Source of the DNA: Bradyrhizobium sp. CCBAU 53340
GTDB taxonomy: Bacteria > Pseudomonadota > Alphaproteobacteria > Rhizobiales > Xanthobacteraceae
DNA length: 64,000 bases
Direction: 5' to 3'
NCBI RefSeq assembly: GCF_015291645.1
Contig: NZ_CP030055.1
Coordinates: forward strand, 6,138,001 to 6,202,000
The notes under the pieces were generated by a model that was not told where the DNA came from, did no database searches, and saw nothing but the letters and a program-made list of their open reading frames with translations. The translations under genes were made by a program, and so were the position numbers. Below are positions 1-64,000 of the stretch, one piece after another. The stretch's first letter is position 1. Every line of letters begins with the position of its first letter.

Positions 1-315
1 CGGTTCGACCACCGCCGGATCCTCGCCACGGCGATCGCCAGGCTGCGCGCAAAGCTGAAGTATCGTCCTGTGGTATTTGAACTTTTGCCCGCCGAGTTCA
101 CACTCACTGAGTTGCAGTATACGGTGGAGGCGATCTCCGGCCGGCACCTGCACAAGCAGAATTTTCGCCGTCTGGTCGAAACCGAAGCGCTGGTCGAACC
201 GACCGGCGTGATGTCGACACAGACGGGCGGGAGACCGGCGGCACTCTATCGCTTTCGCCGCGACGTGCTCCAGGAACGGCCGGCGCCGGGCTTGCGCGTA
301 CGCTCCCGGCGCTAG
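1..315 (+). CDS. nadQ: NUDIX/winged-helix NAD regulator, NadQ/NrtR-like (C-terminal part)
   Basis: Only the last 104 codons are in the window; the frame is open to base 1, so the gene starts to the left. The visible part contains FDHRRILATAI, then ELLPAEFTLTELQ and HLHKQNFRRLV, ending with a GGRPAALYRFRR segment. This is the layout of the C-terminal winged helix that follows a NUDIX-like domain in NrtR-type and alphaproteobacterial NadQ (COG4111) regulators, which control NAD synthesis genes. The assignment to NadQ rather than a generic NUDIX-HTH protein rests on family resemblance recalled without a search. It is supported by a nadABC operon with paired palindromes about 11 kb downstream in the same window. 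The effector domain is outside the window. Confidence 0.7.
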   Translation, partial: RFDHRRILATAIARLRAKLKYRPVVFELLPAEFTLTELQYTVEAISGRHLHKQNFRRLVETEALVEPTGVMSTQTGGRPAALYRFRRDVLQERPAPGLRVRSRR

Positions 316-363
316 ATCAAAGATTGCGGTCGGCCCCTGCCTGCCGATTTGCCAGGAGGCCCC

Positions 364-3081
364 ATGTTCGACGCCCCGTTCGACGTCTTTGCAGTGATCT
401 TTGCGATCGTCGCGTTCCTGATCGCGCTGAAGGCGTCGAACCAGACGACCGAGCTGCGCCGGCGCCTGGGCTCGCTGGAGGCCGCGCTGCAGGCGCAGCG
501 ACAGGTCCGACCACCCCCGCCGCTGCCTGTGCAGGAGCAGGTGAGCACGCCCGCAACAGAGCCGCCGCCGCTTGTGCCCGAGCCCGAGGCAGAGGTCGCC
601 GCACTGCCGCCGACCGTCACCGAAGAAGCTTCACCGCCCCCGCTGGAAGCGACCACCGAAGCAAGCACCTCAGCCGAGGCGCCGCCGCTACCGTTGCCCG
701 CGCCTGCCCCCGGTTTCGAGGAAAGGCTCGGCACGCGCTGGGTGGTGTGGATCGGCGGCCTTGCGCTCGCGCTCGGCGGCTTCTTCATGGTGCGCTATTC
801 GATCGAGGCCGGCCTTCTCGGCCCCGGCGTGCGCGTGTTCCTCGGCGGCCTGTTCGCGGCCGCGCTGCTGGGCGCCGGCGAGTGGACGCGGCGCAAGGAG
901 AGCATCTCGAGCATTGCAGCGCTGCCGATCGCCAACATTCCCGCGATCCTCACCGCGGCTGGAACAGCGGTCGCGTTCGCAACCGTGTATGCGGCCTACG
1001 CGCTCTATGGCTTCCTCGTGCCCGCCACCGCCTTCGTGCTGCTCGGCATCGTCGCGATGGGCACGCTCGCGGCAGCATTGCTGCACGGGCCGGCGCTCGC
1101 CGGCCTTGGCGTGGTCGGCGCCTTCGCGACGCCGGTGCTCGTCTCCAGCGGCAAGCCGGACTATTGGGCGCTTTATGTCTATCTCGCCATCGTGACCGCC
1201 GCGAGCTTTGGTCTCGCCCGCATCAGACTGTGGCGCTGGCTCGCGGTCACGTCCATCGTCTTCGCCGTGCTCTGGATCTTCCCGGGACTCGATACCGGTG
1301 ACCTGCACGTCGCGCCGCATGCGTTCCATGTGATATCAGGCTTCGTGCTGGCCGCACTGCTCGTGGTCTGCGGCTTCATGTTCGGCCCTGATATCGAGGA
1401 CGGACAGATTGAGCCGGTCTCGTCGAGCGCGCTCGGCGCCTATCTGTTCGGCGCGATGCTGATCGTATTGTCGAGCGCGCATGCCGATCTTTCGCTGATT
1501 GCCTTCACCCTGCTTGTTGCGGCGACGCTGTTCGTCGCCTGGCGCGCGGACGCCGCGGTTGGCGCGCTGGGTGCTGCTGCCGCAACCGTGTTCATCGTGT
1601 TCGCCGAATGGGCCGTCCGCGCCAATCCTGATATGCTGGTGCTGCCGGGCGGCCCGATGCCGGGCATCACGCCGACCGCGATCGATAGCGCCGTGACGCA
1701 GCACCTTGTAATGGCCGCGATCTTTGCTGCCGGCTTCGGCACCGCCGGCTTCTTCGCGCAAGGACGCTCGCATTCGGCGATCATGCCCGTGGTGTGGTCG
1801 GCAGCAGGTGTCGCGACGCCAATCGCGATCCTCATCGCGCTCTACGCCCGCATTGCCCATCTCGACCGGTCGATCCCGTTCGCGATTCTCGCCGTGCTGC
1901 TCGCCGCCGCCTTTGGCTTTGCGACGGAAACACTGACCCGCCGCGAAACCCGGCCGGGCCTTGCGATCTCGACGGCGCTGTTTGCGACCGGCACGCTCGG
2001 CGCGCTGGCGCTGGCGCTGACCTTCGCGCTGGAGAAGGGCTGGCTGACCATCGCGCTGGCGCTGATGTCGCTCGGCACCGCCTGGATCGCGCTGCAGCGG
2101 CCGATCCCATTCCTCCGCTGGCTTGCCGCGATCTTCGCCGGCATCGTCACCGCGCGCATCCTCTATGATCCGCGCATCGTCGGCGATGCCGTCGGCACCA
2201 CGCCGATTCTGAACTGGCTGCTGTGGGGCTATGGCGTGCCCGCGGCCTCGTTCTGGGCGGCGAGCCACTTCCTGCGCCGCAGGGGCGACGATGCGCCGCT
2301 GCGCATGGTGGAATCCGCCGCGATCCTGTTCACCGCGCTGCTCGCCTTCATGGAGGTCCGCCATTTCGCAACCGGCGGCGATATGATCGCATCGCCCTCA
2401 CTGCTCGAAGCCGCGCTGCAGGTCTGCGTGGCGCTCGCGATGGCGATCGGATTGGAACGTTTGCGGCTACGCAGCCACAGCATCGTGCACAATGTCGGGG
2501 CGATCGTCCTCACGGCGATCGCCGGGCTCATCAGCGTGTTCGGCCTGCTGATCCTGGAGAACCCGCTGCTGTGGCGCATCGATGTCGGCGGCGTCGTGTT
2601 CAACCTGTTGCTGCTCGGCTACGCGCTGCCGGCTGTGCTGATGCTGCTGCTCGCCTACGCCGTAGCCGGCGAGCGCGGCAAGGTCTACGCGAATACGATC
2701 GCGGGCGCGGCTCTCGTGTTTGCGCTGGCTTACGTCACGCTGGAGATCCGCCGCTTCTATCACGGCCCGTTCCTCACCAGCGGCGAGACCACGGGGGCGG
2801 AGCAATACACTTATTCGATCGGCTGGCTCGCTTTCGGCGTCGTGCTGCTCGGCACCGGCATTCTCGTCGGCTCCGAGCGGGCCCGGCTGGCCTCTGCCGC
2901 CGTGATCGCATTGACGATCCTGAAGGCCTTCGTGATCGACATGTCGACCCTGACAGGCGTCTATCGGGCGCTGTCGTTCATGGGCCTCGGCATCGTACTG
3001 GTCGCGATCGGCTGGCTCTACCAGCGCATCCTGTTCCGGCGGCATGTCACGCCACCGCCGGCTCCGCAGACGGGCAGTTGA
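364..3081 (+). CDS. DUF2339 family giant polytopic membrane protein
   Basis: A 905-residue protein. An N-terminal hydrophobic segment (about residues 5-25) is followed by a short coiled coil (TTELRRRLGSLEAALQAQ). A Pro/Glu/Ala-rich linker runs to about residue 115, then comes the GTRWVVWIGGLALALGGFF stretch that marks DUF2339. The rest is a near-continuous series of membrane helices, of the order of two dozen by eye. The biochemical role of the family is unknown. Start: the ATG at 364 has an AGGAGG just upstream (354-359); an in-frame TTG at 349 is less convincing. The gene converges tightly with the chemoreceptor gene that follows, with three bases between the stops. Confidence 0.9.
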   Translation: MFDAPFDVFAVIFAIVAFLIALKASNQTTELRRRLGSLEAALQAQRQVRPPPPLPVQEQVSTPATEPPPLVPEPEAEVAALPPTVTEEASPPPLEATTEASTSAEAPPLPLPAPAPGFEERLGTRWVVWIGGLALALGGFFMVRYSIEAGLLGPGVRVFLGGLFAAALLGAGEWTRRKESISSIAALPIANIPAILTAAGTAVAFATVYAAYALYGFLVPATAFVLLGIVAMGTLAAALLHGPALAGLGVVGAFATPVLVSSGKPDYWALYVYLAIVTAASFGLARIRLWRWLAVTSIVFAVLWIFPGLDTGDLHVAPHAFHVISGFVLAALLVVCGFMFGPDIEDGQIEPVSSSALGAYLFGAMLIVLSSAHADLSLIAFTLLVAATLFVAWRADAAVGALGAAAATVFIVFAEWAVRANPDMLVLPGGPMPGITPTAIDSAVTQHLVMAAIFAAGFGTAGFFAQGRSHSAIMPVVWSAAGVATPIAILIALYARIAHLDRSIPFAILAVLLAAAFGFATETLTRRETRPGLAISTALFATGTLGALALALTFALEKGWLTIALALMSLGTAWIALQRPIPFLRWLAAIFAGIVTARILYDPRIVGDAVGTTPILNWLLWGYGVPAASFWAASHFLRRRGDDAPLRMVESAAILFTALLAFMEVRHFATGGDMIASPSLLEAALQVCVALAMAIGLERLRLRSHSIVHNVGAIVLTAIAGLISVFGLLILENPLLWRIDVGGVVFNLLLLGYALPAVLMLLLAYAVAGERGKVYANTIAGAALVFALAYVTLEIRRFYHGPFLTSGETTGAEQYTYSIGWLAFGVVLLGTGILVGSERARLASAAVIALTILKAFVIDMSTLTGVYRALSFMGLGIVLVAIGWLYQRILFRRHVTPPPAPQTGS

Positions 3082-3084
3082 CCA

Positions 3085-4773
3085 TCAGGCCGCGCGGACC
3101 GATTCCAGGAATTGCGCGACCTCGACCTTGAGGCGCGTGCTGTCGGTCGCCAGCGATTTCGCCGCCGAGAGCACCTCACCCGAGGCCTCGCCGGTCTCGA
3201 TCGCACCGCGTTGCACGTCGGTGATGTTCGAGGAGACCTCCTGGGTGCCGACCGAGGCCTGCTGGACGTTGCGGGAGATCTCCTGCGTCGCCGCGCCCTG
3301 CTCCTCGACTGCGGCGGCAATCGCCGCCGATACCTCGGACAACCGTTCGATGGTGCCGCCGATCTCCTGGATGGCACTGACGGATTCCTGCGTTGCGGCC
3401 TGGATGCCCGAGACCTGCGCCCCGATCTCGCCGGTCGCCTTCGCGGTCTGCTCGGCCAGCGCCTTGACTTCGGACGCGACCACCGCGAAGCCGCGGCCGG
3501 CTTCGCCGGCGCGCGCCGCCTCGATGGTCGCGTTCAGCGCCAGCAGATTGGTCTGGCCCGCGATGCTGTTGATGAGCTCGACGACATCGCCGATGCGAGC
3601 GGCGGCCTGCGACAACTCGTTGACGCGCGCGTTGGTCCGCGTTGCCTGTTCCACGGCCTCCGCCGCCATCCGTGCGGAGTCCTGCACCCGTCGGCTGATC
3701 TCGGTGATCGAGGAGGACAGTTCCTCCGAAGCGGATGCCACAGCCTGCACGTTGGTGGATGCCTCTTCGGAAGCTGCGGCCACGACGGTCGCCAGCTCTT
3801 GTCCGCGCCGCGCCGTGTTGGTCAGCGTCGATGCGGAGGCCTCGAGCTCGGTCGAAGCCGACGACACGGTCCCAACGACCTCGCCGATCATCGCTTCGAA
3901 CCTGCGGGTGATGGCATCGACGCGGCGGCCGCGTTCGATCTTGGCTTCAGCGTCGGCTGCGGCGGCCTCGTCGGCGGCCTTCTTGGCGATCAGCGCCTCC
4001 TTAAAGATCTGGAGGGCATCGGCCATCGATCCGATCTCGGTCTTCTCGCCACGATGGGGCACCTCGGCCGAGAGATCGCCCTCGCCGAGCGACTGCATCG
4101 GCTTGATGATGGACGCAATACCGCGCGAGACGTCGCGGACGAGATAGTAGGCAGCGCCAATCGCGATCACCACCGAAAGAACGATGATGCCAACCAGCAC
4201 GCGGAAGATGGTGGCGTAGCTGTCAGCGGCCTGCTTCGTTTCCAGCTCGGCGCCGTGGTTGTTCAGTTCGATGCCCTTCTGGAGCAAGGGATCCGCCGCT
4301 TGGGCCATCTTCGCGACTTTGGTCTGTAACATCTCGTTGGCCTCGGTCGGGAACTTGCCGGGGCTCTTGCGCGACAGCGCCATCGTCTCCTGAACCCCGA
4401 TCAGGTATTCCGCCCACGCCTTGGTCCACTGTTCGTAGATCGAGCGCTCCTCTGGCGAGGTGATCAGGCCTTCATAGCTCTTGCGGGTCTTCTCAATGCG
4501 CTCGCGCAGCGGAGCCATGCGCTTCTCCGCGGCGTCCTTGCCCTCAATGCTCTCCTGCATCAGGTGTAGACGAAGGACAACGCGCAGTTCGTTGATGTCG
4601 GCGCGCATCGAGCCGAGCGCGCGCACGCTCGGCAGCCAGCTCTCGGCGATCTCGACAGTATGGGAATTGATGTTCTGCATCGTGCCGATCGCCACGACGC
4701 CGACACCGGCGAGCGAGAGCACGAGGACCGACAGCACGGTTAGAAGTTTGAAGACGATCGACAACTTCGACAT
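3085..4773 (-). CDS. methyl-accepting chemotaxis protein (4-helix-bundle sensor, HAMP)
   Basis: A 562-residue chemoreceptor. TM1 lies at about residues 6-28. A helical periplasmic sensor of about 160 residues resembles 4HB_MCP. TM2 lies at about 186-210, then a HAMP linker ([17 protein letters not shown]) and a long signalling coiled coil. The coil carries the conserved receptor tip ([19 protein letters not shown], then [17 protein letters not shown]), which contacts CheA and CheW. There is no C-terminal NWETF-type pentapeptide; the protein ends FLESVRAA, like its neighbours. The ATG at 4773 is preferred over an upstream start at 4890, which would add 39 residues with no family resemblance. 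The ligand cannot be inferred. The signalling half is almost the same as in the receptor at 5839-7581. Confidence 0.93.
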
Positions 4774-5042
4774 CACGACAAATCCCGATGATACGCACAA
4801 ATCAGCCGCGCCGCGTCCGCTAAGACGGACGGAGGCGGAAATCATTTCCGACAATCCTGGCTGGTTCTTATCCGGTAAGATTGCGCCCATAGTTGCAAAC
4901 AGGCGTTAACAAGAACCTAGAGGAACTACGGATTTGCCGGTCTCTTAGCTTGGCTGCAACCATTCGCTGCAATTGCCCGGGCGTCGCGCAATGGCACGCA
5001 CCAGCACACCGCGCCGCAGCGCAACATTGGCGCAGGCGGCGC

Positions 5043-5643
5043 TCAGGCCGCACGCACCGAATCCAGGAAACGCGCGACCTCGCTCTTCAGCCGGTTGCTC
5101 TCCTGCGACAGCGATTGCGCCGCCGAATGCACCTGCGCCGAGGCCGCCCCGGTCTCGCCCGCGCCGCGCTGGACCTCGCCGATATTCGCCGACACGTCCG
5201 AGGTGCCCTGCGCGGCATGCTGGATGTTGCGGGAGATCTCCCGCGTCGCCGCGCGCGACGAGATCTTCCAGATGCGCCAGCACGGAGCCCTCATGGGCCT
5301 GCTTCGTCTTGTCGGACAGAACGCCCATACCGCCGCCCGTCATCAACCGCTCCATCTCATCGAAATCGCGATTGATCGGGCCGACCAAGTCGGCATGCGC
5401 CTTGGCATAGCTCTCGTTGTGGCGCTGCTCAAAATTCTTCTCGTCGCGACGGGCCTCCAGCATCTCGATCGTGAGCTGCTTGTTGAGGTCGGTGATGGCG
5501 CGAGCGCGGTTGGCAACATCTCGGGAAGCGTCCTGGGAGACAGTGCCCATCTCGTAGATCGCACCGAAGGCGATCAGACCGACGAGGCCGAAGCGTCCGA
5601 TCGCCATGACCTTGTGGGTCAGACGGATGGAAAGGCCCCTCAT
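5043..5643 (-). pseudogene. deleted chemoreceptor (MCP) gene
   Basis: The 5' part, from the ATG at 5643, encodes a membrane anchor and the start of a helical sensor (about 130 residues, through VLAHLEDLVA). The 3' part, in another frame and ending at 5043, encodes only the last 60-odd residues of a receptor signalling domain (REISRNIQHAAQGTSDV to FLDSVRAA). The second membrane helix, HAMP and most of the signalling coil, roughly 300 codons or more, are missing. The junction lies near 5241-5262 and also shifts the frame. Both halves align with the intact receptors on either side, so this is a receptor disabled by internal deletion. A sensor-only protein could still be made from 5643, but it would lack HAMP and the kinase-control tip. 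Confidence 0.85.
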
Positions 5644-5838
5644 GAAGGTGCTCCACAACGCTCAAGACGCAATACAGATGGGCGAATCAGTGCCCCGGAA
5701 TATTGCGGGGATCATGCCTGCGGCGCTTTTCCGGAAGGTTAACCCTGCGTCGTCGTGGTCGCGGCGCCGCAATATGCCGGCGCCATCTCCGCACAATCGC
5801 GCGGCGATGCAGATTCGTGTCTGTCGAGCATATCGCCG

Positions 5839-7581
5839 TCAGGCGGCGCGAACAGTGCCGAGAAACTTGTCGACCTCGAGCTTGAGGCGATTGCTATCGC
5901 CGGACAGCATCTGGGCCGCCGATAGCACTTGCGACGACGCCGAGCCAGTCTCGCTCGCCCCGCGCTGCACCTCGGTGATGTTGGACGACACCTGCTGGGT
6001 ACCCTGGGCAGCCTGCGCCACGTTGCGGGAGATCTCCTGCGTCGCTGCGCCCTGCTCCTCGACGGCAGCGGCAATGGTCGAGGAAATCTCGGACAGTCTT
6101 TCGATGGTGTCGCTGATGTCCTTGATGGCGCCAACCGATTCCTGCGTTGCGGTCTGGATGCCGGCGATTTGCTGACCGATCTCGCCGGTGGCCTTCGCCG
6201 TCTGCTCGGCCAGCGCCTTGACTTCGGAGGCGACGACGGCAAAACCTCTGCCGGCTTCGCCTGCGCGCGCCGCCTCGATCGTGGCGTTGAGCGCCAGGAG
6301 GTTGGTCTGACCCGCAATGGTATTGATCAGCTCGACCACGTCGCCGATGCGCGTCGCGGCCTTGGACAATTCGCTTACGCGCTCGGTGGTGGTGCGGGCC
6401 TGGCCGACCGCCTCGCTCGCCACGCGCGCGGATTCCTGCACCTGACGGCTGATCTCCGTGATCGAGGACGACAGCTCCTCGGTCGCAGAAGCCACCGACT
6501 GCACATTGGTGGAAGCCTCCTCCGAGGCCGCCGCGACCACGGTGGTGAGCCGTTGTGCGCGCTCGGCAGTCGAGGTCAGCGTCGTGGCGGAGGCTTCCAG
6601 TTCGGCCGAAGCCGACGAAACCGTGCCGACGATCTCGCCGACGGCACCTTCGAAGCCGTCGGCGAGCCTGTGCATCTCCAGCTTGCGCTGCTCGGCCGCG
6701 ATCTGATCCTGCCGCATCTTGGCTTCGGCCTCCTCGCGCGCCTTCCGCTCGGACACGATCTTGAATTTCTCGACGGCACCGGCAACCTCGCCGACCTCGT
6801 CCTTGCGGCCTAGTCCGGGCAACACCACGGAGAAGTCGCCCCCGGCGAGCTTCTCCATCGCGACCGTCAGCGCGCGCATGGGCCGTGCAATGCTGAAGAC
6901 GGAGAAGATGCACGCACCGATCAGGAGCAACGCGACCAGCACGCCCGTGACGAACGACGTCTGCGCGACCGAGGCGGCTTCTGCTTCCGCCGCGGCTCGA
7001 GCATTGGCGCTACTCTGCTTGGCAAAATTGATGATCTGGTCAGCCAGCACGGAGATCTCTTCGTTGATCGGCGCCAGCGTTTCCTTGCGGATACGATCGA
7101 CCTCGGCGCTCAGCTTGGCGAATTGCGCGGCCGCTTCGCCGTCCTTCTTGCCGTCGATCGCCAGCTCCTGCTTGCGGATTGCCTCGATCTGCTGTTCGCC
7201 CTTGCCGAAATTGCCGACGAGCTCGGTCAGGCGATCGATCCGCTTGCGGTTTTCCGCCGAGCGCGAGAGCTTGGCCATTTCGGCCGCGAACTGCAGCGCC
7301 GCAGTGCGGCGATCGTTGAAAAAGGTGGCGGCCTTCTGCATCTCGGCCGGCGATGATGATGTCAGAATGTCGCGAATGCCGATCTGCATCCCGCGCACCG
7401 ACGCCTTCGCTTCGGCGGCATTTTGCGCAATCGTCTGCTGTCCCGCTGCTCCGTTGCCGAGCTTCTGGACCTCGGCACCTCCGCGCATCTGGAGGACGAT
7501 CATCAGCGCCACGAGACAGATGGTGAGCGCCGAGGTGACGGCGAGCTTGGTGCCAATTCGCAGATTCTGGATGAACATCAT
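5839..7581 (-). CDS. methyl-accepting chemotaxis protein
   Basis: A 580-residue chemoreceptor. TM1 is at about residues 8-30. A mostly helical periplasmic sensor is rich in Lys/Glu/Ala, unlike that of the receptor at 3085-4773. TM2 is [18 protein letters not shown], followed by HAMP ([19 protein letters not shown]) and the cytoplasmic signalling coil with the conserved tip ([13 protein letters not shown]). It ends FLGTVRAA with no CheR-docking pentapeptide. The start at 7581 has GGGGA eight bases upstream, and an adjacent in-frame ATG at 7578 is possible. It is the third of three tandem receptor loci transcribed the same way. No che genes are in the window, so the signalling partners are encoded elsewhere. 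Confidence 0.93.
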
Positions 7582-7782
7582 TGCAGTATTCCCCGGATAC
7601 GCATTGCCGCGCCAAAGCACGTCAAGATCCTGGGAAAGCTAATCCGCAGGTACCTCATTAAGGTTAAACGCCTGCGCTCGCGCGTCGGTAGAAATACGGA
7701 CAATGCTGCCGGGATCGCCGAATTTGCACAGCTCTCGCGTGCAAGGAATTGCCGTTTCGCGGATCTGCTGAGAACGTCTTCG

Positions 7783-8049
7783 TTAACGCTGGTCCGCCTT
7801 GGCGTTCGTGTCAGTGCAGCACAGGGCCTCGCCGACCAGGCTGATGCGAAACACCGGCTCCTTGCTCTCGTCGAGCAGCTCCATGCTCCACTTCGCGTTC
7901 GGCTTCAGATTGCGCGCGATGCTCCCGAGCAGATTGGCACAGACCTCTGTCATCTCGGTCCAGGCCGCGATGCGATCCTCGAATTCGTACGGCTGATCGG
8001 CGGCGCCGGAATAGCGACCAGAGCTGATGCGGAAGAAATACAGCGACAT
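7783..8049 (-). CDS. DUF6894 family small protein
   Basis: An 88-residue protein starting MSLYFFRISSGRYSGAADQ, with a PYEFEDRIAAWTEMTEVC segment and a C-terminal strand-rich part (WSMELLDESKEPVFRISL). This is the plan of the short DUF6894 proteins, which are numerous in Bradyrhizobium and of unknown function. No membrane segment or signal peptide is visible. It stands alone between the chemoreceptors and a secreted protein, all on the minus strand but with gaps of about 200 bp, so it is not clearly part of an operon. Confidence 0.75.
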   Translation of the reverse strand: MSLYFFRISSGRYSGAADQPYEFEDRIAAWTEMTEVCANLLGSIARNLKPNAKWSMELLDESKEPVFRISLVGEALCCTDTNAKADQR

Positions 8050-8214
8050 CGTTGAACCCTTGCGTAGGGCCGCCCCCCGGCCGTCACGCAGGCTGGGGCG
8101 CCAGTCGCTACCAAGGCATAAAAACCGCAGGCCGTATGACTACGGCGCCGCGGCTTCGCCGTGCGATGCGTTCGTCAAGGACGGGTAAATTGGGCGCGCA
8201 GTTGCTGCTGCACG

Positions 8215-8820
8215 TCACTCGGTCGAGCGGCGCAATTCCAGCGGGCTTTCGTTCTTCGCCGGCTCGGACTTCGCTCCCGACTTCACAGGCTCGATCCGGC
8301 TGCTCTCGACCCGCGGCGTCTCGACGCGCGCGGCGACTTCGGTGCTCGGGGCATTGATCGAACCGGTCTGCTCGGGCGCCCGCAGCGAGCGGGGGCGCGC
8401 AACCGCGCGCGCCATCAGCATCTGGTTGCCGCCCTGGTGATGGAAGTCGCAATAGGCGAAGCCCATGCCGGACACCGAGCCGCGGAAGCTGCGATCGTCG
8501 GTCTTTTCCAGGTTGAAACAAGGCTCGAACGGAATGCCCTTGATCGAGGCGCAGACGCTCTGGCCGCGGATCTGGAGCGTGTTGCCGGGCAGGCGGAGAT
8601 GGCGCACGGGGCCTGAGCCGGAGAATTGCACCGCGCCGGCGGCGCCGAGATCGTCGAGGATCCGGCCTGCACCGCGGGTGCCGTCGAAACAGGTGAAGGC
8701 GAACACTTTGCCGGCGACGAAGCGTCTTGCCTCATCCGCGTTCATACTGCCAGCCAAGGCGACGGCCGGCGCAAACGTCACGACTGCCGTGACAGCCCCC
8801 AACACAATACGCGCAAGCAT
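8215..8820 (-). CDS. hypothetical secreted protein
   Basis: A 201-residue protein with a clear signal peptide (MLARIVLGAVTAVV to about Ala24, cleaved near VALAGS). The mature part begins MNADEARRFVAGKVFAFTCFDG and has four cysteines in its first 110 residues (TCFDG, VCASI, PCFNL, YCDFH), which could pair in the periplasm. The last 70 residues are Pro/Arg/Glu/Ser-rich and probably disordered. Start: the ATG at 8820 has GGAG six bases upstream; an in-frame TTG at 8826 is less likely. I do not recognise the family. A conserved rhizobial periplasmic protein that recognises or modifies a small ligand would fit, but nothing shows it. Confidence 0.7.
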   Translation of the reverse strand: MLARIVLGAVTAVVTFAPAVALAGSMNADEARRFVAGKVFAFTCFDGTRGAGRILDDLGAAGAVQFSGSGPVRHLRLPGNTLQIRGQSVCASIKGIPFEPCFNLEKTDDRSFRGSVSGMGFAYCDFHHQGGNQMLMARAVARPRSLRAPEQTGSINAPSTEVAARVETPRVESSRIEPVKSGAKSEPAKNESPLELRRSTE

Positions 8821-8933
8821 GCTCAACTCCGAACTAACCCCCGCAGCGGGCGATGCCTTATCTCTTTACCCGCTGCTTACCATACTAACCATGGCGACAT
8901 TGAAGCAGCTTGGTTGGTAAAGTCTGAACGCCG

Positions 8934-9920
8934 TTAGACAATTTTTACTACGATGCGGCCGCGGACCTGGCCGGCCAGGATTTTCGCGCCCCATTCCGGA
9001 ACTTCGCCGAGTGGAATTTCCGTAGTAATTTCAGATAGTTTTGTCCGATCAAGGTCGGAGGCGAGGCGCTGCCAGGCGGCTTTTCGCGGTGGAAGCGGGC
9101 ACATCACGGAATCGATGCCGAGAAGGCACACTCCGCGCAAAATGAAGGGTGCGACGGAAGACGGCAGGTCCATGCCGGCCGCGAGACCGCACGCGGCGAT
9201 GGCGCCGCCGTACTTGGTCATCGACAGGAGATTCGCAAGCGTGGTCGAGCCGACGCTGTCGACGCCGCCCGCCCAGCGCTCTTTAGCAAGGGGCTTTGCT
9301 GGGCCCGACAACTCGTTGCGGTCGATCACCTCGGCTGCGCCAAGGCTCTTCAGGTAATCGGCCTCGGAGGCGCGGCCAGTCGAGGCGATGACGTGGTAGC
9401 CGAGCCGGGACAGAACGGCGATGGCGACCGAGCCGACGCCGCCGGCCGCGCCGGTCACGACCACCGGGCCGCTCTTCGGCGACAGGCCGTGCTTCTCCAG
9501 CGCCAGCACCGAGAGCATCGCGGTGAAGCCGGCGGTGCCGATCGCCATGGCATCACGCGCCGACAGGCCCTGCGGCAGGGCGACCAGCCAGTCACCCTTC
9601 ACCCGCGCCTTCTCGGCATAGGCGCCGAGATGGGTCTCGCCCATGCCCCAGCCGGTGCAGACGACCTTGTCACCCGCCTTCCACGCGGGATGGGAGGATT
9701 GCTCGACCATACCGGCGAAATCGATACCGGCGATCATCGGGAAGCGGCGCACCACCGGCGCCTTGCCTGTCAGCGCGAGGCCGTCCTTGTAGTTCAGCGT
9801 CGAATATTCCACGCGGACGGTGACGTCGCCCTCCATCAGCTCGGCTTCGTCGAACTGCGTGAGCTGCGCGGTGGTGCCCTTGTCCGCCTTGTCGATCCTG
9901 ATCGCCTTGAATGTGGCCAC
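8934..9920 (-). CDS. acuI: acrylyl-CoA reductase-type MDR oxidoreductase (AcuI/YhdH)
   Basis: A 328-residue zinc-free medium-chain dehydrogenase. The N-terminal GroES-like half carries the YHD motif [17 protein letters not shown] and the segment [14 protein letters not shown]. The Rossmann half carries [18 protein letters not shown] for NADPH. Length and motifs match the AcuI/YhdH family, which reduces acrylyl-CoA to propionyl-CoA and detoxifies reactive enoyl-CoAs in the cytoplasm. Cysteines typical of zinc-binding alcohol dehydrogenases are absent, as expected. It sits alone between a secreted protein and an MFS gene on the same strand; 42 bp separate it from the MFS stop, so co-transcription downstream of that gene is possible. 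The exact substrate is inferred from the family. Confidence 0.85.
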
Positions 9921-9962
9921 GGCTTGAACTCCCTGACTTGTTTGACCGGGATGTTTAGCCGA

Positions 9963-11216
9963 TCAGGCAGGCTGTGCAACCGCTCGTGCGACCGGCTTCT
10001 CCACGATGGGGAGGTTGATCAGCGCCGAGAGCACGCCGAACAGGATCGAGAGCCACCAGATCGGCGTATAGGACCCGAATTTCTCGAAGACGATGCCCCC
10101 GAGCCAGACGCCGAGGAAGCCGCCGACCTGATGGCTGACGAAGGCGAAGCCATAGAGCGTGGCGAGCCAGCGCGTGCCGAACATCAGCGCCACCAGCGCG
10201 GAGGTCGGCGGCACCGTCGACAGCCAGGTCAGGCCGGAGATCGCGCCGAATGCGATGGCCGAGAACGGCGTGATCGGGAACGAGATGAAGGCGAGCGTTG
10301 CCAGCGCACGGGTGAAATAGATGGTCGAGAGGATGTAGCGCTTCGGCAAGCTATTCTGCAGATAGCCGACACTGAGCGAGCCCATGATGTTGAACAGGCC
10401 GATCGCCGCGATCACCCAGCCGCCGGTTTGCGTCGAGATGCCGCGATCGACCAGGAACGCCGGCAGATGCACGGTGATGAAGGCAAGCTGGAAGCCGCAG
10501 GTGAAGAAGCCGAGCACCAGCAGCACGTAGGAGCGGTGGCCGAAGGCTTCTGCCAGCGCCTTGGTGATGGTCTGTTCATCCGCAGGCGCCGCGTTTGTCG
10601 TGCTCGTGACCGGCGGCGTCGAGATTACCAGCGACAGCGGAATGATCAGGAGCATCAGGAAGCCGAATACGGTGAGCGCCTGCTGCCAGCCGAAATTGTC
10701 AATCAGCGCGACGCCGATCGGCGCGAACAGGAACTGGCCGAGCGAGCCCGCCGCAGTGCCGGCGCCGAGCGCAAGGCCGCGCTTCTCAGCCGGCAGGAGC
10801 TTGGTGAACGCCGACAGCACCAGGTTGAACGAGCAGCCGGCAAGACCAAAGCCGACCATGACGCCCGCGCCGATGTTGAGCGACATCGGCGTCGACGAAT
10901 AACGCATCAAGAGAAGACCACCGGCATAGAGCAGCGCGCCGACGCACATCACGCGGAACAAGCCGAAGCGATCGGCGACCGCGCCGGCGAACGGCTGGCC
11001 CAATCCCCACAACAGATTCTGAAAGGCGATGGCGAGGCCGAAAACGTCGCGGCCCCAGGAAAATTCATGGCTCATCGGCTGCACGAAGAAACCCAGCGCC
11101 GAGCGCGGACCGAAGCCGAGCATGCCGATCGCGCAACCGCAGAAGATGATGACGGCCGGGGTGCGCCAGTTGGAGGAACGTGAGGCCGGACCGAGTTCGC
11201 CCGCTTGTATCGACAT
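9963..11216 (-). CDS. MFS transporter (monocarboxylate/oxalate-formate-like)
   Basis: A 417-residue protein with twelve predicted membrane helices in two six-helix halves and a central polar loop (STPPVTSTTNAAPADEQ). The first loop region RSALGFFVQPMSHEFSWGRDVFGLA and the segment QPFAGAVADRFG resemble MFS carriers annotated as monocarboxylate or oxalate/formate-type transporters. Substrate is not determinable from sequence. It is divergent from nadA across a 329-bp region that holds two palindromes; the nearer palindrome centre is about 225 bp from this start. A link to NAD precursors is only a positional hint. Confidence 0.85.
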   Translation of the reverse strand: MSIQAGELGPASRSSNWRTPAVIIFCGCAIGMLGFGPRSALGFFVQPMSHEFSWGRDVFGLAIAFQNLLWGLGQPFAGAVADRFGLFRVMCVGALLYAGGLLLMRYSSTPMSLNIGAGVMVGFGLAGCSFNLVLSAFTKLLPAEKRGLALGAGTAAGSLGQFLFAPIGVALIDNFGWQQALTVFGFLMLLIIPLSLVISTPPVTSTTNAAPADEQTITKALAEAFGHRSYVLLVLGFFTCGFQLAFITVHLPAFLVDRGISTQTGGWVIAAIGLFNIMGSLSVGYLQNSLPKRYILSTIYFTRALATLAFISFPITPFSAIAFGAISGLTWLSTVPPTSALVALMFGTRWLATLYGFAFVSHQVGGFLGVWLGGIVFEKFGSYTPIWWLSILFGVLSALINLPIVEKPVARAVAQPA

Positions 11217-11431
11217 GGTGCTCCTCCTCGCCCTCTTGCGGACTGCAAATCGGCGGCCGCCGTTGAGCCGTTTAATGCAAATGCATGAAAATCAAAAATC
11301 AAAAATGATTGCGTTCCACGAAGGGCTCCTGCGGGAGCTTTGCGTTTCACGGTGCTGTCCGGCGCAACTGGACCTGACGAAATTGTGTGCGGCGAGACCT
11401 AGCGGGTTTTCGAACCGCGTGTTATCTTGGA

Positions 11432-11450
11432 TTTGCTCAGATTGAGTATA
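11432..11450. promoter_or_regulatory. putative NadQ operator, upstream copy
   Basis: A 19-bp near-palindrome TTTGCTCA-GAT-TGAGTATA. It has the same half-site design and three-base spacer as the copy at 11504-11522. Its centre (11441) is 72 bp from the other, close to seven helical turns. Position in front of nadABC, plus an NadQ-like protein at the window start, suggests it is the binding site of the NAD regulator. Confidence 0.6.
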
Positions 11451-11503
11451 TATAGCCCAGGCGAAACCCTCCGGCCTTTCGGCGGGATTTCTCAGGCGTC
11501 ATA

Positions 11504-11522
11504 TATACTCACAATGAGCATA
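11504..11522. promoter_or_regulatory. putative NadQ operator, nadA-proximal copy
   Basis: A 19-bp near-palindrome TATACTCA-CAA-TGAGCATA, ending 23 bp before the nadA start codon. Half-sites match those of the copy at 11432-11450 (consensus TWTRCTCA-N3-TGAGYATA from the two). Its position would block transcription of nadABC if occupied. Confidence 0.65.
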
Positions 11523-11545
11523 AATGACACGCGCGGGAGGCTTCG

Positions 11546-12649
11546 ATGCCAATCATTGAAATTTACGGCCCTGACGATCTTGCAGACCGGCCGCCGGGCC
11601 AAACCACCTCTTCCCCTGCCGCACCGGCGCGAACCGGACCCGCGCGACAGATGCCCTCGCTGGAATGGACTCCAGAGGTGGAGCGGGCCACCGCGCCGAT
11701 CTACGAGCGTGTCAGGCACGTGATCCCGCCGATCGAGTGGCCGCTGATGGCGCCGACGATCCACGCAATCAACCAGCTCAAGCGCGCGCGCAACGCGGTC
11801 ATCCTCGCACACAACTACCAGGCGCCGGAGATCTTTCATGGCGTCGCCGACATCGGCGGCGATTCGCTCCAGCTCGCCGTCGAGGCCACCAAGGTGAAGG
11901 CCGACATCATCGTCCAGTGCGGCGTGCACTTCATGGCGGAGACGTCGAAGCTGCTCAACCCGGACAAGACGGTGCTGATCCCTGATACACGTGCCGGCTG
12001 CTCGCTGGCCGCCAGTATTACCGGCGCCGACGTCCGCCTCCTCCGCGAAAAATTTCCCGGCGTGCCTGTGGTCGCTTACGTCAACACCTCCGCGGAGGTG
12101 AAGGCCGAGGTCGACATCTGCTGCACGTCTTCGAATGCGGTGCAGGTGGTAGAGAGCCTGAACGCGCCAAGCGTGATCTTCCTGCCCGACCGCTATCTGG
12201 CGACCTATGTCGCCTCGAAGACCGACGTGAAGATCATCGCCTGGAAGGGCGCGTGCGAGGTGCATGAGCGCTTCACCGGCGAGGAGCTGCGCGCCTTCCG
12301 CAACGCCGATCCCTCCGTGCAGATCATCGCGCATCCGGAATGCCCGCCTGATGTGCTGGCGGAGGCCGACTTCACCGGCTCGACCGCGCACATGATCAAC
12401 TGGGTCCGCGCCAGGCGCCCGAAGCGCCTGGTGATGATCACGGAATGCTCGATGGCCGACAATGTGCGCGCCGAGCTGCCCGACGTGGAGATGCTGCGTC
12501 CCTGCAATCTCTGCCCGCACATGAAGCGCATCACCCTGTCCAACATTCTCGAGAGCCTGCTGACGCTGGGTGAGGAAGTCACGATCGATCCGGCGCTTGC
12601 GGAACGGGCGCGGCGCTCGGTCGAGCGGATGATCAATTTGAAGAATTGA
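11546..12649 (+). CDS. nadA: quinolinate synthase A
   Basis: A 367-residue protein. NadA condenses iminoaspartate with dihydroxyacetone phosphate to quinolinate, the second step of de novo NAD synthesis, using a 4Fe-4S cluster. Cluster-ligand cysteines are visible at 125 ([10 protein letters not shown]), 192/193 (DICCTSS) and 320/323 (RPCNLCPHM). The substrate-binding segments AHNYQAPEI and GDSLQLA are present. About 60 residues precede the conserved core and form an N-terminal extension common in rhizobia. The start at 11546 has GGGAGG eight bases upstream. It is the first gene of nadA-nadB-nadC and probably repressed through the two palindromes upstream. Confidence 0.97.
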
Positions 12650-12666
12650 GGGCGAGCAACACACAC

Positions 12667-12700
12667 AGCCGTCGTCCCGGCGAAGGCCGGGACGACGGCT
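12667..12700. repeat. perfect palindromic element between nadA and nadB
   Basis: A 15-bp perfect stem (left arm AGCCGTCGTCCCGGC) with a four-base GAAG loop, in the 70-bp gap between nadA and nadB. The core GTCGTCCCGGC...GCCGGGACGAC recurs at 55679-55805. In the nad mRNA it would form a strong hairpin without a U-run, so it could tune the nadA/nadB ratio or protect mRNA rather than terminate. Confidence 0.8.
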
Positions 12701-12719
12701 GAGAAACTTGGAAAGAGCC

Positions 12720-14330
12720 ATGACAACAACCAACATCCACAACCTCACCCGCTCCACCGACGACGTCGTCATCGTCGGCGGCGGCCTCGCCGGATTGTTC
12801 TGCGCACTGAAGCTTGCGCCGCGGCCGGTGACGCTGATCTCGGCCGCACCGCTCGGACAGGGCGCCTCCTCCGCATGGGCGCAAGGCGGAATCGCGGCCG
12901 CTGTGGCCGAAGGCGATACTCCCGAAGCGCATGCCGCGGATACCATCGCGGTCGGCGGCGGCATCGTCGATGAAGCGGTCGCGCTTGGCATCGCGCGCGA
13001 GGCGGGCGTGCGGATTCACGATTTGCTCGCCTATGGCGTGCCGTTCGACCGCGATCTCGAAGGCCGGCTTGCCGTGGGACGGGAAGCCGCGCATTCGGCG
13101 CGCCGCATCGTGCATGTGCGCGGCGACGGCGCGGGCGCGGCGATCATCGCCGCGCTGAGCGAGGCCGTGCGCCGCACGCCGTCGATCCGCTTGATCGAAG
13201 GTTTTGTCGCCGAAGCGCTGCTGACCGAGGACAGCGCGGTCACCGGACTTCATCTGCGCGAAGCCGGCAAGTTTGCAGCAAAGCCGGTGGTGATCGCCTC
13301 GCGCGCGGTCGTGCTCGCGACCGGCGGTATCGGCCATCTCTACGCCGTCACCACCAATCCGGCCGAGGCCAATGGATCGGGCCTTGCGATCGCAGCCCGC
13401 GCCGGCGCCGTGATTGCCGATCCCGAATTCGTGCAGTTCCACCCGACCGCGATCATGGTCGGCCGCGACCCGGCACCACTCGCAACCGAGGCACTGCGCG
13501 GCGAAGGCGCCACGTTGATCAACAGCGAGGGCGATCGCTTCATGCGCGCGCAGCATCCGCTCGCCGAGCTCGCACCACGCGACATCGTGGCCCGTGGCGT
13601 CTTCGCCGAGATCGCAGCAGGGCGCGGCGCCTTCCTCGATGCGCGGCAAGCGCTCGGCACACGCTTCGCCGAGAAATTCCCGACGGTGCATGCAAGCTGC
13701 ATCGCCGCCGGTATCAATCCGGCAACGCAAATCATCCCGATCGCGCCGGCCGTGCATTATCACATGGGCGGCATCGCGGTGGACGCACGTGGCCGCAGCT
13801 CGATCGACGGGCTCTGGGCCGGCGGTGAGGTCTCGTCCACCGGCATGCATGGCGCCAACCGGCTTGCGTCGAATTCGCTGCTCGAAGCTGTGGTCTATGC
13901 CGCGCGCATCGCCGACGACATCGCTGGCCGGGCGATCCCCTCGCCTGCCCGCCTCCCCGAAGCGCTGGTGACGCCGCGCGGCGGTGCGCCGGATGCAGCC
14001 ACACTAAAGCATCTGCGCATGATGATGAGCGCGCATGTCGGCGTGATCCGCGATCGTGACGGGCTTGCGGAGGCCGTACGCAGCTTCGCCGCACTCGAGC
14101 ACACGGCCACCAGCACCGTCGTCCGCAACATGGCGACAGCGGCACTGCTCGTGGCATCCGCTGCGTGGAGCCGGCGCGAGAGCCGCGGCGCACACTTCCG
14201 CTCTGACCATCCTGCGGATGTGCCCGCGCTGGCACAGAGAACGATGACGACGCTCGCAGCCGCGCGCGAGGTTGCGGATGAACTCACTGCCCGTTCAGCA
14301 CCGCGAATCGCGCAAACGATGATTGCCTGA
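12720..14330 (+). CDS. nadB: L-aspartate oxidase
   Basis: A 536-residue flavoprotein that oxidises L-aspartate to iminoaspartate, the first step of de novo NAD synthesis. It shows the FAD-binding [14 protein letters not shown] near the N-terminus, the [13 protein letters not shown] segment of the succinate dehydrogenase/fumarate reductase/NadB family, QFHPTAIM in the capping region, and [22 protein letters not shown] before the helical C-terminal domain. The ATG at 12720 with GGAAAG upstream is preferred over a TTG at 12708. The product iminoaspartate is unstable, so co-expression with nadA (70 bp upstream) and nadC (10 bp downstream) makes sense. Confidence 0.97.
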
Positions 14331-14340
14331 AGGAAATCCC

Positions 14341-15219
14341 ATGATCACCCCGACCTCCCTGCTCTATCCCGACGCCTTCCTCTCGCCCCTTGCCATCGAC
14401 GAAGCCGTGCATCGCGCACTCGATGAGGATCTCGGCCGCGCCGGCGACATCACATCGTTCGCGACGATCCCTGAGGCGACCAAGGCGCAGGCGGTCCTGG
14501 TCGCGCGTCAGGCCGGCATCATCTCCGGCCTGCCGCTCGCGCTGGCGACGCTGCAACGACTATCGCCCGACATCGAGGTGCGCGCGCATGTCCGCGACGC
14601 CGCGCGCGTGGTCCGCGGGCAGCAGGTGCTCACGATCTCCGGCCCCGCTCGCGCCATTCTCACCGCGGAACGGACCACACTGAATTTCGTCGGCCGCCTC
14701 TCGGGAGTCGCCACGCTCACGGCCGACTACGTCGCACGCACCGAGGGCACCAAGATGCGCATCTGCTGCACGCGAAAGACCACGCCTGGATTGCGCGCGC
14801 TGGAGAAATACGCGGTGCGTTGCGGCGGCGGCTTCAACCACCGCTTCGGTCTCGACGATGCCATCCTGATCAAGGATAATCACATCGCGGTCGCCGGCGG
14901 CATCCGCCCCGTGCTGGAGCGCGCCCGCGCCCATGCCGGCCATCTGGTCAAGATCGAAATCGAGGTGGATACGCTGGCGCAGCTGCGCGACGTGCTCGCC
15001 ACGGACCTCGCCGATGCGGTGCTGCTCGACAACATGGACATCGCGACGCTGCGCGAGGCTGTGCGAATGGTGGAGGGCCGCCTGAAGCTGGAAGCCTCCG
15101 GCGGCGTCACGCCGGACTCGATTGCGGCAATCGCCGCGACCGGTGTCGACTACGCTTCATCGGGCGCGCTGACGCATTCGGCGCCGAATTTCGACTGCGC
15201 TCTGGATATCGAGATGTGA
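14341..15219 (+). CDS. nadC: nicotinate-nucleotide pyrophosphorylase (carboxylating)
   Basis: A 292-residue quinolinate phosphoribosyltransferase. It converts quinolinate and PRPP to nicotinate mononucleotide, CO2 and pyrophosphate, completing the nadABC pathway. Family marks are [17 protein letters not shown], the [17 protein letters not shown] segment and [13 protein letters not shown], then the barrel end [23 protein letters not shown]. The ATG at 14341 follows AAGGAAA; an upstream in-frame TTG (14323) would overlap nadB and is not needed. Last gene of the operon; followed by hairpin repeats. Confidence 0.97.
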
Positions 15220-15247
15220 GAGGAGGAGGCACCGAAGCTTCCTCAGC

Positions 15248-15333
15248 GTCATGGCCGGGCTTCGTCCCGGCCATCCACGTCTCGCCACGCCGCACGAAGA
15301 ACGTGGATGCCCGGGACAAGCCCGGGCACGACG
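15248..15333. repeat. double-hairpin repeat in the nadC/SleB convergent gap
   Basis: Two hairpins, ATGGCCGGG-CTTCGT-CCCGGCCAT and GCCCGGG-ACAA-GCCCGGGC, linked by a CCACGT...ACGTGG inverted pair. A related single hairpin is at 59658-59702. It lies between convergent genes and may end both transcripts, but there is no clear U-run. Confidence 0.65.
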
Positions 15334-15350
15334 ACCGTTTGCTAAGACGC

Positions 15351-16811
15351 CTACCGCCGCTCGGTCACGCCCATCTCGGCAGAGCTCTTGGCCTCCTGGA
15401 CGAGCTCGGCCGAGAGCGCGGCGGTCTGCGCCGGCGTGCCCCAGCTCGGCTCCTCGCTACCGTCGCCCCAATTGCGCGGCCTGTAGAAGGTGTGCACGCC
15501 GAATTTGTACATCTTCTTCATCTCGGCGACCCAGGACGGGCGCACCCAATAGGCGTGGTAGTGCGTCGACTTGCCGACCTCGGGCAACCAGATCTGGCCG
15601 TCGAGCATCGCCTTCGAGATCTTCTTGGCGCGCTCCCACATCTCGGGCTCGCGGATCACGTCGGGATTGTTGTCGCAGGCGAAGGTGAACTGGCAGGCGA
15701 AGTGACGATACTTGTTCTGGTAGACCACGCCGCACACCGTATCGGGATATTTGCCGGAAAATACGCGGTTCATCACGACCTGAGCGACCGCGATCTGGCC
15801 ACGCACGGCCTCGCCGCGGGATTCGAAATAGACCGCCTCGGCAAGGCACTTTTCCGACTTCGCACGTGACTTCTCGTCCAGCGCCAGGCGCTCGGCCGGC
15901 GATTTGGAACGCTGGTTGTCGGCGTTGACCTCGCCCTTCGGCGCAACGCTCTCGCCGCTCTCGGTCGCGTTTCCGACATCCTCGTTCGGCGGCGACAGCG
16001 AGGTCAGCTTCATGTCGGGATCGGGCATCACGATCAACGGCTCGGCGCCCGGCTGCCAGCTCTCGATGCTCTCGATGGCGCCACCGAGCGAGGAGCTGCC
16101 GAAGAACAGGTTCGAGGTCTTGACGCTGAAAGGATCGCGCGGCGGAGCGGCGACCGCCGCCTGCTTCGGTGCGTTGAGCGGCTGGGCTGCGAAGGACAGC
16201 GCATTGTCGTCGGCCTTCGGCGGATTGGCATATTGCGGCAGCGGCGGTGCGCGCATCGCCTCCTGGAGCTCCGGGTCGAGCGCTGCTGCGGATTCCGGCG
16301 ACATCGCCTGCGGCTGCGCGACGGGGAGCTGAACGGTTTTGGCGCCGAACACGGAACTATTCGAGGTCGCGGGATCCTGCTGCGCGGGCACATCGGCCGG
16401 CGCAGGCGTCTCCGGCACTGGCGCCGGCGTCACGATGGCGAGACGGTCGCCCTTCAGCGCGCGATCGACCTTGGGGAAATCGGAGGCCTGGTAGCGCGTC
16501 GGCGTCTGAAGCGCCGGGTTACGCGGGATCGAGCCGGTGACGTCGCGGCCATCGAGGCTTGCGAGACGCACCATCGCGCTTTGCGGCGCAGACGTCCCGA
16601 TCGGGCGCGAGAAACTGTAAGTAGCGAGTTGGATGGACGAAGCCGCAGAGAACACCTGCTTCTGCCAGCGCTCGGCGACGCCGGGCTGACGCGCCAGCAG
16701 CGAGCCTATGTCCTGATAGCCGATCTCTCGCGGCATCAGCGCGAAGACCAGGAGACCTAGTCCGAAGGACGCGAACCGCGCGCCCTTCGGATGGTTACGC
16801 AACACTGACAT
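15351..16811 (-). CDS. cell wall hydrolase, SleB family
   Basis: A 486-residue membrane-anchored or exported protein. A hydrophobic N-terminal segment (about residues 10-28, FGLGLLVFALMP) is followed by about 280 residues of low-complexity Pro/Ala/Ser-rich linker. The C-terminal hydrolase_2 (SleB) domain carries CLAEAVYFESRGE, with the presumed catalytic Glu, then GQIAVAQVVMNRV and CQFTFACD. SleB-type enzymes are lytic transglycosylase-like peptidoglycan hydrolases; in non-sporulating alphaproteobacteria they act in wall remodelling. The start at 16811 is the best ATG; an upstream TTG at 16868 is open. Convergent with nadC. Confidence 0.88.
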   Translation of the reverse strand: MSVLRNHPKGARFASFGLGLLVFALMPREIGYQDIGSLLARQPGVAERWQKQVFSAASSIQLATYSFSRPIGTSAPQSAMVRLASLDGRDVTGSIPRNPALQTPTRYQASDFPKVDRALKGDRLAIVTPAPVPETPAPADVPAQQDPATSNSSVFGAKTVQLPVAQPQAMSPESAAALDPELQEAMRAPPLPQYANPPKADDNALSFAAQPLNAPKQAAVAAPPRDPFSVKTSNLFFGSSSLGGAIESIESWQPGAEPLIVMPDPDMKLTSLSPPNEDVGNATESGESVAPKGEVNADNQRSKSPAERLALDEKSRAKSEKCLAEAVYFESRGEAVRGQIAVAQVVMNRVFSGKYPDTVCGVVYQNKYRHFACQFTFACDNNPDVIREPEMWERAKKISKAMLDGQIWLPEVGKSTHYHAYWVRPSWVAEMKKMYKFGVHTFYRPRNWGDGSEEPSWGTPAQTAALSAELVQEAKSSAEMGVTERR

Positions 16812-17113
16812 CGATACGCTCACGCTACGCTTACGCCAGTTTCGACCGAACCCAGTGCATCCGTGCAATTCGATCTTTATCGTGAGTATCTAATTTAGGT
16901 TGCTGGGGCGTTAATCGGCGTTGCGCGCAGGGCACACTCAAGCGACGTCAGGTGTTTTCACGGAGCGATGCTGCGCATTGGTAAATGCGGGCTCATCTGA
17001 AGCGGTAAACAATCGGTCAACGCGAATGGTGAAGGAACTCTAGATGGCGCGTATCAATACGGGACGCGCGCGGTTCCCTCCTTTGTCATTGCAAGCAGAC
17101 GCCTGTATTTCAC

Positions 17114-17237
17114 CGTCACCCTGAGGTGGCCGCTTCTTCAGCGGCCCTCGAAGGGCGACGGCCCGGCTGCATCTCGGCCGCTTCATCCTTCGAGGCTCCC
17201 GACACGGCGCTGCGCACCGCGCCGCTCAGGATGACGG
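17114..17237. repeat. dispersed repeat, family C copy 1
   Basis: About 124 bp beginning CGTCACCCTGAGGTGGCCGC and ending CTCAGGATGACGG. Internal blocks CGAAGGGCGACGGCCCGGCTGCATC and CATCCTTCGAGGCTC recur, reverse-complemented, at 28223-28379. Terminal CCTGAGG/CTCAGGATGACGG arms are inverted. No coding capacity. Confidence 0.75.
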
Positions 17238-17285
17238 AGCAAACAGCTGCGCGAACTCAATCACCGTGTGATCGCCTCAAATGAA

Positions 17286-17312
17286 AAGAGGCGGAGCCAA
17301 GCCCCGCCTCTT
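17286..17312 (-). terminator. ppdK rho-independent terminator
   Basis: A 9-bp perfect stem (AAGAGGCGG/CCGCCTCTT) with a 9-base loop, 27 bp past the ppdK stop. Read on the minus strand, the right-hand arm is followed by TTTTCATTT. Confidence 0.75.
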
Positions 17313-17338
17313 CCGCATCTCGTGTATATCGCCTCGGC

Positions 17339-20302
<2,964 letters not shown>

Positions 20303-20396
20303 AGCTTGCACACAACCTGCGAGAGGGACGGGAAATTGCGGGCCTTACACCATTTTGGGCGGGCCCGCGCAAGTCAGAGTTCCGGAAAATGAAGGC

Positions 20397-20552
20397 CTAG
20401 AGATGGAGCCACTTCAACAATCCGAGCCCGATCGCACCATTGAGGATGAGAAAGATCGCCACGATGAAGTTGAGAAGGCGCGGCATGATCAGGATGAGAA
20501 CGCCCGCAAGCAGCGACAGGAGCGGCGAGATGTGGGCGACGGTGAGGTGCAT
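20397..20552 (-). CDS. DUF3096 family small membrane protein
   Basis: A 51-residue open frame: MHLTVAHISPLLSLLAGVLI, a second hydrophobic stretch containing MPRLLNFIVAIFLILNGAI, and a KWLHL end. This is the two-helix hairpin layout of DUF3096. GGAAAG lies seven bases before the ATG. Function is unknown; these proteins are small inner-membrane proteins. It is divergent from the DUF1236 gene and lies 94 bp upstream of ppdK on the same strand, so a shared transcript with ppdK is possible. Confidence 0.85.
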   Translation of the reverse strand: MHLTVAHISPLLSLLAGVLILIMPRLLNFIVAIFLILNGAIGLGLLKWLHL

Positions 20553-20778
20553 GAATTATCTTTCCGTGGGATGAGGCGAATCGCGGCGGGATGATAGCGG
20601 AGCCGGTTTCGCCCGTAGAGACGCACAAGGACTGATCCCGGTTCCCGGCTTCGCGAAAACTGCCCGAAATTGCCGCGTATGCGGCAAGGCTTTTTCCGGA
20701 ACATCACGCGCAGCGCAGCATTGGCAACCGGTCGCGCCAGTGGCGCTTCCCCGTCAAGCCACGTCGAAGGAGTTGTCC

Positions 20779-21132
20779 ATGCGAAACAGGATTCTCGCCC
20801 TTGCAGCGCTCGCGGCCGCGATTGGCTCGCCCGTCGCAGCGCAGGCGCAAACCGGGATCACAGTGGGACGCGCGCCGGCTGTGGTCGATAGCGGTCCGAC
20901 GATTGCAGTCGAGCAGCGGCCGGCTTTCCGTGACTATGTCATCGAGCAGCGAGTCCCTGCCTTCAGCATTCCCGATCGCGTCGTGGTCGGTGCCACCTTA
21001 CCTGAAACCGGCATCACCTATTATGACGTGCCGCAACGTTTCGGCGCCACGACCTATCGCTACACGGTCGTGAACGGCGAGACGGTGCTGGTCGAGCCGC
21101 GCTCGCGGCGCATCGTCGAGGTGATGGACTAG
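20779..21132 (+). CDS. DUF1236 family periplasmic protein
   Basis: A 117-residue protein. The signal peptide MRNRILALAALAAAIGSPVAAQA is cleaved near AQA-QT. The mature part has the DUF1236 pattern: VIEQRVPAFSIPDRVVVGATLPETG, then YYDVPQRFG and a C-terminal YTVVNGETVLVEPRSRRIVEV segment with a YRY strand pair. The family is common in Bradyrhizobium and has no known function. The start at 20779 has AAGGAG at a good distance; the longer frame from 20740 lacks this support. A strong terminator lies 76 bp downstream. Confidence 0.88.
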   Translation: MRNRILALAALAAAIGSPVAAQAQTGITVGRAPAVVDSGPTIAVEQRPAFRDYVIEQRVPAFSIPDRVVVGATLPETGITYYDVPQRFGATTYRYTVVNGETVLVEPRSRRIVEVMD

Positions 21133-21208
21133 GACATGTTGCCGTTCAACTAGATGTCCGGCGCGCCACATCAATCAGGCTGGCGCTAGCAGTGTAATCG
21201 GACATCAG

Positions 21209-21249
21209 GCCCCGCCCGGTCTTCCCCCCGCCGGGCGGGGCATTTTTTT
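21209..21249 (+). terminator. rho-independent terminator after the DUF1236 gene
   Basis: An 11-bp perfect GC stem (GCCCCGCCCGG/CCGGGCGGGGC) with an 11-base loop, followed by A and seven T. Confidence 0.9.
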
Positions 21250-21250
21250 G

Positions 21251-21365
21251 TGTCCCGGGCAAGCAAAGCGCGACCCGGGACCCAGAAGCCGCGAGCAAGC
21301 GGCCAGCATGGGCCCCGGCTCTGCAGCGCACCGCTCAAGAAGCGCTGCGCTGCGTCCGGGGCACG
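21251..21365. repeat. dispersed repeat, family D copy 1
   Basis: About 115 bp from TGTCCCGGGC to GTCCGGGGCACG. The blocks GGCCCCGGCTCTGCAGCGCAC and GCGCTGCGCTGCGTCCGGGG are shared with 50325-50463. Ends are inverted (GTGTCCCGG/CCGGGGCAC). It lies 20 bp past the glyS stop. Confidence 0.75.
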
Positions 21366-21385
21366 AGAGCGTCTCTTACCGCGCC

Positions 21386-23485
21386 TCAATCCTGGATCTT
21401 CGAGAAGTCCGCCACCGCACGCGTGGCGCTGCGGATCTCGTTCAGCAGCTTCAGGCGGTTCTCGCGCACCTTGGCATCGTCGTCATTGACGCGGACCTTG
21501 TCGAAGAACGCATCGACCGGCGAACGCAACTTCGCCATCGCGCTCATCGCTGCGGCAAATTCTTCCTTGGCGACGGCGGCACTCGCTTCCGCCTTCACCT
21601 CGCCGATCGCCTTGGCCAGCGCCTTCTCCTCACCAAGACTGTAGAGCGCGGCATCCGGCGCGCCGTCGAACGTGCGCTTGTCCTTCTTCTCCTCGATCGA
21701 GAGGATGTTGCTGGCGCGCTTGGTGCCGGCGAGCAGGTTCTTGCCGTCGTCGGACTCCAGGAGCTTGCCGAGCGCATCGACGCGGCGGACGATCATCAGC
21801 AGGTCGTCCTGGCCGCCGAGTGCGAACACCGCATCGACGAGATCGTGGCGCGCGCCCTGCTCGCGCAGCTGAACTTTCAGGCGGTCAGCGAAGAAGGCAA
21901 GCAGATCGCTCGGGAGCTTCTCGGCATCCGCAGCTTTCACTGCCAGGCCGGCGAGCGCAGACGCAGCCATCTTCATCAGTGACAGACGCAGCGCGTTCTC
22001 GGCGATCAAGCGGATGACACCGAGCGCCGCACGGCGCAGCGCATACGGGTCCTTCGATCCCGTCGGCTTCTCGTCGATGGCCCAGAAGCCGACGAGTGTA
22101 TCGATCTTGTCGGCGAGCGCCACGGCAACGCTGACCGGGTCGGTCGGCACGCGATCCGCAGGCCCCTGCGGCTTGTAGTGCTCCTCGCAGGCGGCGGCGA
22201 CCGAAGCGTCCTCGCCCTGGGCCAGCGCGTAGTACCTGCCCATCAGGCCCTGCACCTCAGGGAATTCGCCGACGACTTCGGTGAGCAGATCCGCCTTGGC
22301 GAGATGCGCGGCGCGCGTGGCCTTGGCGACATCGGCACCGACCAGCGGTGCGATCCCGGCAGCCAATCGCTCGATGCGCATGATGCGCGCGGCCTGGGTG
22401 CCGAGCTTTTCGTGGAACACGATCTGCTCGAACTTCGGCAGCCGATCCTCGAGCCTGGTCTTCAGATCGGTCTCGTAGAAGAATTTCGCGTCCGACAGCC
22501 GCGCGCGGATCACGCGCTCGTTGCCGCCAATGATGGTCTTGCCGCCGTCGGTGGCCTCGATGTTGGCGACCAGGATGAACTTGCTCGCGAGCTTGCCCGT
22601 CTTGGGGTCGCGCACCACGAAACATTTCTGGTTGTTGCGGATGGTGGCGCGGATCACCTCGCCGGGCGTCTTCAAGAACTCCGGCTCGAACGAGCCCATC
22701 AGCACGACCGGCCATTCGACGAGGCCCGAGACTTCGTCGAGCAGGTTCTGGTCCTCGACGAGCTCAAAGCCTTGCGCGAAGGCAAGCTGCTTGGCGTCGG
22801 TCAGGATTGCGTCCTTGCGCCTGTCAGGATCGAGCACGACCTTGGCGTCGAGCAGCTTGGCCTCGTAATCCTCGAAGCGGCGCACCGAAATCGCCGACGG
22901 CGCCAGGAAGCGATGGCCGTAGGTGGTCTGGCCGGCCTCGATCCCGTCCACCGAGAATTTTACGACATCGGGCTCTTCGGTCTCGAGGCCGAAGGTCGCG
23001 GTGATCGCGTGCAGCGGACGCACCCAGCTCAGCGAGCCGGGCTTGCCCGAGCGTGCGCCCCAGCGCATCGATTTCGGCCAGGGGAAGGTTCTGATGATCA
23101 CGGGCAGGATTTCCGCGAGCACGTCGATCGCATCGCGGCCGGGCTTCTCGATCAACCCGATGTAGAAATCACCCTTGGGGTCGCGCTGGATCTTGGCTTC
23201 GTCCAGCGATTTCAGGCCGGTCGCTTTCAGAAAGCCTTGCACGGCCGCATCCGGCGCGCCGACTTTCGGGCCACGGCGTTCGGTCTTCAGATCAGGCTGG
23301 CGCGCGGGAATGCCGTGCACAGTCAGCGCAAGACGGCGCGGCGTCGCGAAGGCTTTCGCGCCCTCATAGACCAGGCCTTCGGCGACGAGCTTGTCGGTGA
23401 CCAGGCGGCGCAGATCGTCGGCCGCCTTGGCCTGCATGCGCGCGGGGATCTCTTCCGAGAACAGTTCAAGCAAAAGATCGGGCAT
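21386..23485 (-). CDS. glyS: glycine--tRNA ligase beta subunit
   Basis: A 699-residue beta subunit of the tetrameric alpha2beta2 glycyl-tRNA synthetase. It begins [18 protein letters not shown], the family hallmark, and contains [20 protein letters not shown] and [18 protein letters not shown]. The C-terminal DALRG-type anticodon-binding region follows ([15 protein letters not shown], then a domain ending near [18 protein letters not shown]). The beta subunit binds tRNA and edits; the alpha subunit carries the class II active site. The start codon overlaps the glyQ stop by one base (TGATG), so translation is probably coupled for stoichiometry. Confidence 0.97.
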
Positions 23486-24417
23486 CAGGCCACTCCGCCC
23501 GCTTCAGTATGGGTCCAGGCTTCGCCACAGGCCTTGGCCAGCTCGCGCACGCGAAGAATGTAGCTCTGTCGCTCGGTCACGGAGATCACGCCGCGCGCGT
23601 CGAGCAGGTTGAAAACGTGGCTCGCCTTGATGCACTGATCATAGGCGGGAAGCGCCATCAGGTGCTCCTTGCGGTTACCTTCGCGCCAGCCGGATTCGAG
23701 ATATTTCCGGCAAGCGGCTTCCGCCATCTTGAACTGCTCGAACAGCATCGCGGTGTCGGCGATCTCGAAATTGTGCCGCGAATATTCGCGCTCGGCCTGC
23801 AGGAAGACGTCGCCATAGGTGACCTTCTGGTCACCGTCGCGGCCATTGAAGTTGAGATCGTAGACGCGGTCGACACCCTGCACATACATCGCGAGGCGCT
23901 CGAGCCCGTAGGTGAGCTCGCCCGCAACAGGCGCGCATTCGAAGCCGGCGACCTGCTGGAAGTAAGTGAACTGGCTCACTTCCATGCCGTCGCACCAGCA
24001 CTCCCAGCCGAGACCCCAGGCACCCAGCGTCGGGCTCTCCCAATCGTCCTCGACGAAGCGGATGTCATGAACGGCGGAATCGATGCCGATCGCGGCGAGC
24101 GACTTCAGGTACAGGTCCTGAAGGTTCGGCGGCGACGGCTTCATGATCACCTGGAACTGGTAGTAGTGCTGCATCCGGTTCGGGTTCTCGCCGTAGCGGC
24201 CGTCCTTGGGCCGGCGCGAGGGCTGCACATAGGCCGCGTTCCAGGGCTTCGGGCCGAGCGCGCGTAGCGTGGTCGCCGGATGGAAGGTACCCGCACCCAT
24301 TTCCATGTCGTAGGGCTGCAGGATCACGCAGCCCTGCTCGGCCCAGAACCGCTGGAGCGCGAGGATGAAGCCCTGGAACGAGCGTTCCGGGCGCATATGG
24401 TCGGGCAAGGAATCCAT
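23485..24417 (-). CDS. glyQ: glycine--tRNA ligase alpha subunit
   Basis: A 310-residue alpha subunit. The sequence [23 protein letters not shown] leads into [24 protein letters not shown], the class II catalytic core, with [23 protein letters not shown] (motif 2 region) and the [21 protein letters not shown] segment (motif 3 region). The start is taken at 24417 (MDSLPDHM); the open frame extends to 24486 with residues not seen in the family. First gene of glyQ-glyS. A dispersed inverted repeat lies about 110 bp upstream. Confidence 0.96.
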
Positions 24418-24524
24418 CGTCAGATCAGGCTCTCGCGGGGGGTTTGAATCGCGCGGGACCGTATCGACGGCGGGGATGGGAATCAAGGCAAAGGGGGCGG
24501 ATTCGGGCCGATCCTGGCAGAAGG

Positions 24525-24624
24525 CCGTAGGGTGGGCAAAGGCGCCCTTGCGCCGTGCCCACCATCTTTCCGGGACTTTCCGATGCTGGTGGGGTGGGCA
24601 CGCTTCGCTTTGCCCACCCTACGG
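24525..24624. repeat. dispersed inverted repeat, family A copy 1
   Basis: Exactly 100 bp with 17-bp ends CCGTAGGGTGGGCAAAG and CTTTGCCCACCCTACGG that are perfect inverted copies. An inner GTGCCCACC...GGTGGGGTGGGCAC pair gives a nested cruciform. Related copies are at 52971-53060 and 55548-55636. No coding capacity. Confidence 0.85.
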
Positions 24625-24630
24625 CACCTG

Positions 24631-24822
24631 TTACCCCGGCCTATACGCTCCGGTCACGGGGTCACGCTTCAGCGTCTGGATATTCCCCATATGGGCGGCC
24701 TCGGCGACGCGCGACAGGCGCATCTCCTCGAGCTCCTCGTTGATCCTGAGTGCGGTCTTGTAGGCCCAGCGGACCACGGCAAGCCCGCCCAGGACGCCCG
24801 CGAATGCGACGAACGGCGGCAT
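24631..24822 (-). CDS. small hypothetical membrane-anchored protein
   Basis: A 63-residue protein. One N-terminal membrane helix (FVAFAGVLGGLAVVRWAY) leads into a charged coiled segment (RINEELEEMRLSRVAEAAHMG) and an end NIQTLKRDPVTGAYRPG. The LKRDPVTGAYRP tail is of a kind I associate with a short conserved Bradyrhizobium family; function unknown. It sits in the conserved neighbourhood of an S49 peptidase and glyQS. The stop is 7 bp from the family A repeat. Confidence 0.7.
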   Translation of the reverse strand: MPPFVAFAGVLGGLAVVRWAYKTALRINEELEEMRLSRVAEAAHMGNIQTLKRDPVTGAYRPG

Positions 24823-24928
24823 CGGTCGATCCTTGTGTAGTGCTCTCAGCCCCCACGCGCATATTCGCGCAGTCCGGGCTGCGCCGCAATTGGCTCGGCA
24901 CGGACCAAATGGCGCGGGAAGACTGAAC

Positions 24929-25837
24929 CTAGAACCCGAATTTCGCCCAAATCGCCCGTGTCTCGACCGCCGAGATCAGCTCATCCGGCAACCCGGCCAT
25001 TGATTCCATGGCCGAAAGCTGACCCGCGCCGGGCGATTTCCGCCCGAGCAGGCTGGACAGCAGCCCGGTCGGCTGTGCGATCACGGGGGTGAGAACCTTC
25101 TCACCATAACGGGCACGAAGAGTTGAGCGGAGATCGCCGATGCCATCGGCGAGCCCAAGCGCGATCGAGGTCTCGCCGGCCCAGTACTCGCCGGTGAACA
25201 GGGTGTCGTCGGCGCCCTTCAGCCTGGTACCGCGGCTCTCCTTCACCAGCGCGATGAAGATCTGGTGGATCTCGCGCTGAAGTGCCTTCAGCTTGGCGAC
25301 GTCATCAGGATTTTCGGGCAGGAACGGATCGAGCATCGCCTTGTGGGCGCCGGCCGTGTAGAGGCGCCGCTCGATGCCGAGCCGCTTGATCGCCTCCTGG
25401 AAACCGAAGCTGCCGCCGACCACACCGATCGAACCGAGGATCGAGCATGGATCGCAGAAAATCTCGTCGCCCGCGCAGGCGATCATGTAGCCGCCGGAGG
25501 CCGCGACGTCCTCGACGAACACCAGCACGGGCAGCTTCTTCTCCGTCGCGAGCTGCTTGATGCGCAGATAGATCTGGCGCGACTGCACCGGCGATCCGCC
25601 GGGCGAATTAATCACCAGCGCGACCGCCTTGGCGTGCCGGTATGAAAACGCCCGCTCCAGCACGCGGGCGACGCCCGCCAGCGTCATGCCCGGACGCAGC
25701 GGCGTCACCGCGCCGATGACACCTGACAGTCGCACCACCGGCACCACCGCGGCACCGGGGCGGAAGCGCGCCGGCAGATATTGCATGAGCTTGTCGGCCA
25801 GGCCGGAATTCTCGCGATCGTTTAATTGTTCGGCCAT
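24929..25837 (-). CDS. S49 family serine peptidase (SppA/SohB-like)
   Basis: A 302-residue protease of the signal-peptide-peptidase A class. The predicted catalytic Ser114 lies in EDVAASGGYMIACAGDEI and the general-base Lys166 in TAGAHKAMLDPF, about 50 residues apart as in SppA. Other marks are LVINSPGGSPVQSRQI and GSIGVVGGSFGF. It is the short, single-domain form. No clear N-terminal membrane helix is visible, so it may be peripheral or cytoplasmic. These enzymes degrade cleaved signal peptides or membrane-protein fragments. The start at 25837 faces the small membrane protein at 25951 across a 113-bp divergent region. Confidence 0.93.
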   Translation of the reverse strand: MAEQLNDRENSGLADKLMQYLPARFRPGAAVVPVVRLSGVIGAVTPLRPGMTLAGVARVLERAFSYRHAKAVALVINSPGGSPVQSRQIYLRIKQLATEKKLPVLVFVEDVAASGGYMIACAGDEIFCDPCSILGSIGVVGGSFGFQEAIKRLGIERRLYTAGAHKAMLDPFLPENPDDVAKLKALQREIHQIFIALVKESRGTRLKGADDTLFTGEYWAGETSIALGLADGIGDLRSTLRARYGEKVLTPVIAQPTGLLSSLLGRKSPGAGQLSAMESMAGLPDELISAVETRAIWAKFGF

Positions 25838-25950
25838 GCCGTCACCTCTGGTTAACCTTTATTTATCACGCGACTGTCATTGCTGGTGCCTGGAACGTGT
25901 TTTGCAGAATGCCCGTTGGGAAGCTGCAATGAGGCAGCGGAGGAAACGAC

Positions 25951-26049
25951 ATGAAGATCTATCTGCTGTTGATGCTGATGGGCGCGCTTTTTACGGCGAT
26001 TCGCTTTACGTCCCAGCCAGAACAGCAGTCGGAATCGCTTCCCCAGTAA
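25951..26049 (+). CDS. 32-residue membrane microprotein
   Basis: An open frame of 32 codons with a strong ribosome binding site (GGAGGAAA six bases before the ATG). It encodes MKIYLLLMLMGALFTAIRF as one hydrophobic helix, followed by a polar tail rich in Gln/Glu/Ser. It ends 5 bp before the convergent TrmN6-like gene. The combination of a good Shine-Dalgarno sequence, a clean transmembrane helix and a polar tail argues for a real gene. Function unknown; single-helix microproteins often modulate membrane complexes, but nothing here shows a partner. Confidence 0.6.
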   Translation: MKIYLLLMLMGALFTAIRFTSQPEQQSESLPQ

Positions 26050-26053
26050 GCCG

Positions 26054-26821
26054 TCACGGCTCCGCCAGCGGCAAGACCGCTCTCCCTTCCAGAATATTCC
26101 GCACCTCTTTTTTGGGCACGCGTGACTCATTATTGAGCATGAGGCCCGGGAGTAATCGCGTCGGCGCCCGTCCGCCCTTGACCGCGCGCACCAGCACGCG
26201 GATCGCAGGACGTCCCGCTTCACCATGAACCGGCAGGATCGACACGCTGCCGAAGCCGCGTGACAGCGCTGCCAAGACGTCCGCGATGCCATCCGCACGC
26301 CAGATCAGCGTGAGCGCACCGTTCGATCGAAGGATACGCCGCGCTGCATGCACCCACGCATGCAGCGTCTCCCCGGTCGCAACATGGGCGGTGTGCCGGG
26401 CCTGATCCGGCGAGCCACGATGTCGTGCGGGATCGTTAAAGGGCGGGTTCATCACCACACAATCCACGCTGTCGGGCATGAGCCCATGTGCCGCGAAAGC
26501 CTGTGCATCATCAGTGACGTCGAGCACGATCACATCAGCGGCAATCGCGTTCGTGGCGGCATTGCCGCGCGCGAGTTCGGCCAGTTCCGGATCAATCTCG
26601 ACGAGGCAGAGATCGATCCCGGCCACGCGCCGGGCCAGCGCCAGCCCGGCCGTGCCGATGCCGGCGCCGAAATCGACCACACGGTCGCCTTCGCGGGCCT
26701 CGGTCGCCGCCGCGAGCAGGATGGCGTCGTGACCGGCGCGGTGGCCGGATCGCTTCTGCTTCAGCAGCAGCTGCCCGCCGAGAAAGGCGTCCTCGGTGAG
26801 ATCTGTGACGACGTCAATCAT
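26054..26821 (-). CDS. SAM-dependent methyltransferase, TrmN6-like
   Basis: A 255-residue class I methyltransferase. The SAM motif is VVDFGAGIGTAGLALARRV, and the catalytic motif NPPFNDP is that of N6-adenine methyltransferases acting on RNA or DNA. The start KQKRSGHRAGHDAILLAAA is that of the tRNA1(Val) A37 N6-methyltransferase (YfiC/TrmN6) group. The likely role is tRNA A37 methylation, inferred from family. Its ATG lies within the end of the DUF2007 gene (8-base overlap), which implies co-translation. Confidence 0.85.
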   Translation of the reverse strand: MIDVVTDLTEDAFLGGQLLLKQKRSGHRAGHDAILLAAATEAREGDRVVDFGAGIGTAGLALARRVAGIDLCLVEIDPELAELARGNAATNAIAADVIVLDVTDDAQAFAAHGLMPDSVDCVVMNPPFNDPARHRGSPDQARHTAHVATGETLHAWVHAARRILRSNGALTLIWRADGIADVLAALSRGFGSVSILPVHGEAGRPAIRVLVRAVKGGRAPTRLLPGLMLNNESRVPKKEVRNILEGRAVLPLAEP

Positions 26822-27041
26822 CGCCGCGCAGTTCGTGGCTCAGCCCGGCCTCGGTCAGGAGCGCCCTCGCCTCGATGGCATCGTCCTCATGGACCAGGAT
26901 CCGTCGCGGCAGGACGCCGAGCGAGCCCTCGATGACGCTCATGTTCTGGTCCAGCACCAGATGATGGATGTTGGCGCCGTCGAGCAGCGCGCCGATCGCA
27001 GACACCAGCACGATATCGTTGGTCCGAACCAGTTCTCGCAA
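26814..27041 (-). CDS. DUF2007 family protein
   Basis: A 75-residue protein beginning LRELVRTNDIVLVSAIGALL, with IHHLVLDQNMSVIEGSLGVLPRRILVHEDD. This is the pattern of DUF2007, a small alpha/beta domain often called a putative signal transducer. The start is read as the TTG at 27041: AGGAGG lies six bases before it, and the longer frame from 27107 would place the coding sequence across that Shine-Dalgarno sequence. It overlaps the methyltransferase by 8 bases and is divergent from the polyprenyl synthase gene. Confidence 0.8.
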   Translation of the reverse strand: MRELVRTNDIVLVSAIGALLDGANIHHLVLDQNMSVIEGSLGVLPRRILVHEDDAIEARALLTEAGLSHELRGDD

Positions 27042-27172
27042 AACGAGCCTCCTGCCTGAACGGGGGTGAGCGGCAAATGTCAATGGTTCCACAGGCCCTT
27101 GCCGCATCCCCTTCCAGTTTCTATTGTCTTTCCGTCAGAATAGCCCCTCCGGGGCAAATGTTGGAGACCGGC

Positions 27173-28180
27173 GTGGCCGTCATCGTACCTTTCGAAACTC
27201 CCGGCGCGTCGATCGAAGAGCTGGTTGCCCTTGTCGCCCCTGACATGGAGCGCGTCAACGCCACGATCCTGTCGCGGACCGGGTCTGACGTGACCATGAT
27301 CCCGGAGGTGGCCAACCACCTGATCTCCTCCGGTGGTAAGCGGCTGAGGCCGATGCTGACGCTCGCCATGGCCAATCTCGCCGGCTACACCGGCGACGGC
27401 CATATCAAGCTCGCCGCCTCCGTCGAGTTCATGCACACCGCCACCCTCCTTCACGACGACGTCGTCGACGAGAGCGAGATGCGCCGCGGCAAGCTCTCGG
27501 CGCGCATGCTCTGGGGCAACGAGGCGAGCGTGCTGGTCGGCGACTTCCTGCTCGGCCAGGCGTTCCGCATGATGGTCGAGGTCGGCTCGCTCCGCGCGCT
27601 CGACATCCTCTCCGCGGCCGCCGCCACCATCGCCGAAGGCGAGGTGATGCAGCTTGCCGCCGCCAAGAACACCGCGACCACCGAGGACGAATATCTTGCC
27701 GTGATCCGCGGCAAGACCGCCGAGCTGTTCGCCGCCGCCTGCGAGGTCGGCCCCGTCATCGCCAACCGCCCCAAGGCCGAGCAGACCGCCTGTCGCTCCG
27801 TCGGCATGAATCTCGGCATCGCCTTCCAGCTCGTCGACGACGTGCTCGACTATGGCGGCAAGAGTGCCAAGCTCGGCAAGAACACCGGCGACGACTTTCG
27901 CGAGGGCAAGATCACGCTTCCGGTGGTGCTCGCCTTCCGCCGCGGCAACGACACCGAGCGCGCCTTCTGGATCAAGGCGCTGGAGCGCGGCGAGATCGGC
28001 GATGCCGACCTCGACCATGCCATCGGCCTGATGAACAAGCACCGCGCACTCGAGGACACGCTCAGCCGCGCCCAGCACTACGGCGCCATGGCGGTCGACG
28101 CGCTGGCGCTGTTCCCGTCCTCGCCGATGAAGAGCGCGCTGGAGCAGGTGGTGGCGTTCTGCCTGGCAAGGTCGCACTGA
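27173..28180 (+). CDS. long-chain polyprenyl diphosphate synthase (IspB-like)
   Basis: A 335-residue trans-prenyltransferase that extends farnesyl diphosphate with isopentenyl diphosphate to make the ubiquinone side chain (solanesyl/decaprenyl length in alphaproteobacteria; exact length not determinable here). Both aspartate-rich motifs are present: LLHDDVVDESEMRRG and QLVDDVLDYGG, and GGKRLRPML binds IPP. The start is taken as the GTG at 27173, with GGAG six bases before. An ATG at 27158 and an open frame to 27077 are alternatives. Confidence 0.92.
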   Translation: MAVIVPFETPGASIEELVALVAPDMERVNATILSRTGSDVTMIPEVANHLISSGGKRLRPMLTLAMANLAGYTGDGHIKLAASVEFMHTATLLHDDVVDESEMRRGKLSARMLWGNEASVLVGDFLLGQAFRMMVEVGSLRALDILSAAAATIAEGEVMQLAAAKNTATTEDEYLAVIRGKTAELFAAACEVGPVIANRPKAEQTACRSVGMNLGIAFQLVDDVLDYGGKSAKLGKNTGDDFREGKITLPVVLAFRRGNDTERAFWIKALERGEIGDADLDHAIGLMNKHRALEDTLSRAQHYGAMAVDALALFPSSPMKSALEQVVAFCLARSH

Positions 28181-28222
28181 GCGCGACGACCGGCTTTCCG
28201 ATTTCCCAGCGATTGTTGGCCC

Positions 28223-28379
28223 CGTCATCCTGAGGTGCGAGTGGCGCGATGCAAAGCATCGCGCCGGGAGCCTCGAAGGATGCACGGCCCAGATGCAGCC
28301 GGGCCGTCGCCCTTCGAGGCTCGCCGAACAGGCGAGCACCTCCAGCGACAACGGCTTCGCCGTTGTGCGGGGGTGACGG
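28223..28379. repeat. dispersed repeat, family C copy 2
   Basis: About 157 bp beginning CGTCATCCTGAGGTGCGAG and ending GGGTGACGG. Shares CCTCGAAGGATG and GCAGCCGGGCCGTCGCCCTTCGAG with 17114-17237 in the opposite orientation. Carries extra short hairpins (CGCGATGCAAAGCATCGCG and CAACGGCTTCGCCGTTG) absent from the other copy. Confidence 0.75.
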
Positions 28380-28408
28380 CGATAGCTTTGAGCACGCTGC
28401 TCCCACAC

Positions 28409-28488
28409 CGTCATTGCGAGCGCAGCGAAGCAATCCAGAATCCCTCCGCGGAAACAGTCTGGATTGCTTCGCTGCGCTCGCAATGACG
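28409..28488. repeat. perfect inverted repeat, family B copy 1
   Basis: 80 bp consisting of two perfect 31-bp inverted arms (28409-28439 and 28458-28488; outer ends CGTCATTGCGAG, inner ends CAATCCAGA) around an 18-base spacer. A second, degenerate copy is at 38743-38829. Confidence 0.9.
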
Positions 28489-28590
28489 GAGCAAGGGGCG
28501 CGAGCACCGTCATAAACTCACGTCCAGACCTCAGCCACTGCTTCGAAGTCTCGTGGCTCCCCTCCGCGGCCACGACATTTCCGATAGTAA

Positions 28591-28605
28591 CTTGCATTTT
28601 GAAAG
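28591..28605. promoter_or_regulatory. possible HxlR operator
   Basis: The partial palindrome CTTGCATTTTGAAAG lies 23-37 bp before the HxlR start, within GTAACTTGCATTTTGAAAGC. HxlR regulators commonly bind short dyads at their own promoters. The match is short and could be chance. Confidence 0.3.
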
Positions 28606-28627
28606 CCACTCCCCTACCTTCCTCGCC

Positions 28628-29143
28628 ATGCAGCCCAAATCCCCCTCCATCCTGGAATGCCCGGTCGGCCGTGCCGTGGAGACGGTCGGCGAGTGGTGGA
28701 GCATCCTGATCCTGCGGGACGCGCTTCAAGGCTCGACGCGGTTCGACGAGTTCGAGCGCAATCTCGGCATCGCGCCGAATATCCTGTCGCGTCGCGTCGC
28801 CCATCTCACCAAGACGGGCATGTTCGTCCGCCGCCGCTATCATGAGCGGCCACCGCGTTACGAATATGTGCTGACGGACAAGGCGCGGGACTTCTTCCCC
28901 GTGATCGCGACGCTGCTCGCCTGGGGCAACAGGCATCTGGCGCCGAAGGGCGAATCCATTCTGCTGGCGAGCCGGGACGAGCGTCGGCCGCTCGAACCGG
29001 TCGTGGTCGACGCTGCCGACAGGCAACCGATCACGCTGGCCAATGCGGTCGTGATCGCAGGTCCTGCCGCGAGCCGCCTGATGCGGCGGCGGCTCACCTC
29101 GCTCAAAGCCATGAACCCGGCGATCGCGCCGACTGGAGACTGA
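28628..29143 (+). CDS. HxlR family transcriptional regulator
   Basis: A 171-residue regulator. The sequence CPVGRAVETVGEWWSILILRDALQG leads into the winged helix (FDEFERNLGIAPNILSRRVAHLTKTGMFVRRRYHERPPRYEYVLT split here only for length), the HxlR DNA-binding domain with the leading Cys often used for redox or electrophile sensing. The C-terminal 60 residues are an extension beyond the usual 110-120-residue family. The start at 28628 gives the canonical N-terminus; the frame is open to 28553. One base separates its stop from the fabF start, so the two form a coupled pair. Confidence 0.9.
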   Translation: MQPKSPSILECPVGRAVETVGEWWSILILRDALQGSTRFDEFERNLGIAPNILSRRVAHLTKTGMFVRRRYHERPPRYEYVLTDKARDFFPVIATLLAWGNRHLAPKGESILLASRDERRPLEPVVVDAADRQPITLANAVVIAGPAASRLMRRRLTSLKAMNPAIAPTGD

Positions 29144-29144
29144 C

Positions 29145-30407
29145 ATGCGTCGTATCGTCGTGACGGGCATGGGCGCGGTGTCGCCGCTCGGCTGCGGTGT
29201 CGAGATATCCTGGCGCCGGCTGCTCGCCGGTCAAAGCGGACTGCGCCCACTGCCGGAATGGTCGCAGGCGCTGCCTGCGCGCATTGCCGGTCTCGTGCCC
29301 GACAAGGCCGACGATGCGGACGGCGGCTTCGATCCGTCCGAGGCCGCCGCGCCGAAAGACCAGCGCAAGATGGACCGCTTCATTCTGTTCGCGCTGCTCG
29401 CCGCCGCAGAGGCGGTCGCGCAGGCCAAATGGGCGCCGCAGGATGCATCTGCGCTGGAGCGAACCGCGACGATCATCGCCTCCGGCGTCGGTGGTTTTCC
29501 GGCGATGGCGGAGGCTGTACGCATCACCGAACAGCGCGGCCCGCGCCGGCTGTCGCCGTTCACGATCCCCTCTTTCCTCGCCAACCTCGCCGCCGGCCAT
29601 GTCTCGATCAAATACGGCTACAAGGGCGCGCTGGGCACACCGGTCACGGCGTGCGCCGCCGGCGTCCAGGCGATCGGCGATGCCGCACGCATGATCCGCG
29701 CGGGCGAAGCCGATGTCGCGATCTGCGGCGGGGCGGAAGCCTGCATCGACATCGTCAGTCTCGGCGGCTTTGCCGCGGCCCGCGCACTGTCGAGCGGATT
29801 CAACGACGAGCCCGCCCGCGCCTCGCGTCCGTTCGATCGCGACCGCGACGGCTTCGTCATGGGCGAAGGCGCCGGCATTCTGGTTGTCGAGGAACTGGAA
29901 CATGCGCTGGCGCGAGGCGCGGCGCCGATTGCCGAGATCGTCGGCTACGGCACGACGGCGGACGCCTATCACATGACATCAGGTCCGCCGGACGGCGAAG
30001 GCGCCCGCCGCGCCATGGAGATCGCGCTGCGGCAGGCAAAGCTTGCGCCCGCGGATCTGCAGCACCTGAATGCGCATGCGACCTCGACACCCGCCGGCGA
30101 CGAGAGCGAGCTCGGCGCGATCGGCGCGCTGTTCGGCCGCAACCGCGGTATCGCCGTGAGCGCGACCAAATCGGCCACCGGCCATCTGCTCGGCGCCGCC
30201 GGTGGCCTCGAGGCAATCTTCACCATCCTCGCATTGCGCGACCAGGTCGCGCCGCCGACGCTCAATCTGGACAATCCCGACGCGAACGCTGACGGCATCG
30301 ACATCGTCGCGGGCAGCGCGCGGCCGATGCCGATGCTCAACGCCATCTCCAACGGCTTTGGCTTCGGCGGCGTGAATGCCAGCGTGATCTTCCGCCGCAT
30401 GGTCTAG
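29145..30407 (+). CDS. beta-ketoacyl-ACP synthase II (FabF-like)
   Basis: A 420-residue condensing enzyme. The catalytic triad is complete: Cys170 (PVTACAAGVQAIG), His301 (LNAHATSTPAGD) and His337 (SATGHLLGAAGG), the KAS I/II arrangement. RRIVVTGMGAVSPLGCG starts it and GFGFGGVNASVIF ends it. Because it follows an HxlR regulator rather than acpP, it is probably a second, regulated FabF paralogue and not the housekeeping one. The role could be unsaturated or specialised acyl chains; this is inference. No acyl carrier protein gene is adjacent. Confidence 0.9.
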   Translation: MRRIVVTGMGAVSPLGCGVEISWRRLLAGQSGLRPLPEWSQALPARIAGLVPDKADDADGGFDPSEAAAPKDQRKMDRFILFALLAAAEAVAQAKWAPQDASALERTATIIASGVGGFPAMAEAVRITEQRGPRRLSPFTIPSFLANLAAGHVSIKYGYKGALGTPVTACAAGVQAIGDAARMIRAGEADVAICGGAEACIDIVSLGGFAAARALSSGFNDEPARASRPFDRDRDGFVMGEGAGILVVEELEHALARGAAPIAEIVGYGTTADAYHMTSGPPDGEGARRAMEIALRQAKLAPADLQHLNAHATSTPAGDESELGAIGALFGRNRGIAVSATKSATGHLLGAAGGLEAIFTILALRDQVAPPTLNLDNPDANADGIDIVAGSARPMPMLNAISNGFGFGGVNASVIFRRMV

Positions 30408-30451
30408 GTACAAGGGCTTGCAATCGCGCCTAGCATCGCTACCAAAGCAGG

Positions 30452-31084
30452 ATGAGCGAACCGAATTTCTGGCTATTCCTTGCTGCGGCATTTCTCGTCG
30501 CCGCCATTCCCGGCCCCGGCATCTTCTACGTCGCGGCGCGCAGCTTGTCGGAAGGACGCGCGAGCGGCTTTGCGTCGACCGCAGGTACGGCGCTGGGCGG
30601 ACTGGTTCATGTGGTCGCGGGCAGCCTCGGCATCTCCGCGATCATCCTCGCCAGCGCCGAGCTGTTCGCCGCAGTCAAATTCGTCGGCGCGCTCTATCTG
30701 GTCTGGCTCGGCATCAAGACGTTTCGTAGCGCCGGCCGCATGCTGTCGCTGAAGAGCGAGTCCGTCGGCGACAAGCGCGCCTTCTGCGACGGCGTGCTGG
30801 TCGAGGCGCTGAACCCGAAGACCGCGGCGTTCTTCCTCGCCTTCATTCCGCAATTCCTCGATCCCGCGGGAGCAAGCCCCACGCTGCAGTTCATCATGCT
30901 CGGCGCGATCTCGGTGGCGCTGAACACGTCAGCCGATGTCGTCGTGGTGCTGATGGCATCCGCAACGCGTACGCAGCTGATCGGACGGCCCCATCTGATG
31001 CGTCGTCTCACCCAAGGCTCCGGCGTCTTCATCGCAGGGCTCGGCCTGTCGCTCGCGCTGGCGCGGCGGCCGGCGAATGGATAG
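30452..31084 (+). CDS. LysE/RhtB family amino-acid exporter
   Basis: A 210-residue inner-membrane protein with about six helices. FLVAAIPGPGIFYVAARSLSEG is the family signature in the first helix, then GTALGGLVHVVAGSLGISA and VKFVGALYLVWLGIKTF, then LNPKTAAFFLAFIPQFLDP. RhtB-type proteins export small amino acids or homoserine lactones; the substrate here is unknown. The ATG of the next gene lies inside its last codons (8-base overlap ATGGATAG), so it is coupled to an alpha/beta hydrolase. Confidence 0.9.
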   Translation: MSEPNFWLFLAAAFLVAAIPGPGIFYVAARSLSEGRASGFASTAGTALGGLVHVVAGSLGISAIILASAELFAAVKFVGALYLVWLGIKTFRSAGRMLSLKSESVGDKRAFCDGVLVEALNPKTAAFFLAFIPQFLDPAGASPTLQFIMLGAISVALNTSADVVVVLMASATRTQLIGRPHLMRRLTQGSGVFIAGLGLSLALARRPANG

Positions 31085-31973
31085 CGGATCTCAAGCGATG
31101 CTCCTCCCCCAAAGCCGCTTCTATGAATCGCACGGCCTGCGCCTGCATTACGCCGATTGGGGCAACGAGAGCGCGCCGCCCCTCCTCCTGGTTCACGGCG
31201 GCCGCGATCATTGCCGGAGCTGGGACGCCATCGCCCGCTCGCTGCAACCGCATTTCCACGTGATCGCGCCCGATTTGCGTGGCCACGGCAATTCCGACTG
31301 GACGAAGGGCGGCAGCTACGCGCTGACGGAATATGTCTACGATCTCGTCCAGCTCGTCCGCAGCATTGCGGCGCCTCGCGTGACGCTCATCGGCCATTCG
31401 ATGGGCGGCATGGTCAGCCTGATCTTCTCGGGGGCGTTCCCCGAACTGGTCGAGAAGCTCATCGTGCTCGACGGCGTGACGATGCTGCCTGATGCACCCA
31501 AGCCGCCGGTGCATGAGCGCATCGGCAAATGGGTCGGTCAGCTCGACAGGCTGCACGATCGCACGCCGCGCCGCTATGCGAGCATCGAGGACGCCGCCGC
31601 GCAGATGATGCTGCACAACAAGCGGCTCTCTCGCGACCTCGCGCTGCACCTCGCCACGCATGGCGCGCGGCAGAATGCGGACAGCACCTATAGCTGGAAG
31701 TTCGATCCCTACCAGCGTGCATCGGCGCCGCACCGGCTGTGGCCGGACGATCACGTCGCGCTGTGGTCGCGCATCGCCTGTCCGACGCTGCTACTGAACG
31801 CCGGCGAAAGCTTCCTGGCGGGAGCAAAGGCTGCGGGTCTGGAGCGTTATTTCCAGCAGGCGCGGGTCGAGACCATCGCCGGGGCCGGGCACTGGCTGCA
31901 GCATGACAAGCCGCAGGAAGTTCTGGGTGAGATCCGGCGCTTTCTTGGGCTAGCTGAAGAGAGTGCGAGCTAG
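31077..31973 (+). CDS. alpha/beta hydrolase
   Basis: A 298-residue alpha/beta-fold hydrolase. The strand LLLVHGGRDHCRSWD is followed by APDLRGHGNSDW, the nucleophile elbow GHSMGGMVSL (Ser108), and the C-terminal GAGHWLQHDKP with the catalytic His. A lid domain lies between about 140 and 215. Substrate unknown; esterase or lactonase-like activities are typical. The overlap with the LysE-type exporter suggests a shared substrate, for instance an acyl or lactone compound, which is a guess. An internal ATG at 31098 is an alternative start. Confidence 0.85.
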   Translation: MDSGSQAMLLPQSRFYESHGLRLHYADWGNESAPPLLLVHGGRDHCRSWDAIARSLQPHFHVIAPDLRGHGNSDWTKGGSYALTEYVYDLVQLVRSIAAPRVTLIGHSMGGMVSLIFSGAFPELVEKLIVLDGVTMLPDAPKPPVHERIGKWVGQLDRLHDRTPRRYASIEDAAAQMMLHNKRLSRDLALHLATHGARQNADSTYSWKFDPYQRASAPHRLWPDDHVALWSRIACPTLLLNAGESFLAGAKAAGLERYFQQARVETIAGAGHWLQHDKPQEVLGEIRRFLGLAEESAS

Positions 31974-31989
31974 CCTTGCCAGGCGCGGG

Positions 31990-32886
31990 CTAGAGCGGCC
32001 GATCGAGCTCGAATGCGTCGAGAATGACGTCGGCACTTTCAATGTCGAAATTGCTGCGGCCTAGCAGCCGCGGCGCAAGCGAGCGACGGCCCGGAAGGGC
32101 GTGGCCGCCTCCCTCGACGCGATAGAGGGTGACACCGGCATTGACCCGGCAATCGCGCCAGGAGATCCGGGTGACCGAGGTGCCTTCGGCATTGCTGCGG
32201 CTCGGCAACGCGACGGCGGTGCTCTGGCTGCATCCATCGCGACGGGCGAAGAACTCCGCTGTCTTGCGCACGCTCCAGACTTCGCCCCGCCCGCCGCGAA
32301 AGCCAACGCCGCCGCCGTTGTAGGGCACCATCGGGTCTGCGGTCCCATTGATCATGACCACAGGCACAGGCTTGGCCGGACAGGACTCGATGCCCGCGGG
32401 CATGTTGGCGATCACAGTTCCTACGCCGGCAAACAGCTCCGGAGCCTTGCAGAGCAGCGTAAAACTCATCATGCCGCCATTCGAGATGCCGGCAAGATAG
32501 ATGCGATCGCGATCGGCGAGGTGGTCTGCGATGAGACGACCGACAAGACTCCTGATGAAGCCGACATCGTCCGGTCCTGCGGGCCCGCCGGCGCGGCCAT
32601 CATGCCATTTGCGATCGAGCCCATCGGGAAATACCGCAGTGAAGCTGTGGCGTGCAGCAGCTTCGGCAAAGCCCGTCAGCCGCGCAGTTCCCGCGCCAGT
32701 GCCAAGAGCTCCGTGCAGCACGATCACGGTTGGATGGGGGCCGTCCCCGGCCGGCATCACCAAGGCGTGGCGAGGACCGTCGCGGGTGTCGACAAAGATC
32801 TCTGTCGTGAAGGCGCGCGCCGGCAGAGATAGCGAAATCAGCGCTGTCACCCAGATGCAAGCGACTGCGAGACGGGACGACCTCAT
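31990..32886 (-). CDS. secreted esterase, PHB-depolymerase/LpqC family
   Basis: A 298-residue exported hydrolase. The signal peptide runs from MRSSRLAVACIWV to the cut near ARA-FT. The mature part has VIVLHGALGTGAGT (oxyanion region), AGISNGGMMSFTL with the nucleophile Ser, ADPMVPYNGGGV with the acid, and VEGGGHALPG with the His: the polyhydroxybutyrate-depolymerase-like (LpqC) pattern. Members include feruloyl and acetylxylan esterases, so the substrate is open. AGGGAG precedes the ATG at 32886; the longer frame to 32976 is not needed. Convergent with the alpha/beta hydrolase, 16 bp apart. Confidence 0.88.
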   Translation of the reverse strand: MRSSRLAVACIWVTALISLSLPARAFTTEIFVDTRDGPRHALVMPAGDGPHPTVIVLHGALGTGAGTARLTGFAEAAARHSFTAVFPDGLDRKWHDGRAGGPAGPDDVGFIRSLVGRLIADHLADRDRIYLAGISNGGMMSFTLLCKAPELFAGVGTVIANMPAGIESCPAKPVPVVMINGTADPMVPYNGGGVGFRGGRGEVWSVRKTAEFFARRDGCSQSTAVALPSRSNAEGTSVTRISWRDCRVNAGVTLYRVEGGGHALPGRRSLAPRLLGRSNFDIESADVILDAFELDRPL

Positions 32887-33101
32887 CGAAAGCTCCCTAC
32901 CGGCCATCCTCAAAACGTGCCGCGCATCGCGGCCTGGCGCCAGGATTGCATCTTGAACGACCGAGCCTCCTTCCATGTAGAGGTCCGGTACCGTTTGATC
33001 TCAGTTGGTCGCTTGCCTGTCACGGAATGTAACATGTGAGCGCACCAAGCCGGCGCGGCGAAACAGGCGCGGCTGAGCGCTCCGATAATGCGGTGAATGC
33101 G

Positions 33102-33986
33102 CTAGCTCAACGTCCCCGCATGCACCCACCAGCCGGGATGATCCCCACGGATCTTTTCGGCGGCGGCATGGGCATCGGTGGAGGCACCATAGATCGCAAA
33201 GCAGGTCGCGCCGGAGCCGGACATGCGCGCCAGCTTGACGCCGTTGGATTGGCGGAGTGCCTCCAGCACCTCGCCGATGACAGGCTCGATGCGCAGCGCA
33301 GGCGCTTCGAGGTCGTTGGCCACCGTTTCGAGAATATCGACCCAGTCGGCGATTGACGCGCCCTCCTCCGGCCAGGCCGGCGCCTCGATCACATCGCTCG
33401 CGCCGACCAGCAGCTCACCATTGCGCAGGCCCAGCGCCTGGAACACGTCCTTGGTGGCAACGGGCACGCGCGGATTGACCATCACGCAGGGCATGCTCGG
33501 CAGCTTGAGCGGCAGCAACTGCTCGCCGACGCCGGTCATGTCGCAGGCGCGCGAGAGCAGGCACACCGGCACGTCGGCGCCGGTTGCCAGCGCGACCTGC
33601 TGAAGACGGGGATCGTCGAGCGACAGATTGTTGAGACGCGCCAGCAGGCGCAGCGCCGCCGCTGCATCGGCCGAGCCGCCGCCGATGCCGGCTGCAACCG
33701 GCAAGACCTTGTCGAGCGCGAAGGCGCCGAGCTTCAGGTCCGGAACGGCATCTGCCAGCAGCTTGGCGGCCTTGAACACGAGATTGTCCGAGGTCTCGCC
33801 GCAGGCCGCCGCAAGCGGCCCCGTGGTCGCAAGCCTGAGCTCGCCACCCGGCTCCAGCGTGAGCCGGTCGGCACAGTCGGCGAACGCAACCACGCTTTCG
33901 AGATCATGATAACCGTCAGCGCGACGGCCAATGACGCGAAGGCTCAAATTGACCTTCGCGCGCCCTTCTTCAACCAACGCCGACAT
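33102..33986 (-). CDS. ispE: 4-diphosphocytidyl-2-C-methyl-D-erythritol kinase
   Basis: A 294-residue GHMP kinase of the MEP isoprenoid pathway. It phosphorylates CDP-ME at the 2-hydroxyl. KVNLSLRVIGRRADGYHDLESVV begins it, then the ATP-binding LPVAAGIGGGSADAAAALR and C-terminal LARMSGSGATCFAIY. It lies 24 bp downstream of a TPR-protein gene on the same strand, an association common in alphaproteobacteria; the two are probably co-transcribed. The pathway supplies the isoprenyl units used by the polyprenyl synthase at 27.2 kb. Confidence 0.96.
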   Translation of the reverse strand: MSALVEEGRAKVNLSLRVIGRRADGYHDLESVVAFADCADRLTLEPGGELRLATTGPLAAACGETSDNLVFKAAKLLADAVPDLKLGAFALDKVLPVAAGIGGGSADAAAALRLLARLNNLSLDDPRLQQVALATGADVPVCLLSRACDMTGVGEQLLPLKLPSMPCVMVNPRVPVATKDVFQALGLRNGELLVGASDVIEAPAWPEEGASIADWVDILETVANDLEAPALRIEPVIGEVLEALRQSNGVKLARMSGSGATCFAIYGASTDAHAAAEKIRGDHPGWWVHAGTLS

Positions 33987-34010
33987 TGGCGATGCCCCCT
34001 CGACGCAACT

Positions 34011-35807
34011 TTAGCCGCCCTTGTCGTCGTCTTTCTTCTTGTCCGCCTGCGCGGCCGAAGAGTTCGAGATGTCGTCGCTCATGCCGTTCGCGATCTTGGC
34101 CTCGATCTTCGGCAGATCATCCGGCTCGGGCTTCAGATCGCGGGCATGCGCCCACTGGAATTTGGCCTCCAGCTTGCGGCCGACGCGCCAATAGGCGTCG
34201 CCGAGATGGTCGTTGATGGTGGGATCCTCGGGCTTGAGGTCGATCGCGCGCTCGAGGTTCTTCACCGCCTCTTCGTAATTGCCGATGCGGTAATAAGCCC
34301 AGCCGAGGGAGTCGACGATGTAACCGTCGTCGGGGCGCTGCTCGACGGCACGCTTGATCATCTTCATGCCCTCGTCGAGGTTCACGCCCTGGTCGATCCA
34401 GGAATAGCCGAGATAGTTCAGGACATGCGGCTGGTCGGGCTGGAGCTCCAACGCCTTCTTCATGTCGGCTTCGGCCTTGGCCCACTCCTTGGAGCGCTCC
34501 TCGCAGATGCCGCGATAGTAGTACCAGACGCTGTTTGCCTTGTCGTTGCCCTCCGGCAGCACGTCGATGCCTTGCGAATAGGTCGCACCGCAATCGCCGA
34601 ACTTCTTGCGGCCGCGCTCGAGATTGCCGAGCGCCATGATGGCTTCGAGATCCTTGGTGTCCTCGGAGATCACGCCCTTGAGGATCTTGATCGCCTCGTC
34701 GCTGCGGTCGGCGGAATCCAGATCAATGGCGAGCTGGATCTGCGCATTGCGCTTTAAGGGCGAAGACGACGGCACCCGCTCATAGATCTTGATGGCCATC
34801 TGCGGCCGCTTCACCGATTCATAGAGGTCGGCGAGCGAGAGCAACGCCAGCGGATGACTGGGCTGGAGATAGAGTGCGAGCTGGAGATAGACCAGCGCGA
34901 GATCCTCGCCGCCGCGGCGGGTGAGCGTGGCGCCGATGCCGTAGAGCGCCTCAGCCGCACCGGCCTGCGCGGAATCGACCAGCGACGGCATCTTCTTGCC
35001 GGCCTTGGTCTCACGCAGACCTTCCACGATCAGCGGATGGCGGGCGAGCTTCTTGTCGAAGGCTTCATAGATCGCGCTCGCCGAGGCGGCATCCTTGTTG
35101 CGCGACAGCCAGCGCGCATAGGCCTCGCTGACGCGGAGCATGGAATCGTCGAGCTTGTAGGCGCGCTCGAAGCGGACCCCGGCATCCTTCTCCTTGCCGG
35201 CGTTCTCGAGGATCATGCCGGCATGCAGATCCTTGAACAGCGGGTACCATTCCGGGCCCGCCAGCTTGTCGATGGTCGCAACCGCGCCCTTGGTATCGCC
35301 CGCTCCATAGGCGGCCCAGCCGGACAGCAGCGTCGCGACGAGATCGGTGATCGGTCCGCGAACCGACTGGTTGATGTTGCTCTGCGCGCTCGGATATTTC
35401 TTCAGCTTCAGATCATGGACGCCGACCACGAGGCGCGCGATGCGGTTGGTCTTGTCGATGGTGAGGATGCGCTCGGCGAGCTTGACCGCTTCCTCGATGT
35501 CGCCATCGTCGACCGACGAGATGAAGGCGCGGTCGAGAAGCTCGTTGTTCTTGGGATCGGTCCGCAGCGCGGAGCGGTAGAAGGCGGCTGCCGAGGTCGC
35601 GTCGCGCTCGACGCTGGCATGACGGGCAGCGAGATAGCTGCCGGCTGTGGTGAGCGACTTCAAATCGTTTCGGGTCGGAAACTGCGCCGCAGTGTCGGCC
35701 GGATGATCCGGCGTCTGCGCCAGCACCCCGCCCGGGACCGCCACGATCGCAGAGCCGACAAGGGCGATGGCAGCAGCAGTCCAGCGGTTGAAACGATTTG
35801 AAAACAT
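34011..35807 (-). CDS. exported tetratricopeptide repeat protein
   Basis: A 598-residue protein with a signal peptide (MFSNRFNRWTAAAIALVG, cleaved near VLAQ). At least eight to ten TPR-like helix pairs follow, for example AAAFYRSALRTDPKNNELL, ALVYLQLALYLQPSHPLALL and EEAVKNLERAIDLKPEDP. The last 25 residues are Lys/Asp-rich. Such proteins act as periplasmic scaffolds; the partner is unknown. The start at 35807 fits the signal peptide; the frame is open to 35966. Co-oriented with ispE. Confidence 0.9.
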   Translation of the reverse strand: MFSNRFNRWTAAAIALVGSAIVAVPGGVLAQTPDHPADTAAQFPTRNDLKSLTTAGSYLAARHASVERDATSAAAFYRSALRTDPKNNELLDRAFISSVDDGDIEEAVKLAERILTIDKTNRIARLVVGVHDLKLKKYPSAQSNINQSVRGPITDLVATLLSGWAAYGAGDTKGAVATIDKLAGPEWYPLFKDLHAGMILENAGKEKDAGVRFERAYKLDDSMLRVSEAYARWLSRNKDAASASAIYEAFDKKLARHPLIVEGLRETKAGKKMPSLVDSAQAGAAEALYGIGATLTRRGGEDLALVYLQLALYLQPSHPLALLSLADLYESVKRPQMAIKIYERVPSSSPLKRNAQIQLAIDLDSADRSDEAIKILKGVISEDTKDLEAIMALGNLERGRKKFGDCGATYSQGIDVLPEGNDKANSVWYYYRGICEERSKEWAKAEADMKKALELQPDQPHVLNYLGYSWIDQGVNLDEGMKMIKRAVEQRPDDGYIVDSLGWAYYRIGNYEEAVKNLERAIDLKPEDPTINDHLGDAYWRVGRKLEAKFQWAHARDLKPEPDDLPKIEAKIANGMSDDISNSSAAQADKKKDDDKGG

Positions 35808-36114
35808 CAGGGCTCGCCTTGAGTTGGTAGTGCCTGGGTTTGGAGCAAAAGGCCGTCTCGCGCACAAACGCGGCCGGCGACATCGGGACCCGGAACCGTC
35901 GGGTCCGGACAATGCCGCTTTTGGCGCTTCACCGCAAGGATTCGGACCGGGCGATCCCCTCCGCACGCCCCAAATCGGCCCCTGAGTCGGTCAAGTGACC
36001 GTCAAGACCGCCCCAAGACGCCGCTACTATGGCCTTATCGTGACGGCGGCGGCTGCCCGCCGCCGGATGCTCACGCGAACGTGCGCCAGATCACCCTCTG
36101 GGACCCAGCGTGCC
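35808..36114. other. intergenic region between ETF-QO and the TPR gene
   Basis: 307 bp without a gene. It holds a GGACCCGGAACCGTCGGGTCC dyad near 35885-35908 and a GGCGGCGGCTGCCCGCCGCC hairpin near 36047-36067, which could mark the end of the ETF-QO transcript though it has no U-run. No promoter boxes stand out. Confidence 0.5.
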
Positions 36115-37776
36115 CTACATTGCCTCGTAGTTCGGTCCGCCGCCGCCCTCCGGGGGAACCCAGGTGATGTTGCCGTTCGGGTCCTTCACGTCGCAGGTTT
36201 TGCAGTGGACGCAGTTCTGCGCGTTGATCTGGAAGCGCGGGCTGCCGCCCTCCTCGATCCATTCATAGACGCCAGCCGGGCAATAGCGATTCGACGGGCC
36301 CGCGAAGACGTCGTGCTCCGAGGTCTTTTGCAGGTTCATGTCCGTAACCTTCAGGTGGACCGGCTGGTCCTCCTCATGGTTGGTGTTGGACAGGAACACC
36401 GAGGACAGCTTGTCGAACGAGATCTTGCCGTCGGGCTTCGGATAGGCCTTCGGTGCGTGGCTCTTGGCCGCGTCGAGCGTGGCGCGATCAGGTTTTGCGT
36501 GAGACACCGTGCCAAACAGCGAGGCGCCAAACAGCGTGTTGCACCACATGTCGAAAATGCCGAGCCCAGCGCCGATGAAGGTGCCGAACTTCGACAGGAG
36601 CGGCTTGGCGTTGCGGACGGGATAGAGGTCCTTGCCGACGACGGAGTCGCGCCAGGCGTTCTCGTATTCGACGAGCTCGTCATTGGCGCGGCCGGCACCG
36701 AGCGCTACGGCAACATGCTCAGCTGCGAGCATGCCGGTGCCCATCGCATTGTGCACGCCCTTGATGCGCGGCACGTTGACGAAGCCGGCCGCACAGCCGA
36801 TCAGCGCACCGCCCGGAAAGCTCAGCTTCGGCACCGACTGGTAGCCGCCTTCGGTGATCGCGCGCGCGCCATAAGCAAGCCGCTTGCCGCCTTCGAGCGT
36901 GGCGCGCACGGCGGGATGGCTCTTGACGCGCTGGAACTCGTCGAACGGCGACAGATAGGGATCGTTGTAGTTGAGGTGGACGACGAAGCCGATCGACACC
37001 AGGTTCTCGTCGTAATGGTAGAAGAACAGGCCGCCGCCGGTGTCGTTCTTGAGCGGCCAGCCGACGGCATGCTGGACGAGGCCCTTCTGATGCTTGGCGG
37101 GATCGATCTGCCAGACCTCCTTGAGGCCGATGCCGAACTTCGGCGGCTCGCTCTTGGCGTCGAGCGCGAACTTGTTGATCAGCTGCTTGGACAGGCTGCC
37201 GCGCGCGCCTTCGGCGAACAGCGTGTACTTGCCGAGCAACTCCATGCCACGGGTAAAGGAGTCCTTGGGCTTGCCGTCCCTCCCGATGCCCATGTCGCCG
37301 GTGGCGATGCCCCGCACCGCGCCCTTGTCGTCATAGAGCACTTCGGCCGCCGCAAAGCCCGGATAGATCTCGACGCCGAGCGCCTCGGCCTTGCGCGCCA
37401 GCCAGCGGCAGACATTGCCGAGCGAGCCGATGTAGCAGTGATGATTGTTCATCAAGGGCGGCATCAGGAAGTTCGGGATCTTGAATGAGCCCGTCTCGGT
37501 GAACCAGAAGAAGCGGTCGTCCTTCACCTGGGTCTTGAGCGTGCAATCCGAATCCTCGCGCCAGTCGGGGATCAGCTTGTCGAGCCCGGCTGGATCGATC
37601 ACGGCGCCGGAAAGAATGTGCGCACCGACCTCGGAGCCCTTCTCCACCACGACGACGTTGAGGTCGGCGTTGAGCTGCTTCAGCCGGATCGCCGCGGCCA
37701 GGCCCGAGGGGCCGGCGCCGACGATGACGACGTCAAATTCCATGGATTCGCGCGGGGGAAGTTCTTCGGTGCTCAT
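36115..37776 (-). CDS. electron transfer flavoprotein-ubiquinone oxidoreductase
   Basis: A 553-residue membrane-associated iron-sulfur flavoprotein. It passes electrons from ETF (acyl-CoA and amine dehydrogenases) to ubiquinone. The FAD motif IVGAGPSGLAAAIRLKQL is at the N-terminus. The 4Fe-4S ligands are at the C-terminus in RYCPAGVYEW and NAQNCVHCKTCDVKDP. Length matches bacterial ETF-QO. Divergent from the uracil-DNA glycosylase gene across 136 bp. No etfAB in the window. Confidence 0.96.
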   Translation of the reverse strand: MSTEELPPRESMEFDVVIVGAGPSGLAAAIRLKQLNADLNVVVVEKGSEVGAHILSGAVIDPAGLDKLIPDWREDSDCTLKTQVKDDRFFWFTETGSFKIPNFLMPPLMNNHHCYIGSLGNVCRWLARKAEALGVEIYPGFAAAEVLYDDKGAVRGIATGDMGIGRDGKPKDSFTRGMELLGKYTLFAEGARGSLSKQLINKFALDAKSEPPKFGIGLKEVWQIDPAKHQKGLVQHAVGWPLKNDTGGGLFFYHYDENLVSIGFVVHLNYNDPYLSPFDEFQRVKSHPAVRATLEGGKRLAYGARAITEGGYQSVPKLSFPGGALIGCAAGFVNVPRIKGVHNAMGTGMLAAEHVAVALGAGRANDELVEYENAWRDSVVGKDLYPVRNAKPLLSKFGTFIGAGLGIFDMWCNTLFGASLFGTVSHAKPDRATLDAAKSHAPKAYPKPDGKISFDKLSSVFLSNTNHEEDQPVHLKVTDMNLQKTSEHDVFAGPSNRYCPAGVYEWIEEGGSPRFQINAQNCVHCKTCDVKDPNGNITWVPPEGGGGPNYEAM

Positions 37777-37912
37777 CTGATCTCAGCCCTTGAGACGGTT
37801 CCTTATCATTTGCGCCCCCTTGTTTCCGATTTTTCCGGGTAGGACAACCACGGAAATGCGTTCCGCTGGGATGCAAGGCGTCTTAAGATGAACTAATAGT
37901 CTGACTTTCCCA

Positions 37913-38722
37913 ATGATCCCCGAGCCCGCACCCACCGTCCGAGAGCTGCTCGCCTTCTATCTGGAGGCCGGTGTCGACTGCGCGCTTACGGAGGAGCCGA
38001 TCGACCGCCTGGCGGAATTAGACACCCCGCCACCGGCCCCTCGCGCAGCGCCGGTCGAGACAGCGAGGCCTGTCGCGGCGCCGGCAGTGATGCGCGGCGA
38101 GGCCGCCCCGGCACCCGACGTCGCGATTGCCTCGGCCCGCGATGCCGCGCGCACCGCGCCGACGCTCGAGGCACTCCGCGAGCTCATGCAGAACTTCGAG
38201 GGCTGTGCGCTCAAACATACCGCGACGCGGCTGGTGTTCGCCGACGGCAATCCGCAGGCGCGCATCATGTTCGTCGGCGAGGCGCCGGGCCGCGACGAGG
38301 ACATCGAGGGGCTGCCGTTTGTGGGCCGCAGCGGCAAGCTGCTCGACCTCATGATCGGCGCGATCGGACTGAACCGGACCACGGCCTACATCACCAACGT
38401 CATTCCCTGGCGACCGCCGGGCAACCGCACGCCGACGCCGCAGGAAACGCAGATCTGCCTGCCCTTCATCCAGCGTCATATCGAGCTGGTGAACCCCGAC
38501 GTGCTGGTGACCCTCGGCAATCCCTCGACGCAGACATTGCTGTCGACGCGCGAAGGCATCATGCGCACGCGCGGGCGCTGGTTCGACTACGACACCGGCC
38601 AGCGCACCATCCGCGCGCTGCCGACGTTCCACCCGGCGTACCTCTTGCGCTCGCCGTCCTACAAGCGGCTGGCCTGGCAGGATCTGCGGTCGATTGCGAA
38701 GGCGCTGGCGCAAGGCTCGTGA
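37913..38722 (+). CDS. family-4-like uracil-DNA glycosylase lacking two Fe-S cysteines
   Basis: A 269-residue protein. The first 90 residues are an Ala/Pro-rich extension. The core has motif [19 protein letters not shown], the [13 protein letters not shown] segment and motif [10 protein letters not shown] (His240), as in family 4 uracil-DNA glycosylases, which excise uracil from DNA. Canonical members bind a 4Fe-4S cluster with C-x2-C, a Cys before RPP, and a Cys after TPEE. Here the first is Phe95, the second Cys98, the third Trp166 and the fourth Cys182, so two of four ligands are lost. A cluster is unlikely, or is bound differently. Confidence 0.88.
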
Positions 38723-38742
38723 GAGACAGAACGGCCTATCCC

Positions 38743-38829
38743 CGTCATTGCGAGCGCAGCGAAGCAATCCAGAATCTTTCCGGAGTGAGACTCTGGATTG
38801 CTTCGTCGCAAGGGCTCCTCGCAATGACG
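38743..38829. repeat. inverted repeat, family B copy 2
   Basis: 87 bp with the same left arm as 28409-28439 (CGTCATTGCGAG...CAATCCAGA). The right arm carries an altered middle (GCTTCGTCGCAAGGGCTCC). It lies 20 bp past the UDG stop and 14 bp before the end of the convergent membrane-protein gene. Confidence 0.88.
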
Positions 38830-38843
38830 ACGGAGAGAGTTCG

Positions 38844-40352
38844 CTACGTCCCCTTCGGCCGGACGATGGCCCAGCCGATGCGCAACAATCCCTGACGGCC
38901 GGTTACCAGCCATTCGAACGCGCGCGGCACTTCCGGCACGATGCCGGGGAAGCGCTTCAGAATCTCGGGCGGCGGAGTACCGGCGGTATCGGAGGCGCGC
39001 CAGACCACGACGCCACCGCTCTCGCTGAATTTGGCCGACGACATCCACGGCGTGCGTGCAGGGTCGGCATCGATGAAGAGATGCGGCCGACCGGAATGCA
39101 GCGTGATCAGGCTCGCAAGTTGCGTCTCGCCGGCGACCGCACGCAGGCGATGATTGGTGCGGCGGGCGAAGCTGTCGTCGAAGAAATCCGAGATCGCGCG
39201 AGCCGGCATCGAGGTCGCGATCTCGCCGATGCCGGTCCAGGGCATGAACAGCACGGCCAGCACGACGCCGGCGGCGGGCGCCACCACGGCCGCCGCCCAC
39301 ACCGTGCGCAAAATCCGCGCGCTGCGCATGGCGATCAGGTCACCGGCCGCTACGACCATAGCGAGGCCCGACATGACAAGAACGACGCCAGCACCGCCAA
39401 CGACCGCCTCGAAACCGAACAGACCGGAGATCAGGACCGCACCGAGCGCAGGCGCGAGCGCGAAGAAGTAGACGAAATTGCGCGCAAGCGGCTCGACCGG
39501 CGGCCGGTAGATGATCGGCGCCTCCTCGCTCTTGCCGGCAAACAGGGGTGTGTTGAGGAAGCTCAGCACCGGGACCGCGACCGCGCCGAGCACGAGCCCG
39601 CCGAGCAACCAGGCGGTGTGGACCGCACGGGCACCGAGGTCAGCCACTTGCGGCAGGGCCGGCAGGACAAGAGTTTGGGCGCGCATCAGCCAGACCGCAT
39701 AGGGCAGCGCCAACACGGCGACGACGACAAGCGCAAACAGCGGATCGAGCGCGCGCAAGGTCCGGCGTCCGCCGGCGGTCGACAGTGCAAAGATGACGAG
39801 CAGCGCGAGCAGGAAGATCGCGGCCGGCGTGGTCAGGAGCAACAGGCCCGCTTCGATCGACCAGGCAAACCAGGCATTGCCGCGACGCTGGCCGATGATC
39901 TGCCAGGAATGCAGCAGCAGCAGCGCCCACAGCGGCCGCGCGAGGACCAGGGGACTGAAGTCGAGCGCGGACGAGGAGAACGCCAGCACCGTCATGGTCA
40001 GCAGCACGGCAAGGACCGCCTGCTGGGTGCCGACCACGGCGCGCGCGAGGTGATAAAGCGCGATGAAGGTCGCGACCTCGCAGAGCTCGGCGAGGAGATA
40101 GACGCCGAACATGTGGCCACCGGCGATGCGGTAGGCGATGTCGGCGAGCCAGATCGATAGCGGCGGGCCAAGATCAGTGCCGACCTGGTACTCGCGGCCG
40201 AAGGCCAGCAGGGTCGCGAGGCCGCCGGGCGGGCTGCGGTAGAACAACAGCGCCACCAGCAGCCACATCGCGGCCTGCAGCAGCACGGCAATCCAGACGA
40301 TCAGCCGCGGCCGGGCGCGAATGAGCTCGATGACCAGGGAGGTAAACCGCAT
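38844..40352 (-). CDS. GT39-like polytopic membrane glycosyltransferase
   Basis: A 502-residue inner-membrane protein. About ten to eleven helices run to residue ~370, followed by a 130-residue C-terminal soluble domain. The first periplasmic loop has YRSPPGGLATLLAFGREYQVGTDLGPPLSIWLADIAYRIAGG, where GTDLGPPL resembles the acidic first-loop motif of GT39/ArnT-type enzymes using polyprenyl-phosphate sugars. The acceptor is unknown; cell-envelope or lipid A sugar transfer is typical. ATG at 40352 is chosen; a frame to 40376 is open. It ends the rnhB-side cluster on the minus strand. Confidence 0.7.
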   Translation of the reverse strand: MRFTSLVIELIRARPRLIVWIAVLLQAAMWLLVALLFYRSPPGGLATLLAFGREYQVGTDLGPPLSIWLADIAYRIAGGHMFGVYLLAELCEVATFIALYHLARAVVGTQQAVLAVLLTMTVLAFSSSALDFSPLVLARPLWALLLLHSWQIIGQRRGNAWFAWSIEAGLLLLTTPAAIFLLALLVIFALSTAGGRRTLRALDPLFALVVVAVLALPYAVWLMRAQTLVLPALPQVADLGARAVHTAWLLGGLVLGAVAVPVLSFLNTPLFAGKSEEAPIIYRPPVEPLARNFVYFFALAPALGAVLISGLFGFEAVVGGAGVVLVMSGLAMVVAAGDLIAMRSARILRTVWAAAVVAPAAGVVLAVLFMPWTGIGEIATSMPARAISDFFDDSFARRTNHRLRAVAGETQLASLITLHSGRPHLFIDADPARTPWMSSAKFSESGGVVVWRASDTAGTPPPEILKRFPGIVPEVPRAFEWLVTGRQGLLRIGWAIVRPKGT

Positions 40353-40451
40353 GCAACGCCCGCAAGATGCAGCCAACCCGTCCAGCCGGCCCTATTCGCT
40401 CACATCTGTTTTGATAAAGGGCGCCACGCGTCGTGGCAACGGCAGTCTACT

Positions 40452-41237
40452 TTAGAGGCCTGCCGAAGCATCGATTTCAACCGTCGTCTCCACCAGCACC
40501 TCGACCTCGGCGACTTCGAACAGATCCCGCACCGGCTCGACGGTCCAGGGCATATGCTTGGCGCGGGCGGCAGCGACGGGGGCGAAGAAGCTGCGGTGGT
40601 GGATGGTGGGACCGAGGCGGTCCAGAGCGTCGAGATGCTCGGGCACGCCATAGCCCTTGTGCTGCTCGAAGCCATAGCCCGGACAGTCCAGCGCCAGCGC
40701 GCACATCAGCCGATCGCGCGTCACCTTGGCGACGATGGAGGCGGCGGCAATCGAGAGCACGATGCCGTCGCCGCCGATCACGGCCTCGCAGTCGCAAGAC
40801 GTGTCGAGGCGGTCGCGGCCGTCGACGAAGACGTGGCGAGGCGGCTCGGGCAATGCGACGATCGCGCGCTTTAGCGCCCAGAGCGAGGCGCGCAGGATGT
40901 TGTCGCGGTCGATTCGCGCTGGGGACGCGACCGCGACCGAGACCTGCGCGGTGGCGCATATCTTGTCGAACAGCTTCTCGCGCTCTTCCGCCGTCAGCCG
41001 CTTGGAATCGTCGATGCCGCGCGGGATGCGGTCGGGGTCGAGAATCACGGCAGCCGCAACCACGGGGCCCGCGAGCGGCCCGCGGCCGGCCTCGTCACAG
41101 CCTGCGATCGGCCAGACGCCGCGCTTGATCAGCGCACGCTCGCGGCGGAAGCTCGCCTTGGCAGGTGCGGCCTTCTTCTCAGCGGCCTTCTCTGGCGCGT
41201 CCTTGGCCGGCTTCTTGGCAGACTTGTCCCGAATCAT
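40452..41237 (-). CDS. rnhB: ribonuclease HII
   Basis: A 261-residue RNase HII. The active-site start [20 protein letters not shown] supplies the Asp-Glu pair, [10 protein letters not shown] the next Asp, and [15 protein letters not shown] the last acidic region. It removes RNA from RNA-DNA hybrids and single ribonucleotides from DNA. An N-terminal Lys/Ala/Pro-rich extension of about 35 residues precedes the core, a compositional echo of the PPDK tail. Start at 41237 (MIRDKSAKK); an earlier frame to 41273 is open. Downstream of the VOC and radical SAM genes on the same strand. Confidence 0.95.
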
Positions 41238-41313
41238 GGCCGGGATCGTGCGCAAGCGGCCTCCCTTGCGCAACCGGGAACCCCGGACAATTCCCGTTAT
41301 TCAGACGATCCCC

Positions 41314-41769
41314 CTACTCCGCCAGATGCACCCGCCGGTCGTCCCCGACCTCGATACCGGGCGCGACCACGACCTCCCAGGGGTGGCCGTCGGGATCGGC
41401 AAAATAGCCGGAATAGCCGCCATAACCGGTCTCGTGTGCGGCCTTCAGCAGCGTGGCGCCATGACCAAGCGCAAACGCCAGCACGGTATCGACCTCCTCC
41501 CGTGACGCGCAGTTCCAGGCGAGCGTGACGCCGCGGAAGGTCGTGGGTCTCGGCTGGTCCGGCAAATGAGCGTCGCCCGCGAGCTGGTCCCAGGGAAACA
41601 GGCCGAGCACCGGCCCGCCAGTGTCGTAGAACGCCACGGCTTCGCCGGTCGCCTTCAGCCGGCGCGAAAAGCCCAGCGCGTCGTAGAAGGCGATGCTGGC
41701 GCGGATGTCGCTGACGCCCAGCGTGATCACCGTCAATCGCGGTACCGGAGTTGGCACTTGCTGACTCAT
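41314..41769 (-). CDS. VOC (glyoxalase/dioxygenase fold) protein
   Basis: A 151-residue single VOC unit-pair protein. LTVITLGVSDIRASIAFYDALGFSRR is the first beta-alpha-beta-beta-beta module and GYGGYSGYFADPDGHPWEVVVAP the second, with metal-ligand candidates in the DPDGHPWEV turn. Function of this subgroup is unknown; lactoylglutathione lyase or antibiotic-resistance roles are possible. Twenty-five bases from the radical SAM gene upstream and 76 from rnhB downstream, so probably in the same transcript. Confidence 0.85.
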   Translation of the reverse strand: MSQQVPTPVPRLTVITLGVSDIRASIAFYDALGFSRRLKATGEAVAFYDTGGPVLGLFPWDQLAGDAHLPDQPRPTTFRGVTLAWNCASREEVDTVLAFALGHGATLLKAAHETGYGGYSGYFADPDGHPWEVVVAPGIEVGDDRRVHLAE

Positions 41770-41794
41770 TTACACACCTCATCCAGTCCGCGCT

Positions 41795-42967
41795 TCAGAA
41801 CAGGCTGAGCTGCTCGCCGTTCTGTTTCGGCCGCGCAAAGTGATCCGTGGTCAGCTTAGAGCGGCGCTTGTTGAGACCGAGCCTGTCGCAGGCGATCTCG
41901 AAGCGGCGGCCGATGGTCCAGGCCATCGGGCCCGTGCCCTTCATCCGCTCGCCCCATTTCGAATCGTAGTCGCGGCCGCCGCGCATGTCGCGGATCAGGG
42001 TGAAGACGTGGCGATAGCGGTCGGGATAGTTCGCCATCAGCCATTCGCGGAACAGGTCGCGCACCTCGAGCGGCAGCCGCAGCAGTACGTAGGAGGCTTC
42101 CTTGACACCGGCATGCGCGGCGGCATCGAGGATGCGCTCGATCTCGGAATCGTTCAGCGCGGGAATCACGGGCGCGACCATCACGGTGGTGGGAATGCCC
42201 GCCTCCGAAAGCTGCTTCAGTGCCTCCAGCCGCTTCGGCGGCGTTGAGGCCCGCGGCTCCATGGTGCGCGCCAGCTTCGGATCGAGCGAGGTCACCGAGA
42301 TCGCGACCTTGGCGAGGTTGCGTTTGGCCATGCGCGCGAGAATGTCGATGTCGCGCGTCACCAGCGCGGACTTGGTGACGATGCCGACGGGATGGCCGGT
42401 GCTCTCCAGCACTTCGAGAATGCCGCGCATGATTTTGCGCTCGCGCTCGATCGGCTGATAAGGATCGGTGTTGGTGCCGATCGCGATCATCCGCGGCTCG
42501 TAGCCTGATGCGGCGAGTTCCTTCTCGAGCAGAACAGGCGCCTCGGGCTTGGCGAACAGCTTCGACTCGAAGTCGAGCCCCGGCGACAGGCCGAGATAGG
42601 CGTGCGTCGGCCGCGCGAAGCAATAGACGCAGCCATGCTCGCAGCCGCGATAGGGATTGATCGAGCGGTCAAAGCCGATGTCGGGCGAATCGTTGCGGGT
42701 GATCACCTTGCGCGAGGTGTCGACGCCGACGCTGGTCTTGAACGGCGGCAGCTCCTCCAGGCTCTGCCAACCATCGTCGAAGGCGACACGGGCCTCGGCC
42801 TCATAACGGCCGCTGGCATTGGACTGCGCGCCACGCCCTCGCCGGCGCGCGCGGTCGATGGCGACGCCAAGTTCGGGGAAATCGGCAGGGAAATCAGAAG
42901 GCGCACCCGCCGGCTCGGAGGGCGCCGTGACCGGCGGGTGCTTGAGAGCAGAAGAAGCTGGACTCAT
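41795..42967 (-). CDS. PA0069 family radical SAM protein
   Basis: A 390-residue radical SAM enzyme. The cluster motif is CEHGCVYC (C-x3-C-x2-C), followed by FARPTHAYLGLSPGLDF; later GTNTDPYQPIERE and TKSALVTRDIDIL are family marks. It belongs to the COG1533 group that includes spore photoproduct lyase, so DNA repair has been suggested, but the substrate of the PA0069 group is unknown. Start at 42967 (MSPASSALK). A GAAC-N7-GAAC box lies 24-38 bp upstream of the ATG. First gene of a likely PA0069-VOC-rnhB transcript. Confidence 0.9.
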   Translation of the reverse strand: MSPASSALKHPPVTAPSEPAGAPSDFPADFPELGVAIDRARRRGRGAQSNASGRYEAEARVAFDDGWQSLEELPPFKTSVGVDTSRKVITRNDSPDIGFDRSINPYRGCEHGCVYCFARPTHAYLGLSPGLDFESKLFAKPEAPVLLEKELAASGYEPRMIAIGTNTDPYQPIERERKIMRGILEVLESTGHPVGIVTKSALVTRDIDILARMAKRNLAKVAISVTSLDPKLARTMEPRASTPPKRLEALKQLSEAGIPTTVMVAPVIPALNDSEIERILDAAAHAGVKEASYVLLRLPLEVRDLFREWLMANYPDRYRHVFTLIRDMRGGRDYDSKWGERMKGTGPMAWTIGRRFEIACDRLGLNKRRSKLTTDHFARPKQNGEQLSLF

Positions 42968-42990
42968 GCACTCAAGATAGCACGACAAAG

Positions 42991-43005
42991 GAACAAATCA
43001 AGAAC
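42991..43005. promoter_or_regulatory. putative LexA box
   Basis: GAAC-AAATCAA-GAAC, that is GTTC-N7-GTTC on the minus strand, the direct-repeat LexA site of alphaproteobacteria. It sits 24 bp upstream of the radical SAM start codon, a suitable place for repression. Confidence 0.6.
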
Positions 43006-43070
43006 AAGAATCAAGAACGCGAAAACAACCCCATGCACAGTAGCGCTGCCCAAACTTCGCGCGCGGTCCC

Positions 43071-43084
43071 TTGACCTCACGCAA
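43071..43084. promoter_or_regulatory. putative FixK2/FNR-type box
   Basis: TTGA-CCTCAC-GCAA fits the Bradyrhizobium FixK2 consensus TTG(A/C)-N6-(T/G)CAA. Its centre is 94 bp upstream of the phosphoketolase start; a class II start would fall near 43119, with TTGATG at 43107-43112 as a weak -10. Confidence 0.4.
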
Positions 43085-43171
43085 CACCGCGTGAGCCCGC
43101 TCCCGTTTGATGCCGCGGAAGGATCGATCTCGCCGGAACCCGGTTGATGACGATCCCCTGTGAAGGTCGGC

Positions 43172-45562
43172 ATGATCATGACATTTCAACGACAATCGTC
43201 CGCAGCAAGCAGCGATCTCGATCTGCTTGATCGCTACTGGCGTGCAGCCAACTATCTCTCGGTCGGGCAGATCTATCTGCTCGACAATCCATTGCTGCGC
43301 GAACCCCTGCGGCCCGAGCACATCAAGCCGCGCCTGCTCGGCCATTGGGGTACGACGCCGGGGCTGAACTTCATCTACGCGCACTTCAACCGCGTCATCC
43401 GCGCGCTGGACCTGAACGTGCTCTATATCTGCGGTCCCGGTCATGGCGGTCCGGGCATGGTTGCGAACACTTATCTCGAAGGCAGCTACAGCGAGATCTA
43501 TCCCAACATTCCGCGCGATGCGGACGGATTACGCAAGCTGTTCAGGCAGTTCTCTTTCCCCGGCGGCATTCCGAGCCACGCCGCGCCGGAAACGCCGGGC
43601 TCGATCCATGAAGGCGGCGAGCTCGGCTATGCGCTGGTGCACGCCTATGGCGCGGCGTTCGACAACCCCGATTTGATCGTCGCCTGCGTCGTCGGCGACG
43701 GCGAGGCCGAGACCGGCCCGCTCGCGGCCTCCTGGCATTCCAACAAGTTCCTCAATCCCGCGCATGACGGCGCGGTGCTGCCGATCCTGCATCTCAACGG
43801 CTACAAGATAGCCAATCCGACCGTACTCGGGCGGATGCCCGACAACGAAATCCGCGATCTGTTCCGTGGGCTCGGCCATGAGCCGCTGTTCGTCGAAGGC
43901 GACGATCCCAAGGCGATGCATCAGGCCATGGCTGATGCGCTCGACGTCGCGATCGCCAGCATCCGCTCGATCCAGCAGAACGCCCGCGACGGACGCAAGA
44001 TCGAGCGACCGCGCTGGCCGATGATCGTGTTGCGCAGCCCGAAGGGCTGGACCGGCCCGAAGGAGGTCGACGGTAAGAAGGTCGAAGGTTTTTGGCGCGC
44101 GCATCAGGTGCCCGTCGCGAACTGCCGCGAGAACCCCGCGCACCTAGAGATCCTTGAAGACTGGATGCGCAGCTACGAGCCGGACAGACTGTTCGACGCG
44201 AGCGGTGCGCTCATTCCCGAGCTTCAGGCCCTTGCGCCGCAAGGCGATCGCCGCATGGGCGCCAACCCGCACGCCAATGGCGGACTGCTCAAGAAGGAGC
44301 TGAAGCTGCCCGACTTCCGCAGTTTTGCCGTTGACGTGCCGCAGCCCGGCGGCGTGACCGGAGAAGCCACGCGCGAGCTCGGCAAATTCCTGCGCGACGT
44401 CATCCGCCTCAACGCCGGGGAGCGCAACTTCCGCATCATGGGTCCCGACGAGACCGCATCAAACCGGCTCGATGCCGTGTTCGACGCGACCGAACGCGTC
44501 TGGATGGAGCCGATCGAATCTTACGATGTGCATCTCGCACAGGACGGCCGCGTGATGGAGGTGTTGAGCGAGCATCTCTGCCAGGGCTGGCTCGAGGGCT
44601 ACCTGCTAACCGGGCGGCACGGCTTCTTCTCCTGCTATGAGGCCTTCATCCACATTGTGGATTCCATGTTCAACCAGCACGCCAAATGGCTGAAGGTCAC
44701 GCGGCACCTGCCGTGGCGGCGCCCGATTGCCTCACTGAACTATCTCCTGACCTCCCATGTCTGGCGCCAGGACCATAACGGCTTCAGCCACCAGGACCCG
44801 GGCTTCGTCGATCTCGTCGCCAACAAGAAGGCCGACATCGTCCGCATCTATTTCCCGCCTGACGCCAACACGCTGCTGTGGATCGCCGATCATGCCTTAC
44901 GCACCTACAACCGCATCAACGTCATCGTCGCCGGCAAGCAGCCGGCGCCGCAATGGCTGTCGATGCAGGAGGCAGCGACGCATTGCGATGCCGGCATCGG
45001 CATCTGGACCTGGGCCGGCAACGAGGACGCAGGCAGCGAACCCGACGTGGTGATGGCCTGCGCGGGCGACGTGCCGACGCTGGAGACGCTCGCGGCCGTC
45101 GATCTCCTGCGCAAGGCGCTCCCGGATCTGAAAATCCGCGTCGTCAACGTCGTCGACCTCATGACGCTGCAACCGCAGGAGCAGCATCCGCACGGCCTTT
45201 CCGATCGCGACTTCGATAGCCTGTTCACGAAGGACAAGCCGGTGATCTTCGCCTATCACGGCTATCCCTATCTGATCCATCGGCTGACCTACAACCGCAC
45301 CAACCATGCCGGCCTGCATGTGCGTGGCTTTGCCGAGGAAGGCACCACGACGACGCCATTCGACATGGTCGTGCTCAACGGCCTCGACCGCTATCACCTC
45401 GCGATCGAGGCGATCGAGCGCGTGCCCGGTCTCGCGACCAAGGCCGCGCCGGTGAAACAGCAACTCCGCGACAAGCTGATCGAGCATTCGGCTTACGTCC
45501 GCGAGCACGGCGAGGACATGCCTGAGATCCGCGACTGGGTCTGGCCGGGCAAGACGGGTTGA
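43172..45562 (+). CDS. xfp: phosphoketolase
   Basis: A 796-residue thiamine diphosphate enzyme. It cleaves xylulose 5-phosphate (and perhaps fructose 6-phosphate) with phosphate to acetyl phosphate plus glyceraldehyde 3-phosphate or erythrose 4-phosphate. Marks are [55 protein letters not shown] (ThDP region) and [19 protein letters not shown] at 43172 has GAAGGT upstream; 43178 is a close alternative. Four bases separate it from ackA, forming an operon turning sugar phosphates into acetate and ATP. Confidence 0.96.
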
Positions 45563-45566
45563 TCCG

Positions 45567-46751
45567 ATGCCGGCGCCAGAAGTGGTCCTCGTCCTGAACT
45601 CGGGTTCATCGAGCATCAAGTTCGGCCTGTTCGATATCTCTGCAGCCGAGCCCGCCCTGCTCTGCAAGGGCCAGTTCGACGAGCACGAGGACAAGCCTCG
45701 CCTCGTCGTGACAGACCCTACGGGCGAAAAGCTGTTCGAAAAGCGAAAGGACGAGGCCGATGCCGAAGGCGGCCATCTGTTCGCCGATGTGCTCGCCTTT
45801 GTCGACGGCCGGTTCGGGCAAGGCAGGCTGCGCGCGGTCGGCCACCGCGTCGTCCATGGCGGGCCGGATTATTCAGGCCCGGTCGAGCTGACGGACGGCG
45901 TCATGACAAGGCTTGCGGCGCTGACGCCGCTGGCGCCGCTGCACCAGCCGCGTTGCCTGGAGCCTGTCCGCGCCATTTCGGCAATCCGACCCGCTCTGAC
46001 GCAGATCGCCTGCTTCGACACGGCCTTTCATCACGGCCTCGCGCCGCCGGCGAGCCGCTTCGCCATTCCCAGGCGCTATGAAGAGCGCGGCATCCGGCGC
46101 TATGGTTTTCACGGGCTCTCGTTCGAATATGTTGCAGGCCGTCTCGCCGCGATCGCGCCGCAGCTGACGAGCCGGCGCATCGTCATCGCGCATCTCGGCA
46201 ACGGCGCGAGTCTCTGCGCGTTGCGCGACGGACGCAGCATCGACACCACGATGGGCCTGACGCCGCTCGATGGCCTTGTGATGGGCACGCGTTGCGGCAC
46301 CATCGACCCCGGCGTCCTGCTCTACCTGCAACAACACGAGAGAATGTCGGTCGACGCCGTGCAGCACCTGCTCTACCACGAGTCCGGCCTGCTCGGCGTC
46401 TCCGGCATCTCTGCGGACATGCGCGCGCTGCTCGCAAGCCGCGAGCCCGCCGCGAGGGAAGCGATCGATCTCTTCACCTTCCGCGTCGCGCAAGAGGTCG
46501 CGGTCATGGCCACCACGCTCGGCGGATTGGATGTCCTGGTGTTCACCGGCGGCATCGGCGAGCACGCGCCGGACATCCGCAGCGAGATCGGCGATCGTCT
46601 GGCCTGGCTCGGCGTGCGGATCGACGCTGCGGCCAATGACGCGGCGCATGAGCGCATCAATGCCAATGACAGCGCTGTGGATGTCCTCGTGATCTCGACC
46701 AATGAGGAGTTGACGATAGCACGGCACTGCGTCGCGGTATTATCGCGTTGA
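45567..46751 (+). CDS. ackA: acetate kinase
   Basis: A 394-residue ASKHA-fold kinase. LVLNSGSSSIKFGLF is the phosphate loop, GHRVVHGGPDYSGP, FDTAFHHGLAPPASRF and HLGNGASLCALRDGRS follow, then GTRCGTIDPGVLLY and VFTGGIGEHAPDIR. It makes ATP and acetate from the acetyl phosphate produced by the phosphoketolase just upstream, with no phosphotransacetylase gene nearby. The pair is a short route from pentose phosphates to ATP and acetate without oxygen. Confidence 0.97.
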   Translation: MPAPEVVLVLNSGSSSIKFGLFDISAAEPALLCKGQFDEHEDKPRLVVTDPTGEKLFEKRKDEADAEGGHLFADVLAFVDGRFGQGRLRAVGHRVVHGGPDYSGPVELTDGVMTRLAALTPLAPLHQPRCLEPVRAISAIRPALTQIACFDTAFHHGLAPPASRFAIPRRYEERGIRRYGFHGLSFEYVAGRLAAIAPQLTSRRIVIAHLGNGASLCALRDGRSIDTTMGLTPLDGLVMGTRCGTIDPGVLLYLQQHERMSVDAVQHLLYHESGLLGVSGISADMRALLASREPAAREAIDLFTFRVAQEVAVMATTLGGLDVLVFTGGIGEHAPDIRSEIGDRLAWLGVRIDAAANDAAHERINANDSAVDVLVISTNEELTIARHCVAVLSR

Positions 46752-46929
46752 GCATCGGTTGTTTTGCCATCTCTTGCGCGAAGGTGGGAGCGATCGAGGG
46801 CGATGCGGGACAACTCTATCTCGGACGCAGCCAGACGGTGGAAACCCGGCCCGAGGCCGAGCTCGCCGAGATCGCGACCTGGCAATCGCGAACCGGCGAC
46901 CATGTCCCGCCATCGCCCACCGCTGCAAT

Positions 46930-47769
46930 TCAGTGAATGCCGGCAAAGATCTGGAAACAGCCGATCGCGACCTCGATCACGATCAGCACGACCACCGCGA
47001 TTTCGAGCCTTAGCGAGCGCTGGGTGTCGATGATGTCGGTGAGCGCATCGGCCGTCTCCGCGACGACCGTGAGCTTGCGCTCGAGCGTGTCGAGACGTTC
47101 CTTCAGCTCGTACTCGTCTTCGAGGCGCGCATAGAGGCGGTCGAGCTGCGGCTTCTCCCAGAGCGCATCGGGTTTTTCGGCGACCGCGACGCGGCCGGCG
47201 ACACGCTGCTGGACCAGCAGCGCATTGCCGATCAGTTGCAGAATGCCCTTGCGCCGCCGCGACGTACGGCCCTGCTCGGCGAGCTCTCGCGCAAAGGGCT
47301 CGATGACATCGAAGACCGCAGCCACACGCCGCTCGTCGCGCGCCAGCGATGTGCTCTTGGCAAGAGCGTCCGCGATCAACAGCAGCCGCTCGTCGGAAAA
47401 TTTCGAGAGGTTGATCGGCCCGCCGGGCTGGATCGCTTCGGCGCTTTCGTCATGGCAAAGCTGGGCCTGCGCGGTCTCCTCCTCATAGGGACTGAGCTCG
47501 CCGGTCACGCGCGACTTGAGACTGTCGATGACGATCTTCTCCTCCGAAGGAAGGAGGCCGATCAGCACCACGACGCCATAGCGGAAGATCACGGCAAGCC
47601 CGCCGTGGACGCGGAAGGCGGCCGGCGTCGAGGACACCAGTGTGCCGATCTCGAGTCCCGACGGGTTGATACGTTCGCCGAGCATCACGGCACGGATCCG
47701 CAAGGTCGGTGCGGCGTCCGGTTTCGGCGATGTTGGCGTCGCGCCAACGGGAAGTTGATCGGCGTTCAT
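46930..47769 (-). CDS. RMD1/DUF155 family protein
   Basis: A 279-residue protein of the RMD1/YagE/DUF155 family, related to mitochondrial RMND1. The core runs from LRIRAVMLGERINPSGLE through FRVHGGLAVIFRYGVVVLIG to a helical region. One C-terminal membrane helix (LEIAVVVLIVIEVAIGCFQIF) leaves the domain in the cytoplasm. In mitochondria relatives support translation of membrane proteins; the bacterial role is unknown. The start at 47769 fits MNADQLPVG; the frame is open to 47964. Convergent with ackA, about 180 bp away. Confidence 0.88.
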   Translation of the reverse strand: MNADQLPVGATPTSPKPDAAPTLRIRAVMLGERINPSGLEIGTLVSSTPAAFRVHGGLAVIFRYGVVVLIGLLPSEEKIVIDSLKSRVTGELSPYEEETAQAQLCHDESAEAIQPGGPINLSKFSDERLLLIADALAKSTSLARDERRVAAVFDVIEPFARELAEQGRTSRRRKGILQLIGNALLVQQRVAGRVAVAEKPDALWEKPQLDRLYARLEDEYELKERLDTLERKLTVVAETADALTDIIDTQRSLRLEIAVVVLIVIEVAIGCFQIFAGIH

Positions 47770-48106
47770 TGCATATGTCTCGCTTGGCGCCTCGGCCGGT
47801 TGCGCGTTCTTCCTTGCGCAAGAGCCATGCCGGAGCGCCAATGTAGCCCTGCCGAAAGCGCGGCCCCACCCCGGTGATATCGGCGGAGGAAGGCACTGTT
47901 TGAAGCTCGCCAAGCCGAGATTTCGCCGAAACATTCGGCAACATTGCCACCCCGCGCGCGACATATTCGGCTGCGATGGACGGGCAGCGATTTACCATCG
48001 CACGCCGGAGCGCCGCCGAAAAGTTGCACTCGGCAGCTCCCCATGTGTATGACAATATCATTACGAGCTCCGCTTCTCCCGAATTGCAGACACCGAAGCC
48101 TCGATC
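47770..48106. other. divergent intergenic region, RMD1 / glycosyltransferase
   Basis: 337 bp without a gene that I can support. Minus-strand frames cover it but resemble nothing and have no good start. It must hold the promoters of both neighbours. GCAACATTCGGCAACATT-like short repeats (CGAAACATTCGGCAACATTGCC) lie near 47929-47950. Confidence 0.45.
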
Positions 48107-48682
48107 ATGCTGAGCGTTATTATTCCGACCGAAGGCGTCGAGCAGACGGCGGTCGCAACCCTGGCCGCGCTGGTACCCGGTGCCGCCACGGGGATCATCA
48201 AGGAAGTCCTGCTGGTCGACGCCACCCGCAATGGCGTCATCGAGCGCGTTGCCGACGTCGCAGGCTGCCGTTTCATCGGCTATGAGGGATCCTCACAAGG
48301 CGCGGCCCTCGCCGCCGGCGCGCTTCAGGCCCGTTCCCCCTGGCTGATGTTCCTTCCCGCCGGCGCAGTGCTGGAAACCGGCTGGATCGAGGAGACCACC
48401 CAGTTCATCCAGGCCGTCGCAACCAGCGGCCGGGATCGCGCGGCCGTATTTCGTTACAGCCGTTCGCCTTATGCCGATACCGGCTACCGCGATGTGCTGC
48501 GGTCCGTGGTGCGCAAGCTGGTCGGCCCCTTCGGCGATCAGGGGCTTTTGATCTCACGCGATCATTACGACCGGGTCGGAGGCTATCCGCCCCAGGCTCG
48601 CCGTTCCGAGGCGCGGCTGCTCAGGCGGCTTGGCCGGTCCTCCCGGACAATGCTGCGCAGCCGGATCGTCATGGTGGGTTGA
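48107..48682 (+). CDS. short family 2-like glycosyltransferase
   Basis: A 191-residue protein with a GT-A-like start (MLSVIIPTEGVEQTAVATLAAL), the GYEGSSQGAALAAGALQARSPWLMFLPAG segment in place of the usual nucleotide-sugar DxD region, and a VGGYPPQARRSEARLLRRLG end. The classic DxD is not evident (PAGA where it is expected), and the acceptor half is short, so catalytic activity is uncertain. This reduced form occurs in rhizobia. Its stop is 10 bp before the 42-bp palindrome of the next gene. Confidence 0.7.
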   Translation: MLSVIIPTEGVEQTAVATLAALVPGAATGIIKEVLLVDATRNGVIERVADVAGCRFIGYEGSSQGAALAAGALQARSPWLMFLPAGAVLETGWIEETTQFIQAVATSGRDRAAVFRYSRSPYADTGYRDVLRSVVRKLVGPFGDQGLLISRDHYDRVGGYPPQARRSEARLLRRLGRSSRTMLRSRIVMVG

Positions 48683-48692
48683 AGCGCATCTA

Positions 48693-48734
48693 ATACTTGC
48701 CAAAGTCAAATAACTATTTGACAATGGCAAGTAT
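48693..48734. promoter_or_regulatory. 42-bp nested palindrome upstream of the MarR-GNAT gene
   Basis: Outer arms ATACTTGCCA/TGGCAAGTAT (48693-48702, 48725-48734) and inner arms GTCAAATA/TATTTGAC (48705-48712, 48715-48722) share one centre. 18 of 21 base pairs are complementary. It ends 12 bp before the start codon. The inner dyad could bind the MarR domain encoded just downstream. Confidence 0.75.
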
Positions 48735-48746
48735 CGAGGTGTCCCC

Positions 48747-49676
48747 ATGCCTGACAACGATACCGACGACCAGATCGCCGCGGTCCGCGCCTTCAACCGG
48801 TTCTATACGCGCAAGCTCGGTGTGCTCGACCAGCACCTTGGCAACAGCCCGTTTTCGCTCAGCGAGGCGCGTGTGCTCTATGAGCTCGCGCATCGCGAGG
48901 ACGTTTCGGCCAAGGAGATCGGAAACGAGCTTGGCCTTGACGCCGGCTATCTCAGCCGCATCGTCCAGAACTTCGACGAAACGGGGCTGATCACGCGCAA
49001 GCCCCTGCCCGCGGATCGCAGGCAATACCAGCTCAGCCTCACCGCCAAGGGCCGCCAGGCCTTCGCCAAGCTGAACCTCGGCTCGCAAAACGAGGTCGCC
49101 GCGATGCTGGCGCAGCTTCCAGCCGGCGAAGCAGCGCGGCTTACGCAGGCGATGGCAACCATCGAGGCCGTGCTCGAGCAGCGACGAAGCCAGCCCGCTT
49201 CCGTCGTGCTGCGCAGCCATCGTGTTGGCGACATGGGCTGGGTCATCTCACGGCAAGGCGCCGCCTATGCCGCGGACTACGGCTGGGACATCAGCTACGA
49301 GGCGCTGGTCGCCGAAATCTGCGCACAGTTCATCAGGAGCTACGATTCCGCGCGCGAGCATTGCTGGATCGCGGAATTAGGTGGCGAGCCGGTCGGCTCG
49401 ATCTTCCTGGTCAAGGCCAACGACGAGGTCGCCAAGCTCCGCCTGTTGCAGGTGGAGCAGAAAGCACGCGGGCTCGGTGTCGGCCGCGCCCTCGTCGAGC
49501 AATGCATCCAGGGCGCCCGCGAGCGGGGCTACAAAAGGATGACGCTATGGACGCAGAGCATCCTGGTCGCGGCACGCGGCATCTACAAGAGCGCCGGCTT
49601 CGAGCTGGTCGCGACCAAGCCGCATCACAGCTTTGGGCACGATCTGATGGGCGAGACCTGGGAGATGGATCTCTGA
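48747..49676 (+). CDS. MarR family regulator fused to a GNAT acetyltransferase
   Basis: A 309-residue fusion. Residues 1-145 form a MarR winged helix (SEARVLYELAHREDVSAKEIGNELGLDAGYLSRIVQNF split here for length, then ADRRQYQLSLTAKGR). Residues about 150-309 form a GNAT domain, with the acetyl-CoA loop VEQKARGLGVGRALVEQC and SAGFELVATKPHHSFG. Such fusions are annotated as bifunctional HTH/GNAT proteins; some bacterial members act on small molecules and respond to a ligand, but the substrate is unknown here. GAGGTG precedes the ATG. The upstream 42-bp palindrome suggests autoregulation. Confidence 0.92.
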   Translation: MPDNDTDDQIAAVRAFNRFYTRKLGVLDQHLGNSPFSLSEARVLYELAHREDVSAKEIGNELGLDAGYLSRIVQNFDETGLITRKPLPADRRQYQLSLTAKGRQAFAKLNLGSQNEVAAMLAQLPAGEAARLTQAMATIEAVLEQRRSQPASVVLRSHRVGDMGWVISRQGAAYAADYGWDISYEALVAEICAQFIRSYDSAREHCWIAELGGEPVGSIFLVKANDEVAKLRLLQVEQKARGLGVGRALVEQCIQGARERGYKRMTLWTQSILVAARGIYKSAGFELVATKPHHSFGHDLMGETWEMDL

Positions 49677-49713
49677 TCATTTCGCAACGAGCGAGATCCG
49701 GCGCTTAGCGCCA

Positions 49714-49736
49714 CCTTCCCCCACAAGGGGGAAAGG
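49714..49736. repeat. short hairpin in the GNAT/moaB convergent gap
   Basis: CCTTCCCCC-ACAA-GGGGGAAAGG, preceded by GGCGCTTAGCGCC. Lies between convergent genes; may end transcription but has no U-run. A hairpin of this form is a frequent alphaproteobacterial intergenic element. Confidence 0.5.
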
Positions 49737-49746
49737 AAGAAAGAGA

Positions 49747-50310
49747 TCACACCGTCGCGCCCTGGGCCTTCGGCCGGCGCAGGTGTTCGTCCAGCCGCGG
49801 CATGATCTCGACGAAATTGCAGGGGCGCGTGCGATAGTCGAGCTGTGCGGCGAGGATGCCGTCCCAGCCGTCGCGGCAGGCGCCGGGCGAGCCGGGCAGG
49901 CAGAAGATGTAGGTCGCACCGGCAACGCCCGCGGTCGCGCGGCTCTGGATCGTCGACGTGCCGATCTTGGCATGGCTCAGCATGTGGAAGGCGATGGAGA
50001 AGCCGTCCATGCGCTTTTCGAACAGCGGCTCGATCGCCTCGGGCGTGACGTCGCGGCCGGTGAAGCCGGTGCCGCCCGTGGTGATGACGACGTCGACGCC
50101 GCTATCTGCAATCCAGCGGCGGACGACGGCGCGGATCGCCTCGACATCGTCGCTGACGATCTCGCGCGCGGCCAGATGATGGCCCGCCGCCGTGAGGCGG
50201 TCGACGAGGGTCTGGCCGGATTTGTCATCGGCGAGCGTACGCGTGTCGGACACGGTGAGCACCGCGATGTTGAGCGGAATGAATTGTTTGGATTCGTCGA
50301 TGGAGGCCAT
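49747..50310 (-). CDS. moaB: molybdenum cofactor biosynthesis protein B
   Basis: A 187-residue MoaB/MogA-fold protein. LNIAVLTVSDTRTLADDKSGQTL starts it, VVITTGGTGFTGRDVTPEAIEPLFEK is the MPT-binding signature, and YIFCLPGSPGACRDGW follows. It adenylylates molybdopterin before metal insertion. ATG at 50310 is preceded by GGAG-like bases. It stands alone; no other moa or moe genes are in the window. Confidence 0.95.
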   Translation of the reverse strand: MASIDESKQFIPLNIAVLTVSDTRTLADDKSGQTLVDRLTAAGHHLAAREIVSDDVEAIRAVVRRWIADSGVDVVITTGGTGFTGRDVTPEAIEPLFEKRMDGFSIAFHMLSHAKIGTSTIQSRATAGVAGATYIFCLPGSPGACRDGWDGILAAQLDYRTRPCNFVEIMPRLDEHLRRPKAQGATV

Positions 50311-50324
50311 TGGTGCTTCCTCTT

Positions 50325-50463
50325 GTGTCCCGGACGCGATGCAGCGCGTCAGCGGTGCATCGCAGAGCCGGGACCCATTCTAAAACGCCCGGCGCGGCAA
50401 ACGTTGTAGGCCCCGGCTCTGCAGCGCACGCGTCAGTGCGCGCTGCGCTGCGTCCGGGGCACG
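50325..50463. repeat. dispersed repeat, family D copy 2
   Basis: About 139 bp from TGTCCCGG to CCGGGGCACG, sharing GGCCCCGGCTCTGCAGCGCAC and GCGCTGCGCTGCGTCCGGGG with 21251-21365. Lies directly upstream of moaB and 11 bp from the end of the metallopeptidase gene. Confidence 0.75.
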
Positions 50464-50473
50464 TGACCTGCAA

Positions 50474-51418
50474 CTACGGCCCGCCGCCGCCGAACGTATT
50501 GCAGGCTTGCAGCGACCCCTGCTGATAGCCGGTCATGAACCACTGCTTGCGCTGCGCGGCCGAGCCGTGAGTGAAGGAATCGGGCACGACGCGCCCCGTG
50601 GCCTGACGCTGCAAGGTATCGTCGCCGATCGCGCTCGCCGTGGTCAGAGCCGCGTCGATGTCGCCAGCTTCGAGGAAGTTCGGACGCTTCTTCGACTCGC
50701 GGTTGACCCAGATGCCGGAGAGACAGTCGGCCTGCAGTTCGATCTTCACCTGGAGCGCATTCGATTCGGCCTTGCTTTGCGCCGCCTGCTGCAATCGCGT
50801 CACCTTCGGGATGATGCCGAGCAGGTTCTGGATGTGATGGCCGGCCTCATGCGCGATGATGTAGGCGGTGGTGAAATTGCACGCCGACTTGCCGGAGCAG
50901 CCGCGGAAGCGCGTCTCGACCTCGCGGAAGAACGCGGTATCGAGGAAGATGGTGCGATCCGGCGGGCAGTAGAACGGCCCCATCGCCGACTCGGCCCGGC
51001 CGCAACGGCCGCCATTGGTGACATTGCGGAACAGCACGACCTTCGGGCCGGTGTAGGACTGGCCAGAGGCCTGGAAGATCTCGCTCCAGCGATCGTCGAT
51101 TTCGCCGAGGATGCCCGAGATCATGCTGCCCACCTCGTCGGTCGGCGCGCCGCGCCTGGCCTGGGACGACGGACGGTCGGTCTGATAGCTCGGCGCCTGG
51201 CCGCCGCCGCCGAGGATCTCGGCACCGCCGATCAGGATGCGCGGATCGATGCCGAAGGCATAGCCGATCAGGCCGAGCACGATGATGGTGCCGATGCCGA
51301 GCCCGCCGCCGCCCATCGGCAGACCGAACCCACCGCCGCCACCGCCGCCAAATCCCCCGCCGCCATCGTCGCGACGATCCTCGATATCGTCGCTGCGGCG
51401 GAAATCATCGTAGCGCAT
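50474..51418 (-). CDS. YpfJ-type neutral zinc metallopeptidase
   Basis: A 314-residue protein. An N-terminal Asp/Arg and Gly-rich region (DDGGGGFGGGGGGGFGLP) precedes one membrane helix (GIGTIIVLGLIGYAFG). The catalytic domain has AYIIAHEAGHHIQNLLGI, with HEAGH as the zinc motif, and QADCLSGIWVN with the probable third ligand region, then RQATGRVVPDSFTHGSAAQRKQWF. This is the YpfJ/KPN_02809 pattern. Physiological substrate unknown. A family D repeat lies past its stop. Confidence 0.93.
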   Translation of the reverse strand: MRYDDFRRSDDIEDRRDDGGGGFGGGGGGGFGLPMGGGGLGIGTIIVLGLIGYAFGIDPRILIGGAEILGGGGQAPSYQTDRPSSQARRGAPTDEVGSMISGILGEIDDRWSEIFQASGQSYTGPKVVLFRNVTNGGRCGRAESAMGPFYCPPDRTIFLDTAFFREVETRFRGCSGKSACNFTTAYIIAHEAGHHIQNLLGIIPKVTRLQQAAQSKAESNALQVKIELQADCLSGIWVNRESKKRPNFLEAGDIDAALTTASAIGDDTLQRQATGRVVPDSFTHGSAAQRKQWFMTGYQQGSLQACNTFGGGGP

Positions 51419-51725
51419 GGCGGGCTTCCTTTAAGTCCTGGTGGCGTCAATCGGGCAGCGCAGAAACATTGTGGCTCAACGCGCCACATACGTAAAATTT
51501 CCGTTGCCGTTATCAATATCGTGGCCGGCAAAAATTGCCTAGTGCGACAGCGCCGCTGCATCAGCAATTTTTTCCGAGGGTCGTGCATTTTTTTCCGAGA
51601 GAGATTTGACCGCCGCAAGGTCTGCGCAGCGCGAGAAAACTCCGAACACACTGCAAAACACGGCAATTGCGTGCAATCACCGGCTCGCACAACGCGATTG
51701 ACGACCTGCTCACGGAAGCGGCGGG

Positions 51726-51740
51726 TTAAGTCGATTTTTA
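51726..51740. promoter_or_regulatory. putative CtrA binding site
   Basis: TTAA-GTCGATT-TTTA, one base off the CtrA consensus TTAA-N7-TTAA. It lies 83 bp before the ccrM start; CtrA activates ccrM in Caulobacter, so the position is meaningful. Confidence 0.5.
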
Positions 51741-51803
51741 CTTTGCCGCTCCAATGTAACGGTCAGTCGGTTGTTTGGTCCCGCGTCGCCGACAGCGTCG
51801 CCT

Positions 51804-52953
<1,150 letters not shown>

Positions 52954-52970
52954 CCGCAGCTTCCGCTCTA

Positions 52971-53060
52971 GTAGGGTGGGCAAAGGCGCGAAGCGTCGTG
53001 CCCACCGTCTCTCCAAGATTTGATGGAATTCGTGGGCACGCTCCGCTTTGCCCACCCTAC
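52971..53060. repeat. dispersed inverted repeat, family A copy 2
   Basis: 90 bp with ends GTAGGGTGGGCAAAG and CTTTGCCCACCCTAC, and an inner GTGCCCACC...GTGGGCAC pair. It starts 17 bp past the ccrM stop. Confidence 0.85.
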
Positions 53061-53280
53061 GGCACCGCGCCCGTGGCCACGGCCTTGGCCTCTACGGCAA
53101 CGATCGGGCCTTTGTTACGCCGGCCGCTCTGCGCCGCGCGCAGGTACCGCACGGCAATCTCGCCGGTTGCCCTCCCGGACATGGTTCAGGCAAGAGAAGG
53201 CCGTCGCAGCAATGATGCTGCGTCCGCTCTTGACGACAAACCGCGTTCGCTGTCGGCCACCAACATCGGGGAGATGATTG

Positions 53281-53961
53281 ATGCTCAAATTCTATTTCAA
53301 CGGATCGCCGAATCCGACCAAGGTCGCGCTCTTCCTCGAGGAGGCCGGCCTGGCTTACGAGCCGGTGAAGATCGACACGCGCAAGGGCGAGCAGTTCACG
53401 CCGGACTATCTGAAGATCAATCCGAACGCCAAGGTGCCGGCGATCGACGATGGCGGCACCATCGTTTTCGATTCCAACGCCATCCTGCTCTATCTCGCCG
53501 AGAAGACCGGCAAGTTCCTTCCCCAAAACCGCGCCGAGCTGCTGTCCTGGCTGATGTTCGTGGCGACGGGGGTCGGCCCGTATTCGGGCCAGGCCGTGCA
53601 CTTCAAGCATTTCGCGCCAAAGGACCAGAACCACGACTACGCCCATAACCGCTACCAGTACGAGACCGATCGCCACTACAAGATTCTCGACGCGCATCTC
53701 GAAGGCCGCCGCTACATGGTCGGCGACGCCTATTCGATCGTCGACATGGCGCTGTGGGGCTGGGCGCGGATGGTGCCGTTCAAGCTGGGCGACGACGCCT
53801 TTGCGCACTACCCGAACGTGAAACGGCTGGTCGACGAGATCTCGGCGCGGCCGGCGGCAGCGCGCGCGATCGCGCTGAAGGACAAGTTCACCTTCAAGGC
53901 CGAGATGGACGACGAGGCGCGCGCCAACATGTTCAAGCACATGACGACGAAAATGGCCTGA
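53281..53961 (+). CDS. glutathione S-transferase family protein
   Basis: A 226-residue GST. The thioredoxin-fold N-terminus MLKFYFNGSPNPTKVALFLEE leads into NPNAKVPAIDDGGTIVFDSNAILLYLAEK (Pro-Ser/Asp-Ser glutathione motif). The helical C-terminal domain has MVGDAYSIVDMALWGWAR. Function is GSH-dependent conjugation or reduction; substrate unknown. GGGGAGATG precedes the ATG at 53281. A strong terminator follows 18 bp after the stop. Confidence 0.9.
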   Translation: MLKFYFNGSPNPTKVALFLEEAGLAYEPVKIDTRKGEQFTPDYLKINPNAKVPAIDDGGTIVFDSNAILLYLAEKTGKFLPQNRAELLSWLMFVATGVGPYSGQAVHFKHFAPKDQNHDYAHNRYQYETDRHYKILDAHLEGRRYMVGDAYSIVDMALWGWARMVPFKLGDDAFAHYPNVKRLVDEISARPAAARAIALKDKFTFKAEMDDEARANMFKHMTTKMA

Positions 53962-53979
53962 TCACACCGCTTCGCGATG

Positions 53980-54011
53980 AAAGGCCACGCGCACGCGCGT
54001 GGCCTTTTGTT
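53980..54011 (+). terminator. terminator after the GST gene
   Basis: A 12-bp perfect stem (AAAGGCCACGCG/CGCGTGGCCTTT) with a CACG loop, then TGTTTT. Confidence 0.9.
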
Positions 54012-54092
54012 TTAGCTCTTTGTTTGCGCATGATCTTCCGGAAAGCCGTTTCGCACCATGTCGGATCATGCTCAGGCGGCACGTCCTGCCCT

Positions 54093-54536
54093 TCAGCTCG
54101 CGGCCTCCTTAGCCACTTGCGGAAACGGGCCGAGCGCCTTCTCGGTCAGCACCGAGTCGCAATACTCGCGGATCTCCTTGATCTTGCCGTTCTCTAACCG
54201 GAACACGAGACAATAGTCATTGTCGTAACGCACGCCTTCGGGCGTGACGTTGTCGCCCTTGGCTTCCACCACGACGATGTCGCCGTCGGCGACGAAGCGC
54301 TCGGCAACCGTTCGCGTCCGGTCGCGCAGGCGGGTGCGCACATAGCCGTGCAAGTCATTCATGATCGCCTCCTTCCCCATGAAGGTGCGCGACCACGAAT
54401 ACTGCCCGGTGACGATCCATCTGGCGTCATCGGCAAGGCTTGCGACGAACAGCGAGCGGTCGCGAACGGCCGGATCGGGGCTGGCGGCAGCGGCGAAAAT
54501 CTCCTGCATCAGTTTCTTGTTGGCGCTCGCGCTCAT
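54093..54536 (-). CDS. SnoaL/NTF2-like protein
   Basis: A 147-residue single-domain NTF2-fold protein. LMQEIFAAAASPDPAVRDRSLF begins it, LADDARWIVTGQYSWSRTFMGKEAIM is the cone-fold core, and DNDYCLVFRLENGKIKEIREYCDS the C-terminal strands, as in SnoaL-like isomerase/limonene-epoxide-hydrolase relatives. Catalytic role not evident. AGGAGAT precedes the ATG at 54536. Divergent from a LysR gene 91 bp away, the usual layout for a LysR target. Confidence 0.88.
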   Translation of the reverse strand: MSASANKKLMQEIFAAAASPDPAVRDRSLFVASLADDARWIVTGQYSWSRTFMGKEAIMNDLHGYVRTRLRDRTRTVAERFVADGDIVVVEAKGDNVTPEGVRYDNDYCLVFRLENGKIKEIREYCDSVLTEKALGPFPQVAKEAAS

Positions 54537-54600
54537 GGCGGCATCTCCTTGTTGTGGCAACACGGAGATGATCGCGTCACGAAGAGAATTCTTCAAATCG

Positions 54601-54620
54601 ATAGCAAATATGATATCTAT
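54601..54620. promoter_or_regulatory. possible LysR-type operator
   Basis: ATAG-N12-CTAT, a LysR-type T-N11-A-like dyad in the 91-bp gap between the SnoaL-like gene and lysR. Short arms, so only suggestive. Confidence 0.3.
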
Positions 54621-54627
54621 TCACCTG

Positions 54628-55551
54628 ATGAATTTGAATTCGCTCGATCTCAATCTATTGAGCGCGCTCGACGCGCTGCTGCGCGAGGCCAATGTCAGCC
54701 GCGCCGCCATGCGCATCGGCCTGTCACAACCCGCCACGAGCCACGCGCTGCAACGGCTACGCGATATCTTTGGCGACCCGCTGCTGGTGCGGACCGGCGC
54801 GCGGATGGAGCTGACGCCACGCGCACAGGCGCTGCGTGCCCCGCTGGCGCAGGCGCTCGACCAGGTGCGCGGGCTGTTCGTGCCCGAGGCGTTCGATGCC
54901 GCGCGCAGCGAGCGCGCATTTCGCCTGATGATGCCGGATCTGGCGGTCGAACTGCTGATGCCGCCCTTGATGGAGAAGGTGACGCGCCTAGCGCCCAATG
55001 TCCGCATCGATGTGGTGCCGTGGCGGGGGCCGGCGATCTTTCACGCCGAGTTCGCCCGCACCATCGACCTCGTGATCTCGATCGGCAACGCCTTCAAGGG
55101 CTTTCACCGCCAGCTGCTCTATACCGACAGCGACGCGCTGGCAGTGCGGCGCGGCCACCCCATGGGCGCAAAGCTGAAGCGGCGCGAGGCGTTCCTGGCC
55201 GCGCGCCATGTCGGCGTGATCATTCGCGGCAATGCTGAGGATCTGATCGACACCTGGCTGCGAACAAAGGGCATCGAGCGGCACATTGCGCTGGTGGTGT
55301 CGGGCTATCTCGAAGCCCTGCACGTCGCCGCCCGCACCGACCTCGTCGCCTTCGTGCCGCGGCGGCTGATCGCGGCGCTGTCGAAACAGCTCGGCCTCGT
55401 CGCGGTCGCGCCGCCGCTCGATCCCGGGATCGACGAGCAGTTCCTGTTCTATCCGACGCGGGCGCAGATGGACCCGGGCTCGATCTGGCTGCGGCGGCTG
55501 ATGCTGGAGACGGGACGGGAGCTGGAGCAAGCCAGGCGCAAGCTTTGGTAG
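54628..55551 (+). CDS. LysR family transcriptional regulator
   Basis: A 307-residue LysR regulator. MNLNSLDLNLLSALDALLRE leads into the HTH (VSRAAMRIGLSQPATSHALQRLRDIFGDPLLVRTG split for length). The effector domain runs from about 90 to the end. The frame extends upstream to 54361, but 54628 is the normal LysR start. The stop TAG at 55549-55551 lies inside a family A inverted repeat that begins at 55548. It likely regulates the divergent SnoaL-like gene and itself. Confidence 0.93.
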   Translation: MNLNSLDLNLLSALDALLREANVSRAAMRIGLSQPATSHALQRLRDIFGDPLLVRTGARMELTPRAQALRAPLAQALDQVRGLFVPEAFDAARSERAFRLMMPDLAVELLMPPLMEKVTRLAPNVRIDVVPWRGPAIFHAEFARTIDLVISIGNAFKGFHRQLLYTDSDALAVRRGHPMGAKLKRREAFLAARHVGVIIRGNAEDLIDTWLRTKGIERHIALVVSGYLEALHVAARTDLVAFVPRRLIAALSKQLGLVAVAPPLDPGIDEQFLFYPTRAQMDPGSIWLRRLMLETGRELEQARRKLW

Positions 55552-55636
55552 GGTGGGCAAAGCGAAGCGTGCCCACCATCTGTCGCCGCCATGAAGAGAT
55601 GGTGGGCACGGCGCTTTGCGCCTTTGCCCACCCTAC
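55548..55636. repeat. dispersed inverted repeat, family A copy 3
   Basis: 89 bp with ends GTAGGGTGGGCAAAG and CTTTGCCCACCCTAC and an inner GTGCCCACCATC...GATGGTGGGCAC dyad. Its second to fourth bases are the lysR stop codon. Confidence 0.85.
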
Positions 55637-55678
55637 AAGACCTCGCGTTAGGTGAGATGCCCTCTCACCATAGTCGGT

Positions 55679-55805
55679 GTCGTCCCAGCGAACGCCGGGA
55701 CCCATAGCCACAGGGAAATGTTTGGCGAAGACCCGAGGTTCGGTACTCCTACCGAACACCACCGATAGATTCCGCGGTATGGGTCCCGGCCTTCGCCGGG
55801 ACGAC
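55679..55805. repeat. inverted-repeat element related to the nadA-nadB palindrome
   Basis: Two 28-bp arms (55679-55706 and 55778-55805; outer ends GTCGTCCC, inner ends GACCCATA) match in 26 of 28 positions. A short perfect hairpin GTTCGGTA-CTCC-TACCGAAC lies between them. The core equals the stem at 12667-12700. Confidence 0.85.
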
Positions 55806-55824
55806 GCCGGAATTTGTATCGCCC

Positions 55825-56445
55825 CTACGCCTTCTGCGCGTCCATCACCTTGCGGATCGCCGGACGATCCATCATCCGTTTGAAATGGTCTGCGATCTTC
55901 GGCGTCGCGTTGATGTCGACGCTGTCGCCTTCGAGCCAGTGCGAGAGCGTGTGGAGATAGGGATCGCAGATCGTGAACTGGTCACCCATCACCCAGGGTC
56001 CCTTGAACATCGTCTGCTCGATCAGCTTGAAGCAGGCGCCCATGGTCTGCGGCACCATCGCCTTCATGTCGGCAAACGAACTCTCCTGCGTCGCCCAGCG
56101 CGCGCCGCGCATCTTGTGGGCGTGGTTGATGTGCACGGTCGAGCAGAGGTAGGAGTTGAACGACTGCACTTGCGCGAAGTCGAAGGGATCGTCGAGCGGC
56201 GCGAGTTTCGCCTTCGGGAAGGTCTGCGCGATATAGGCCAGCATCGCCGGCGTCTCGGTCAGGACGCCGCGGTCGGTCACCAGGGCCGGGACGCGCCCCT
56301 TCGGGTTGATGGCGAGATAGGCCGGGCTGTTCTGCTGATTGTCCTTGAAGCTCAGCCGTTCGGCCGTGTAGTCGGCGCCGGCCTCCTCCAGGGTCATGTA
56401 AGTGGCGAGCGCGCAGGTGCCGGTGGCGTAGTAGAGCTTGAGCAT
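55825..56445 (-). CDS. glutathione S-transferase
   Basis: A 206-residue GST. MLKLYYATGTCALATYMTLEE starts it, with Cys11 in place of the usual Ser or Tyr as in beta-class bacterial GSTs. NPKGRVPALVTDRGVLTETPAMLAYIAQ carries the Glu-Thr glutathione contact. The helical domain has VMGDQFTICDPYLHTL. GSH-dependent conjugation or dehalogenation; substrate unknown. The start at 56445 gives the family N-terminus; the frame is open to 56715. Divergent from a flavin monooxygenase. Confidence 0.92.
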   Translation of the reverse strand: MLKLYYATGTCALATYMTLEEAGADYTAERLSFKDNQQNSPAYLAINPKGRVPALVTDRGVLTETPAMLAYIAQTFPKAKLAPLDDPFDFAQVQSFNSYLCSTVHINHAHKMRGARWATQESSFADMKAMVPQTMGACFKLIEQTMFKGPWVMGDQFTICDPYLHTLSHWLEGDSVDINATPKIADHFKRMMDRPAIRKVMDAQKA

Positions 56446-56574
56446 GTCGGACCTCATGGGAAAGCTGGAAACTAACGGCTGTCGCCCCCGAGGTCTATAG
56501 CACGACATCTTCTTCGCAGTTGCCCACATCCGCCCGCCTGTGCCAAGACGCCCACAATCGGAGGGGGTTTTGTC

Positions 56575-57852
56575 ATGACGGTCCTTATCGCCGGCGGCGG
56601 CATCGGCGGACTGACGCTTGCGCTCAGCCTGCATCAAATCGGCGTTCCCGTAAAAGTGTTCGAGAGCGTCGCAGAATTGAAGCCGCTCGGCGTCGGCATC
56701 AACGTGCTGCCGCATGCGGTGCGCGAGCTGATCGAGCTCGGGCTATTGGACAGGCTGGATGCCAGCGGCGTCCGGACCCGCGAGCTCGCTTATTTCTCCA
56801 AGCACGGCAAACCGATCTGGAGCGAGCCGCGCGGGCTGGAAGCGGGCTACAAATGGCCGCAATTCTCGATCCATCGCGGCACGCTGCAGCAGCTCCTGCT
56901 CGACACCGCGATCGAGCGGCTCGGCCGCGAGAACATTTTGACCAGCCATCATCTGACCGGCTGGACCGAAACGGCGAGCGGCGTGCGAGCCGACTTCATC
57001 GACAAGGCGACCGGCAAGGCCGCCGGCACCTACGAAGGTGCGATCCTGATCGCCGCCGACGGCATCCATTCCGCCGTGCGAGAAAAGCTCTATCCCAACG
57101 AGGGACCGCCGATCTGGAACGGCCGCATTCTCTGGCGCGGCGTGACCCCGGCAAAGGCTTTCCTCACCGGCCGCACCATGATCATGGCCGGCCACGAGAT
57201 CCTGAAATTCGTCTGCTATCCGATCTCGAAGGAGCCGGACGCTGCAGGCAACCATTTGATCAACTGGGTCGCCGAGCGGCACATGCCGCCGACCTATCAG
57301 TGGCGGCGCGAGGACTATAACCGCACCGCGCGGCTGGATGAGTTCCTGCCCTGGTTCGAGAGCTGGACATTCGACTGGCTCGACGTGCCCGGCCTGATCA
57401 GGAGCTGCCCGCACGCCTATGAATATCCGTTGGTCGACCGTGATCCGGTCTTGCAATGGACCTTCGGCAAGGTGACGCTGATGGGCGACGCCGCGCATCC
57501 GATGTACCCGATCGGCTCGAACGGCGCCTCGCAGGCGATCCTCGATGCCCGCACCATCACGCGCGAGATCCTGGCACACGGCCCGACGACCGCAGCGCTG
57601 CTCGCTTATGAAGCCGAGCGGCGGCCCGCGACCACCAACCTCGTCCTGCTCAACCGCAAGAACGGCCCCGAACAGGTGATGCAGTTGGTCGAAGAGCGTG
57701 CGCCTGATGGCTACAAGGTCGTCACCGACGTGCTGTCGCAGCAGGAGCTGGAGGACATCGCCGCAAACTACAAGCGCGTCGCGGGCTTCCAGGTCGAGGC
57801 ACTGAATGCGAAGCCGCCGATCGTGAGCAAGGACGCGCGGGCTAGCCAATAA
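56575..57852 (+). CDS. FAD-dependent monooxygenase (PhzS/UbiH-like)
   Basis: A 425-residue class A flavoprotein. LIAGGGIGGLTLALSLHQIG is the FAD GxGxxG, LIAADGIHSAVREKLYP the DG motif for NADH and FAD, and KVTLMGDAAHPMYPIGSNGASQAI the GD motif. The family includes PhzS and salicylate-type hydroxylases that hydroxylate aromatic substrates. No ring-cleavage genes are adjacent, so the substrate is open. Divergent from a GST, an arrangement compatible with aromatic detoxification, but this is inference. Confidence 0.9.
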   Translation: MTVLIAGGGIGGLTLALSLHQIGVPVKVFESVAELKPLGVGINVLPHAVRELIELGLLDRLDASGVRTRELAYFSKHGKPIWSEPRGLEAGYKWPQFSIHRGTLQQLLLDTAIERLGRENILTSHHLTGWTETASGVRADFIDKATGKAAGTYEGAILIAADGIHSAVREKLYPNEGPPIWNGRILWRGVTPAKAFLTGRTMIMAGHEILKFVCYPISKEPDAAGNHLINWVAERHMPPTYQWRREDYNRTARLDEFLPWFESWTFDWLDVPGLIRSCPHAYEYPLVDRDPVLQWTFGKVTLMGDAAHPMYPIGSNGASQAILDARTITREILAHGPTTAALLAYEAERRPATTNLVLLNRKNGPEQVMQLVEERAPDGYKVVTDVLSQQELEDIAANYKRVAGFQVEALNAKPPIVSKDARASQ

Positions 57853-57867
57853 GCCAGCCGCGGGCTC

Positions 57868-58012
57868 CCTCTTCACCTCGCCCCGCTTGCGGGGAGAGGT
57901 CGGATTGCATCGGAGATGCAATCCGGGTGAGGGGGTACAGGTCTCACGGCAATCTCACTTGCGGAGAGAAGCCCCTCACCCCACCCTCTCCCCGTAAGAA
58001 CGGGGCGAGGGA
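57868..58012. repeat. CTCACCC/GGGGAGAGG repeat cluster
   Basis: About 145 bp with CACCTCGCCCCGC-TTG-CGGGGAGAGGT, GGATTGCATC-GGA-GATGCAATCC and CCCTCTCCCCGT-AAGA-ACGGGGCGAGG. Three hairpins between convergent genes; no coding capacity. Confidence 0.65.
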
Positions 58013-58032
58013 GAGAGAGTGTGTTGCTCGCC

Positions 58033-58452
58033 TTACTTCACCACCCTCGCCGCCTCCAGCAGCCGCTCGCTGGCGCTTGCCGTCGCCAGCACCGTGCCGT
58101 CCTCCGTCGTCAGCTTCGCCTCGACGAACGCGATGGTCTCGCCGAGCTGCGTGACCTCGGCTTCACCGATGATCGGACCGGGCTTTGCGGGGCTGAGAAA
58201 ATTCACGGTCATGCTGATCGTGGTGGTGTAGAGCCGGCCCTCGCTCATCACCAGCACAGCGGGTCCCATGGTGTCGTCGAGCATGGCGGAGAGCATGCCG
58301 CCCTGGATGAAGCCGGCCGGATTGCAGAACTCGGGCCTGCCTTCGAAGACGAGCTTGATCCAGCCTTCGTCTGGTTTTGCATCGAGCAGGCGCCAGCCGA
58401 GCAGCTTCGCGCAGGGCGGCATATTGAAATCGTCGAGCGCGGTCTTGACCAT
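58033..58452 (-). CDS. PaaI family acyl-CoA thioesterase
   Basis: A 139-residue hot-dog-fold protein. FCNPAGFIQGGMLSAMLDDTMGPAVL is the active-site segment (Asn and Asp near Gly-Gly), and TTTISMTVNFLSPAKPGPIIG the strand of PaaI-like enzymes. It hydrolyses acyl-CoA thioesters, probably phenylacetyl- or enoyl-type; substrate unknown. It lies 60 bp downstream of mutY on the same strand. Confidence 0.9.
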   Translation of the reverse strand: MVKTALDDFNMPPCAKLLGWRLLDAKPDEGWIKLVFEGRPEFCNPAGFIQGGMLSAMLDDTMGPAVLVMSEGRLYTTTISMTVNFLSPAKPGPIIGEAEVTQLGETIAFVEAKLTTEDGTVLATASASERLLEAARVVK

Positions 58453-58512
58453 TGGAAGCCTCCGTTCGGCTTCTCCTAGCGCAGCCCTGCTGACAGCGTG
58501 CTGTCAGGAAGG

Positions 58513-59622
58513 TCACCCCGATGAAGGGTCCAGCGCGTGCGCAATCACCTTGCGCATGACGTTGGGCAGCGCCTCATCGGCAAGCGTCGCAATCGGAACC
58601 CAACGCATGCTCGCTGGTGCGCGCGTGCGGGCTTCGGCTCTGGCTGTGTAGACCACCAGCTCCAGCGGAAAATGCGTGAAGACGTGGGTGACCACGCCGA
58701 CCTTGCGCTGCCAGCGCGATAATCCCTTCAGCGCCGGTGCCTGCTGTTTCGCCGTCGCGTCCTCTTGTCCTGCGAGCCAGTCCGAACCCGGCACTTCGGT
58801 CATGCCGCCGAGCAACCCCTTCTCGGGCCTTGAGCGAACCAGCAGCTCATCGCCGCGCGTGATGACAAAGGCGGCGCCACGCCGCAGCGTTCCGCTCTTC
58901 TTCGGTGCCTTGCGCGGAAACGTCTCTTGCGTACCTTGTGCGCGCGCGGTGCAATCCTCGTTCAGCGGACAGAGCGAGCAGGCCGGCTTCTTCGGCGTGC
59001 AGATCGAGGCGCCCAGATCCATCAGGGCCTGCGCACTGTCGCCGGCGCGGGCGTTGGCAAGCAGTGTCGCGGCCAGTTGCTGGATCAGCGGTTTTGCTTG
59101 CGGCAGCTCCTCCTCGACCGCAAACAGCCGCGACACCACACGCTCGATATTGCCGTCGACGGGCATGGTGTGGCGGTCGAAGGCGATCGCCGCAATCGCC
59201 GCCGCAGTGTAGGGACCGATGCCCGGCAGCGCGCGCAGTCCTTCCTCCGTATCGGGGAAGGCGCCGCCATGCTCACGCGTCACCGCGACGGCGCAGGCGT
59301 AGAGATTGCGCGCACGCGAATAATAGCCGAGCCCGGCCCACATCCGCAGCACGTCGTCCAGCGAGGCCTGCCCCAGGGCCATGACATCGGGCCAGCGCAC
59401 CACGAACTTCTCGAAATAGGGTCCGACCGCCTTCACCGTGGTCTGCTGCAGCATGATCTCCGAGAGCCAGACGCGATAGGGATCGGACGTCTCGCCGGGC
59501 ATCGCGCGCCAGGGCAGCCTGCGGCGATGGCGGTCGTACCATTGGAGGAGCAGCGTCGGACGCGACGAGGTCTCCGGTCGAACTGGTTCCGATTTCGCCT
59601 TCAGCGCGGATTTGGGGCTCAT
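58513..59622 (-). CDS. mutY: A/G-specific adenine glycosylase
   Basis: A 369-residue glycosylase that removes adenine opposite 8-oxoguanine. RLPWRAMPGETSDPYRVWLSEIMLQQTTV has the catalytic Glu, LPGIGPYTAAAIAAIAF the helix-hairpin-helix and Asp region, and CTPKKPACSLCPLNEDC the 4Fe-4S ligands C-x6-C-x2-C-x5-C, complete in contrast to the UDG at 37.9 kb. The C-terminal NUDIX-like domain follows (LLGGMTEVPGSDW). Divergent from the DciA-like gene. Confidence 0.96.
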   Translation of the reverse strand: MSPKSALKAKSEPVRPETSSRPTLLLQWYDRHRRRLPWRAMPGETSDPYRVWLSEIMLQQTTVKAVGPYFEKFVVRWPDVMALGQASLDDVLRMWAGLGYYSRARNLYACAVAVTREHGGAFPDTEEGLRALPGIGPYTAAAIAAIAFDRHTMPVDGNIERVVSRLFAVEEELPQAKPLIQQLAATLLANARAGDSAQALMDLGASICTPKKPACSLCPLNEDCTARAQGTQETFPRKAPKKSGTLRRGAAFVITRGDELLVRSRPEKGLLGGMTEVPGSDWLAGQEDATAKQQAPALKGLSRWQRKVGVVTHVFTHFPLELVVYTARAEARTRAPASMRWVPIATLADEALPNVMRKVIAHALDPSSG

Positions 59623-59657
59623 ACCTTCACTGTAGCGGCGTCACGCCGATCTCTCCA

Positions 59658-59702
59658 CGTCATGCCCGCGCTGGTCGCGGGCATCCACGTCTTTCTTCGT
59701 GG
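59658..59702. repeat. hairpin repeat upstream of mutY
   Basis: ATGCCCGCG-CTGGT-CGCGGGCAT flanked by CCACGT and CGTGG, related to 15248-15333. Lies in the 109-bp mutY/DciA divergent gap. Confidence 0.6.
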
Positions 59703-59731
59703 CAGCCCACCCGCAGTGCTATAAGGCCCCC

Positions 59732-60223
59732 ATGGCCAAATTCCCCCCCAAACCCGGACCCATCAGCGCCAAGCCGCTCGGGATCCTGCTCGACGATGTC
59801 TTTGCCGAGGCCTATGCCAAGCAGGGGTTTGCGGCGCGCGAGCTGGTGACGCGGTGGGCGCAGATCGCCGGGCCTGAAATTGCCGCCCATGCCGAGCCGC
59901 TGAAGATGCAATGGCCGCGGCCGGTCGAGGGCCAGCCGCAGGACCCGGCGACGCTGGTGCTTCGTGTCGAGGGTCCGATGGCGCTGGAGATCCAGCACTC
60001 CGCCGACGTGATCCTGGAGCGGGTCAACCGCTTCTTCGGCTGGAGTGCGGTCGGCAAGCTCGCCTTCCGCCAGGCCCCCCTGTCGCGGCCACGGGCCCGG
60101 AAGCGGCCCGGCCCGCCGGACCCCACGGCCGTTGCCAAGGTGGCGGAGAGCCTGGGCGAGATCGAAGATGACGAATTGAAGTCGGCGCTGGCGCGCCTGG
60201 GAGCCGCCATCAAGCGAAATTGA
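59732..60223 (+). CDS. DUF721 protein, DciA-like helicase loader
   Basis: A 163-residue DUF721 protein. KPLGILLDDVFAEAYAKQGFAARELVTRWAQIAGPEIAAHAEP is the conserved KH-like core start, and LVLRVEGPMALEIQHSADVILERVNRFFG its C-terminal half. The tail is Pro/Arg-rich. DciA homologues recruit the replicative helicase DnaB where DnaC is missing. Start taken at 59732 (MAKFPPKPG); the frame is open to 59699. First of a run with dsbA and smc on the same strand. Confidence 0.85.
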   Translation: MAKFPPKPGPISAKPLGILLDDVFAEAYAKQGFAARELVTRWAQIAGPEIAAHAEPLKMQWPRPVEGQPQDPATLVLRVEGPMALEIQHSADVILERVNRFFGWSAVGKLAFRQAPLSRPRARKRPGPPDPTAVAKVAESLGEIEDDELKSALARLGAAIKRN

Positions 60224-60360
60224 GCCGTATTCTGCGGCCAATCTGGACCCCATCTTGTCGCCTGCCATTGCCTCAAACCACGTTTCAAGCTAGCGACAGG
60301 CCGCCCGGGAACCTTTGATATGAGCCTCGGGGCGAGACCACGCCAATTCGGGAGCCGACC

Positions 60361-61017
60361 TTGATCATCACCCGCCGCGCCTTCACCACGATGCTGTCGC
60401 TGACCGGTCTTGCCGCGCTTGCCGGGCTCTCGCCGCTGCGGTTCATCTCGGAGGCGATGGCGCAGGCCGCCGCCGACGTGGCTAAGCCCGTCTCGCTGCC
60501 CGACATGGCGCTCGGCCCGAAGGACGCCGCCGTCACCATCACCGAATTCGCCTCGATGACCTGCCCGCACTGCGCGGCCTTCAACGAGCAGGTCTTCCCC
60601 AAGATCAAGTCTGAGTACATCGACACTGGCAAGATCCGTTACATCTTCCGCGAGTTCCCGCTCGACATCAAAGCCGCCGCCGGCTCGATGCTGTCGCGCT
60701 GCATCGCCAATGGCGACGCGCCGAAATACTTCGCCGTTACCGACATGCTGTTCCGCCAGCAGAACGACTGGGTGGTGAAGAACACCACGGAGACCCTCAC
60801 GCGGATCGGCAAGCAGGCGGGCCTGACCCAGCAGCAGGTGGAAGCCTGCCTGAAGGACCAGGCGCTGCTCGACAAGATCGCCGCCGACCAGAAATACGCC
60901 AGCGAGGTTCTGAAGGTGGATTCGACGCCAACCTTCTTCATCAACGGCGAGAAGATCAAGGGCGAGGCCTCGTTCGAGGAGTTCGCCAAGAAGATCAATC
61001 CGCTGCTGAAGAGCTGA
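60361..61017 (+). CDS. DsbA-family thiol:disulfide oxidoreductase
   Basis: A 218-residue exported thioredoxin-fold protein. The export signal has TRRAFTTMLSLTGLAALAG, with a twin-arginine-like RRxF, then a cut near EAMAQA. The active site is MTCPHCAAF (CPHC, as in DsbA). VDSTPTFFINGEKIKGE has the cis-Pro loop. The start is read as TTG at 60361 with GGGAG six bases before it; no ATG fits the signal. It may oxidise periplasmic thiols. The gene precedes smc, a pairing I associate with Bradyrhizobium. Confidence 0.9.
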   Translation: MIITRRAFTTMLSLTGLAALAGLSPLRFISEAMAQAAADVAKPVSLPDMALGPKDAAVTITEFASMTCPHCAAFNEQVFPKIKSEYIDTGKIRYIFREFPLDIKAAAGSMLSRCIANGDAPKYFAVTDMLFRQQNDWVVKNTTETLTRIGKQAGLTQQQVEACLKDQALLDKIAADQKYASEVLKVDSTPTFFINGEKIKGEASFEEFAKKINPLLKS

Positions 61018-61233
61018 TTCGCTCGTCAAGATCCTGATTCGCATCTCGAAAGCCGTATCTTTCCCGGCATAAATCCCTTGGGAAAAGCGGCTTTCGCTGG
61101 TTGCCCTCGCGGCGCGCCGCGGCCATTGTCCGCCGCATGAGGCGCCCCGCGCGACTCGCCCAGACAGCGACATTGCCTTCCATGGTATTGTCCGGGCAGG
61201 GGGATTCGCGCCTGCCAACAGAGATGCGTGCTT

Positions 61234-64000
61234 ATGAAAATCACCCGCCTGCGCCTTCACGGCTTCAAGTCTTTCGTTGAGCCCACGGACTTCGTCATCG
61301 AGCCCGGCTTGACCGGCGTGGTCGGACCCAACGGTTGCGGCAAGTCGAATCTCGTCGAGGCGCTGCGCTGGGCGATGGGTGAAACGTCGTACAAGAGCTT
61401 GCGCGCCGCCGACATGGACGCGGTGATCTTCGCCGGCTCCGGCAACCGTCCCGCGCGCAACCACGCCGAAGTGACGATGACGATCGACAATGCCGATCGC
61501 ACCGCCCCCGCGGCGATGAACGACAGCCAGCTTCTGGAAATCTCCCGCCGCATCGAGCGCGAAGCGGGCTCGGTCTATCGCATCAATGGCCGCGACGTGC
61601 GCGCCCGCGACGTGCAGATCCTGTTCGCGGACGCCGCAACCGGCGCCCGTTCGCCCGCGCTCGTCCACCAGGGCAAGATCGGCGAAATCATTCAGGCCAA
61701 GCCCGAGCAGCGCCGCCGCGTGCTGGAAGATGCCGCCGGCGTCGCCGGCCTGCACGCCCGCCGCCACGAGGCCGAGCTGCGGCTGAAGGCGGCCGAGACC
61801 AACCTCACCCGCGTCGAGGACGTGATCGGCCAGCTCTCCGGCCAGATGGAAGGCCTGAAGAAGCAGGCCCGTCAGGCCGTGCGCTATCGCGAGGTCGCGG
61901 CCAAGGTCCGCAAGGCCGAGGCGACGCTGTTCCATCTGCGCTGGATCGGCGCCCATGCCGACGTCAATGAATCCGGCCAGACCCACGATCTCGCCGTGCG
62001 CGAGATGGCCGAGCGCACCCAGCACCAGGCCGAAGCCGCCCGCATCCAGGCGATCCGCGCCGCCGAAATGCCGGCGCTGCGCGATGCCGAAGCGCGCGCC
62101 GCTGCGGGCCTTCAGCGCCTGACCAATGCCCGCGAGCTGCTCGACCGCGAGGAAGAACGCGCCAAGGAGCGTGTCGCCGAGCTCGAGCGCCGTCTCGCCC
62201 AGTTCGAAGGCGACATTTCCCGTGCGCAGCAACAGACGATGGACGCAGACGTCGCGCTGCAGCGGCTCGACACCGAAGACGCCGAGCTGAAGGAAGAGAT
62301 CAAGTCGCGCGTCGAGAAGCGCTCCGGCGTCGACGAGCGCGTCGGCGAGGCCGAGGCGGTGCTGACCGAGACCGAGCAGCAATTCGCCGAGCTCACCACT
62401 GCGCTCGCCGACCTCACCGCCAAGCGCAACCAGCTCGAGGCCAACGTCCGCACCCACCGCGACAAGCTCGCCCGTCTCGACCAGGAGATCGCGAATGTCA
62501 CGGCGGAAGAGCAGAAGCTGGCCGCCGACACCGGCGGCTTCGGCGATCTCGACGAGCTGACCGCCGCGGTCGAGACCGCCGAGCAGACGCTGGCGGCTTC
62601 GGAAGCCGCAGCTCAAGCGAGCGAAGCCGCGCATGTCGCCGCGCGACAGACGCTGGAAGCCTCGCGCTCCCCGCTGGTCGAAGCCGACAAGCGCGTGCAG
62701 CGGCTCGACACGGAAGCGCGCACGATCTCCAAGATCGTCAACGGCGAGACCAAGAATCTGTGGCCGCCGATCATCGACGGCATCACCGTCGACAAGGGCT
62801 TTGAAAAGGCGATCGGCGCTGCGCTCGGCGACGATCTCGATGCGCCGATCGACCCCTCGGCGCCGATGCGCTGGACCAATGTCGGACACGCCGAAGGCGA
62901 TCCGGAACTGCCCGAAGGCGTCACCCCGCTTGCCAACCACGTACAGGCGCCGGCCGAGCTGACGCGCCGCCTGGCGCAGATCGGCGTGGTGCCGCGCGAG
63001 CGTGGCGCCGAGCTGGTCTCTCAGCTCAAGACCGGTCAGCGGCTGGTCTCGCCCGAGGGCGACGTCTGGCGCTGGGACGGCTTTGTTGCCGCCGCCCACG
63101 CCCCGACCGGCGCTGCACGACGCCTCGCCGAGCGCGCCCGCCTCGTCGACATCGAGAACGAGCTCGAGCAGGCCCGCATCGACGCGCAGATCAAGCGCCA
63201 GGCGCTCGAGAATGCCGAGTCCGAATTGCAGATGGCGGCCAGCACCGAAGGCGCCAGCCGCGAGGCCATGCGTGCCGCGCAGCGCGAGCTGAACGTCGCG
63301 CGCGAGCGCCACGCCGCCGCCGAGCGCGAGATCAGCCGCCACGCCGCCCGCAAGGCGACGCTGTCGGAAGCGCACAGCCGTCTCGCCGCCGACCGCGCCG
63401 AGGCCGAGGCCGCCTACGAATACGCCGAGGCCGGCATCAGCGAACTGCCGTCGAGCGAGGATACCGAGACGCGTCTTGCCGCCGTCCGCAGCGACATCGA
63501 AAACCATCGCCGTATCGCCGCCCAGGTCCGCGCCGAGGCGCAGGCCCTGGCGCGCGAGGCTGAGCTTGCTGACCGCCGCGTGCAGGCGATCCTCGCCGAA
63601 CGCACCGAGTGGCAGAACCGCAAGGAGAGCGCGGCCTCCCACATCGACACCATCCAGGCGCGCATCGCCGAACTCACGATCGAGCGCAGCGAACTCGAGA
63701 ACGCGCCTGCCGTGTTCGCCGAGAAGCGCAGCGCGCTGATCACCGAGATCGAATACGCCGAGAACGACCGCCGCATGGCGGCTGATGCGCTCGCAACCGC
63801 CGAGACCGCGATGGCCGAGACCGATCGCGTCGCCAAACTGACGCTTGAAGCGCTGTCGAGCGCGCGCGAGGCCACCGCCCGCGCCGAAGAGCGCATGGAA
63901 GGCGCCCGGCGCCGGCTCGAGGACATCGAGCGCGAAATCCGCGACATGCTCGAAGTCGAGCCGCAGGCGGTTGCCGGCCTTGCCGAGATCGAGCCCGGCG
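61234..64000 (+). CDS. smc: chromosome segregation protein SMC (N-terminal 922 codons)
   Basis: The frame from the ATG at 61234 stays open to the window end (922 codons) and is cut by it. The N-terminal ATPase half has FKSFVEPTDFVIEPGLTGVVGPNGCGKSNLVEAL (Walker A GPNGCGKS; split for length) and the Q-loop region VHQGKIGEIIQAKPEQRRRVLEDAAG. A long coiled coil runs to about 500. A hinge lies at about 506-632 (IIDGITVDKGFEKAIGAALGD to GDVWRWDGFVAA), then the second coil. The Walker B/signature half is beyond the edge. SMC with ScpAB condenses and segregates the chromosome. Confidence 0.97.
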   Translation, partial: MKITRLRLHGFKSFVEPTDFVIEPGLTGVVGPNGCGKSNLVEALRWAMGETSYKSLRAADMDAVIFAGSGNRPARNHAEVTMTIDNADRTAPAAMNDSQLLEISRRIEREAGSVYRINGRDVRARDVQILFADAATGARSPALVHQGKIGEIIQAKPEQRRRVLEDAAGVAGLHARRHEAELRLKAAETNLTRVEDVIGQLSGQMEGLKKQARQAVRYREVAAKVRKAEATLFHLRWIGAHADVNESGQTHDLAVREMAERTQHQAEAARIQAIRAAEMPALRDAEARAAAGLQRLTNARELLDREEERAKERVAELERRLAQFEGDISRAQQQTMDADVALQRLDTEDAELKEEIKSRVEKRSGVDERVGEAEAVLTETEQQFAELTTALADLTAKRNQLEANVRTHRDKLARLDQEIANVTAEEQKLAADTGGFGDLDELTAAVETAEQTLAASEAAAQASEAAHVAARQTLEASRSPLVEADKRVQRLDTEARTISKIVNGETKNLWPPIIDGITVDKGFEKAIGAALGDDLDAPIDPSAPMRWTNVGHAEGDPELPEGVTPLANHVQAPAELTRRLAQIGVVPRERGAELVSQLKTGQRLVSPEGDVWRWDGFVAAAHAPTGAARRLAERARLVDIENELEQARIDAQIKRQALENAESELQMAASTEGASREAMRAAQRELNVARERHAAAEREISRHAARKATLSEAHSRLAADRAEAEAAYEYAEAGISELPSSEDTETRLAAVRSDIENHRRIAAQVRAEAQALAREAELADRRVQAILAERTEWQNRKESAASHIDTIQARIAELTIERSELENAPAVFAEKRSALITEIEYAENDRRMAADALATAETAMAETDRVAKLTLEALSSAREATARAEERMEGARRRLEDIEREIRDMLEVEPQAVAGLAEIEPG

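Follow-up and report, generated by a model that had tools for sequence, protein, structure and literature searches.

A terminator-like element at a near-constant distance before a NadQ operator in alphaproteobacterial nadA leaders: a possible two-stage switch

The nadABC operon of Bradyrhizobium sp. CCBAU 53340 is preceded by two similar inverted repeats, and this arrangement raises the question of what the two sites, and the sequence between them, would contribute to the control of the operon. The window analysed here, the whole stretch of 64,000 nucleotides, carries on its forward strand nadA (quinolinate synthase, 11546..12649; PF02445, 3.6e-111), nadB (L-aspartate oxidase, 12720..14330; NF005701, 3e-229) and nadC (quinolinate phosphoribosyltransferase, 14341..15219; TIGR00078, 3.5e-95), whose identity was confirmed by Pfam and NCBIfam. 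A likely nadA ribosome-binding site, GGGAGG, was read on the same strand at 11535..11540. The 12 best NadA relatives were 89–93% identical and all belonged to Bradyrhizobium. Upstream of nadA, a putative promoter (P1) was recognised on the forward strand by a -35-like element CTAGCG (11399..11404), conserved as CTRGCG in an alignment of 23 sequences, and, 18 nt further, a -10-like element TATCTT (11423..11428), which is TATATT in several aligned relatives. The position of P1 was read from this conservation, as was the putative location of an operator downstream of the transcription start. GC-rich inverted repeats were also observed after nadA (12668–12699) and after nadC (15247–15333); the Rfam matches to these 3' repeats (sX6, mir-5882) lay under the gathering scores and are probably chance matches to palindromic sequence.

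The original prediction placed two 19-bp sites in front of nadABC with centres 72 bp apart, and on re-reading both the coordinates and the spacing proved exact. The upstream 19-mer, TTTGCTCA-GAT-TGAGTATA, occupies 11432–11450 and the downstream 19-mer, TATACTCA-CAA-TGAGCATA, occupies 11504–11522, with centres at 11441 and 11513. Comparative genomics of alpha-, beta- and gammaproteobacteria, as described in PMC5343134, gave the NadQ motif ttATRCTCannntGAGYATaa and nadABC as the core target. Pattern scans with this consensus defined the predicted operators O1 (11431..11451), which overlaps the putative P1 start point, and O2 (11503..11523), neither with an assigned strand. O1 agrees with the consensus at 15 of the 18 specified positions and O2 at 17 of 18, and the core is complete in both (10/10). 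The short core TGCTCAN3TGAG with one mismatch was not rare, with 5 matches in the window against 4.28 expected. The longer core TRCTCAN3TGAGYA, in contrast, was found in the 8.7-Mb genome (two contigs) at O1 and O2 only, against no match for the reversed control pattern. Likewise, when up to three mismatches were allowed in the published 21-mer, only O1 and O2 were matched genome-wide, while the control pattern gave one match per strand; a 21-mer scan of the window also returned O1 and O2 alone. Agreement with the published consensus, together with conservation before nadA, supports the reading of both sites as NadQ-type operators.

The regulator is probably encoded in the same region. The 3' end of nadQ occupies 1..315 on the forward strand, and the gene starts upstream of the window. 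Of a 330-codon open frame, only the C-terminal 104 residues, up to base 315, fall within the window; its likely start gives a protein of 321 amino acids (L004:3350-4315). This protein matched PDB 7q91, a NadQ crystal structure, over residues 14–317 (E 3.7e-81), which supports the earlier assignment of the product as the nad regulator NadQ. The broader label, a NadQ/NrtR-type NUDIX-winged-helix regulator, was right about the winged helix and NadQ (COG4111) and wrong about NrtR: a Pfam search of the protein detected the winged helix (NrtR_WHD) and found no NUDIX domain, and the NrtR model NF050029 matched only the C-terminal part, with 64.8 bits against a cut-off of 400. NrtR was ruled out as the window's regulator on these grounds, namely the missing Pfam NUDIX match and full-length NrtR similarity. 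Elsewhere in the genome, Nudix and winged-helix domains were observed together in two NrtR-like paralogues (L005:3460-4341 and L006:4091-4756). Both match the Nudix-type protein 3gz5, which we take to be an NrtR, better than NadQ. NadQ itself is reportedly Nudix-like and ATP-responsive, according to the title of Minazzato's 2022 work. NrtR is a Nudix-related NAD repressor with an ADP-ribose-binding domain, as PMC5343134 describes it; it shares a homologous winged-helix DNA-binding domain with the window protein, which lacks the Pfam NUDIX match and aligns lengthwise to NadQ. The motif had also been expected upstream of nadQ, but no matching place exists in this genome beyond O1 and O2, so nadQ itself would be unmarked as a target by the NadQ motif here. 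The predicted operators and NadQ at nadABC thus represent known regulon biology, here in a Bradyrhizobium: the Proteobacterial NadQ regulon, in the text of PMC5343134 and in PDB 7q91-7q94, has the operator consensus, nadABC as core target and a regulator homologous over its full length in common with this locus.

The suggested search before nadA in related genomes bore out the motif. Among 80 nadA loci fetched by NadA similarity, 79 had upstream DNA (L031 was dropped), and within 700 nt upstream of the NadA match (442 nt in L048) at least one operator was present in 74 of the 79: 52 had one, 22 had two and 5 had none. The background was 0.3 matches per set in mononucleotide shuffles and one match in the remaining 780 kb of the loci. 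A wider sample from searches of the class and phylum comprised 72 distinct nadA leaders, the window included; 58 of them carried an operator, a count that is not a frequency, since part of the sample was fetched by operator search, and 2 of the 58 (L166 and L168) were from outside the Alphaproteobacteria. Away from nadA, among the few operators read, one lay between nadC and nadQ (L167), and the rest mostly looked like chance hits.

Both operators were found in the 12 closest Bradyrhizobium loci (L009-L020), 65–76 bp apart, and a strict tandem-operator pattern in 106 of 265 Bradyrhizobium genomes. Among the 92 listed of these 106 matching congeners, the O1–O2 spacing was 61–76 bp and fell into groups of 71–76 bp (73 genomes), 61–67 bp (16) and 68–70 bp (3). 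The two larger groups lie about one helical turn apart, which is suggestive and not independent of descent. The original prediction held that two dimers could bind one face of the DNA and form a loop. A conserved helical phase of O1 and O2 did not emerge: a 10.5-bp period fitted the 92 listed congener spacings no better than periods of 9.5–13 bp, and the wider spacings elsewhere shared no common phase (R 0.12, p about 0.77). The lists of other spacings comprised 17 of 55–103 bp, the window's 72 included, and 13 of 22–32 bp; loci L009-L020 and spacings of 88, 127, 197 and 214 bp were left out of the analysis.

The prediction further proposed that the MFS transporter gene divergent from nadA (9963..11216, reverse strand; Pfam MFS_1, with the neighbourhood in relatives) could share control. 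No positive evidence was found for its membership of the NadQ regulon: an MFS match was present in 17 of the 22 near loci (L009-L029 and L042), and the 5 without one (L023-L027) still keep the operator at nadA. NadQ control common to both genes is possible. Near the MFS start, a palindrome, ATGCAnnTGCAT (11275–11286), was observed by alignment in a separate block conserved in Bradyrhizobium; it is possibly the operator of another regulator. MFS transporters 44–67% identical to that of the window (79% in L042) were also seen near nadA, in either orientation, in many of the loci L028-L088, a hint that they may be functionally connected with NAD metabolism.

Between O1 and O2 lies a new part of this leader that was absent from the original prediction, a terminator-like element. 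In the window it consists of a GC-rich hairpin with one internal mismatch (11467..11486, forward strand), recognised by folding and conserved position, followed directly by the T-rich tract ATTTCTCA (11487..11494, forward strand), which is interrupted in Bradyrhizobium. The fold of 11462–11494 reached -12.4 kcal/mol (z -2.27), and 4 of 200 shuffles were as stable. The GC-rich stem ends at 11486, and the O2 21-mer starts 16 nt past that end. Two other origins for the hairpin were rejected. As a dispersed repeat it would recur, but its pattern with up to three mismatches was found once in the genome; as the terminator of an upstream gene it was rejected in the 22 near loci, since the nearest upstream gene that similarity identified there runs divergently. 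An MFS gene lies upstream on the same strand in L079 and L080, and there a separate inverted repeat was seen by eye before the promoter-like sequence. A search of Rfam with the leader returned no match up to E 5, the matches listed lying elsewhere and below gathering scores.

In an alignment of 23 leaders, those of the window and the 22 near loci, the O1–hairpin interval differs in length from leader to leader, whereas the GC-rich inverted repeat with its T-rich tail holds its distance to O2. A like arrangement with different sequences was observed across the order among the 74 leaders listed, such as those of Rhizobium giardinii (ACCGGCACTGCCGGT-TTTGTTTT) and Rhodoblastus (ACGCCGTTTAGACGGCGT-ATTTTT). 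When these 74 leaders and the window were taken together, 51 of the 75 had a perfect stem (5 bp or longer) whose end lay exactly 16 nt upstream of the operator, against 1.05 in dinucleotide shuffles, and 57 of 75 had one at 12–19 nt, against 4.4. The window's own hairpin fails this strict test through its internal mismatch. The 57 stem-positive leaders had on average 4.8 T in the 8 nt after the stem, compared with a background of 2.0. In the wider sample, 21 of the 58 leaders with an operator had a perfect stem at 12–19 nt.

Pooling both samples gave 132 regions, of which 124 remained after removal of 8 near-duplicates (the window's copy, L110, was dropped); 122 of these 124 operators are alphaproteobacterial. 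A stem was present 14–18 nt before the operator in 68 of the 124 leaders, and at exactly 16 nt in 47 of the 68. These 68 stems comprised 27 different arm pairs, and when the 3' arms were swapped between loci over 200 rounds, a mean of 28 and a maximum of 38 stems formed, against 68 with native arms. Base pairing is thus kept while the stem sequence changes; the arms CCGGC/GCCGG are common to 37 of the 68 stems, so that part of the signal is shared sequence. The mean folding energy in 24-nt windows was -7.8 kcal/mol at the element versus about -2.6 kcal/mol further upstream, and the T frequency was 78–91% at positions 2, 3, 4 and 6 after the stem. With the joint requirement of a stem and at least 4 T within the next 8 nt, 64 of the 124 leaders were positive at 14–18 nt and 60 failed, compared with 0.4 positive in shuffles and 6 of 124 at 25–80 nt. 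All 64 fall within the 122 Alphaproteobacteria, and 14 of 42 leaders from outside the window's order but within its class were positive; the near loci had the stem in 22 of 22 and missed the joint test in 4. The structure of an intrinsic terminator, a GC-rich hairpin followed by a T-rich tract with conserved pairing, was therefore found across the leader set.

In the two non-alphaproteobacterial leaders (L166 and L168), no element was present at 14–18 nt and the joint test failed; none was seen by eye at that place in L167, between nadC and nadQ. In L166, where nadA is divergent from nadQ, a bulged inverted repeat with TGTTTT was observed to end about 22 nt before the operator and was not counted.

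The element and the operator occur together. Nineteen nadA leaders were scored as operator-less: 17 lacked the element, and 2 (L037 and L073) had a strong terminator-like one. Reading these two revealed in both a degenerate NadQ operator whose start lies 16 nt behind the element. An O1-like site upstream of the hairpin was found in 42 of the 68 hairpin-positive leaders, against 0.55 expected. The other 26 had none within 110 nt, and a degenerate one was seen further upstream in five (L021-L023, L026 and L042). The Rhizobiaceae and Phyllobacteriaceae that were read showed no O1-like site within 110 nt, and a promoter-like sequence appears to end just before the hairpin, so that their only operator would be downstream of the start. 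In the wider sample, nine leaders have a single operator pair 55–74 bp apart, and by the strict test the element lies between the operators in 6 of them; the window is among the 3 that fail. A second architecture was found in nine further leaders (L101, L119, L142, L158, L161-L163, L175 and L185), where the operators are 24–29 bp apart at a promoter-like place and the element was present in 0 of 9. Three of these (L161-L163) come from the congeners G139, G207 and G236, and the NadA at these loci is only 66–68% identical to that of the window, so that some Bradyrhizobium carry a different nadA locus.

How might these parts work together? We consider it somewhat more probable than otherwise that the nadABC leader is a two-stage NadQ switch, in which O1 blocks initiation and O2 holds the polymerase so that the terminator works. 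NadQ on O1, over the putative P1 start, would block initiation. An RNA polymerase that escaped would soon transcribe the short GC-rich hairpin and the T-rich tract. Because O2 starts 16 nt after the hairpin, NadQ bound there would meet the polymerase front while the active site sits on the T-rich tract; judged by general footprint sizes, a polymerase about 8 nt past the hairpin should reach or cover O2 with its front. PMC12366685 places termination in bacteria about 8 nt beyond the hairpin. The halt would give the hairpin time for transcript release, and the bound repressor would make termination efficient or conditional. With NadQ off the DNA, initiation would be free and polymerase would read through a terminator that is presumably weak by itself. 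The order of promoter, O1, terminator, O2 and nadA, with its near-constant terminator–O2 distance, would fit a roadblock on the U-tract. In favour of this reading are the position of the element relative to O2, the pairing kept across differing arms, the T-rich tail and the co-occurrence with the operator. Against it count the 60 of 124 leaders that fail the joint test (with 4 of the 22 near loci), the mismatched stem and interrupted T-tract of the window itself, the architecture with closely spaced operators, the leaders from outside the class and the arms common to 37 of 68 stems. For the broader reading, that NadQ in many Alphaproteobacteria stalls RNA polymerase on the U-tract of a promoter-proximal terminator and represses nadA in this way, we judge the chances to be even.

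The same parts could act otherwise. The hairpin might be a constitutive weak terminator that lowers basal expression, with NadQ at O1 and O2 repressing separately. The element does resemble an ordinary intrinsic terminator, and some T-tracts look strong enough alone (for example TTTTTTT in L100), but independent parts leave the fixed 16-nt distance unexplained, as well as why 17 of the 19 leaders scored as operator-less lack a terminator and the other 2 have a degenerate operator; we regard this reading as unlikely. Classical repression with a DNA loop, in which a NadQ dimer on O1 contacts another on O2 across about seven turns of passive sequence, draws on the one-turn difference between the congener spacing groups. 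The phase analysis described above speaks against it, as do the 26 hairpin-positive leaders without a near O1-like site, even if five have a degenerate one further upstream, and it appears decidedly unlikely.

Two further readings give the hairpin or O2 another role altogether. As an mRNA element, the hairpin could protect the nadABC transcript as a 5' stem-loop, or it could form the 3' terminus of a small RNA from P1. The promoter-like sequence that seems to end just before the hairpin in Rhizobiaceae would suit protective 5' stem-loops, and termination of the P1 transcript would yield a short RNA. A stabilising role, however, requires neither a T-tract nor constant spacing from a DNA operator, the part of the leader that precedes the hairpin is of variable length and nearly absent in Rhizobiaceae, and the leader has no Rfam match, which makes this very unlikely in our estimate. 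The distance could instead be set by a second promoter, P2, that overlaps O2 with TATRCT as its -10 and has its -35 element at the fixed position. TATACT or TATGCT in O2 does resemble a -10 hexamer, with a gap of 17 nt in the window between it and the hairpin's 3' arm, but the -35 position is then a GC-rich stem arm, unlike TTGACA, and a promoter predicts no conserved base pairing. The leader sequences appear to offer no -35-like sequence, and P2 was rejected as highly improbable.

The proposed two-stage switch has partial parallels in known systems. The main text of the NadQ regulon paper (PMC5343134) contains no mention of a terminator, hairpin or roadblock, whereas O2 is tied here to a terminator-like element. 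In bacterial roadblocks by LacI, CcpA and CodY, elongation is halted by a repressor bound to the DNA past the promoter, as proposed here; release is credited to Mfd, and possibly Rho, in the texts of PMC10310618 and PMC4132739, whereas the nadA leader has a hairpin and T-tract at a fixed distance before the operator. For E. coli, PMC4132739 describes LacI roadblocks 30–60 bp from the promoter as leakier, and its authors tentatively blame retained sigma hindering Mfd; a built-in terminator would supply release where such a short promoter–roadblock distance leaks. A three-part likeness is offered by Pol I terminators (Reb1/Nsi1/TTF1), which, as PMC12366685 describes them, have an RNA hairpin, a T-rich tract and a roadblock protein in the order seen here; the polymerase pauses within the T-rich tract, 15 bp short of the roadblock site, and rapid release needs hairpin and roadblock alike. 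These are eukaryotic and constitutive, stand at the gene end and have their hairpin set 20 nt back from the halted 3' end, whereas in the nadA leader the site is the promoter-proximal one of a metabolic repressor and the hairpin is closer. A warning for the roadblock-terminator model comes from the same paper (PMC12366685): where backtracking was needed, Lac repressor took about 30 min and LexA gave no efficient hairpin termination.

Among the matches listed in a search of literature titles and abstract openings, neither a terminator tied to a NadQ operator (Minazzato 2022 was judged by title alone) nor a repressor-gated intrinsic terminator in bacteria was found; absence from print is unproven in both cases. 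Attenuators and riboswitches built on intrinsic terminators share with the nadA leader a promoter-proximal terminator in the leader of a biosynthetic operon; no Rfam aptamer was found here, and the sensor would instead be a DNA-bound protein.

The usual view is that repressors act on initiation and that bacterial roadblocks need Mfd or Rho for release. A terminator-like element fixed before an operator in much of a class suggests another release route. If the two-stage switch is correct, the nadABC leader would be a regulated bacterial counterpart of the Pol I roadblock-plus-hairpin terminators and a form of attenuation in which the sensor is a DNA-bound protein. Other regulons could be screened for the signature, a terminator ending about 16 nt ahead of an operator. 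For the Alphaproteobacteria that carry it, such a switch would add control of elongation to NAD synthesis.
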